DNA of 36,195 nt from Anaerolineales bacterium. GTDB lineage: Bacteria > Chloroflexota > Anaerolineae > Anaerolineales > Villigracilaceae. How positions within the stretch are numbered: position 1 is the stretch's first letter; every line of letters starts with the position of its first letter. Under the pieces are notes generated by a model, which worked only from the letters and a program-made list of their open reading frames with translations, made no database searches and was not told the DNA's origin. Both the position numbers and the translations under genes were made by a program. Location of the stretch: the NCBI GenBank assembly GCA_023382575.1, contig JAHDWC010000017.1, positions 1 through 36,195 of the forward strand, in the 5' to 3' direction. This document shows, piece after piece, positions 1 through 36,195 of this stretch.

Positions 1-307
1 CCTCGTCGAAGTTATGGAGTTTGATGCCACTGCCTCTCCCCGAAACACGGTGGACTTCCGTCCAACGCAGGGTTTTTGAGCCGAGCAAATTTTGCACCGT
101 AATCTCGTCATCCGAGAGAATCACTTTGGATGAATGTGCCAGGAAGAGCACTGCAAATATGAACAGGACGAAGCCAATAATGGGCAGAATGATCGTGACC
201 GAATCTGAACCCAGCCCAAAGAGGACTGGGACCAAAAAAGCTATAAAAAACAAAACGATCAAGCTCAATGAAGCGGCAGAATTTTTATATACACGCGGTT
301 GGTTCAT
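1..307 (-). CDS. PH-domain membrane protein, N-terminal part (runs off the left edge)
   Basis: Read on the minus strand from ATG at 307, an open frame of 102 codons reaches the window edge without a stop. It starts MNQPRVYKNSAASLSL and has two adjacent hydrophobic segments, about residues 12-30 and 38-57, so it is a two-helix membrane anchor. The segment after them (KVILSDDEITVQN, then a Leu/Trp-rich strand and TEVHRV) has the strand pattern of bacterial PH (bPH2-like) domains, where a 'W-x-E-I/V' strand follows a 'D-E-I' strand. A purine-rich stretch (AGAGAGAAG) lies just before the ATG. The role is unknown; such proteins are usually membrane-anchored scaffolds. The family call rests on pattern only. 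Confidence 0.6.
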   Translation of the reverse strand, partial: MNQPRVYKNSAASLSLIVLFFIAFLVPVLFGLGSDSVTIILPIIGFVLFIFAVLFLAHSSKVILSDDEITVQNLLGSKTLRWTEVHRVSGRGSGIKLHNFDE

Positions 308-347
308 GGTCTCTTCTCTCTACACATTTCTTTACGAAAAATAATGA

Positions 348-362
348 GATGCGTCTCGCATC
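348..362. repeat. Short inverted repeat in the divergent intergenic region
   Basis: GATGCG and CGCATC are separated by three bases. The repeat lies between the leftward PH-domain gene and the rightward DUF389 gene. On the minus strand it is followed by a short T-rich run. It could be an operator or a small hairpin; nothing further can be supported. Confidence 0.3.
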
Positions 363-434
363 GGCTTAATCATACAACACGGAACTGTAATCTTCCATCC
401 GGTATCGGTACTACCCTCCCAGCCATCATGCTTG

Positions 435-440
435 TATAAT
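435..440 (+). promoter_or_regulatory. -10 box TATAAT for the DUF389 gene (leaderless start)
   Basis: A perfect TATAAT ends six bases before the ATG at 447, so transcription should begin at or next to the start codon. No Shine-Dalgarno is present. No good -35 hexamer is seen about 17 bases upstream. Confidence 0.55.
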
Positions 441-446
441 GGACAC

Positions 447-1760
447 ATGTCATTACCCGATGATCCCATTCTGCCGAACGAGCCGCCGCGCCCTCCGCGT
501 GAGGACGCTTCCTCAACGCAGCGTCTCCGCCGCAGACGCGCGACGCGCCGCTCGTCCATTCCCACTGACGCCGAAGGGCAGGCTGCGTTAATCGCATCCC
601 TCGCCCGCCGCGCCTATCCATCCATTGAGTTGTTCGTCTTTTCGCTGGTCTGTGGAGCGATCCTCGGGCTGGGCTTTTTGTTGAACTCGCAACCGGTGTT
701 GTTGCTAGGCATTTTGGTCGCCCCGCTGATGACTCCCTGGGTGGGTTTTCTGCTTGCCCAGTTGACCGGCTTGCTTCGTTTTATGTTCGAAACGGTCATG
801 GCGCTGCTCATCAGCCTCGTGCTGATCTTCATCGGCGGATTGATCACCGGCTTCGCGGCAAACATTTTGCCAGACATGGCGCGCGACAACGTCTATCTTC
901 ACACGCGCATTTGGCTGCCTGCGTTGGTGGTGCTTGCCATCGGTGCGACAACGTTGGTGGCGTCCTTTGCGCGTTCTGAAGAGAAGCCCTTCCTGCCCAG
1001 CGTCATCGTAGCGTATCTGTTTTTCCTGCCGATCAACGCGGCTGGTTTTGGCATTGGCGCCGGACTGCCAGATGTCTGGCTGCAAGGCTTGCTTGTCTTC
1101 CTTACTCACTTCGCACTGGCGAGTGTACTGGGTTTGCTGACGTTGTTCATCCTGCGGCTCAAACCTTCCACCGGCGGCATCATCCTCAGCGGAATCTCGC
1201 TCGTGGTCTTCATCGGCTTTTTGGCGGTGGTGATGGGATCGGGTTCCCCGTTCTCCGCATCGGCTTCACAGCCCACGCCGACGGCGCAAACTTCCGTCTC
1301 GGCTGCGCCTCCCACTACGACGCCAAGTCTATCTGTCACTCCTTCAGCGACTCCACGCCCGACGAACACGTCCGCGCGCCACACCCCCACAGCCACCAAA
1401 GGGACAGCCAGCCCCATCCCGTTGACGCTTGAGGTCACCCTCCCGCCGACGGAAACCCCCACGGTCACACTCACCATTCAACCCACGCCCACTTACGGAC
1501 GAATCTCTGCCAACGAGGGCGGTGGTGCCAATCTGCGCGATGCGCCCGGCGGCACGTATGTGATGACACTGCTCAACGGCACCATCGTCGAAACCTACTC
1601 CGAGTTTGAGGAAGTCAACGGCGTGACCTGGGTCAAGGTGTATATCACGCTCAATGGTCAGCAGATCGAAGGCTGGCTACTGGAATCGGTCATCGCTTAC
1701 GCTACGCCCGCCCCGAACTTCGAAGCGTCACCCACACCGACGAGAACCCCCACTCCATAA
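447..1760 (+). CDS. DUF389 membrane protein with C-terminal SH3b domain
   Basis: The protein is about 437 residues from the ATG at 447. The frame also allows a TTG at 432, but that codon overlaps the promoter -10 box. Several membrane segments span roughly residues 40-260. They include the motif PVLLLGILVAPLMTPWVGF, which matches the 'IsPLMgP' signature of DUF389 proteins, a family of unknown function. After the last helix comes a Thr/Pro/Ser-rich linker (about 270-345). A bacterial SH3-like domain follows (about 350-420, with NLRDAPGG, then GTIVE, then GWL), and the end is again Thr/Pro-rich. SH3b domains usually bind peptidoglycan or cell-surface peptides, so the tail is probably outside the membrane. 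The fusion is unusual because most DUF389 proteins lack an SH3b domain. A strong hairpin follows the stop. Confidence 0.75.
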   Translation: MSLPDDPILPNEPPRPPREDASSTQRLRRRRATRRSSIPTDAEGQAALIASLARRAYPSIELFVFSLVCGAILGLGFLLNSQPVLLLGILVAPLMTPWVGFLLAQLTGLLRFMFETVMALLISLVLIFIGGLITGFAANILPDMARDNVYLHTRIWLPALVVLAIGATTLVASFARSEEKPFLPSVIVAYLFFLPINAAGFGIGAGLPDVWLQGLLVFLTHFALASVLGLLTLFILRLKPSTGGIILSGISLVVFIGFLAVVMGSGSPFSASASQPTPTAQTSVSAAPPTTTPSLSVTPSATPRPTNTSARHTPTATKGTASPIPLTLEVTLPPTETPTVTLTIQPTPTYGRISANEGGGANLRDAPGGTYVMTLLNGTIVETYSEFEEVNGVTWVKVYITLNGQQIEGWLLESVIAYATPAPNFEASPTPTRTPTP

Positions 1761-1770
1761 ATTAACTTCA

Positions 1771-1803
1771 TTTGGAGTCAGGAAGCGAATCCCTGACTCC
1801 AAA
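1771..1803 (+). terminator. Hairpin after the DUF389 gene
   Basis: A perfect 12-bp stem (TTTGGAGTCAGG / CCTGACTCCAAA) with a 9-base loop is followed by TTTAATG. The U-tract is weak, but the position ten bases after the stop fits a terminator. Confidence 0.65.
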
Positions 1804-1847
1804 TTTAATGCCTTAACAAAAACCCATTCGAAAGAGGATTTCAATCC

Positions 1848-3317
1848 ATGCCCATTCACTTCGGTACCGACGGCTGGCGGGCCGTCATCTCGGACAGTTT
1901 CACCTTTGGTAATTTGCGAATGGTCTCACAAGCCATCGCGGACGCTGTCGCTTCGGAACATTGGGACCAGCGAAGCAGCCCCATGGGCAAATCCGAAACC
2001 GTCGACCCAAAGAAGATCGTGATCGGTTTCGACACACGCTTTTTATCAGATCGTTTCGCCGGGGAAGTGGCGCGCGTGCTCGCCGCCAATGGATTTAACG
2101 TCCTGCTTGCCCAATCCGATTCACCCACGCCGGCCATTTCATATGCGGTAAAAAACAACAACGCCATTGCCGGTGTGATGATCACGGCTTCGCACAATGC
2201 GCCGCGGTACAACGGCGTCAAGTTGAAGGGAGCCTTCGGCGGCTCGGCGCTGCCTGAACAATGCCGCCGGGTGGAAGTTTACATCAACGACAATGAGCAA
2301 CAGGCGCGCGGACCTAACTTAATGGATTTCAAAAAGGCGCGCGAAGCGGGCTTGATCCAAAGATTTAATCCCTTGCCGGCGTATTTCGACCACTTGCGCA
2401 AACTCATCAACACCGATGTCATCGCGGAAAATCCGCAGCGCTTCGTGGCAGATGCCATGTACGGGTCAGGGCGAGGCGTGATCAAATCCTTTTTGCAGGG
2501 CACAGGTTGTGAAGTCTACGAGATCCGCGGTGAGATGAATCCCGGTTTCGGCGGCGTGCATCCCGAACCGATCGCCAAATATCTTGGCGCTTTGTCCAGC
2601 GCGGTCAGCTCGGGGTTGGGCAATTTTGGCGTGGTCACAGATGGCGATGCTGACCGCATCGGCGCAATGGACGAACGCGGCAACTTCGTCGACCCGCACA
2701 AGATCATGGCGCTTTCGCTGAAGTATCTGGTCGAAAAACGCGGCATGAGCGGCTCTGTCGTCCGCACGGTTTCGACCACACGCATGATCGACCGCCTCGC
2801 CAAACGTTATGGTATGAAAGTACACGAAACTCCTGTCGGCTTCAATCACATTGCCGACATTATGATGAGCGAAGACGTGTTGATCGGCGGCGAAGAGTCC
2901 GGTGGCATTTCGTTCAAGGGGCACATCCCCGAGGGCGATGGTCCCATCATGGGCTTGCTGTTGGTGGAAATGCTGGCGGCTTCTGGAAAATCGCTCGGCG
3001 AAATGGTGGATGACCTGCTGGCGGATGTCGGTCCTGCCTTTTACGAGCGTGTGGACTTGCGCCTCAGCCGCCCCGTAGCCAAAGCCGAGATGACAGAGTT
3101 TCTCACCCAGAAAGCGCCCGTGGAAATTGGCAGCGAAAAAGTGACCGAAATCAGTCAACGCGATGGTGTGAAATACATCATGTCTGACGATTCGTGGCTG
3201 TTGGTGCGCCCGTCTGGCACGGAGCCGGTTCTGCGAGTCTACGCTGAAGGGCGCACGCAGGATATGGTCAAGGCGCTCATCGGCTACGGGCGGACTGTAG
3301 CAGAGAGCGTGGTCTAG
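1848..3317 (+). CDS. Phosphoglucomutase/phosphomannomutase (alpha-D-phosphohexomutase family)
   Basis: This is a complete 489-residue phosphohexomutase. It interconverts hexose 1- and 6-phosphates through a phosphoserine enzyme. All four family signatures are present: the active-site serine loop TASHN (113-117, Ser115), the metal-binding loop DGDADR (265-270), the sugar-binding loop GGEESGG (347-353) and the phosphate-binding loop RPSGTEP (454-460). An AAAGAGG Shine-Dalgarno lies nine bases before the ATG. Sequence alone does not settle glucose versus mannose preference. Glucose 1-phosphate would feed GlgC at 11685-12932, and mannose 1-phosphate would feed GDP-mannose for a mannosyl solute. 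The gene ends in a strong bidirectional terminator. Confidence 0.93.
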   Translation: MPIHFGTDGWRAVISDSFTFGNLRMVSQAIADAVASEHWDQRSSPMGKSETVDPKKIVIGFDTRFLSDRFAGEVARVLAANGFNVLLAQSDSPTPAISYAVKNNNAIAGVMITASHNAPRYNGVKLKGAFGGSALPEQCRRVEVYINDNEQQARGPNLMDFKKAREAGLIQRFNPLPAYFDHLRKLINTDVIAENPQRFVADAMYGSGRGVIKSFLQGTGCEVYEIRGEMNPGFGGVHPEPIAKYLGALSSAVSSGLGNFGVVTDGDADRIGAMDERGNFVDPHKIMALSLKYLVEKRGMSGSVVRTVSTTRMIDRLAKRYGMKVHETPVGFNHIADIMMSEDVLIGGEESGGISFKGHIPEGDGPIMGLLLVEMLAASGKSLGEMVDDLLADVGPAFYERVDLRLSRPVAKAEMTEFLTQKAPVEIGSEKVTEISQRDGVKYIMSDDSWLLVRPSGTEPVLRVYAEGRTQDMVKALIGYGRTVAESVV

Positions 3318-3330
3318 ATTAAGGAATAAC

Positions 3331-3366
3331 AAAAGAGGACGATGACTTGGGTCATCGTCCTCTTTT
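3331..3366. terminator. Bidirectional intrinsic terminator
   Basis: A 16-bp perfect stem (AAAAGAGGACGATGAC and its complement) with loop TTGG is flanked by A and T runs on the two sides. It serves the mutase gene on the plus strand and the convergent LPNTG gene on the minus strand. Confidence 0.9.
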
Positions 3367-3381
3367 TGGTTCTAGAAAAAG

Positions 3382-3957
3382 CTATCGCACGGGGGTGGCG
3401 CGCAATCTGCGAGCCAGCAAGATGACGATAATAAACGCAAGCGCCATCACGACCAATCCCGGCACACCGAAGTCATCCACGAAGCCGGTGTTGGGCAACA
3501 AGGTGGAGGTGGGGACAATGGTCAATTGGGCGATGGCCGCTTGAGTCAGCGCCGCGCCGACGGTAGCAGTGGCAGCTGCGGGCGTACCCGCATCCAACGC
3601 GCTGAAACTGGTTGCATTGGGATCGGGCGTTTCAGTGGCGGTGGCAACTGCGACAACTGCGGTAGCAGTCGGCGGTTCGGTGGCGGTCGGCAAAATGGAC
3701 GCTTCAAAAGTGGCGGTCAATGCCTGGTTGATAAAGTCGTTATTGGCGGCGGCTGTCGCAGCGGCCGACGTAGCTTGGGCTTGCTGTGCGGCGCGCGTCT
3801 GCGAACTGAAGAGATAAACGCCCACCAAACAGGCGATGGAGATCAGGATAATTCCGCCCAAAATCGCAGCCGCGATGAGGAATGTGCGGTTATTGTTTGA
3901 CTCCTCGGGAAGCGGGGCATCATCGGGGGTATCGAAATTGTTATCGTCGAAAGACAT
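3382..3957 (-). CDS. Putative cell-wall-anchored protein with LPNTG sorting signal
   Basis: This 191-residue protein has an acidic, Asp/Glu-rich N-terminus (1-22) and a strong membrane helix (about 25-50). An Ala/Thr/Pro-rich region (60-150) follows. The C-terminus has LPNTG at 154-158, a hydrophobic helix (about 164-182) and a basic end ARRLRATPVR. That C-terminal order (LPxTG, helix, positive tail) is the sortase cell-wall sorting signal. An AGGAGAG Shine-Dalgarno precedes the ATG. The gene is 60 bases downstream of the MutL-associated gene and may belong to that operon. The additional N-terminal helix is not a typical cleavable signal peptide, because it follows 24 acidic residues. No sortase is encoded in the window. 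Confidence 0.7.
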   Translation of the reverse strand: MSFDDNNFDTPDDAPLPEESNNNRTFLIAAAILGGIILISIACLVGVYLFSSQTRAAQQAQATSAAATAAANNDFINQALTATFEASILPTATEPPTATAVVAVATATETPDPNATSFSALDAGTPAAATATVGAALTQAAIAQLTIVPTSTLLPNTGFVDDFGVPGLVVMALAFIIVILLARRLRATPVR

Positions 3958-4017
3958 GGAGCACTCTCCTGATTAGTGTATCAACCACAAAATACCTGAG
4001 ATAAGAACTGGGAGATA

Positions 4018-5073
4018 TTATCCCACAACTTCAAGGTTTACGAGCGGAACCACGACGGTCTCGCCATTCTCAAGCTTGACTTCCGCCGCAGGAGCACGCA
4101 ATCCACTGGGAAGGGTGGTCTGTCCCGGCTTGATGGTCAGAATCGAGCCGATCATTCCCATGGCTGGCTGACGGCGCATACGCACCTGCAATCCCGGCGC
4201 GAGAGTTTCCACCTCCCGCGGAGGAGGCGGGTCGGAAGAGATCGGTAAGGGAATGATCACTTCGGGTCGTGCGCCTGTGTAACGATCATAGGCTTCGGCG
4301 TTGAGTGTCACTTCGCGTTTGGCGTTGGTGCTGAGCAATTTATGGGCGGCTGAGTTCATTGGCAGAGCGCCAAACCCATCTGTGACCAGAATGGGATAGC
4401 GCATCTCGCGCGCCTTTGAAAGTAGCGACGGGAAGATGCTGGAGAGGATCAACCCGCGCACGGGCAAGTCCGCGGCAGCTTGCAGGGTTTCAGCATCTTT
4501 GACGATCCCGGCAAGGATGACCGAACCGCGCAGACTCACGTCCAGACGACCAACTGTCAGCACACTCTCAGGCGTCTCAGTGAGATTCACCAACGTCCCC
4601 GTGTCGATGCGCCCATTGCCCCACACGCCTTGTACCAAGCCGCCAGCGGTCTGAATCAACACACCGCGGTTGGGAATGATCTCCTTCACAATGCCGGGAA
4701 TGCCAGCACGTAATTCCATTTTGGTTTCGCCAGCTTCCATCAAGACCTGACCGCCACCCACGGCCACGACACGTCCATCGCGGGGCGCGCGTACCGAGCG
4801 TGGGAAGATGCCTTTACCCACGGCGATTTCCGCGCCAGATGGGATTTGGTCATCCACTTTGCAGCGGATCAAACTGTCTGCCATGTTAGGCGAGACATTC
4901 AACAGGCGGGCAACGTCCAATAAGACATGTTCGCGCGCCCAACGGGTCTCGGCGATCAAATCACTCGGCGTAACCTTTTGGTGAAGGCGGGCATGGACTG
5001 TCCCAGAGATGGGAAGCACTCGCTCGCGGATAATGGAGGTCAAACCGATCACATGTAATACAGGGGCATCCAT
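4018..5073 (-). CDS. Uncharacterised partner protein of the MutL-family gene
   Basis: I do not recognise a named family. The protein is about 351 residues from ATG 5073. The alternative ATG at 5079 forms an ATGA overlap with the upstream stop but lies only three bases after GGAGG, whereas 5073 has the ideal nine-base spacing. The N-terminal 90 residues look helical. A Gly/Val-rich middle (about 90-180, with VAVGGGQVLMEAGE and GIVKEIIPNRGVLIQTAGG) resembles a barrel-sandwich or biotinyl-like fold. Around 200-245 a Rossmann-like alpha/beta stretch contains RGLILSSI and ILVTDGFG. There is no signal peptide or membrane helix, so it is cytosolic. Direct coupling to the MutL-like gene suggests the two act together. 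Confidence 0.6.
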   Translation of the reverse strand: MDAPVLHVIGLTSIIRERVLPISGTVHARLHQKVTPSDLIAETRWAREHVLLDVARLLNVSPNMADSLIRCKVDDQIPSGAEIAVGKGIFPRSVRAPRDGRVVAVGGGQVLMEAGETKMELRAGIPGIVKEIIPNRGVLIQTAGGLVQGVWGNGRIDTGTLVNLTETPESVLTVGRLDVSLRGSVILAGIVKDAETLQAAADLPVRGLILSSIFPSLLSKAREMRYPILVTDGFGALPMNSAAHKLLSTNAKREVTLNAEAYDRYTGARPEVIIPLPISSDPPPPREVETLAPGLQVRMRRQPAMGMIGSILTIKPGQTTLPSGLRAPAAEVKLENGETVVVPLVNLEVVG

Positions 5074-5075
5074 CG

Positions 5076-6833
5076 TCATCCGCCTCCGAGAGTCCAGTTC
5101 CATTTTTTGAGAAGCTCACGCCGACGCACAGCATCTGTCGGCAGATCCAGCGGACGTCCGCGCCCGTCGAAGACAACGCCCAACGCTCCACCACTGACCG
5201 GGATGGTTCCGCCTCGTCCGGGACCAAAGCCAACGTTCGCGCCATGCAGACATTGGATGGTCAACTTTCCGGTTTCGCCGATGGCGAGTGGCAGAGTTTC
5301 GAGGCTGCCATATTTCAATTCGACTTGCGCCTCGACGCCGGTTTCATAAGTCAGTTTTGCACGCAAAATGGACGTGCCATAACGAGCAGAAACAACCGGC
5401 GAAACGACTGTACCCACGCTGAGAAATGCACCAGACTCAAGTACCTGCACTGGCAGAATGTTATTTTGTGAAGCCGCTGCACCGAGCAGTGGAAGCAAAT
5501 TGTTCTGGTCGAGGATGATCGTGGTGATGCCCACAGGTTGGATCGTGTCCAAGAGCAGGAGCAGCCCCTGACCCGGACGCGAAGCGTCATTCAGTGCACT
5601 GCCACCAGCCAAGATCGGCTCGAAGAGCGGAGTCAGACCGGGCTTGATCCCTGCTGCATTCTGCGGAAAATCGCGGCGGGCAGATTGCATCGCAAGGTAG
5701 AGAGCCTGTCGCGCTACAGCTTGTGCCACGGCGAGATCTTCCTTCGTAGCCGAGATCGTGGCGGGATACAACGCCTTTTGGTGTAGATAATCACGCAGCA
5801 CGCCCGTGGAAATATCAAGCGATGACCAGCGCAGGATGTCTTCAAGAGAGGTGTAATTCAACAGACCTGTCAGGTTCTCGCCGATCCCAAATTGCGGAAA
5901 CACCTTCAATACGGATTTGTTTTTGAAACCCGCGGCGATGACCGCGGCAGAAACGCCAAGGTCCACGCTGAGGAGCCCTTTTTGCGAGCTATAGACTTTG
6001 GACAGGAAACGCACCATGCGTCCAGCCGCATACGCCGTCGGCAAAATATGCCCGCCCGACCACAGATCGAGCGCATCCACGCCTTTGATCTGGCGCTTGC
6101 GGATGTTGATAACCATGCGAGCCAGTTCGCGTTCGGCAGGATCGATATCTTCGGTTTCAAGCGATGGGCGGATGTTAGGGCTAAAATGCAGGGAGGTCGC
6201 CAATGACCCAACCAGCGTTTTCACCTCCGCTTCCATCTTTTCGTTGCCTGCAAACAAAACGGTGGGACGTTTCTCTTGCGGCATGAGGAAGCTGGCCAAG
6301 CCGATCGGTTCGAGCAGCTTTTGGATCGAGCGCGATGCACCTCCGTCTGTGCCGCCAGCGATGATGAACAGATCGGGACGGTTGCGCATGATGCTGTCAA
6401 TTTGTTGATCAGGCTTGCGGTGATCGCTCAGCCCGATGGTATCCACGATGCGGGTGTAGCTGGTTTCCGTCAAACGCCGCGCACTATCCAGTGAGACATC
6501 TTTTAGCAGTCCGACCACAACCGTCTTGATGGCAGGACCCGCCGAAAGCGTGACCACGAGCGCATCCACCCCCGACCCGTTGGGTTGACTCGGGATCAGG
6601 AGCGAACGCGACGAATCGAGCAGGGTTCGACCCAATATTCTTTGCAAGGTTTCAATCGCATTGCGCGCACCTTCAGAGACATCTTTGAAGGGAGCTTCGG
6701 CTGTGCTTGGCGCAGTGCCAGATGCCACGAAGCGATATTCGCCTTCGATGACATCGAACAATACAGCGCGCGTATTGGCCGCGCCGACATCTATGGCAAG
6801 CAGGGAATTACCGGTGACCAGTGAAGAAGGCAT
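5076..6833 (-). CDS. MutL-family (GlmL-like) ASKHA protein
   Basis: This 585-residue cytosolic protein has an N-terminal ATP-binding signature of the ASKHA (actin/Hsp70/sugar kinase) fold (LLAIDVGAANTRAVLFD, about 12-28). Further Gly-rich phosphate-contact segments are IIAGGTDGGA (about 155-165) and ILAGGSALND (about 406-415). The arrangement resembles the MutL/GlmL family, known from glutamate mutase operons, where GlmL helps maintain the B12 enzyme. No mutase subunit or B12 protein is nearby, so the role here is probably different. The gene starts five bases after the preceding membrane-protein gene with no clear Shine-Dalgarno, which implies translational coupling. Its end overlaps the next gene's start region. 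Confidence 0.7.
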   Translation of the reverse strand: MPSSLVTGNSLLAIDVGAANTRAVLFDVIEGEYRFVASGTAPSTAEAPFKDVSEGARNAIETLQRILGRTLLDSSRSLLIPSQPNGSGVDALVVTLSAGPAIKTVVVGLLKDVSLDSARRLTETSYTRIVDTIGLSDHRKPDQQIDSIMRNRPDLFIIAGGTDGGASRSIQKLLEPIGLASFLMPQEKRPTVLFAGNEKMEAEVKTLVGSLATSLHFSPNIRPSLETEDIDPAERELARMVINIRKRQIKGVDALDLWSGGHILPTAYAAGRMVRFLSKVYSSQKGLLSVDLGVSAAVIAAGFKNKSVLKVFPQFGIGENLTGLLNYTSLEDILRWSSLDISTGVLRDYLHQKALYPATISATKEDLAVAQAVARQALYLAMQSARRDFPQNAAGIKPGLTPLFEPILAGGSALNDASRPGQGLLLLLDTIQPVGITTIILDQNNLLPLLGAAASQNNILPVQVLESGAFLSVGTVVSPVVSARYGTSILRAKLTYETGVEAQVELKYGSLETLPLAIGETGKLTIQCLHGANVGFGPGRGGTIPVSGGALGVVFDGRGRPLDLPTDAVRRRELLKKWNWTLGGG

Positions 6834-6838
6834 GATTT

Positions 6839-7540
6839 CTAGAATATCCCGATAAGCTTGTTTATGAAATCGATCAATGAGGAGAAGCGTTCAATGAATG
6901 CGGTTAATGCGGCGGCGAAAACCCCGGCAAAGATCGCACCCAAGGTGACTCCGATAAAGATGCGCCCGACCCAGGCAATGATCTCGATCAAACCGAAGCG
7001 ATGCATCGTCCCGTTCGCATTTTGACGCGCCCCAAAGTGGAAGTACGCCAGTGATGTGACCACGCCGAACAAGATGACCGCGCCGTTGCCCATGACTTCC
7101 AAGGCATGGATGTTACGTGCAGCTGCCAGTTGCGGGTCGAAGAAATTGATGGTCGCTTCCATTTGCGGCAGCAAAGTTCCCAGCAGTGCGCCGCCAATGG
7201 TCACCGCTGCGCCTGCCCCAACGAGGAATGCCATCGGGAGGCGGGCGAAGCCAGCCATCCGCGACGATATTTTCGTGAGGATGAGTGCTGCGCCAAGCAA
7301 TGGCAGCAGAATCAGCAATTGGTCGACCAACGTCCCACCAAAAATGGCGGCGATCCCTTTATCCCAAAGCTGTGGCTTGAGCACCTGCCAGACGATCACA
7401 GAGCCGACATATCCCGCCGCCGCACCGACGAAGATGTAAATAGTGATGCGGAAAAGCGGATTGTCCCCGACCAAATAACTGAGGACAAAGATGGTAAACA
7501 GAAAACTCAGCAGTCCGCTGATGATGTCAAGATAGTCCAT
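6839..7540 (-). CDS. Multi-pass membrane protein of the WL-motif/MutL operon
   Basis: A 233-residue hydrophobic protein with about five or six predicted membrane helices (roughly 6-24, 30-52, 65-88, 95-118, 145-168 and 185-212). No enzymatic motif is recognised. GGCGGAG lies just before ATG 7540. The preceding stop codon ends one base before the start (TAA-C-ATG), so it is coupled to the upstream gene. It may be a membrane scaffold or channel-like partner in the same complex; its function is unknown. Confidence 0.65.
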   Translation of the reverse strand: MDYLDIISGLLSFLFTIFVLSYLVGDNPLFRITIYIFVGAAAGYVGSVIVWQVLKPQLWDKGIAAIFGGTLVDQLLILLPLLGAALILTKISSRMAGFARLPMAFLVGAGAAVTIGGALLGTLLPQMEATINFFDPQLAAARNIHALEVMGNGAVILFGVVTSLAYFHFGARQNANGTMHRFGLIEIIAWVGRIFIGVTLGAIFAGVFAAALTAFIERFSSLIDFINKLIGIF

Positions 7541-7541
7541 G

Positions 7542-9014
7542 TTACTCCGCCCCCTTCACGGTACTGCGTTCCCGCAGACCCAGTACAAAATTCCATAAGC
7601 CGCCGCCAAGCAACAGTACAACAGCCAGTAACATGCCAATGCTGTAAGCATCCCAATAGATGCGGGCCGTACCGGGAAGACCTGCATTGTATTGTTCGAA
7701 AAGCGCGCCGCCATATAACCCTGGCACCACGCCACTTACTTGACCGGATTCATAATAAGGTTCGATCATTGGAGCCGCTTGGGCGCTGGAGACGACAATA
7801 AACGGGATTGGCGTCACGCTGCGAATTCCCTGCGTCTGTTCGACCCAAATGCGGGCAGCTTCGGCATTGTCAGTAACGAGGATGATGGCAGCAAATTGAT
7901 TGATAGCTGTGACTCCCTGCAACATTGTGGAAGTCCACGCAGGTTGGGAGTGGATGTCAACTGGTGCGATACGGGTCGGGTCCTGGACAAAAGCGCGAAT
8001 GCCTAACTGTCCGCCAGAGAGATAGCCCAAATTCAAGTACGTGGATCCGCTCAACGATCCAGCCGCGAAGCGTTCTGCCAGCGTGGCCCCTGTCTCATTT
8101 GTGGCGAGAAAAGTCAAACGTGGATTGTTGAGCATGTCAAAGAGTGGCGCAGAGATGGCTTCCATTTCACCTGCACGTGAAGGCTCATAATCGAAGACCA
8201 CCAACAGCGGAGAATTCTCAGGGATGGATTTAACCACCGCCTGCGCTTCACGCACCTGGTTGGGAGCGGCGAACGGCAAGCGGAAGACTTGTGTGCGCAT
8301 CGAAAGCGTGACGAGAGCAACAAGCGTGAATAGAATCGCTAGGAACCAACGCAATCCGCGTGATGCGCCCAGAGATGGGAGCGACTCAATCGGAACCGGT
8401 GAGGCTTCAGCGGCGAGAATTTGCTCCAAAATTTCAGCGTGAGCCATCTGCTCGTCGCTGGTTTGCAGTTTGATGGAATACGATTTCGGCTTGCTCGTCG
8501 GCGTGAATCCCGGCGCAGCGGGCAACACACCCTGCAACCCCGCCAATGCACCGCGAGACTCCAACGTTTGGTCGCTGGAATACAAGGCTTGGGGAATGCC
8601 GCCCGGTTCAACTGGACGCATCGCCTGCACCCAGGTCGGCAAATCGCTCGGAGCGAGCGCATCTTCATTCGTGATGGGCGTAGGCGTCGAAGACGGAGAA
8701 ACATTCGCTGACGATGTTGGCTCGACCGCGTTCGAAAGCCAGTCGGGCATTTCGGCGAACAGGTCACTGCTCTCTGAAGAGAAGTCAGGGGTGAACGCGG
8801 GAGCATTCTCAAAGGGAGAGACCTCTCCTGTTTCAGAGACAGGCTCCTCGGGCTGCGAAGCGGACACATCCGCGGCTTGCTGGAAGTTCTTGATCCAATC
8901 TGGCGTCTCTGCCGCAGAAGGCTCAGGCGGACGAGTCACCTCTTCATTTCGGGCGCTAAAAATGGACGATTCCGGCGCGGCAGCTTTCAACCAATCCGGC
9001 AGGTCCACGATCAT
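7542..9014 (-). CDS. WL-motif protein with two membrane helices (probable downstream half of a frameshifted gene)
   Basis: A 490-residue frame starting MIVDLPDWLK. The first 210 residues are low-complexity and acidic, with four short 'P-D/T-W-L/I/V' motifs (LPDWLKAA, TPDWIKNF, MPDWLSNA, LPTWVQAM). A membrane helix at about 221-238 is followed by an extracytoplasmic domain of about 215 residues. A second helix (about 459-481) and a short basic tail end the protein. The same WL motif is repeated seven times in the upstream frame (9040-9975). The two frames are separated by 25 bases and are in different registers. The +1 frame upstream of this ATG stays open and coding-like back to about 9118. 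The two probably form one protein broken by an indel. Taken alone, a weak AGGA lies just before the ATG. Confidence 0.6.
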   Translation of the reverse strand: MIVDLPDWLKAAAPESSIFSARNEEVTRPPEPSAAETPDWIKNFQQAADVSASQPEEPVSETGEVSPFENAPAFTPDFSSESSDLFAEMPDWLSNAVEPTSSANVSPSSTPTPITNEDALAPSDLPTWVQAMRPVEPGGIPQALYSSDQTLESRGALAGLQGVLPAAPGFTPTSKPKSYSIKLQTSDEQMAHAEILEQILAAEASPVPIESLPSLGASRGLRWFLAILFTLVALVTLSMRTQVFRLPFAAPNQVREAQAVVKSIPENSPLLVVFDYEPSRAGEMEAISAPLFDMLNNPRLTFLATNETGATLAERFAAGSLSGSTYLNLGYLSGGQLGIRAFVQDPTRIAPVDIHSQPAWTSTMLQGVTAINQFAAIILVTDNAEAARIWVEQTQGIRSVTPIPFIVVSSAQAAPMIEPYYESGQVSGVVPGLYGGALFEQYNAGLPGTARIYWDAYSIGMLLAVVLLLGGGLWNFVLGLRERSTVKGAE

Positions 9015-9039
9015 GTCATCCTGCGCGGGTTGTTCCGTC

Positions 9040-9975
9040 TCATTCGAATAATGGATGGTATCTTCGCTGGCGAGGAGTTTCAGGTTCTGCAGGCGTGCTG
9101 GCAGGCTCCTGTCGCAGCCACTTGGGAGTCGTATCCTGCTTGACGTTTTCCAATTCAGAGGGAGGCTTCAGCCATTCTGGCGTTTCAAGCGGGGGAAGCG
9201 GCTGCGCCTCAGACTCAGCCGGAGTGGATTCAAACAAGGAAGAGAAATCGCCGCTGGAAGTTTGCGCGTCGGCGTTGCCCAAACTGCTCAGCCAATCTGG
9301 CGCATCGAGCGGCAACTCCGCAGATTCGCTGGGCGTCTCTGAAACAGCCGGCTTGGATTCTGCATCCATCGCCATCTGACGCAACCAATCGGGGGTATCT
9401 TCGGCAGGCAATTCGATTGGAGCGGGTTGTTGCGGCTCCGCAGGGATGGACTGCCAACTGGTCAGTTCATCCTGTTCCGGCTGAGATTCGGGGGATTGCA
9501 GTCCTGCCAACCAGGAGGGTAATCCCTCCGAGCTTTCTTCGGGCTCATCCTGCGGGAAGTCGTTCTTGCCACCCATCTCCACCCAACGCGCGCCAGTGGT
9601 TTCGGTTGGCTCTGCTTTGGGCTTAGGCTGGGCGCCTGTGATGTTGGCCAGCCAATCTGGTACTTCTTCTTCATCGTCGTCCCCGCTTTGAGATTGAAGT
9701 CCCGCTAACAGGTCGCCGGAGGCGGGTTTATTTTTGTCCGATTGAGGAAGAGGTTCTTCCTCGCTGTAAGAGTCATTTTGACGCGCAGCGTCACGCGCCT
9801 CACGCAGCCACTGCGGCAGAATGGGTTCCAATTCGGCGGTTTGTTTTCGAGTGGGAGCCTGCCCCGGTTGAATGGAATTGGCATCGTTTGTAAGCGCAGA
9901 TTGACAGACGCTACAGAATTGCTGTCCTTGCGGGTTTTCCGATCCGCAGATGGGGCACTTGATGATGTCAGCCAT
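9040..9975 (-). CDS. Zinc-ribbon protein with repeated WL motifs (probable upstream half of a frameshifted gene)
   Basis: This 311-residue frame opens with a zinc ribbon: Cys7, Cys10, Cys21 and Cys24 (CPICGSEN, then FCSVC). The rest is acidic, Pro/Glu/Ser-rich and apparently disordered, and carries seven short motifs of the form x-P-x-W-L (LPQWLREA, VPDWLANI, LPSWLAGL, TPDWLRQM, APDWLSSL, TPEWLKPP, TPKWLRQE). The spacing is irregular, so these look like linear binding motifs rather than a folded repeat. The start overlaps the preceding stop (TAATG). The last residues before the stop (about 9042-9118) use codons with lower third-position GC than the +1 frame over the same bases, which runs on towards the next gene. 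See the frameshift finding. Confidence 0.65.
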   Translation of the reverse strand: MADIIKCPICGSENPQGQQFCSVCQSALTNDANSIQPGQAPTRKQTAELEPILPQWLREARDAARQNDSYSEEEPLPQSDKNKPASGDLLAGLQSQSGDDDEEEVPDWLANITGAQPKPKAEPTETTGARWVEMGGKNDFPQDEPEESSEGLPSWLAGLQSPESQPEQDELTSWQSIPAEPQQPAPIELPAEDTPDWLRQMAMDAESKPAVSETPSESAELPLDAPDWLSSLGNADAQTSSGDFSSLFESTPAESEAQPLPPLETPEWLKPPSELENVKQDTTPKWLRQEPASTPAEPETPRQRRYHPLFE

Positions 9976-10589
9976 TATTTACCCCCATACGGACGGTCCA
10001 TCCCAAAGAGCACGCGCAACCCCGTGACAAGTGTGCCCAAGGCCACGCCAATCAAGATTCCGCGTGCGCCGCCCAAGGCAAAGATTTGTGTGAACCATGG
10101 GCGAATGAGTGTGCCGAAAACGGGCACATCACCAAACGGTAAAGTGGCTGAGCCGAGGAAAAGCAACGCCGCCGTAAGGATGAAAACGATGCCCATCACA
10201 TCAGCGCGTTTGCGCAGCATGCGGATGGCGGCATAGAGCAGTGTCACGGTCAACAACCCCATCAGCATGGCTTCAACTGGAAGGATGATTCCATCCAGAA
10301 TAACTTTTCGCATCAAGAGATGGTCAGGGCGCAAAATGACACCTGCAAAGAAGGTCAGTACCATCACCAACACAAGGATGGCGCTGTAGATGCTGCCCTT
10401 TTCACTGCGGCGGACTTTGTCCATGTGGACGATCATCAAATTGACCAGACCGACAAGTGCAGCAACACCGGTCAGGATAACCGCCCAATTTAACAGAATA
10501 GTTTGGATTATGGCCGCCTGCGGCAGGAAATAACCCAGCAGGATCAGAATTCCAAAAGCAATCGCAATCACAGCAGTCAAGACTCGCAT
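9975..10589 (-). CDS. Six-helix membrane protein, uncharacterised
   Basis: A 204-residue protein with about six membrane helices (roughly 3-22, 30-53, 66-86, 97-120, 133-152, 165-190) and a short basic cytosolic loop (MDKVRRSEKG) after the second. No recognised motif. Its ATG overlaps the preceding stop by one base (TGATG), and its own stop overlaps the zinc-ribbon gene's ATG (TAATG). It is therefore translated in register with its neighbours and is probably part of the same membrane complex. Confidence 0.65.
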   Translation of the reverse strand: MRVLTAVIAIAFGILILLGYFLPQAAIIQTILLNWAVILTGVAALVGLVNLMIVHMDKVRRSEKGSIYSAILVLVMVLTFFAGVILRPDHLLMRKVILDGIILPVEAMLMGLLTVTLLYAAIRMLRKRADVMGIVFILTAALLFLGSATLPFGDVPVFGTLIRPWFTQIFALGGARGILIGVALGTLVTGLRVLFGMDRPYGGK

Positions 10590-11320
10590 CAGAACGCCCC
10601 CACAAGTTTAAGTCCTGCACCAACGGACAGGGCCGCAATGACCAACCAGCGCAGAATATCCTGCACGGTCAGGCTGGCGGTATGAGCAGGGTCACCGCCA
10701 AGATATGCACCCGCGGCAAAAAGTTCCTCGCCAATCAACGCATCCTGCGAACTGGCATAGAGAATCGCCTGCCCGGTCAGGTTATCGCTGGCACCGATCA
10801 AGGTGACATGGTCGCGGTCGGATGTATCTGCAAGCAAACCCGCTTCGGCACCAAAGTGCCCAAGCAGGATATTCGTCGAAACATTTTCGTTGTTGGCAAT
10901 GTGCATCGCCCCAGCGGCATAACTGAAGGGAGTCAACCCGGTGACACGCCCAGTGGTGGGGACATATAACTCGTCCACATTGGCGGCTTTGTATCCAGCT
11001 TGGATCGTATCCTGAGTCAACAGACCCAGTGTCGGGTCTCCGGCAGATGCGACCGATGGCATGTCACTAACAGAGGTACGCTCGGCAATGATCCGCAATG
11101 TTGCCAAAGCAGCCAGCGCAGAGCCTCCACGCGCATCAAGCAGACTGCCATGCCCAAGCGAGATGTGCAGGCGTCGTCCGTCTTCGATGCTCAATCCCAC
11201 CGCGCGGATCAGGCGTGTGAACGCAGGAATATCGCGCAGGCGGGCGGGAGATCGACGCTTCCAAAATGTGATGACGACCAATAGCACGGCGGCAAGAATG
11301 AGGATGGATAAAGCGATCAT
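10589..11320 (-). CDS. Membrane protein with large cytosolic/peripheral domain, uncharacterised
   Basis: A 243-residue protein with one N-terminal helix (about 3-18), a basic stop-transfer (FWKRRSPARLRD) and a roughly 190-residue alpha/beta domain containing HISLGHGSLLDARGG and GHFGAEAGLL. A second helix (about 220-240) lies at the C-terminus. The Gly/Ala-rich, Asp/Ser-containing loops could be a ligand-binding or enzyme fold, but no family is securely recognised (possibly the family Pfam calls DUF6754; low confidence). The ATG overlaps the preceding stop by four bases (ATGA) and the stop overlaps the next ATG (TGATG). Confidence 0.6.
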   Translation of the reverse strand: MIALSILILAAVLLVVITFWKRRSPARLRDIPAFTRLIRAVGLSIEDGRRLHISLGHGSLLDARGGSALAALATLRIIAERTSVSDMPSVASAGDPTLGLLTQDTIQAGYKAANVDELYVPTTGRVTGLTPFSYAAGAMHIANNENVSTNILLGHFGAEAGLLADTSDRDHVTLIGASDNLTGQAILYASSQDALIGEELFAAGAYLGGDPAHTASLTVQDILRWLVIAALSVGAGLKLVGAF

Positions 11321-11562
11321 AAACCTGCTCTTTGCTGGGTCAGGAAGGATGCAAATGCGCGCGCCTCAGAATCGTCCTCGAGCATTCCCGCTACTGCGGT
11401 AAGTTGCTCGCTCTTGATGAAGCCGCCGCTAAAATAAATCGCCTGCGCTCCAAGCAGGGCGAAAGGACTTCCTGCTTCAAGAAACGAGGCGACCAGATCG
11501 TGAAGTTGATATCGACGCAAGGACTCAGCCCAGCGATGCCAGAATTCGCGTGATGGCTTCAT
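11317..11562 (-). CDS. Small cytosolic protein heading the WL-motif/MutL operon
   Basis: An 81-residue, mostly helical protein with Arg/Glu-rich and Leu/Ala-rich turns (FWHRWAESLRRYQLHDLVAS, then SEARAFASFLTQQ). No homologue is recognised. It is the first gene of the run that continues to about 3382. It has almost no 5' untranslated region: TATACT lies ten bases before the ATG. It overlaps the next gene by four bases (ATGA). Confidence 0.55.
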   Translation of the reverse strand: MKPSREFWHRWAESLRRYQLHDLVASFLEAGSPFALLGAQAIYFSGGFIKSEQLTAVAGMLEDDSEARAFASFLTQQRAGL

Positions 11563-11572
11563 AATTATGAAA

Positions 11573-11578
11573 AGTATA
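11573..11578 (-). promoter_or_regulatory. -10 box TATACT of the WL-motif/MutL operon
   Basis: TATACT on the minus strand ends ten bases before ATG 11562, predicting a leader of only a few bases. No consensus -35 is visible about 17 bases upstream. It sits in an AT-rich gap after the glgC terminator. Confidence 0.45.
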
Positions 11579-11645
11579 GCATAATTTTTTAAGTTACCCG
11601 AATGCCCCTCATGGTGGAATGATTGCAGTTTCCATGTTTTTACAA

Positions 11646-11680
11646 AAAGACCCCAAAGGCTTGTCTCCTTTAGGGTCTTT
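11646..11680 (-). terminator. Intrinsic terminator of glgC
   Basis: The stem AAAGACCC-x-AAAGG pairs with CCTTT-x-GGGTCTTT, with one internal mismatch and a 7-base loop. On the minus strand it ends in TTTTT. It lies five bases beyond the glgC stop. Confidence 0.85.
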
Positions 11681-11684
11681 GCAC

Positions 11685-12932
11685 TTACGGGGCGATGACC
11701 GTGCCCGGTTGGACCTCAGCATCCTTGGGGATGATGACGATGCCATCGCGCACGTACCAGTTTTGATTATCGATCTCTGTGTTGCGCGGGAACGGACGGA
11801 TGGTGACGTTCTCTCCGATGCGCGCATTCTTGTCGAGGATCGCGCCTTCGATATAGCAATTCGTCCCAATACCAATCGGAAGCCCACCCCATTCGCGCTC
11901 GTAATAATCCGAACCCATCACGATACTGTCTCGGATGACGCATCCCGCCGCAATCTGACTGCGAATACCAATGATGGAATGAACGATCTCTGAACGTAAA
12001 ATGCGGCTGCCTTCGGCGATCAACACTTCCCGCATCTGACAATCCTCCACGATGGAAGCCGGCAAATAACGCGTATCGGTATAGATGGGAAGTTTCGCAT
12101 CATAAAAATCAAACGGCGAATCCGACTTGGTCAACATGAGATTGGTCTCATAGAACGAACGGATGGTTCCAATGTCCTGCCAGTACCCTTCGAAGTCAAA
12201 GCCATAGACCGCATGTGACTTGATCGCCTGCGGAATGATGTCACTGCCAAAATCGTCATAGTCGGGATAATTCACCAGATAATCCACGAGCAGCTTCGTG
12301 TTAAACATATAAATGCCCATCGAGCCGAGGAACGGTCGCGTCGGGTCTTTACGGCTGACGAATTGATTTTGGATGGCAGGGTCCTTGGGCTTTTCGATGA
12401 AATCAGAGATCTTGCCGTCCGCTTCGCGCTTCAGGATTCCGAAGCGGCTGGCTTCATCTCTCGCAACGGGCTGCACAGCGACAGTAATATCTGCCCTATT
12501 TTGCCAGTGATATTCCGCCATCGCCTTGTAATCCATCCGATAGAGATGATCGCCTGCAAGGATGAGCACATACTTGGCACCTGTGGCTTGAATTTCCAAC
12601 AACTGCTTGCGGACAGCGTCTGCAGTGCCCTGATACCAGTCAGCGCTCTCGATGGTCTGTTCCGCCGCCCAAATTTGCACCCAGCCCTGGTGGAACGAGT
12701 CAAAGTTATAGGTCCGGGTGATGTGGCGATGCAATGAGACCGAGTTGAACTGGGTCAGGACTGCGATTCGGAAAATCTCCGAGTTGATGCAATTGCTAAT
12801 TGGGATGTCGATGAGGCGGTATTTTCCTGCAATCGGCACGGCAGGTTTGGAGCGCATTTGAGTCAGCGGATACAGGCGCGCCCCGCGTCCCCCTCCTAAA
12901 ATGACTGCCAGGACTTCGTTGAAAGACGGCAT
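11685..12932 (-). CDS. glgC: Glucose-1-phosphate adenylyltransferase (ADP-glucose pyrophosphorylase)
   Basis: A complete 415-residue enzyme that makes ADP-glucose from ATP and glucose 1-phosphate for glycogen synthesis. The N-terminal nucleotidyltransferase domain begins VLAVILGGGRGARLYPLT, with the typical SKPAVPIAGKYRLIDIPISN following. QGTADAVR and the sugar-binding FIEKPKDP are present. The C-terminal third is a left-handed beta-helix-like region with regular I/V-x-x-G repeats. A strong AGGAGG Shine-Dalgarno precedes ATG 12932. It stands alone here, without glgA or glgB, and has its own terminator. The nearby phosphohexomutase (1848-3317) could supply glucose 1-phosphate. Confidence 0.95.
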   Translation of the reverse strand: MPSFNEVLAVILGGGRGARLYPLTQMRSKPAVPIAGKYRLIDIPISNCINSEIFRIAVLTQFNSVSLHRHITRTYNFDSFHQGWVQIWAAEQTIESADWYQGTADAVRKQLLEIQATGAKYVLILAGDHLYRMDYKAMAEYHWQNRADITVAVQPVARDEASRFGILKREADGKISDFIEKPKDPAIQNQFVSRKDPTRPFLGSMGIYMFNTKLLVDYLVNYPDYDDFGSDIIPQAIKSHAVYGFDFEGYWQDIGTIRSFYETNLMLTKSDSPFDFYDAKLPIYTDTRYLPASIVEDCQMREVLIAEGSRILRSEIVHSIIGIRSQIAAGCVIRDSIVMGSDYYEREWGGLPIGIGTNCYIEGAILDKNARIGENVTIRPFPRNTEIDNQNWYVRDGIVIIPKDAEVQPGTVIAP

Positions 12933-12983
12933 AAGTAGCCTCCTGGGGAAATGTATTTCACTACAGGAACAGCAAAAGTATGC

Positions 12984-13088
12984 CTATTTTACACCCATCA
13001 TCCGGCGAATATGATGGACAATGTAAACAACCGGGTATGCCAACAGGATGAGGAGATCGATGAGGACAAAGAACAGGTAAAGTTTCAT
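12984..13088 (-). CDS. 34-residue single-helix membrane microprotein (candidate)
   Basis: A short minus-strand frame starting MKLYLFFVLIDLLILLAYPV has one strongly hydrophobic helix (about 4-24) and a basic end (HHIRRMMGVK), the topology of a small inner-membrane protein. GGAGA lies about 11 bases upstream of the ATG. It is in a gap between glgC and tRNA-Leu with no other coding frame. The hydrophobic pattern and positive-inside tail argue against chance, but the size is small and no homologue can be checked here. Confidence 0.4.
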   Translation of the reverse strand: MKLYLFFVLIDLLILLAYPVVYIVHHIRRMMGVK

Positions 13089-13230
13089 GGCGGAAAGTCT
13101 CCGTATAATCGTTAGAACGGGTCCTGTTACGATATACGTTTCAAAGGCTGGGTCGTTTCGTATTTTTTCATTCTACAGGTCAATTCGTCCCAAGGTCAAC
13201 GCTCGAAGGTACTGTTTTTATAAAAATCAA

Positions 13231-13257
13231 ACATCCTCCACATATAATGGAGGATGT
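13231..13257 (-). terminator. Terminator downstream of tRNA-Leu
   Basis: A 10-bp perfect stem (ACATCCTCCA / TGGAGGATGT) with a 7-base loop is followed on the minus strand by TTTGATTTTTA. It lies 53 bases after the 3' end of the tRNA. Confidence 0.75.
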
Positions 13258-13309
13258 TGCTTAAGAAGAGATGAGTACCAGCTAAGGTATAATTTGCGAG
13301 CAAAGCGAG

Positions 13310-13392
13310 TGCCGAAGGAGGGAATCGAACCCTCATTCCCGTAGGGAACACGATTTTGAGTCGTGCGCGTCTGCCTATTCCGCCACTTCGGC
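13310..13392 (-). tRNA. tRNA-Leu (anticodon CAA)
   Basis: The minus strand folds into a class II tRNA of 83 bases without encoded CCA. The acceptor stem is GCCGAAG/CTTCGGC with discriminator A. The anticodon stem CACGA/TCGTG encloses loop CTCAAAA with anticodon CAA, reading UUG. A long variable arm (TTCCC TAC GGGAA) identifies leucine or serine, and the anticodon fixes leucine. The T-arm has the usual GGTTCGATTCC pattern. It has a strong promoter upstream and a terminator downstream, so it is probably transcribed alone. Confidence 0.95.
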
Positions 13393-13407
13393 TCGTTTGC
13401 GAACGCA

Positions 13408-13435
13408 AGTATACCACTCCCAAGAACAAGGTCAA
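13408..13435 (-). promoter_or_regulatory. Promoter of tRNA-Leu
   Basis: TTGACC (-35, 13435 down to 13430) and TATACT (-10, 13413 down to 13408) are separated by 16 bases, and the -10 ends 15 bases before the tRNA. The -35 overlaps the Shine-Dalgarno area of the divergent YchF-like gene, whose ATG is at 13437. Confidence 0.8.
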
Positions 13436-13436
13436 G

Positions 13437-14495
13437 ATGAAACTAGGAATTATTGGACTGCCACAATCAGGAAAAACCACGATCTTCAACGCACTTACCC
13501 GAGGGAATGCGCCTACCACCGCCTCGGCGGGACGCATGGAGGTGCATCAGGCGGTGGTGGATGTGCCCGACCCACGCGTCGACACGCTCTCGAAAATGTT
13601 CAACCCACGCAAGACCATCTACGCCAAAGTGGCGTATGCCGACATTGCCGGTCTGGAAACGGGTTCAGCCAAGAGTGGCATTTCGGGGCAATTGCTCAAT
13701 CAGCTCAATCAAATGGATGCGCTGATTCTCGTGGTGCGCTGTTTTGAAAGCGACCTGGTCATGCACCCGCAGGGAAGTATCAATCCGCTGCGAGACGTGG
13801 AGATGATGACAGGCGAATTGCTTTTAAACGATCTCATCGCCGTCGAGCGCAAGTTGGAACGCCTCACCGAAGAACGCAAAAAAGGTGGCACAGATAAAAC
13901 CGTCAACGCGCGGCAGACGGAATTATTTGAGAAATTGCACGCTGCCCTTTCGGATAACAAAGCACTGCGTAATTTGGAATATACCTCCGAGGAAGAAAAG
14001 GAACTTTCCAGTTTTGGTTTGCTTTCTCGCAAGCGCATCTTGACCGTGTTCAACCTCGGCGAGGGACAGTCTGCGCCAGAGGCGAAATTGGATCATCCCT
14101 CCGTGGCGTTGATGGGCAAGCTGGAAATGGAGATTGCGCAGCTTTCTCCAGAGGATGCGGCGGTCTTCATGGAAGAATATGGCATCAAGGAACTCAGCCT
14201 CAACCGCATGATCAACCTGTCGTATGATCTCTTGAGTGAGCAGACCTTCTTCACCGTCGGCGAGGATGAAGTCCGCGCGTGGACGACGCATCGCGGTGCG
14301 ACAGCGCAGGAAGCGGCGGGTGAAATCCACACTGATCTTTCGCGTGGATTCGTTCGCGCCGAGGTGGTGGCTTATGAAGACCTCATTACTCTCGGGTCGA
14401 TGAATGAGGCGAAAGCAAAAGGGAAGTTCCGCCTCGAAGGCAAGGAGTATATCGTCAAGGACGGCGATATCATGCACGTCCGGTCAAGCTTGTAA
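13437..14495 (+). CDS. Divergent YchF/Obg-type P-loop GTPase/ATPase (DUF933 C-terminus)
   Basis: The protein is 352 residues from ATG 13437, after AAGG; the longer in-frame reading runs through the tRNA gene on the other strand and is not credible. The G domain starts MKLGIIGLPQSGKTT (G1 at 7-14) and has the G3-like DIAGL (about 70). The C-terminal TGS/DUF933 domain is very YchF-like (FFTVGEDEVRAWTTHRGA and HTDLSRGFVRAEV). YchF binds ribosomes and prefers ATP over GTP. The P-loop reads GLPQSGKTT, whereas classical YchF has GLPNVGKST, and the segment after DIAGL also differs. This looks like a separate YchF-like subfamily, and a canonical ychF may exist elsewhere. It ends in a hairpin terminator. 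Confidence 0.85.
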   Translation: MKLGIIGLPQSGKTTIFNALTRGNAPTTASAGRMEVHQAVVDVPDPRVDTLSKMFNPRKTIYAKVAYADIAGLETGSAKSGISGQLLNQLNQMDALILVVRCFESDLVMHPQGSINPLRDVEMMTGELLLNDLIAVERKLERLTEERKKGGTDKTVNARQTELFEKLHAALSDNKALRNLEYTSEEEKELSSFGLLSRKRILTVFNLGEGQSAPEAKLDHPSVALMGKLEMEIAQLSPEDAAVFMEEYGIKELSLNRMINLSYDLLSEQTFFTVGEDEVRAWTTHRGATAQEAAGEIHTDLSRGFVRAEVVAYEDLITLGSMNEAKAKGKFRLEGKEYIVKDGDIMHVRSSL

Positions 14496-14499
14496 AAAC

Positions 14500-14536
14500 A
14501 AGGTGACAGTTATGTTCAACATGGCTGTCGCCTTTT
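14500..14536 (+). terminator. Terminator of the YchF-like gene
   Basis: The outer stem GGTGACAG pairs with CTGTCGCC (one G-U pair), with a small inner ATGT/ACAT stem, followed by TTTT. Confidence 0.75.
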
Positions 14537-14626
14537 AGAATCCATTCTTGAGAATGGGTAAAAGATTTTTTGTTTGTGATAAAACGTATTGGCGGATGGA
14601 CTCCGCCCAACTCAAAAGGAGACACC

Positions 14627-16489
14627 ATGGCATACAAACTTTCCAAATGGGACCTTTCCCCACTATACCCGGGCTATGACAGCCCTGAATTACAAAGTGC
14701 GTTCGATATGATCGAGGAACAAGTGACCTCGTTCGAAGGCGTGCGCGACAAACTCAAGCCGGATATGCCCACTGAGCAATTCGTGGATGTGTTGAAAGCC
14801 AGCGAAGCGACGGCGCGCATCGGCAATAAACTTTATTCGTTCGCCGGGCTGTCGTTCACGGCGGATACGCAAGACCAGAAGGCGCAAGCTTTACAGGCGC
14901 GCGTGCTGCAATTCCTGGCAGAGATCGAGAACCGCACGCTGTTCTTCAGCCTGTGGTGGAAGGAATTGGACGATGAAAACGCCAAACGTTTGATGGAGGC
15001 TTCAGGCGATTATCGATATTATCTCGAAGCGATGCGCAACTTCAAGCCGCATACTTTGAGCGAAGCGGAAGAGAAGATCGTCAACCTTAAGAATGTGACC
15101 GGCGTCAATGCGCTTGGCAATTTGTATGACTCGATCACGAACCGCTACGTATTCAAGTTGAAGGTCAACGGCAAAGAGAAGGAAATGACCGCGTCGGAAC
15201 TGTTCTCATATCGCTACAGCACCGACCCGGCGATGCGCGCCGCGAGCTATCAGTCTCAGTTCAAGGTGTATGCAGAAGATGGTCCTGTCCTCGGGCAGAT
15301 CTATCAGACCATTTTGCGCGACTGGCACAATGAGAACATCAACCTGCGCAAGTTCAAGAATTCCATCGCGCCACGCAATTTGAACAATGATGTCCCTGAT
15401 GAGGCGGTGGAAGCCTTGCTGGGTGTGGCACGCAAAAATGTGGGCATCTTCCAGCGTTACTTCAAAATGAAGGCCAAATATGTCGGCATGAAGAAACTGC
15501 GCCGATACGACATTTATGCGCCTGTTGCCGCTTCCAAAAAGACTTACGAGTGGGATGACGCCGTCAATATGGTATTGGATGCGTTCAACGCCTTCTCGCC
15601 TCAGGTGGCGGACCTGGCGAAGCGCGTCTTCGATGAAAAGCGCATCGACAGCGAAATCCGCAAGGGCAAGCGCGGCGGCGCGTTCTGTTGGTCTGTCCTG
15701 CCGGATATGACTCCGTATGTCTTGGTCAACTATCAGGGTACAGGACGCGAAGTGGCCACCCTAGCACATGAACTCGGTCATGCCATTCATGCCATGCTGG
15801 CGGAACATCACAGCACATTCACCTTCCATTCTTCGTTGCCACTGGCAGAGACCGCTTCCACTTTTGCAGAAATGATCCTGATCGACAAGCTGCTCGCCGA
15901 AGAAACCGACGAGTCAGTTCGCCGCGATATTCTCTTCAAACAAATGGATGACGCCTACGCAACCATTATGCGCCAATCGTATTTTGCGTTGTTCGAGAAG
16001 ACCGCGCATGAACTGGTGCAAAAGAACGCCTCAGTCGATGATTTGAGCGCCGCCTACCTCGACAATTTGAAGGAGCAGTTTGGCGACGCGCTCGACTTGA
16101 GCGACGAGTTCAAATGGGAATGGGTTGGCATCCCGCACATCTATCAGGTTCCATTCTACGTGTATGCGTATGCCTTTGGTCAGTTATTGGTGCTGGCGCT
16201 GTATCAGCAGTTCAAAGCCGAAGGGGAATCCTTCAAGCCGAAGTATTTGAAGATTCTCTCGGCGGGTGGTTCTGAAGCGCCCGAGCGCATCCTGAGCGAC
16301 GCTGGAATCAACATCCGCGACCCGAAATTCTGGCAAGGCGGCTTCGATGTGTTGGAGAAACTGGTCAGCGAGTTGGAGCAATTGCCAGTGGAGAAACCCA
16401 AGAAGGCGAAGAAACCCGCCGCAAAGAAGGCTGTGAAGAAAGCTGTCAAGAAGGTCGCCTCGAAGAAGGCTGCAAAGAAAAAGAAATAG
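14627..16489 (+). CDS. pepF: M3-family oligoendopeptidase F with lysine-rich tail
   Basis: The protein is 620 residues from ATG 14627, which has AAAGGAG seven bases upstream. It is a cytosolic zinc peptidase that cleaves short peptides. The zinc motif is HELGH at 381-385, and the third ligand is probably Glu408 in ETASTFAEM, the usual M3 pattern. The helical N-terminal domain and the 'FCW...P-Y-V-L-V-N-Y' approach to the active site match PepF of about 590-600 residues. The last 33 residues are an extra Lys/Ala/Pro-rich tail (EKPKKAKKPAAKK, then KKAVKKVASKKAAKKKK). It resembles histone H1-type or nucleic-acid-binding tails and is not part of the peptidase fold. A strong terminator follows. 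Confidence 0.9.
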   Translation: MAYKLSKWDLSPLYPGYDSPELQSAFDMIEEQVTSFEGVRDKLKPDMPTEQFVDVLKASEATARIGNKLYSFAGLSFTADTQDQKAQALQARVLQFLAEIENRTLFFSLWWKELDDENAKRLMEASGDYRYYLEAMRNFKPHTLSEAEEKIVNLKNVTGVNALGNLYDSITNRYVFKLKVNGKEKEMTASELFSYRYSTDPAMRAASYQSQFKVYAEDGPVLGQIYQTILRDWHNENINLRKFKNSIAPRNLNNDVPDEAVEALLGVARKNVGIFQRYFKMKAKYVGMKKLRRYDIYAPVAASKKTYEWDDAVNMVLDAFNAFSPQVADLAKRVFDEKRIDSEIRKGKRGGAFCWSVLPDMTPYVLVNYQGTGREVATLAHELGHAIHAMLAEHHSTFTFHSSLPLAETASTFAEMILIDKLLAEETDESVRRDILFKQMDDAYATIMRQSYFALFEKTAHELVQKNASVDDLSAAYLDNLKEQFGDALDLSDEFKWEWVGIPHIYQVPFYVYAYAFGQLLVLALYQQFKAEGESFKPKYLKILSAGGSEAPERILSDAGINIRDPKFWQGGFDVLEKLVSELEQLPVEKPKKAKKPAAKKAVKKAVKKVASKKAAKKKK

Positions 16490-16498
16490 CAAGAAACA

Positions 16499-16527
16499 AA
16501 ATGACCCGGCGATGAGCCGGGTCATTT
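16499..16527 (+). terminator. Terminator of pepF
   Basis: A 12-bp perfect stem (AAATGACCCGGC / GCCGGGTCATTT) with loop GATGA is followed by CTTCTT. Confidence 0.85.
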
Positions 16528-16540
16528 CTTCTTCGGACTA

Positions 16541-16576
16541 AAAAGAGACAGCCATCTTGAGATGACTGTCTCTTTT
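16541..16576. terminator. Terminator of ssb (usable from both sides)
   Basis: The stem AAAAGAGACAG-c-CATCT pairs with AGATG-a-CTGTCTCTTTT, with one mismatch and a two-base tip (TG) that would open to a larger loop. On the minus strand it runs into TTTTTAG 16 bases after the ssb stop. Confidence 0.85.
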
Positions 16577-16591
16577 TATATCAATTTTCAA

Positions 16592-16984
16592 CTACTCTCC
16601 GGCAAATTCGTACTCGCCGGGGTCTTCCTCTACCGCCATCAAAGGTTCTTCCTTCTCACGCTTGTCGAGGAATTGCAAGCTCTGAGCGATGACCTTGGTA
16701 AAGTACCTTGTCTCGCCATTGGCTTCGTACTTGTCGGTTTTCAAACGACCTTCCACGAAGATCAGGCTACCCTTCTTGAGGTATTCCTGACAGACCTCGC
16801 CCAACCGCCCCCAAGCTTCAATGTTGACCCATTCGGTGGCTTCCTTGGTCTCACCGTTCTTATCCTTCCAGCGGTTACTAACCGCCAGACTGAAGTGGCA
16901 GACCTTCTTGCCAGCGGGGGTGTACTTGCTCTCTGGGTCTTTGCCCAAACGACCGATCAACTGGACGCGGTTTAGAGTAGGCAT
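16592..16984 (-). CDS. ssb: Single-stranded DNA-binding protein
   Basis: A 130-residue protein with one OB fold. MPTLNRVQLIGRLGKDPE opens it, FSLAVSNRW and TEWVNIEAWGRLGE are the classic core strands, and GSLIFVEGRLKTDKY follows. SSB coats single-stranded DNA in replication and repair. The linker is very short and the acidic end reads EEDPGEYEFAGE, so the usual D-D-x-I-P-F tip that docks partner proteins is altered. AGAGG lies eight bases before ATG 16984. A 20-codon frame (16972-17034) with a better Shine-Dalgarno overlaps the start. Confidence 0.93.
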   Translation of the reverse strand: MPTLNRVQLIGRLGKDPESKYTPAGKKVCHFSLAVSNRWKDKNGETKEATEWVNIEAWGRLGEVCQEYLKKGSLIFVEGRLKTDKYEANGETRYFTKVIAQSLQFLDKREKEEPLMAVEEDPGEYEFAGE

Positions 16985-17034
16985 ACCGACACCTCTTTCG
17001 TTTCAATACTTTTAGATGCATGTGTACGTGTCAT
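16972..17034 (-). CDS. Leader mini-ORF overlapping the ssb start (candidate)
   Basis: From ATG 17034 a frame of 20 codons (MTRTHASKSIETKEVSVCLL) ends in TAA 13 bases inside ssb, in another reading frame. AAGGAG sits seven bases before its ATG, a stronger Shine-Dalgarno than ssb's own. Terminating ribosomes would be placed on the ssb start, so it is probably a translational-coupling leader rather than a functional peptide. The nearest -10-like box is TACAAT at 17075 down to 17070, without a clear -35. Confidence 0.45.
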   Translation of the reverse strand: MTRTHASKSIETKEVSVCLL

Positions 17035-17075
17035 AACAAGTCTCCTTATTAATCTAAAAGGACAGATAGATTGTA

Positions 17076-17141
17076 CCCAGCGGAACTGGGCTACCCAGCC
17101 AAAGCCGGGTTTCGAACAGGGTTATACTTGCGTTTACCCTG
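17076..17141. repeat. Cluster of three small hairpins between ssb and the 69-residue gene
   Basis: CCCAG/CTGGG (17076-17090), ACCCAGC/GCCGGGT (17093-17110, one mismatch) and CAGGGT/ACCCTG (17117-17141) stand side by side. They fall after the stop of the 69-residue gene on the minus strand. No U-tract follows, so they could be a structured 3' end or a leader element of ssb. Confidence 0.4.
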
Positions 17142-17343
17142 CGCTTTCCGTGTTGGTAGTGGCGGGCGCTTCAGCCTGAACCTTCTTCAGCACAAGCATG
17201 CCCGTCTTCATCTCTACAACGTTGTACCCGGCGGGCACAGCATCGAGGGCGCCTGCCTTGATCTCCTTCGAGAAGAAGAACATCTTGCCGTTGGAGTGCA
17301 GGTAGTAGGTAGTACCTTTGGAATTGGTGTGTGAGTAAGCCAT
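17134..17343 (-). CDS. Small uncharacterised protein (69 residues)
   Basis: It begins MAYSHTNSKGTTYYLHSNGK and continues with MFFFSKE, a two-strand aromatic pattern. A predicted Gly/Tyr turn (PAGYNVVEMKTGMLVLKK) and an Ala/Thr tail follow. This 'tyrosine hairpin plus YxVxE' layout recurs in small hypothetical proteins of several phyla, but no function is known to me. It has a very good promoter and AGGAG before the ATG, so it is probably well expressed. Confidence 0.7.
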   Translation of the reverse strand: MAYSHTNSKGTTYYLHSNGKMFFFSKEIKAGALDAVPAGYNVVEMKTGMLVLKKVQAEAPATTNTESAG

Positions 17344-17372
17344 TTTTTCTCCTTTTGTCTAATGTTAATAAG

Positions 17373-17401
17373 AGTGTAGAACAAAGTTTCTAGGCTGTCA
17401 A
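17373..17401 (-). promoter_or_regulatory. Strong promoter of the 69-residue protein
   Basis: TTGACA (-35, 17401 down to 17396) and TACACT (-10, 17378 down to 17373) are exactly 17 bases apart, giving a leader of about 23 bases with AGGAG. Confidence 0.8.
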
Positions 17402-17451
17402 GTAGTACTTTCGGTTATTGTATAGACAAATTCACTTCTTCGGAGCCAAAC

Positions 17452-18285
17452 ATGCAGATTGTATCCTCCCTCTCTGACTTGCGAACCGCACGTCTCTCTC
17501 TCGAAGGGAAAGTTGGTCTTGTTCCCACGATGGGGTATCTTCACGAAGGACATTTATCGCTCGTCCGCCAAGCCAAAGCGGAGAACCAGCACGTCATCGT
17601 CACCATCTTCGTCAACCCCACCCAGTTTGGACCAAGCGAAGACCTCTCCAAATACCCACGTGACCTTGAACGTGACCTGAACCTGCTTCGCCCGCTCGGC
17701 GTGGACGTGGTCTGGACACCCACAGCGGAGATCATGTATCCGCCTAGCTACCAGACCTGGGTCGAGGTAGAGGCGCTGACCAAAGGACTCGAAGGCGCGA
17801 TGCGTCCCGGTCACTTTAAGGGCGTTACTACCGTCGTGGCGAAGCTATTCAACGCCACCCAGCCAACCAAAGCCTATTTCGGGCAAAAAGATGCTCAACA
17901 GGCTGCTGTCATCCGGCGCATGGTCTTGGATTTGAACTTTCCGCTTGAGATGGTGGTCTGCCCGACGATGCGCGAAGCGGATGGGCTGGCCATGTCCAGC
18001 CGCAACAAGTACCTGAACGAAGCCGAGCGCAAGGCTGCGCCGGTTCTCTTCCGCGCCTTGAGCGCCGCCAAAGAAGCCTATGAAGCTGGAGAGCGTCAGG
18101 TTGCGGCTTTGCGGGAGAAGATGATGAGCATGTTGACCGCGGAGCCACTGGCGCAGGTGCAATATGTAGCCTTCACAGACTTTGACACCCTCGAGGAAGT
18201 GGAACTGATCCAAGGCAAACTTTTGATCTCGCTGGCTGTTTTTTTCGGAAAAACCCGTTTGATCGATAATATTGTGCTGGGGTAA
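17452..18285 (+). CDS. panC: Pantothenate synthetase
   Basis: A complete 277-residue enzyme that joins pantoate and beta-alanine using ATP, in coenzyme A synthesis. The adenylylation motifs are all present: PTMGYLHEGHLSLV (HxGH motif), FVNPTQFGPSEDLSKYPR, FGQKDAQQAAVIRRM and MSSRNKYLN. CGGAG lies about seven bases before ATG 17452. panB and panD are not in the window. Its end is close to the start of the alpha/beta hydrolase, so the two may be co-transcribed. Confidence 0.95.
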   Translation: MQIVSSLSDLRTARLSLEGKVGLVPTMGYLHEGHLSLVRQAKAENQHVIVTIFVNPTQFGPSEDLSKYPRDLERDLNLLRPLGVDVVWTPTAEIMYPPSYQTWVEVEALTKGLEGAMRPGHFKGVTTVVAKLFNATQPTKAYFGQKDAQQAAVIRRMVLDLNFPLEMVVCPTMREADGLAMSSRNKYLNEAERKAAPVLFRALSAAKEAYEAGERQVAALREKMMSMLTAEPLAQVQYVAFTDFDTLEEVELIQGKLLISLAVFFGKTRLIDNIVLG

Positions 18286-18304
18286 TTCATCAGGTCCATC
18301 TGTC

Positions 18305-19186
18305 TTGAAACCTTTGCGTTATTGGCTCAACCTTTCGGGCGTAACGGTTCTGTCCGTATCCTTCGCCCTGATTCTCACGGCTAACTACCTATCCAGTCAG
18401 TGGGCGCGGGGTTTTCTCCACCCCGCGCGGATTCCTCCCAACTATCAGTGGCTTGAAACGCGTAACATCCTCTATCAAGACATCGAACTGACCACGCAGG
18501 ATGGCATCGTCCTTTCTGCCTGGTACACGCCACCGGAAAATGGCGCAGTCATTTTGGTGGCGCATGGCTACAATGCCAACCGCCCTGAAAGCATCCACGT
18601 CCTGTTTGCGGAGCATGGCTATGGTGTGCTGACCTGGGATTTCCGCGCGCATGGTGTAAGCGGTGGGGATATATCCACGCTGGGGTATGACGAGCAATTG
18701 GATGTGAAAGCCGCCCTCGATTTTGCCCTCGCTCAGGATGGCGTGGAACGCGTCGGCGCGTGGGGCGGCTCGATGGGCGCGGCGACGGTTCTGCTCGCGG
18801 CGGCGCATCATCCCGAACTGGAAGCGGTCATCGCGGATAGTTCCTTTCCCACCATTGAGGATGTCTTGGGGTTGAATGTCCCCATCTCATTTTTGCAACC
18901 AGTCGTAGGCTTTTGGTGGGAATTCCACAGCGGCGCAAAAATAGACGATATCCGCCCTGTGAATGTCATTGGGGACATCAGTCCGCGTGCCGTGTTGATC
19001 ATTGACGGCTGGGAGGGGGCTGCCATGGCAATGAATTCGCCATACCGTCTATACGAGGCGGCAAATGAACCAAAACAAATTTGGGTGGAAGATGGCGTAC
19101 CGCATTTAGGCATGTTCGCGCACAACCCGGAAGAATATACAGATACAGTCATCGGATTCCTTGATACTTTTCTGTTAAACAAGTAG
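18305..19186 (+). CDS. Membrane-anchored alpha/beta hydrolase
   Basis: The protein is about 293 residues from TTG 18305, preceded by AGGT at nine bases. A TTG at 18272 inside panC is the longer option, and no ATG is available near the start. An N-terminal helix (about 8-28) anchors it, with the hydrolase outside the membrane or in its outer leaflet. The oxyanion region is VAHGYNANR, the nucleophile elbow is GGSMG and the histidine is probably in VPHLG. The usual aspartate after strand 7 is not in its normal 'HGxxD' context; the sequence there is DGWEGAAM. Activity may rest on Glu, or the assignment of the acid may differ. The family covers esterases and peptidases; the substrate is unknown. 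Confidence 0.75.
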   Translation: MKPLRYWLNLSGVTVLSVSFALILTANYLSSQWARGFLHPARIPPNYQWLETRNILYQDIELTTQDGIVLSAWYTPPENGAVILVAHGYNANRPESIHVLFAEHGYGVLTWDFRAHGVSGGDISTLGYDEQLDVKAALDFALAQDGVERVGAWGGSMGAATVLLAAAHHPELEAVIADSSFPTIEDVLGLNVPISFLQPVVGFWWEFHSGAKIDDIRPVNVIGDISPRAVLIIDGWEGAAMAMNSPYRLYEAANEPKQIWVEDGVPHLGMFAHNPEEYTDTVIGFLDTFLLNK

Positions 19187-19212
19187 AGGCGACTTTTCAG
19201 TCGCCTCTACTT
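19181..19212. terminator. Hairpin between convergent genes
   Basis: A perfect 14-bp stem (AAGTAGAGGCGACT and its complement) with loop TTTC overlaps the hydrolase stop codon. It lies between it and the convergent DUF970 gene. There is no strong U-tract, but the position fits a shared terminator. Confidence 0.7.
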
Positions 19213-19224
19213 GAAGGATCAGAT

Positions 19225-19485
19225 TTAAACTTGCTCGAAGTGACTGACAGGCACAACGAACAATGTAGCCCGTTTTTCGTCGCCTTTGGGTGGCAGCGCC
19301 TTGCGGACAGTTTCAATGGCGGCATCCACTTGGGATTCGTCCACACCCAACAGCATGGTAACGACTCCGCTGCGCAAAAATCCACCCGTCGAAGCGACGC
19401 GCGTCACACGAAAGCCGGCGGCGGTAAATGCCTGAGTCAGGTTGTCGGCATCCTGGTCTTTGACAATCACAATGATCATTTTCAT
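19225..19485 (-). CDS. Cyclic-di-AMP receptor-like protein (DUF970, DarA/PstA type), copy 1
   Basis: An 86-residue PII-like protein. It begins MKMIIVIVKDQDADNLTQAF and has the family loop TRVASTGGFLRSG (27-39). In DarA/PstA proteins this Thr/Ser/Gly-rich loop binds cyclic-di-AMP. These proteins are small trimeric signal receptors. It lies 30 bases downstream of a second DUF970 gene and in the same orientation as the antiporter genes. In other bacteria c-di-AMP controls potassium and osmolyte transport, which fits this context. No diadenylate cyclase is in the window. Confidence 0.88.
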   Translation of the reverse strand: MKMIIVIVKDQDADNLTQAFTAAGFRVTRVASTGGFLRSGVVTMLLGVDESQVDAAIETVRKALPPKGDEKRATLFVVPVSHFEQV

Positions 19486-19515
19486 GGCAATCTCTCCTCG
19501 AAGTTATCCTTGTTG

Positions 19516-19851
19516 TTAGATCTGCTCAAAACGTTCCACCGGCAACGCAAAGACAGTTGCGCCCCCCACAGTGACGGGAACCGGTGCAGGCATCGGCATG
19601 GGCGAACCTTCCAACGGCAACGTCATGTATTCGATGCGTTGGCGACAAGCTTCATGCAATGCTGCCAGCGCCTCACTCTGCTTGTCCGCAGGCAGCCCAA
19701 TCAACAAAGTCGCATTACGCCTGCCAAGAAAACCACCCGCGCTGGCAAGATACGTCAACGAGGCGCCCATGCTTTGCAGGGCTTTGGTGGCAGGGTCAAG
19801 GTCCTGCTCCTGAATGACGGCCATTAACAACAGATACGTTGGATTTTCCAT
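19516..19851 (-). CDS. Cyclic-di-AMP receptor-like protein (DUF970), copy 2, diverged
   Basis: A 111-residue paralogue of the adjacent gene, with the same fold pattern (LMAVIQEQDLDPATKAL) and a changed ligand loop (YLASAGGFLGRRNAT). An insertion of about 25 residues between strands contains Met/Pro repeats (GSPMPMPAPVPV). Replacing the Thr-Gly part of the loop suggests altered ligand affinity. Because the two genes are adjacent and similar, they may form mixed trimers. AAGGAG precedes ATG 19851. The upstream gap (19852-20022) contains no gene. Confidence 0.8.
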   Translation of the reverse strand: MENPTYLLLMAVIQEQDLDPATKALQSMGASLTYLASAGGFLGRRNATLLIGLPADKQSEALAALHEACRQRIEYMTLPLEGSPMPMPAPVPVTVGGATVFALPVERFEQI

Positions 19852-19999
19852 ACACTTCTCCTTGAAGGCAACACCTGTGATGTAGGACGGGATTCGCGCT
19901 TCATACTACGCCGGGGTGGAATCCTGTTTCGACGGGTGTTTCTCCGCTTTGATATTATCAGAAGTCCAAGGATGCTTCAACCTTGAAGGCACGTAAAAA

Positions 20000-20028
20000 T
20001 GGGTACTCTTGCATATGACCCATCATTT
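20000..20028 (-). terminator. Terminator after the PII-like gene
   Basis: On the minus strand ATGGGT and ACCCAT pair around a 13-base loop and are followed by TTTTTA. The hairpin starts within the stop codon of the PII-like gene, so the downstream DUF970 pair may be a separate transcript. Confidence 0.6.
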
Positions 20029-20388
20029 CTTTTTGGGCGCAGCAGGTTCAAGACCGTAGGCACGCACAACCGGCGTGACGATCATCACACCCGTGTCGGG
20101 ATTCTTCAGGTCACCGACCAGCTTCTCGGTCACAGCGAGGATGCGGTCCACCATTGCATCATCGTTCGCGACGGTGAAAATGGTACGGTTCAGGGTTTGA
20201 GGCGCTTCGTAAAAATCATCCAACGATGGGATCAGGGGAATATCATCCCGAATGGCTTGTTTCTGACGCATCCTGCCCATGCCCGAGCTAAAAAGGACGG
20301 TCGCACCGTCCACGCCTGCCTTTTCCCATAAGGCCAGTAATTCTTCCAATAGATCGGGGTCGTGCAAAACGAACGTGACAAGATACAT
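20023..20388 (-). CDS. PII/CutA-like regulatory protein
   Basis: A 121-residue ferredoxin-fold protein of the PII superfamily type. It opens MYLVTFVLHDPDLLEELLALW, then GATVLFSSGMG (position of the PII T-loop approach) and RTIFTVANDDAMVDRIL (strand-helix repeat). The C-terminal strand is TGVMIVTPVVRAYGL, ending in a Lys-rich tail. It lacks the PII uridylylation Tyr context, so it is not a standard nitrogen regulator. The gene begins two bases after the antiporter stop, implying that it regulates or is co-made with that transporter. Confidence 0.75.
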   Translation of the reverse strand: MYLVTFVLHDPDLLEELLALWEKAGVDGATVLFSSGMGRMRQKQAIRDDIPLIPSLDDFYEAPQTLNRTIFTVANDDAMVDRILAVTEKLVGDLKNPDTGVMIVTPVVRAYGLEPAAPKKK

Positions 20389-20390
20389 AT

Positions 20391-21611
20391 TCAGGATGCC
20401 TCCGGGTCGTTCACTTCTGGTGTGTGGGTGACGCGTCCTCTGGCGAATAAGGCTCGCAGGATGGGCGGGGTGATCAATGTGGTGAACAGGATCATCACGA
20501 TGATAGCAGAAAACGCATTCGAGGTCATCAACCTATTCTGCATGCCAACGCTGGCAACAATCAAGCCGACCTCGCCACGCGAGATCATGCCTGCGCCCAA
20601 CTTCACAGATTCGCCCAAGGGAAGTCCGCCGAGGCTGGCGCCCAAGCCAGAGCCGAACCATTTTCCCACCACCGCCACAATGATAATGACCAGCGTAAAG
20701 AGAAGCGATTCCATTTGGAATTGATGCAAATCGATGGATAGCCCAATGTTGACGAAGAAAATAGGGACGAAGAGTCCGTATGCAAGCGCGTGAGTACCTG
20801 ATTCAATGCTTTCCTTCTCGGGCGTGCGCGCCAGCATCAGCCCAGCTACAAAAGCGCCTGTGATAGCCGCCATGCCGCCCAACGCTTCCGCGGCGATACC
20901 ATACGCCAACATGACGACAAGGGCAAAGGTCAACAAACCCTGGCTGATGGGCAAATCCGCGACGCGGCGGACGAGCCAGGGCAAACCCCACAATCCAAAC
21001 ATCATCGAAAGGGTGAGAAAAGCCGCCATCTTCACGATGATGAGCATGATCGCGTACGAAGATCCGCCGCCGTCAATGAGTCCCAGAAAGACCGAAAGGA
21101 ACAGGATGATGAGAATATCATCAAAAACGGCTGCGCCGAGCAGGCTGAGTCCCACCCGTGAACGCAGCACTTTTAGCTCGATCAAGGTTTGGGCGGAGAT
21201 ACTGACACTGGTGGCACCCAGAGTCAAGCCGAGGAAAAGAGCCGAGGCGTTATCCATTTCGAAGAGCCGCCCGGCGCCCCATCCCAAAGCGACGGGGAAG
21301 ATCACACCCATCAAGCCAGACAAGGCCGACACGCGAATGTTCTTGCGCATCTCGCCAAGATGCAACTCCAGCCCTGCTAAAAACATCAGAAGTAGTACAC
21401 CCATTTCGCCAAGTTCGGCAACTGTTTCAGTTAAACCATGCTCGATGAACGGCAAATTAAGCAGGTTGATAATGGACGGACCCAAAATGATTCCCACCAG
21501 TAATTCCCCCAATACAGAAGGCTGACCAAGACGAATGCTGATATAACCCGCCATCTTGGCAGAGAGCAGAATGATCGAAAGCAGAAAAGCAAATTGAAGA
21601 AAAAGAGACAT
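20391..21611 (-). CDS. CPA2-family cation/proton antiporter (KefB/NapA-like membrane domain)
   Basis: A 406-residue membrane protein with about 12 helices. It starts with the family N-terminus SIRLGQPSVLGELLVGIILG. AAVFDDILIILF (about 157-168) holds the conserved Asp-Asp pair of electrogenic Na+/H+ antiporters. GAFVAGLMLARTP and MISRGEVGLIVASVG are family-typical. It exchanges Na+ or K+ for protons at the cytoplasmic membrane. It lacks the C-terminal KTN/TrkA domain of KefB, so control may be by the separate PII-like protein encoded next to it. Its ATG touches the upstream antiporter stop. Confidence 0.88.
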   Translation of the reverse strand: MSLFLQFAFLLSIILLSAKMAGYISIRLGQPSVLGELLVGIILGPSIINLLNLPFIEHGLTETVAELGEMGVLLLMFLAGLELHLGEMRKNIRVSALSGLMGVIFPVALGWGAGRLFEMDNASALFLGLTLGATSVSISAQTLIELKVLRSRVGLSLLGAAVFDDILIILFLSVFLGLIDGGGSSYAIMLIIVKMAAFLTLSMMFGLWGLPWLVRRVADLPISQGLLTFALVVMLAYGIAAEALGGMAAITGAFVAGLMLARTPEKESIESGTHALAYGLFVPIFFVNIGLSIDLHQFQMESLLFTLVIIIVAVVGKWFGSGLGASLGGLPLGESVKLGAGMISRGEVGLIVASVGMQNRLMTSNAFSAIIVMILFTTLITPPILRALFARGRVTHTPEVNDPEAS

Positions 21612-22700
21612 CTATCCGTTTTCGTTTTTTCTTGCACGCATGGAACGATAGGCGGCGATCACCAACAGAGAAAAAGTGAGCGGAATAAAGATCGACATAA
21701 AAACGGACATGGCCGATATTGCCGGGCTTTCGGCCGCGCGCATGATGATATACACCACATAGATAACGTAATAGGATAACAACAGCCCGCCGTCCAAACG
21801 CGAGATGCGGCTATCGACGTAAAAGATGGGCAGAGACACCAACGCTACAAAAAGCATGACGGGCAAATCAAATTGCAGTACGCGCTCCGCGACGGCGATT
21901 CCGCCTGGTGCGACGACGGCTCCCAACCCCAAGACACCCAGCAAATTGAAAATGTTACTGCCAACCGCATTGCCTACGGCAATGTCACTCTCCTTTTTGA
22001 GCGCGGCAATAACAGACGTTGCCACTTCCGGCAGGGAAGTTCCCGCCGCAACAATGGTCAGCCCGATCACCAATTCGCTCACGCCCAAAGACTTGGCGAT
22101 CTGACTGGCAGATTCAACCAACCAGTTTGAGCCAAGGACGAGCAGTCCCAACCCAACGAGGATGAAACCAATATTGGTGATGGTATTGCGAGCCGTGTGC
22201 GGCTCCTTTGGCGCAAATTCCTGCGCATATTCTGCCTGAACCGCCTTGCTTTCCTCTTTACTTTGGCGCAACGCAAAGACAATGTAGCTGATCATTCCGA
22301 TCAAAAGGATCACGCCATCGAACCAACCCAGATTGCCATCGATCGCCAATACTAGGGTCAACAAAGAGATGCCCAACATAATCGGCGCATCTTTGCGGAT
22401 GAGTTGTTCTGCGATCACAACCGGTGCCACAATAGCAGTAACACCAAGAATGAAAAGGATGTTGAAAATATTGGAACCCAACACATTCCCCAGCGTCAGG
22501 TCACCCTGACCAGCCGCCGCCGCTTGCAGGGACACTGCAATTTCCGGCGAAGCTGTCCCAATTGCGACAATCGTCAGACCAATGACCAACGGTGAAACAC
22601 CAAACGCCGCAGCAAGCCGCGAAGCGCCGCGCACCAACAAGTCGGCGCCGAGGATCAATGTAATGAGTCCAGCCAAGAAGAGGAGGATGGTTGTTGTCAT
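21612..22700 (-). CDS. CaCA-family Na+/Ca2+-type antiporter
   Basis: A 362-residue protein with two homologous halves of about five helices, the CaCA family layout. The two alpha-repeat signatures are GTASPEIAVS (about 48-57) and GTSLPEVATS (about 210-219), each followed by GNxxGSNIFN. The acidic ion-binding residue (Glu in PE) is kept in both. It exchanges Na+ for Ca2+, or K+/H+ in some members. It is the first gene of the antiporter operon, with GGGAG about six bases before ATG 22700 and the shared regulatory element just upstream. The cytosolic loop (about 145-170) is Glu/Lys-rich. Confidence 0.9.
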   Translation of the reverse strand: MTTTILLFLAGLITLILGADLLVRGASRLAAAFGVSPLVIGLTIVAIGTASPEIAVSLQAAAAGQGDLTLGNVLGSNIFNILFILGVTAIVAPVVIAEQLIRKDAPIMLGISLLTLVLAIDGNLGWFDGVILLIGMISYIVFALRQSKEESKAVQAEYAQEFAPKEPHTARNTITNIGFILVGLGLLVLGSNWLVESASQIAKSLGVSELVIGLTIVAAGTSLPEVATSVIAALKKESDIAVGNAVGSNIFNLLGVLGLGAVVAPGGIAVAERVLQFDLPVMLFVALVSLPIFYVDSRISRLDGGLLLSYYVIYVVYIIMRAAESPAISAMSVFMSIFIPLTFSLLVIAAYRSMRARKNENG

Positions 22701-22730
22701 GATGCACTCCCGATGATGTAATTTTTCAAA

Positions 22731-22772
22731 ATTTTATATACCATGAACTTTTTGAATTAAGATTAATTCCCC
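22731..22772 (-). promoter_or_regulatory. Shared bipartite upstream element, copy A (antiporter operon)
   Basis: On the minus strand the element reads GAATTAATCTTAATTC (22769 down to 22754, a perfect inverted repeat with a two-base centre), then about six bases, then TTCATGGTATA (22747 down to 22737) and an AT run. The same two blocks, one base closer, occur at 28931-28970 before the GH13 phosphorylase. The TATA block lies 37 bases before ATG 22700, a plausible -10 position, and the first block could be an operator or an alternative -35. Confidence 0.6.
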
Positions 22773-22777
22773 AACAT

Positions 22778-22812
22778 AACAAGAGGCAGTCCCCCATTGA
22801 CTGCCTCTTGTT
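22778..22812 (-). terminator. Terminator of the glucosylglycerate operon
   Basis: A 13-bp perfect stem (AACAAGAGGCAGT / ACTGCCTCTTGTT) with a 9-base loop lies five bases after the GpgS-fusion stop. It has a weak T-tract. Confidence 0.75.
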
Positions 22813-22816
22813 CGAT

Positions 22817-24613
22817 TCATTTATTTCGTTTCAAGTACTCGTCCACTTCGATCATCGGCGGACGTTCATACTCGGTGATCTGCTCCACTTCGAGGAAATA
22901 TCCCTTGTTATCATGGCGGATCATTTTCATCGAGCGGTTCACATCCTCCAACACAGCGCGACCAAAGCGCTTCTCCAATTTGCGGATGACCGTCTGAATG
23001 ATGGCGAAGGACATCTTGCTCAACGCTTCCAAATGTTGGTTGTGATGGATGCGCTCCAACAGATCCACTTGGGCGATGGCTTGCAAACCAAATTTCTCGT
23101 AAATGTCGATCAGCAGTCCCGTCTCCACGCCATAGCCGGAATAGAATGTGGCACGTTCCAACGCCTCACGCCGACCAGCATATTCGCCCGAAAGCGGCTG
23201 GACCACGCCTGAAAGTTCCGGATAAAACAGATTCAACAACGGACGCGCCGTCAACTCGGTCACGCGTCCACCGCCACCCGCCTGCATTTTTTGCCCCACT
23301 TTCAACGGTCTGCGATAAAAGCCTTTCACCAATTGCACCTGTGGATTAATCAGCAGCGGTCCGATAATGCCATACACAAACCGCGGATGGATGTTGACGA
23401 TGTCCGTGTCGATCCACACGATGATGTCGCCTTTAGTGACGAGCAGACTCTTCCACAACGCCTCGCCTTTTCCACGACGCGGCTCCATCTCTGGCAGTAA
23501 TTCCTGATGGATATAAACCGGCACGCCTTCTTTCTTTGCGATCTCACGGGTGCGGTCTGTGGAATCTGAATCGATCAACACGATCTCATCCAACAGAGGC
23601 GCTTTTTGCATCAACTCTTTTCTCATCGTACGAATGACCTTGCCGACCGTCTCTTCTTCGTTCAAGGCAGGCAGAGCCAAACTAATGGTCACGCCTTGTT
23701 GTTTTTTCAACTCCGCCAGATCACGCAGACTACTGAACTCATCGGCATGGAAAGTGTTCTCTGCAAACCATTTATCTACCAAAATGGAGATCGCTTCCAT
23801 ACCCGAACTTTCATCCACCACCAACGGCATGGGGCGTCCACTTTTGACGGCGATCACCGCACAAGATGCGTCATGCAAAATGCGGTCCGCCACAGGACCC
23901 AGCGACGCCGAACTCGTGATGGGTTGGATCGTCGTACCCAAAATGACCACATCCGCTTTTTTGGCATACTCCAAAATCACCTGAGCCGCATCACTCGTGA
24001 CCTCAAAATGTCGCTGCACTTCTGGCATTTGATTCAACACACGATCCAAACCTTTGAAGGGCGCATCGGTGCCAGCTTCCGGGTCATCAGGTCTGCGGAT
24101 GTGAAGCGCAGTGACACCTTTGGAATGGAGTCCCAGCCCTGTCCGCATGGCCAAGTTCGCGTGCGGACCGCCTCTCACCGGGACCAAAACCTGCTTCGGT
24201 TTGCTGGTAATTTTTCCTCGCACCAATGCCACATCACAGGGAGGGCGTGAAAGCATCTCATTGGGAGGCACTCTCAGCGCGGTGGGATGCGTTTCCCATT
24301 CCAACATCAGCAGGTCGGGGTTTTCATCCTGCAACAGAATGGACAATTCCTGCCACGGCATATGCGAGACGATGATCTGCGTCTTGCTGATGATGCGCTT
24401 GTCTCTGCCATAGATACGCAGCAGCCGCCGCAATGAACGCGCCGAAGCCGCGCCTGTACTTAGCGATTGTCCCTCTGGCACAACCACAACCCCCACGAGA
24501 ATGACCTTCGCGTCGAATTGGAGCGCAGCATCCAACGCATGCAAACCAGGACCATCATGGACAAAAGGAACGAGAATGGTGCGGATGGGTGTGAAGTCTG
24601 AATGTCTTTGCAT
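22817..24613 (-). CDS. Usp-Usp-GpgS fusion: glucosyl-3-phosphoglycerate synthase with two universal stress domains
   Basis: The protein has 598 residues. Two UspA-like domains occupy about 11-131 (starting IRTILVPFVHDG) and 140-257 (KQVLVPVRGG, ending VADRILHDASCAVIAVK). A GT81 glucosyl-3-phosphoglycerate synthase domain fills about 278-598. GT81 features are ISLALPALNEEETVG (309-324), IVLIDSDSTDRT, the metal-binding D-T-D at 402-404, GKGEALWKS, and GGGGRVTELTARPLLN. It makes glucosyl-3-phosphoglycerate, the precursor of glucosylglycerate, from an NDP-glucose and 3-phosphoglycerate. Stand-alone GpgS proteins are about 320 residues. The Usp half is most likely a stress- or nucleotide-sensing regulator. 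AAGGAA precedes ATG 24613. It is the last gene of the operon. Confidence 0.88.
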   Translation of the reverse strand: MQRHSDFTPIRTILVPFVHDGPGLHALDAALQFDAKVILVGVVVVPEGQSLSTGAASARSLRRLLRIYGRDKRIISKTQIIVSHMPWQELSILLQDENPDLLMLEWETHPTALRVPPNEMLSRPPCDVALVRGKITSKPKQVLVPVRGGPHANLAMRTGLGLHSKGVTALHIRRPDDPEAGTDAPFKGLDRVLNQMPEVQRHFEVTSDAAQVILEYAKKADVVILGTTIQPITSSASLGPVADRILHDASCAVIAVKSGRPMPLVVDESSGMEAISILVDKWFAENTFHADEFSSLRDLAELKKQQGVTISLALPALNEEETVGKVIRTMRKELMQKAPLLDEIVLIDSDSTDRTREIAKKEGVPVYIHQELLPEMEPRRGKGEALWKSLLVTKGDIIVWIDTDIVNIHPRFVYGIIGPLLINPQVQLVKGFYRRPLKVGQKMQAGGGGRVTELTARPLLNLFYPELSGVVQPLSGEYAGRREALERATFYSGYGVETGLLIDIYEKFGLQAIAQVDLLERIHHNQHLEALSKMSFAIIQTVIRKLEKRFGRAVLEDVNRSMKMIRHDNKGYFLEVEQITEYERPPMIEVDEYLKRNK

Positions 24614-24643
24614 TGTGATTTCCTTCCATGAATCTTGCGTGAA

Positions 24644-25855
24644 CTACAACAACGGAGAAATCTGTTGACGATAGATCGCCTCCCAGCGGAAGGACGCGCG
24701 TGCGCGCATGGCAAGCCGCGCAGGCAGTGATGTTTTGAAATAGTCCGCGATCAGAGCAGCTACGTGAGTTGGGTCTTCATCGGGTGAAAAGAACACCGCA
24801 TCTTGCATGCCAAGTTTTCGTAAAGGCGGAATGTCTGCACAGAAAGCTGGCAGATGACTGAAGGCCGCTTCGATCAACGGGATGCCGAAGCCTTCTTCGC
24901 GGCTGGGGAAGAGCAACGCATCGCCCACGCGATAAAAATCGGCAATGACTTCATCGGGGAGAAAACCATCGTACAACTCCGCCAGAAAATGCACAGAACC
25001 TTCAAGGTTTAGTTGCGCCCGCAAACCTCTGAGCATTTCAAAATAAGTGATGTTGCTGGCATTGTGCGGTCCAAGCGGACCTGTGACAACCAGCCCCGCT
25101 TCAGGGAAATCCTTTTTCAGTTCTGCCACAGTTCGCAGGGCAAGTTCGATATTCTTACGCGGGGTCACACGCACAGGTAAAAGCAGAATCGGTGAAGCGT
25201 CCAACAACCTGGTTTTACCGAGCAAGTCTCTGGTTAAATCTTCGAGTTTGTAAAACCTGTCCATATCCACGCCATTGGCAATGACATGGATGGACGCGGG
25301 ATCAAGGTTCATCAAGCCCGCAAGTTCTTCCTGTCGCAATTCAGAGACGACAACATGCGTGGTATTGCCCCAATCCGTTTTGAGCAAATTCCACGGATAG
25401 CCTTCGTGCAGTTCGGGCAGGTAACGCGGCGTTGTCCACGCGAGATCGTGATGCCAAAGGATGAATCGCGGGAGTTTTTTCTGCTGGTGAAGTTGATGAA
25501 GCGCAGCGGTCAACGCGAGATTCTTATTCAGCGAACAGACGTTATGTGCAATCAACACATCCACACCCACCAGAGATTTTTGTAATTCCTGCACCAGCTC
25601 ATTGCGCAGGGACTCAAAATCGGCGGTCACATGTCCGGCATCAAGCTGTGACTTTACGTGTGCAACCCGTTCATGGCGCGAATCCGCAAGGGGGATGCGG
25701 GTGAGTGAAATATCTCCGTTCATGGATTCACCGCGCGCCGCAATATATCGCACAGAATGTCCGTCATTGGACATCATCCGCGCATGGTGAGCGATGACAC
25801 TTTCCACGCCGCCGACGATGGGCGGCACAGAGTAATGTAAGATGGCAATGTTCAT
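24644..25855 (-). CDS. GT4 glycosyltransferase
   Basis: A 403-residue GT-B enzyme with the N-terminal nucleotide-independent half starting MNIAILHYSVPPIVGGVES. The GT4 donor-site block is EEGFGIPLIEAAF (about 318-330). Conserved strands are HVIANGVDMDRF and LLLPVRVTPRKNIELAL. It transfers a sugar from a nucleotide donor with retention. Position between a second GT4 and GpgS suggests extension of glucosylglycerate, but the donor (GDP-mannose or UDP-/ADP-glucose) cannot be read from sequence. It lies 12 bases after the preceding gene and 30 before the next. Confidence 0.8.
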   Translation of the reverse strand: MNIAILHYSVPPIVGGVESVIAHHARMMSNDGHSVRYIAARGESMNGDISLTRIPLADSRHERVAHVKSQLDAGHVTADFESLRNELVQELQKSLVGVDVLIAHNVCSLNKNLALTAALHQLHQQKKLPRFILWHHDLAWTTPRYLPELHEGYPWNLLKTDWGNTTHVVVSELRQEELAGLMNLDPASIHVIANGVDMDRFYKLEDLTRDLLGKTRLLDASPILLLPVRVTPRKNIELALRTVAELKKDFPEAGLVVTGPLGPHNASNITYFEMLRGLRAQLNLEGSVHFLAELYDGFLPDEVIADFYRVGDALLFPSREEGFGIPLIEAAFSHLPAFCADIPPLRKLGMQDAVFFSPDEDPTHVAALIADYFKTSLPARLAMRARASFRWEAIYRQQISPLL

Positions 25856-25867
25856 AGCATTCCTTTA

Positions 25868-27211
25868 TTAGACTTGATATCCCAAACAATCGGCTACGAT
25901 GGCTTCGAGTCTGCGTTCGAGCACAGAATAAGAAAAATATCGTTTGGCGAGTTGATAGTTCGTCTCTACCCATTCGTGAGTCAAATCTGGATTCTTCAAC
26001 GCATGTCTTACCGCGGCAATGGTGCTGGTACTGATAAACCCGTCGAACCAGAGCGTATGAAAGCCCTTGGGTTTGATATCCACTTCGTAAATGGAGTAGT
26101 TGTTGACGAGGATTAAGCGTTTGTAATACACGGCTTCCAAAAAGGCATTTCCAAACCCTTCGATGCTGGATGGGTAGGTGACCAAATCTGCGTGTGGATA
26201 CACATCGCCAAGTGTGTAAATCTTTTTGCCGTCTTTTGTCGTGCCACGCACATCCTGAACTTGATCCGCCTCGAAGCGCACAGTCACATTAAGCAAATGG
26301 GCATATTCGCGCACACGGTGTTCATAGTCATTGCCTTCGTCACCGCTGGCATGCGAGATGATGAGTTTGGCGGGCAGGTCGAGGCGGCGCATCAACTCAA
26401 TGGCGTGTTCGATGCCTTTCCGTTGAATGACGCGCGTCGGTTGCAGGAAAAAATATTCGCCGTCGCGAATGTCAAAGTCCGCGCGAACTAAATCGGTGTA
26501 CGAGTCTGAAGCGGGTGGTGGGGAATCAAAATCCATCACGTTGGGAATCACGCGCGAGGTCAAGCCGTGACGCGAAGCGATCTGCTGCGCTTGCACCGAG
26601 TTGATGACGACATGTCGCACCGAGGGCAGGTTGGGCGGGAACGCCGTCGCGAGATAATCACCCACACAGTTGACTTGAAAACGCTGACGCTCCCAATGAA
26701 AATCGTGGTGATGCGCGATGGTGGGATATCCCGTTTCGGCGATGAACTCGGTGATGGCAAGCCCGAGCGGCAGATTGAGCGGAATGGTCAATGCATTTTC
26801 GACGACGAGAATCTCAAGGTCGAATTGATGCGCGAATTTATACAACTCATCCTTGAAGTATTCCTTCAACTCGTTCACGCGTTTGGTCATCTGCGGCGGA
26901 CGCACATAAATCGAGAAAAAATCTTTTTGCAATGAAGCGATCTCAGGGTGTGCTTTGCGAGCTTCATTCGTGACGGTCCAACTGCCAGAATAGGCTTGCT
27001 GATTCAATTTGTCAATTTCGGGATGGCGATAAAACGCCTCAGGCACGACATAAGACTGATCAGCGCTGCGGTCACATTCACCTGCAAAGTAGAAGCACTT
27101 ATGACCAAGCCGTTCAAGCACGGTGACCCACTTTTGCGTTTCAAGTGAAACGCCATCCGTACCAGCAAAACGAGTGGAGATAAAACCGATGTTGTGAGAA
27201 GAAGGGTTCAT
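25868..27211 (-). CDS. GT4 glycosyltransferase, candidate mannosylglucosylglycerate synthase
   Basis: A 447-residue GT-B enzyme that starts NIGFISTRFAGTDGVSLETQ and has HHHDFHWERQRF (about 166-177). A donor-site block SSIEGFGNAFLEAV follows near residue 350. The FxxTDGVSLE opening and the HHHDFxW stretch recall the GT4 enzymes known as mannosylglucosylglycerate synthase (MggS), which add mannose from GDP-mannose to glucosylglycerate. Context with GpgS supports this, but it is an inference. Its ATG overlaps the stop of the GH13 phosphorylase by four bases. Confidence 0.72.
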   Translation of the reverse strand: MNPSSHNIGFISTRFAGTDGVSLETQKWVTVLERLGHKCFYFAGECDRSADQSYVVPEAFYRHPEIDKLNQQAYSGSWTVTNEARKAHPEIASLQKDFFSIYVRPPQMTKRVNELKEYFKDELYKFAHQFDLEILVVENALTIPLNLPLGLAITEFIAETGYPTIAHHHDFHWERQRFQVNCVGDYLATAFPPNLPSVRHVVINSVQAQQIASRHGLTSRVIPNVMDFDSPPPASDSYTDLVRADFDIRDGEYFFLQPTRVIQRKGIEHAIELMRRLDLPAKLIISHASGDEGNDYEHRVREYAHLLNVTVRFEADQVQDVRGTTKDGKKIYTLGDVYPHADLVTYPSSIEGFGNAFLEAVYYKRLILVNNYSIYEVDIKPKGFHTLWFDGFISTSTIAAVRHALKNPDLTHEWVETNYQLAKRYFSYSVLERRLEAIVADCLGYQV

Positions 27212-28890
27212 AATTTAATCCATAGTACTTGATAAGGTTCGAGCGTTATATTTTTAACCGATAAAGGCTGACCCGTAAAAAGATCAACGGCTGATTCGTG
27301 ATTTGATGAAAACGAAACGATCTGTGAACTGACATTATGCAAACATAAGACGCGTGATTTTTCATCCGGCGAAATCCGTTCAACTGCAAAGATAGATGGA
27401 TGCAAATCCAAAATCTTCTGCGTCCCATGCGGGTGAAACGCGGACGAACCACTTCTGGTTTTCAGCAGTTGGCTGAATTTTTTAAAAACTTTGTAACGCA
27501 AAGACGCTTCATCCGCAAGTTGGTTTTGCAATTCGTCAAACTGTAATTTCTCGCGGTTGATGGTGCGGTTGCGTCCGGTTTGCGCCACACCTTCCGCCCA
27601 GCCGCGTGAGCCAAAGAGACTGTGGAAGTAAATGCCCGGCACGCCGATGATGGAAAGCATGATGGCTTGCGCGGCAATGAAGCGCTTCACGCTCAATTCG
27701 AGCGGATCATCCCCATCGGGATTGGTCAACGCATCAAAATAATTGATGTTCATTTCATACGGGCTTTGCGATCCGTCTGCGTTGTGTTTGTAGGAGATCA
27801 GCCCGCCATGTTCGATGACCTGATTAACCAGCGAGTCGATTTCAGCGTTCGACAAAATTCCACGGGCAGGATTCAGCCCAATGCCGTCGTGTGAGGCGAG
27901 GAAGTTGAAGAAGGTGGTTTGATTCGAAGGCAATGTCAAAGTTTTTGCCCAAGTGGATAAAATCCGCGCATCGCCGGTGTGAAAGGTGTGAAGCGTGAGC
28001 GGCGGCAGGGCAAAGTTGTAGACGAGTTGCGCCTCGTTCGTGCCGTCACCGAAGTATGAGATGTTATCGGTGTGCGGGACGTTGGTTTCGGTGATGAGTT
28101 GCACATGCGGCGCGACTTCGTTCATGGTGGCGCGCAGAAATTGGATGACCGTGTGCGTTTGCGGCAGGTGAATGCAGGTCGTGCCGATCTCTTTCCAAAG
28201 ATAGGCAATCGCATCGAGGCGAATGAAAGTCGCGCCGCGCTCGGCGTACAAAAGCAGAATGTCTAGAATTTCAAGCAGGACATCGGGATTCTTGAAATTG
28301 AGGTCAATTTGGTCGTCGCTGAACGTCGTCCATACTTTTTTGGCGCCCGATGGAGTTTGGAACGAGGTCAGCAACGGCAGCGCGCGCGGACGGACAACCT
28401 GCGAAAGGTCGGGGTCGCCTTCGACGGTGATGAAATAATCTTTGTAATGCGGGTCATCCTGCAAAAATTTTTGAAACCACTCGCTCTTTGAAGAAATGTG
28501 ATTGATCACGCCATCGAACATCAGCCGAAAATTTTGCATGGACGAAACGTCATCCCAGGTGCCGAGGTTGGGGTCAATTTGGCGGTAATCCACCACTGAG
28601 AAACCATCGTCGGATGTCCACGGGTAGAAGGGCAGGATGTGAATTCCGCTGACGATGCCGGTGAGATGCTCATCGCAGAAGCGTTTGAGGGTTTGCAGCG
28701 AGGTTTCGTTTGGGCGTTGAACTTGATCGCCGTATGAGATGAGGATCGAGTCGCGTTCACTGAGTCCACTGTCCCGTTGTGTGAGGCGTGGGCGATATTC
28801 ATCCAACAATTGTTTGGTACGTTCAAGTAGACGCGCAGACACATCGCCCCCATAAAGAAAAGTGAGTAAGTTCAATAGTTTTTCAGTCAT
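27208..28890 (-). CDS. GH13_18 phosphorylase, probable glucosylglycerate phosphorylase
   Basis: A 560-residue alpha-amylase-fold enzyme of the sucrose-phosphorylase subfamily. The nucleophile is Asp226 (FIRLDAIAYLWK), the acid/base is Glu268 (LITETNVPH) and the transition-state Asp is Asp335 (FLASHDGIG). GH13_18 enzymes split sucrose, sucrose 6'-phosphate or glucosylglycerate with phosphate to give glucose 1-phosphate. An adjacent GpgS domain makes glucosylglycerate the best guess, so the operon could both make and recycle the solute. It heads the operon; GAGG precedes ATG 28890 and the shared element lies 47 bases upstream. Confidence 0.85.
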   Translation of the reverse strand: MTEKLLNLLTFLYGGDVSARLLERTKQLLDEYRPRLTQRDSGLSERDSILISYGDQVQRPNETSLQTLKRFCDEHLTGIVSGIHILPFYPWTSDDGFSVVDYRQIDPNLGTWDDVSSMQNFRLMFDGVINHISSKSEWFQKFLQDDPHYKDYFITVEGDPDLSQVVRPRALPLLTSFQTPSGAKKVWTTFSDDQIDLNFKNPDVLLEILDILLLYAERGATFIRLDAIAYLWKEIGTTCIHLPQTHTVIQFLRATMNEVAPHVQLITETNVPHTDNISYFGDGTNEAQLVYNFALPPLTLHTFHTGDARILSTWAKTLTLPSNQTTFFNFLASHDGIGLNPARGILSNAEIDSLVNQVIEHGGLISYKHNADGSQSPYEMNINYFDALTNPDGDDPLELSVKRFIAAQAIMLSIIGVPGIYFHSLFGSRGWAEGVAQTGRNRTINREKLQFDELQNQLADEASLRYKVFKKFSQLLKTRSGSSAFHPHGTQKILDLHPSIFAVERISPDEKSRVLCLHNVSSQIVSFSSNHESAVDLFTGQPLSVKNITLEPYQVLWIKL

Positions 28891-28930
28891 TAGCCTCGTA
28901 AGAAAGATGGATTTGCATGAGATATGCTGA

Positions 28931-28970
28931 AATTTTTATACCATGAATTGAGGCATTAAGATTAAATCCC
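28931..28970 (-). promoter_or_regulatory. Shared bipartite upstream element, copy B (glucosylglycerate operon)
   Basis: On the minus strand: GGGATTTAATCTTAAT, six bases, TTCATGGTATA, then AAAATTT. It matches copy A (22731-22772) in TTAATCTTAA and in TTCATGGTATA, with starts 19 rather than 20 bases apart. It sits between the terminator of the GH63-like gene and the start of the phosphorylase gene. Confidence 0.6.
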
Positions 28971-28977
28971 TTTTAAA

Positions 28978-29010
28978 AAATGACAGTCACCTATGCGGTG
29001 ACTGTCATTT
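28978..29010 (-). terminator. Terminator of the GH63-like gene
   Basis: A 14-bp perfect stem (AAATGACAGTCACC / GGTGACTGTCATTT) with a 5-base loop runs into TTTTTT on the minus strand, 13 bases after the stop. Confidence 0.88.
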
Positions 29011-29023
29011 ACATATGTATTAA

Positions 29024-31405
29024 TTACATTTCAACGATACAAGGCGCTTCGTCTTTGACGATGACACTTTCGCCATTCGCAAACGTGACCGTGGTCTGTT
29101 CCTGTCCGCGTGCGATGGACAATCCTTTATATTTGATCGTGACCGTGAATGGGAAAAGATTTCGTCCTTCCAGTTTGACGCGCGTACTTGAAAGGATCGT
29201 CACACCCAAGGCCTGCATGAACAAACCGACTGGCGCAAACCCGGTCAATGAATTGCGTTCGCCAATACCCGTGCCTTTTTCAGCGTGATAGCGTTGATAG
29301 AACGAACGATTCTGTTTTAGATTTTGAACGATGGCGGTCATCAAGTGTGCGGTCAATCTGGTCGCTTCGGCGCGGAAGCCATACGCGAGCAATCCTTCAG
29401 CAAGCAGTAAATTCCATGGCAAGCTCACGCTCAACGAAACAGACTCCGCTTCCTTGTCTGGCACTGTGGGAAGCGATGGCATCCCAAATGGTCGGTCGAA
29501 GCGATCTGCGGTCATGATGTTGCGTCCGATCATCGCATATGCACGTTGTTTTTCCAAGGCACCCGCCCAAAGCGGCAAACCAAGTGTTATGTCTTCTCCG
29601 GTCATATCCACGATCTTGATATTGACCTTATCATTCTCTTCCAAACCTGCCACGCTGATTCGTCCAACGCGCGAGAACAACATTTGAGTCGTCGCTACCA
29701 AACCGCCCGTGCGCCACTGGAATTGATGACCCGCGATGATCTCCGTCTCACCTTTGGATTTGGTGAAGTATTCGCTGATCTCCACTTCCGGGCGCTTCGC
29801 GGCTGGACTTTTCGTCTGAATCTCCACCAGCAGCCTGACCGGTATCTCAGACTCGAACTTGGGACGCATGCTACCATCACCTTTGCGTTTGGCGATGACC
29901 TTCCCCTCTGTGACTTGTCCCGTTTCGCGGTCACGATACGAATAGAAACTCAAGCGTGGATTCCAACTCGCATCGAGTGACTCTTTGAGTTTTACCGCTT
30001 GAGCCAAGATTAGCGATGTTTCCTCGTCAGGCTTGCCAAGCTTTCCAGCGATCTTGATCAGCGTTTGCGCCTCACGATACAGCATGGACTCCAACGACGG
30101 GCTGTGGACGAAGGATACATCCAATCCCTGCGACCACGGATTCCACACATCGAAAAGCGGATTATCTTCCAAGCCGGTTTGCAAAATATGATCCCACTCG
30201 GGCACGCCGTCGCGGTTGCGATCATGTGCGCCGGAGAACCACGACCAGAAGAATTTCACCAACTTGGGGAAAACATCCGCAAGGAAGTCATTATCTTGTG
30301 TGACTTGATAGTATTTCCACGCCAGGCTGGCAAGGATGGGCATGGCAAGGAACTTTCCACGCTGCCCGCCAATGCCTGGCTTGCCATCGATCTCGCCATC
30401 TTCATCCTGTGTGGATAAAAAGTTATATAAAAGATTTTTCGTCACTTGTGGCGCGGCGTTCAAAATGCCGGCAAGGTAATACGCATCCAACGTGAACTGT
30501 CCGCTCCACGCAGGCGGATAATCCATACCATCGCCTTTGTTGGAATGCCCGTGGTCGGAGTGACGTGCCTGCACGAATGATGGATTGGGTAACTGGTCGC
30601 TGTGCATGAATAAGGCGTGCGCCGCCTTTTGACTGAACGCAAAAGCAGCATCCCATTCCGGGTCACCGGTGCGGATGTCAAGAGTCTGACCCGCATCCAG
30701 CATTTCGATGCGGGCAAGCTCGGCCTGCCACGGACGCGCAGCCGTTTTACGAGCGAGATCAAACGCTTCGGGGATCGTGTCGAGGGCGGCTTCGGCGAAG
30801 GAAATGGTTCGAGTGGCACCCGGACCCAGCTCAAGGTCCAGCATGAGCGAGGCGTGCGGACCAGGACCGTGCTTTGGTCCACCCGTCATGAAAATCACGG
30901 GAGCAATTCCGCTGGTTTGCCCGGCCAAAATATTCACAAGCTGTTGCTGGGTGGGGATGATGGATTGCCCATTGAGCGGCGCGAGTGTAGCGCAAACTTC
31001 AAGGCGGATATTACGCATGGCAGTCGATTTGTTGACGAGGGTGACGCGTCCTGCCACGGCGTGAGAGTCGGGAACCCAGAAATCAGCCGTCGTTTGCAGG
31101 TTCTCAAAGGGAACAAAATCGAGGGTTAGGAAGTTTGGGTAGAAACGTCGCAGAGACGGTTTGGCGGCGAAGGTGTTAGGGTCTGTAACCGTGTTGGCGC
31201 CTTCGGTGAAGCGTAAAAAAATGCGCATCGAACGCGCACGCAACCCATAGGTGGTGGTGATTCCCACAGCAGACCGTTCCGGGTCGCCATTGCCCATTTC
31301 CACTTCCCAGATGTGGTCGTTGGGGTAATCTGGCTTGCACAGACGGGCATCTGCTGCGAGGGTGAGGTGGAGCGGGTCGCCGAGGCGTAGAGACCAGTCG
31401 CGCAT
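29024..31405 (-). CDS. Six-hairpin glycosidase related to GH63/mannosylglycerate-hydrolase domains
   Basis: The protein is 793 residues from ATG 31405. The longer frame to 31489 passes through the promoter, and ATG 31405 sits seven bases after its -10 box. The N-terminal ~260 residues are beta-rich. The central part has the alternating helix pattern of an (alpha/alpha)6 barrel, with DGMDYPPAWSGQFTLDAYYL (about 320-340) and DRNRDGVPEWDHILQTGLED (about 430-450). The latter matches the acidic loop of MGH1/GH63-type hydrolases, which cleave alpha-mannosylglycerate or related glycosides. There is no signal peptide, so it is probably cytosolic. Its place next to the glucosylglycerate operon makes that solute a candidate substrate. 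The specificity is unproven. Confidence 0.72.
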   Translation of the reverse strand: MRDWSLRLGDPLHLTLAADARLCKPDYPNDHIWEVEMGNGDPERSAVGITTTYGLRARSMRIFLRFTEGANTVTDPNTFAAKPSLRRFYPNFLTLDFVPFENLQTTADFWVPDSHAVAGRVTLVNKSTAMRNIRLEVCATLAPLNGQSIIPTQQQLVNILAGQTSGIAPVIFMTGGPKHGPGPHASLMLDLELGPGATRTISFAEAALDTIPEAFDLARKTAARPWQAELARIEMLDAGQTLDIRTGDPEWDAAFAFSQKAAHALFMHSDQLPNPSFVQARHSDHGHSNKGDGMDYPPAWSGQFTLDAYYLAGILNAAPQVTKNLLYNFLSTQDEDGEIDGKPGIGGQRGKFLAMPILASLAWKYYQVTQDNDFLADVFPKLVKFFWSWFSGAHDRNRDGVPEWDHILQTGLEDNPLFDVWNPWSQGLDVSFVHSPSLESMLYREAQTLIKIAGKLGKPDEETSLILAQAVKLKESLDASWNPRLSFYSYRDRETGQVTEGKVIAKRKGDGSMRPKFESEIPVRLLVEIQTKSPAAKRPEVEISEYFTKSKGETEIIAGHQFQWRTGGLVATTQMLFSRVGRISVAGLEENDKVNIKIVDMTGEDITLGLPLWAGALEKQRAYAMIGRNIMTADRFDRPFGMPSLPTVPDKEAESVSLSVSLPWNLLLAEGLLAYGFRAEATRLTAHLMTAIVQNLKQNRSFYQRYHAEKGTGIGERNSLTGFAPVGLFMQALGVTILSSTRVKLEGRNLFPFTVTIKYKGLSIARGQEQTTVTFANGESVIVKDEAPCIVEM

Positions 31406-31412
31406 GGCGCTT

Positions 31413-31441
31413 ATTGTACGAGCAGATGGGCGGTTGGTCAA
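31413..31441 (-). promoter_or_regulatory. Promoter of the GH63-like gene (leaderless start)
   Basis: TTGACC (-35, 31441 down to 31436) and TACAAT (-10, 31418 down to 31413) are 17 bases apart. ATG 31405 starts seven bases after the -10, so the transcript should begin at the start codon. Confidence 0.8.
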
Positions 31442-31446
31442 ACGGG

Positions 31447-31452
31447 TATAAT
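31447..31452 (+). promoter_or_regulatory. Possible -10 box for the MaoC gene
   Basis: A perfect TATAAT lies 56 bases before ATG 31509, back to back with the leftward promoter. No good -35 is found at the expected distance, so this is tentative. Confidence 0.35.
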
Positions 31453-31508
31453 TTAGTTTCAATTCTTTATACAGTTGAGTTGAAACCATTCAAACGAGGA
31501 GAGAACTC

Positions 31509-31958
31509 ATGGCTGGACTTTACTTCGAAGAATTTTCGGTCGGGCAAACCGTCAAAACCGCCGCACGTACGGTCAGCGAAGATGCCATCTTCAATTTTGC
31601 CGGGCTGACAGGCGACTATAACCAGATCCACACTGACGCTGAATTTGCAAAGACCACACCTTTCGGCCAACGCATCGCGCATGGACTGTTGGGCTTGTCC
31701 ATCGCCACCGGCTTGATCATGCGGACGGGTCTGCTCGAAGGCACAGTACTGGCCTTCCGCGAAATTCAAGAGTGGAAGTTCGTCAAACCGACCTTCATCG
31801 GCGACACCATCCACGCAGTATTGACCGTCACCGAAACGAAAGCCCTGCCGCGCATTGGCGGCGGCGCGTTGATCGCCAGCGTCGAAGTCCGCAACCAGAG
31901 TGATGAAGTGCTGCAAAAAGGCACATTAAATCTATTGATGTTGAGCAAGCCAAAGTAG
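31509..31958 (+). CDS. MaoC-family (R)-specific enoyl-CoA hydratase
   Basis: A 149-residue hot-dog fold protein. The catalytic Asp/His pair lies in LTGDYNQIHTDAEFA (Asp36, Asn38, His41), followed by RIAHGLLGLSIATGLI, typical of MaoC-like hydratases. These hydrate enoyl-CoA (or enoyl-ACP) thioesters. GAGGAGAG lies five bases before the ATG. A short GC-rich hairpin follows. There is no neighbouring fatty-acid or PHA gene, so the pathway is not set by context. Confidence 0.9.
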   Translation: MAGLYFEEFSVGQTVKTAARTVSEDAIFNFAGLTGDYNQIHTDAEFAKTTPFGQRIAHGLLGLSIATGLIMRTGLLEGTVLAFREIQEWKFVKPTFIGDTIHAVLTVTETKALPRIGGGALIASVEVRNQSDEVLQKGTLNLLMLSKPK

Positions 31959-31981
31959 GGGTGGACAGCTACTCCCCCTAC
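31955..31981 (+). repeat. Small hairpin between maoC and the PBP gene
   Basis: GTAGGGG and CCCCTAC form a 7-bp stem with a 13-base loop, starting inside the maoC stop region. No U-tract follows, so read-through into the PBP gene is likely. Confidence 0.4.
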
Positions 31982-31998
31982 CCTAAAGGTTATACAAA

Positions 31999-34900
31999 AT
32001 GAACAATGAAGACAAAGACAGATTGCGCCGGTTGATGCGTTCCGAAGAGGAGACTCGCATGGGGATGGACCCCGCCTCTCCTTCCGACGAGACGATCCCG
32101 CCTAAAAAAACGGGGAACACTACGCCGATTCTGAATCTACCCGACCTCGACGAAAACAACATGCCGCTGCCCCATCGCGTGGACGAGGTCGATCTGGACG
32201 GCACACGCGTGACAAATGCCGCATATCGTCAGGCGAATCAACAACCGCCGAGTCAAATGGGGAGTCAGCAAAACCAACAGCGACCTGCTTATCGTCTTCC
32301 GCAGAATCAGGTTCAGGGTCAGTCGCGAAGCGCTCATGCCAATCAACAGAATGCCAGGAAAAGTTCCACGAATCCATTTACAGCCTTCTTCTCAAAATTG
32401 AGTGGCAATAAAGGCTGTCTCATGCGCGGACTCATCTTCTCGATCTTTGGCGTGGTCATCCTGGGTTTGTGCGTCGGCTCGATCCTCGTTTATCAATATT
32501 ATTCCATCGCCAGCACATTGCCTGATGTGAGTGACTTGAAGAATCGCACATCGCAATTCCAGACCACCCGCATCCTCGACCGCAACGGACAACCGCTCTT
32601 TGAATTGCTCGATCCCACTGCCGGACGGCGCACCTATATCCCGCTTGAGGATATTTCGCCGAATCTCGTCGCTGCGACGATTGCGACTGAAGACAAGGAT
32701 TTTTACAACAACCCCGGCTTTGACCCCATCGCCATTATCCGCGCTTTGTGGCAGAACTACATCACGGATGGTCAGGGCGGCGGCGCATCGACCATCACAC
32801 AGCAATTGGCACGTGCCTTGTTGCTCTCTCCCGAAGAACGCGCTCAGCGGACGTACACCCGCAAAACGCGCGAGATCATCCTTGCGGCGGAAATCACCCG
32901 TCGCTACACCAAGGATGAGATCCTCGAATTGTATTTGAACGAAATCTATTACGGCAATCTTGCTTACGGCATCGAAGCCGCCGCAGAAACTTACTTCAAC
33001 AAAACCGCCAAAGACCTGACGTTGGGCGAAGCGGCGTTTCTGGCAGGCTTGCCGCAATCTCCAGCAATCTATGACATTTACACCAATCCCGAAGTGACGT
33101 TGACTCGTCAACAGCAGGTGTTGGTGTTGATGTTCGAACTCAGTCAGGCAGAGAACTGCATCGAAGTCAGCAACAGCGAAGAAAAAATTTGTGTCGATCC
33201 CATCGCCGCAACTGATGCGGCTAATGCCATCAAAGCCTACACTTTCACGCCGCCGACGTTTGGCGCAAAATATCCGCATTGGGTGAATTACGTCCGCGCG
33301 GAATTGGAAAAGCTGTACGACGCACAGACCATTTATCGCTCTGGTTTCGTCGTCTACACCACCATCGACCCGGTCTTGCAGGATCGCGCTCAGCAACTCG
33401 TCACAGAGCAGGTCGCTGCCATGATCGACAGCAACGCCAAAAATGGCGCGTTGATTTCCATCCGCCCATCGACGGGAGAAATCCTTGCGATGATCGGCTC
33501 GCCCGATTTTAGTAATGCGGCGATTGCCGGTCAGATCAATATGGCCATCAGCCCCACACGCCAACCAGGATCATCCATCAAGCCCATCACGTATGTCGCC
33601 GCCTTCGAAAAAGGCTGGACGCCCTCTACCTGGATATGGGATGTGCCTACCCAATTCCCCGATGGCGCTAATCCGCCATATGAGCCGCGCAACTATGACG
33701 GTAAATTCCACGGTGGCATGACGTTACGAACCGCGCTCGCCAACTCATTCAACATTCCCGCCGTCAAAGCATTGGAATTCGTGGGGATTTACGACAACCC
33801 AGATACGCCTGAAAAAGAAGGCATGATCGGCATGGCGGAGCGCCTCGGCATTACCTCGTTGACTCGCAACGACTATGGGCTGTCTCTCACTTTGGGCGGT
33901 GGTGACGTCAGCCTGATCGACATGACCACAGCCTATTCCGTCTTTGCCAACAAAGGCAAAAAAGTGACGCCAGTCGCCATCCTCAAAATCACCACCTTCG
34001 ACGGTGAAGTGGTCTACGAATACCAGCCGCCCGAAGCCGAGCAAGTCATCCGCGAAGAACATGCCTACCTCATCTCATCCATTCTCTCGGATAACGAAGC
34101 GCGCGCCTGGATGTTCGGACGCAACTCTTCGCTGAATTTATCCTTCCAGGTCGCAGCCAAGACCGGAACCACCAACGACATCCGCGATAACTGGACACTT
34201 GGCTACACTCCCGATTTAGTCACTGGCGTGTGGGTTGGCAATGCCGACTACACACCCATGACCGGCACATCCGGTTTGAGCGGCGCTGCGCCCATCTGGT
34301 CGCAATACATGGAGTTCGCAGTTCCCTATCTCACCAACGGCTCACCGACACCCTTCATACGTCCTGCTGGAATCATGGACAAGGTCGTCTGTCGTCTTTC
34401 CGGCACCGAGCCGTCCAATTTTTGCAGATCGCAATACACCGAAGTCTTCGCCTCCGACCAGCCCCCCCTGCCACCCGGACAAGACCTCGCACGCCGCATC
34501 TCCATTGACCTGTGGACGGGATACCAAGACTCTGAAGCCTGCGACGGGCCATCAAGCGATGAAGTCGTATTGAATGTCACAGACACCTGGGCACGCAAAT
34601 GGCTTGAATCTGGCGATGGACAACGTTGGCTCGAAGACAACGACCTGCCAACAAGCCTTTACTTCGCACCAGAGCGTGAATGTCGCGAAGGGGATCCACA
34701 GCCGCATGTCAGCATCAGCCTCAACGATGGGCAAGTCATCACAGCACCCACATTGGAAATCAAAGGCACGGCTAATGCTGATGATGATTTTGACAAATGG
34801 GTCTTGGAATTTGGCGTAGGCGACAACCCCAGCTCGTGGACGGTCTTGAACGAAAGCGACAACGCCGTGGAAAACGACACGCTTCAAACCTGGAATTTGA

Positions 34901-35145
34901 GCGGAGTGCCCAACGGAATCGTAACCCTGCGCCTGACCTTATTCGGCAAAAAAGCCGAAGTGGATAAAACTGTCCGCCTCAATATCAGTTTGCCGACTCC
35001 CACTCCGCCGCCTGCCACACCGACGTTTACTCCATCGCCCACGCAGTTCCCGCCGACGGAGACGCCTACTACCCAGATCATCATCCCATCGGATACCCCA
35101 ACGCTGACGTTGGAGCCGACAGCAACTGGAACACCAACGCCTTAA
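31999..35145 (+). CDS. Bifunctional class A penicillin-binding protein with Ig-like and Thr/Pro-rich tail
   Basis: A 1048-residue protein. It has an unusually long cytosolic N-terminus (1-138, Gln/Asn/Pro-rich) and a membrane helix (about 143-168). The GT51 transglycosylase domain has catalytic Glu231 in ATEDKDF, with GGGASTITQQLAR and LYLNEIYYG following. The transpeptidase domain (about 450-860) has Ser525 in SSIK, SFN at 583-585 and KTGT at 721-724. An Ig-like domain of about 95 residues (890-985) and a Thr/Pro-rich tail (about 986-1048) follow. It polymerises and cross-links peptidoglycan outside the membrane. AAAGG lies eight bases before the ATG. The added domain and tail suggest wall or matrix binding. 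Confidence 0.93.
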   Translation: MNNEDKDRLRRLMRSEEETRMGMDPASPSDETIPPKKTGNTTPILNLPDLDENNMPLPHRVDEVDLDGTRVTNAAYRQANQQPPSQMGSQQNQQRPAYRLPQNQVQGQSRSAHANQQNARKSSTNPFTAFFSKLSGNKGCLMRGLIFSIFGVVILGLCVGSILVYQYYSIASTLPDVSDLKNRTSQFQTTRILDRNGQPLFELLDPTAGRRTYIPLEDISPNLVAATIATEDKDFYNNPGFDPIAIIRALWQNYITDGQGGGASTITQQLARALLLSPEERAQRTYTRKTREIILAAEITRRYTKDEILELYLNEIYYGNLAYGIEAAAETYFNKTAKDLTLGEAAFLAGLPQSPAIYDIYTNPEVTLTRQQQVLVLMFELSQAENCIEVSNSEEKICVDPIAATDAANAIKAYTFTPPTFGAKYPHWVNYVRAELEKLYDAQTIYRSGFVVYTTIDPVLQDRAQQLVTEQVAAMIDSNAKNGALISIRPSTGEILAMIGSPDFSNAAIAGQINMAISPTRQPGSSIKPITYVAAFEKGWTPSTWIWDVPTQFPDGANPPYEPRNYDGKFHGGMTLRTALANSFNIPAVKALEFVGIYDNPDTPEKEGMIGMAERLGITSLTRNDYGLSLTLGGGDVSLIDMTTAYSVFANKGKKVTPVAILKITTFDGEVVYEYQPPEAEQVIREEHAYLISSILSDNEARAWMFGRNSSLNLSFQVAAKTGTTNDIRDNWTLGYTPDLVTGVWVGNADYTPMTGTSGLSGAAPIWSQYMEFAVPYLTNGSPTPFIRPAGIMDKVVCRLSGTEPSNFCRSQYTEVFASDQPPLPPGQDLARRISIDLWTGYQDSEACDGPSSDEVVLNVTDTWARKWLESGDGQRWLEDNDLPTSLYFAPERECREGDPQPHVSISLNDGQVITAPTLEIKGTANADDDFDKWVLEFGVGDNPSSWTVLNESDNAVENDTLQTWNLSGVPNGIVTLRLTLFGKKAEVDKTVRLNISLPTPTPPPATPTFTPSPTQFPPTETPTTQIIIPSDTPTLTLEPTATGTPTP

Positions 35146-35148
35146 ACC

Positions 35149-35859
35149 ATGAAAGCATATAACTGTCCCAATTGCGGCGCGGCTCTTCCCGCTCATGCCA
35201 TCAAAATGGAGATCACCTCCTGCGAATTTTGCGGGACGAGCTTCCGCCTCTCGAAGACCGCCACTCCCGAACCCGACATGGGCGATCTATTGCTTGGCAC
35301 AGATTTCAGTCAAAAGATCATGCCGGGTTGGGAGGTGTTGAACGAAGACAAACTCACCTTTCACAACAATCCGCTTGAGCTGCGTGGAACCTTTCCACCC
35401 AAACAGGATGGCGCCTACTACATGCTGCGAAGTTCCGGGCTGTTGGATGATTTTGATGTCAGTGTTTCCATCCGATTGACCAGCGGCTCGAAGGAACATA
35501 TCCGCGCTGGGATTTATCCGCGCCTGATGGATGAAGGCGGATATGGATTTTTGATCTCTGTTCAGGGATCTTACACAGTCGGCTATTTCGAGAAGGATGC
35601 GAATGGGGCACTGGCTTGGAAGCGCCTCCTCCCGTGGACATATCACACTGCGCTACGTGAGGGGTTCAACGAGACCAATCGTCTGCGTGTGATCTGCAAA
35701 GGCGACTCATTCCGCATGTACCTTAATGGGGTGTTGGCAGGTTCCTTCAAAGATTCTCTGTTCTCTGCAGGGAGGCTCTACCTGACGGTTGACCCGGGCG
35801 AGAAGTCAAATGGCAGCTTTGCGTTCTCCAATCTTCAGGTGAGAGAAGTTTCCCGGTGA
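35149..35859 (+). CDS. Zinc-ribbon plus concanavalin-like beta-sandwich protein
   Basis: The protein has 236 residues. It opens with a zinc ribbon (CPNCGAALP, Cys6/Cys9, and CEFCGTSF, Cys25/Cys28). After a linker (32-48) a roughly 185-residue beta-sandwich follows, with SGLLDDFDVSVSIRLTSGS, RAGIYPRLMDEGGYGF and FRMYLNGVLAG. That pattern resembles LamG/DUF1080-type lectin folds. There is no signal peptide, so the ribbon probably keeps it cytosolic; this is odd for a lectin fold. The ATG is three bases after the PBP stop, so it is co-transcribed with it. The function is unknown. Confidence 0.7.
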   Translation: MKAYNCPNCGAALPAHAIKMEITSCEFCGTSFRLSKTATPEPDMGDLLLGTDFSQKIMPGWEVLNEDKLTFHNNPLELRGTFPPKQDGAYYMLRSSGLLDDFDVSVSIRLTSGSKEHIRAGIYPRLMDEGGYGFLISVQGSYTVGYFEKDANGALAWKRLLPWTYHTALREGFNETNRLRVICKGDSFRMYLNGVLAGSFKDSLFSAGRLYLTVDPGEKSNGSFAFSNLQVREVSR

Positions 35860-35932
35860 CAGAATCAGCCCAAAAGTCTAAAAAGAGGCGTGAATCGACC
35901 TTAAAGTCAGGGCTTCTTCACTAATTAACACC

Positions 35933-35961
35933 TTGACTCAAGTCCTCTGAATCCATATAAT
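35933..35961 (+). promoter_or_regulatory. Near-consensus promoter upstream of rpoC
   Basis: TTGACT (35933-35938) and TATAAT (35956-35961) are exactly 17 bases apart. Transcription should start near 35968, leaving a leader of about 150 bases before rpoC. Confidence 0.85.
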
Positions 35962-35999
35962 TATAGTGTTGGATGTAAAAAACGAGCCATAAACACCAG

Positions 36000-36030
36000 C
36001 AAGCGCTTGAGAACCTCCTCAAAGCGCTTG
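36000..36030 (+). terminator. Hairpin in the rpoC leader (possible attenuator)
   Basis: CAAGCGCTT-GAG pairs with CTC-a-AAGCGCTTG (a 9-bp and 3-bp stem with one bulged A and a 6-base loop), followed by CATTTGTTTG. It begins about 32 bases after the predicted start site, so it sits inside the rpoC transcript. Confidence 0.6.
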
Positions 36031-36119
36031 CATTTGTTTGTCTCTGACATGTTTGGTCTATACGCCATGCGGAGAAAGCTCGAATCGTATTCTATATTTT
36101 ATCTATAGGAGAGGATCCA

Positions 36120-36195
36120 GTGGAAACCAAGGGATTAACTGCGCTCCGTATCAGCCTTGCCTCCCCCCAAACGATCATGTCCTGGTCGTACGGTG
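36120..36195 (+). CDS. rpoC: RNA polymerase beta' subunit, first 25 codons (runs off the right edge)
   Basis: GTG at 36120, preceded by AGGAGAGG, opens METKGLTALRISLASPQTIM followed by SWSYG. This matches the conserved start of bacterial beta' (the 'ALRIxLASP' and 'WSYGEV' blocks that precede the zinc-binding region). Beta' is the catalytic subunit of RNA polymerase. Only the start is visible. It is not preceded by rpoB, unlike the usual rpoBC order; it has its own promoter and a hairpin-bearing leader. Confidence 0.9.
   Translation, partial: METKGLTALRISLASPQTIMSWSYG

Follow-up and report, generated by a model that had tools for sequence, protein, structure and literature searches.

The window analysed here is a stretch of 36,195 nucleotides from an Anaerolineales bacterium, in which nine ORFs, all running leftward on the reverse strand, span positions 3382-11562; their coordinates agree with an ORF check. 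The first ORF, SMALL (11317..11562), encodes a soluble protein of 81 aa, which is added to the earlier gene list as a conserved component; its homologues are located immediately upstream of MUTL in other phyla. SMALL overlaps by 4 bases (11317-11320) with the DUF6754 subunit gene (10589..11320), which encodes a helix, a predicted cytosolic Rossmann-like domain and a second helix; 1-base overlaps follow at 10589 with MEM3 (9975..10589) and at 9975 with the first half of a split zinc-ribbon/PxWL/EXT gene (9040..9975). The second half, EXT (7542..9014), lies one base from MEM4 (6839..7540); MEM4 and MUTL (5076..6833) are separated by five bases, and MUTL overlaps PARTNER (4018..5103) by 28 bases if the first ATG is taken as its start. 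These junctions agree with the tightly coupled leftward genes described in the earlier note. MEM3 and MEM4 are both six-helix membrane proteins outside any Pfam family, the N-terminus being probably inside in MEM3 and outside in MEM4; the earlier note had listed three further membrane proteins, one of which is now recognised as DUF6754. Five of the seven core proteins have no above-threshold match in Pfam or NCBIfam, and one of the others belongs to a DUF. The flanking genes, encoding GlgC and a phosphoglucomutase-like protein, are ordinary, and remain close by in some relatives too.

The zinc-ribbon/PxWL/EXT gene of close relatives is a single gene of about 815-900 aa, while here it is divided by a frameshift region (9040..9090) recognised by comparison with those relatives. 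The second half, read in another frame, gives 'ASEDT..PAQDD..DLPDWLKAAAPES', which matches the relatives. The single protein with a zinc ribbon, eleven motifs and two helices that had been proposed from the sequence is thus found in relatives and corresponds to two ORFs at this locus. Since the congeners have no near-identical DNA at the frameshift (best long match about 68%), a mutation and an assembly error are indistinguishable at these positions, and the split may be either. The zinc ribbon itself (CxxC...CxxC, 9889..9963) matched DUF7577, DZR and zinc-ribbon models below their thresholds. In the second half, an extracytoplasmic Rossmann-like domain is predicted between two helices (8298-8354 and 7575-7631).

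Exactly eleven P-x-W-[L/V/I] motifs are present between 8628 and 9816, seven in the first half and four in the second, while 5000 shuffles of the residues gave a mean of 0.25 and a maximum of 6; the count of eleven WL motifs made earlier is therefore sound. The PxWL copy number varies from 0 to 63, indicating that the motifs can be dispensed with. Where Chloroflexota lack the membrane module, a separate zinc-ribbon/PxWL gene immediately precedes MUTL in 12 of 19 loci, suggesting from gene position that the WL tail is probably a tether for MUTL/PARTNER. The idea of the earlier note that the motifs may serve as docking sites gains real support from this genomic link.

The gene MUTL encodes an ASKHA-type protein, and its assignment to the MutL family was borne out by Pfam (PF13941; 187.3 bits, E 5.8e-55, gathering score 27 bits). 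Residues 12-466 form the family core, in which the nucleotide-site glycines are retained and the phosphate-2 loop deviates from the family consensus; a C-terminal extension (about 5079-5435) carries an invariant D-x-R-G-R-P. A Pfam search of MUTL up to E 1 returned the MutL family alone, with no PilM or FtsA domain. Against the GlmL equivalog NF040745, MUTL scored 88.7 bits, far below the curated cut-off of 475, and a relative matches EutA weakly. Neither glutamate or ornithine mutase nor any other B12 enzyme was found among the operon proteins in Pfam and NCBIfam scans. For the cytosolic PARTNER and its relatives, all matches fell below threshold; the models concerned were of barrel-sandwich (RnfC_N, biotin/lipoyl) and KOW type. 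A comparison of MUTL with PARTNER found no relation between them.

The assignment of the DUF6754 subunit to PF20539 is clear (95.4 bits, E 4e-27, gathering score 27 bits), with conserved residues E46, E159, G197-E198-E199 and D221. In the predicted structures (pLDDT 93.8 for DUF6754 and 92.7 for EXT), both proteins carry Rossmann-like domains, which are predicted to lie on opposite faces of the membrane, cytosolic in DUF6754 and extracytoplasmic in EXT. The invariant acidic residues of DUF6754 sit directly past strand ends in the model, and strand ends are the ligand-binding position in Rossmann-like folds. Among the best structural matches were the RCK domains of KtrA (Z 9.9, rmsd 2.7 over 114) and MthK (Z 8.5, rmsd 3.0 over 120); these values are level with those of unrelated Rossmann-like proteins, such as GmhA, transhydrogenase domain III and CODH epsilon, suggesting that the match reflects a common fold. 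Foldseek and VIA-align gave only tied, generic Rossmann matches, from which no fold relative is claimed; no close solved relative was found, although this does not establish that the fold is new. Nor did the matches point to a solute-binding or transporter fold. A PDB sequence search with DUF6754, EXT and MUTL gave no convincing relative, its three weak rows being taken as chance. According to their predicted shape, DUF6754 and EXT might be guessed to be ancient paralogues; a profile-profile comparison of the two found no sequence relation (probability 1.6%).

The order DUF6754>MEM3>EXT>MEM4>MUTL(>PARTNER) is kept in most Chloroflexota loci that were seen whole. The four-gene order DUF6754>MEM3>EXT>MEM4 is seen again in Bacillota, WOR-3, Zixibacteria, Cloacimonadota and Planctomycetes, as well as in several groups of archaea. 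The median gap is 1 base for Chloroflexota and 6 bases elsewhere. Conservation of the neighbourhood beyond one strain had been set beforehand as a check on the proposal, and the order extends far outside it. Outside Chloroflexota, SMALL-MUTL-PARTNER forms a second block; in Bathyarchaeota, Cloacimonadota, Symbiobacterium and Eubacteriales, MUTL-PARTNER directly adjoins the module. MutL is present in 32 of 33 non-Chloroflexota genomes, which were picked for having DUF6754; among 14 control genomes, DUF6754 was found in none and a weak MutL in two. A long MUTL-PARTNER pair is also present in Chloroflexota without DUF6754, so that a strict two-way co-occurrence was rejected and the role of MUTL-PARTNER extends past the membrane module. 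While Chloroflexota have a single DUF6754 copy, non-Chloroflexota genomes with the module have 1-27, against 1-8 copies of MutL, which suggests that a MutL energiser is shared among several DUF6754 modules. Some modules stand in regulator-enzyme settings (RpiR-SIS/module/creatininase, IclR/module/kinase). Amidohydrolase was found beside modules three times, compared with 2 of 62 random genes of F. carboniphilus, and M20 three times, compared with none among the 25 families listed for that control; the neighbours of modules thus show no clear enrichment in particular families. Such enzymes are weakened as evidence for solute uptake, because the F. carboniphilus genome itself is rich in them.

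Taken together, the gene set looks like a real and widespread cell-envelope machine. That the operon proteins form one membrane complex is a well-supported inference; the WL motifs would dock its parts, and MUTL may use ATP and could act as a motor. Transport as the job of the complex is a guess, which the control on neighbouring genes did not clearly back. The reading that we prefer, with a probability of roughly 35%, is a membrane transport or translocation complex energised or switched by the ASKHA ATPase, with the WL chain as a tether. DUF6754 on the cytosolic side and EXT on the extracytoplasmic side would flank MEM3 and MEM4, two oppositely oriented subunits that would together provide a route across the membrane. 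A cytosolic ATPase unit, made up of SMALL, MUTL and PARTNER, would energise or switch the complex. In Chloroflexota, the EXT-fused zinc-ribbon/PxWL chain would be a flexible cytosolic tether, whose repeats recruit MUTL/PARTNER. The likely task would be the movement of a solute or an envelope building block across the membrane, and the paralogues in Bacillota and archaea would serve different substrates. However, the single copy in Chloroflexota suits a fixed task better than many substrates.

It is unlikely, though worth weighing, that MUTL, SMALL and PARTNER are instead a chaperone or reactivase that remodels or reloads a membrane enzyme made of DUF6754, EXT, MEM3 and MEM4. B12 enzymes are believed to be served in this manner by ASKHA proteins of the EutA and GlmL types, and the family of MUTL, the weak EutA match, the acidic residues at the predicted ligand-binding strand ends and the occurrence of MUTL-PARTNER without the module are all consistent with such a role. 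However, the operon has no B12 enzyme, the GlmL score is low, and the client, with its total of about 16 membrane helices, would be unlike known reactivase clients.

The accessory LPNTG gene (3382..3957), found mostly in Anaerolineae, encodes an N-terminal helix and a sortase-type C-terminus. The possible LPNTG surface protein of the earlier note proved well founded, as the motif is followed by a C-terminal helix and an RRLR tail, and sortase genes occur in the same genome. The gene closes the operon in many Anaerolineae, and FtsX-type or ABC genes adjoin MUTL or the module in loci L117, L120 and L213; both would fit a complex for exporting or positioning envelope material, the LPNTG protein being a product or an anchor. 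This role is equally improbable, as neither the Chloroflexales loci nor those outside Chloroflexota yielded the LPNTG gene, and the ABC/FtsX link exists in few loci. A general association of MUTL with ABC/FtsX was rejected: some neighbours proved to be PIN/KH, PhoU, PALP or peptidase C26, and FtsX/ABC genes appear in scattered loci.

A sensing or regulatory complex, with ligands bound by the Rossmann-like domains of either face and with MUTL switching in response to nucleotide, could explain the KtrA and MthK RCK domains among the top matches; it is quite improbable, given the tied scores of unrelated proteins. That the genes are merely chance or housekeeping neighbours with no function in common, with which the likewise retained flanking genes would agree, is very unlikely, as the same order and small gaps are kept over two domains of life.

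Returning to the transport complex, we regard it as possible, but rather doubtful, that these genes represent a new class of membrane machine in bacteria and archaea. Its transport module, of four subunits and with one Rossmann-like domain facing each side, would be driven or gated by a MutL-type ASKHA ATPase, and a PxWL tether added in Chloroflexota would collect the ATPase at the membrane. A gene order kept from Chloroflexota to archaea, with one subunit present as many as 27 times in a genome, points to an important task. In some lineages the PxWL tether is a protein of its own and in others it is part of a membrane subunit, which provides a clear binding hypothesis.

No description of the gene set as one system was found in the databases and literature searched; searches on DUF6754/PF20539, PF13941, GlmL ATPase and PDWL, with most subscription journals outside their scope, gave nothing relevant. 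A known secretion or pilus system had been the other explanation to check, and the operon proteins match no characterised system of either kind. A defence role was rejected, as the nine proteins had no match to PADLOC models at E up to 0.01. PilM and FtsA are ASKHA-fold proteins acting alongside membrane partners; unlike them, the operon proteins have no such Pfam match, and the gene partners differ. The LPNTG protein resembles sortase substrates in its motif, helix, basic tail and genomic sortases, although its gene is an accessory one in this operon. PF20539, to which the DUF6754 subunit clearly belongs, is itself a domain without known function. In ECF- and TonB-type systems, one energiser serves several specific membrane parts, which resembles the excess of DUF6754 over MutL copies; unlike these systems, the operon proteins have no ABC ATPase (ABC_tran) or TonB/ExbBD match in Pfam. 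MUTL shares its family core with MutL/GlmL, the methylaspartate mutase accessory protein, but differs by its C-terminal extension of about 120 residues and by its partners, which are PARTNER, SMALL and membrane proteins, with no mutase nearby. The MUTL family is known solely in an accessory role; should an ASKHA ATPase indeed power or gate membrane movement here, it would represent a new way of energising a membrane complex.

The operon on the reverse strand of the window consists of nine leftward ORFs (11562 to 3382) that overlap slightly or lie a few bases apart, with wider gaps only ahead of the last gene and at a split gene. It encodes, in order, SMALL (81 aa), DUF6754 (243 aa), MEM3 (204 aa, six helices), a zinc-ribbon/PxWL protein divided between two ORFs, MEM4 (233 aa, six helices), the ASKHA-type protein MUTL (585 aa), its cytosolic PARTNER (361 aa) and LPNTG (191 aa). 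PxWL stands for the motif P-x-W-[LVI], and EXT for the two-helix part of the divided protein. Above-threshold Pfam matches among these proteins are MutL and DUF6754 only. Upstream lie glgC (11685-12932, NCBIfam match) and, beyond it, a tRNA-Leu (caa) gene (13309-13392). Downstream, on the opposite strand, are a gene assigned as phosphoglucomutase-like from its sequence (1848-3317) and one for a DUF389 protein (432-1760, Pfam match), a membrane protein with a threonine/proline-rich tail; the two adjoin in several relatives too.

These genes form two blocks, DUF6754-MEM3-EXT-MEM4 (hereafter the module) and SMALL-MUTL-PARTNER, which are joined into a single operon in Chloroflexota, as indicated by the separate modules and the SMALL homologue directly before MUTL found in other phyla (the SMALL profile was built from Chloroflexota sequences only). 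Of 300 Chloroflexota genomes at least 90% complete, 76 have DUF6754, and the Chloroflexota DUF6754 proteins group on one side of a branch with full support (100/99). In the fetched Chloroflexota loci, the order DUF6754, MEM3, EXT, MEM4, MUTL is kept with exceptions largely at contig ends, PARTNER mostly follows, and the median intergenic gap is 1 base. In three carriers, which we take to be Chloroflexus aurantiacus, Roseiflexus RS-1 and Herpetosiphon, MUTL is longer, and neither PARTNER nor LPNTG was found in the locus.

Outside this phylum, a scan of named genomes detected DUF6754 in Bacillota, Cloacimonadota, WOR-3/Stahlbacteria, Eisenbacteria, Zixibacteria, Planctomycetes and Mcinerneyibacterium, and among archaea in Bathyarchaeota, Culexarchaeota, Methanomethylicota and one Thermococci bin. 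The four-gene order is kept in 53 stand-alone modules and in further ones that are incomplete, in tandem, or followed by the MUTL block; MUTL and PARTNER directly follow the module in Bathyarchaeota, Cloacimonadota, Symbiobacterium and one Eubacteriales bin. In the phyla other than Chloroflexota, EXT is about 275 aa, with neither zinc ribbon nor PxWL motifs. Among 33 such genomes, picked for having DUF6754 (1 to 27 copies), 32 also encode MutL (1 to 8 copies); the one that does not is a bin of 0.7 Mb. The 27 copies belong to one 3.8 Mb Bacillota bin. Four loci (L116, L121, L127, L165) hold two or three modules, those of Zixibacteria L165 being three in succession, and such repetition suggests hetero-oligomers or substrate variants. 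In a few loci (L117, L120, L213), FtsX-type or ABC-transporter genes adjoin either MUTL/PARTNER or the module.

The earlier note described one protein with zinc ribbon, PxWL motifs and two helices, which holds for the family, as all close relatives have a single gene encoding roughly 815 to 900 aa, but not for the window, where the first ORF stops at 9040 and homologous reading resumes in a different frame. This frameshift (9040-9090) is either a real mutation or an assembly error, and no congener had DNA similar enough to tell. The protein carries 11 PxWL motifs, compared with a mean of 0.25 and a maximum of 6 when its residues were shuffled 5000 times. In 48 relatives, the motif has the consensus [DE]-[VLI]-P-[DAS]-W-L-[RQK] and is present 0 to 63 times per protein, and 72% of the tryptophans of the cytosolic parts fall within one. 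At least 14 such motifs also occur in an unrelated TPR protein from the same genome as the window (L260:17-3130), encoded next to a thymidine-phosphorylase-like gene; PxWL may therefore serve for docking more generally in the phylum. In a Herpetosiphon-like genome (L057:11098-13275), the C-terminal tail of MUTL itself bears PxWL motifs and a basic end.

Long MUTL is also found in Chloroflexota lacking DUF6754, usually with PARTNER adjoining; in one of these genomes, two thymidylate-kinase-like genes come after PARTNER (L246:11792-13245). In 12 of 19 of these loci, a PxWL chain (2 to 15 motifs) is encoded directly upstream of MUTL at a spacing of -4 to +97 bases; all but one of the 12 chains have a zinc ribbon, most are soluble, and three finish with a single helix. 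The chain is thus free beside MUTL where the module is absent and fused to EXT where the module is present. Under the usual logic of domain fusions, the probable binding partner of the chain would be MUTL or PARTNER, and its probable membrane anchor EXT.

The AlphaFold2 models of DUF6754 (pLDDT 93.8) and EXT (pLDDT 92.7) both consist of a helix, a Rossmann-like domain and a helix. The DUF6754 domain is predicted to lie inside, since positive charges are commoner after helix 1 (mean K+R 4.3 vs 0.9 before), which agrees with a sub-threshold N-terminal fn3 match in WOR-3 DUF6754, and the EXT domain outside, since they are rarer there (1.2 vs 2.9). The N-terminus looks to be inside in MEM3 and outside in MEM4. 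The invariant DUF6754 residues (E46, G56, G154, E198, E199, A202, D221) are mostly just past strand ends in the model, where Rossmann-like folds bind ligands, and mark a candidate site.

This anatomy points to a membrane complex that includes a cytosolic ASKHA-type unit. Transport is favoured as its role, though with low confidence, because two subunits have six helices and conserved polar positions, domains lie on both faces, and genomes of Bacillota and archaea hold many paralogues, some of them placed among regulator and enzyme genes (RpiR-SIS and creatininase in L208; IclR and kinase in L206). However, some of the enzyme families seen beside modules also appeared in a control of random F. 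carboniphilus genes, which counts against transport; a reactivase, envelope assembly and sensing are the rival roles.

With regard to known systems, the operon proteins gave no match to an ABC ATPase, a PilM/FtsA domain, a mutase or a defence system, and DUF6754 is not named in any paper of the literature searched. In structural comparison, the DUF6754 and EXT models match generic Rossmann proteins, and the scores are tied. MUTL is a MutL family member and not a GlmL equivalog; in NCBIfam it comes close to GlmL, but it scores far below the GlmL cut-offs. Its phosphate-2 motif reads VDLGVSAAV, compared with VDxGGATT in most relatives, and its nucleotide-site glycines are invariant; ATP binding is plausible, and ATP hydrolysis putative, for this member of the MutL family.
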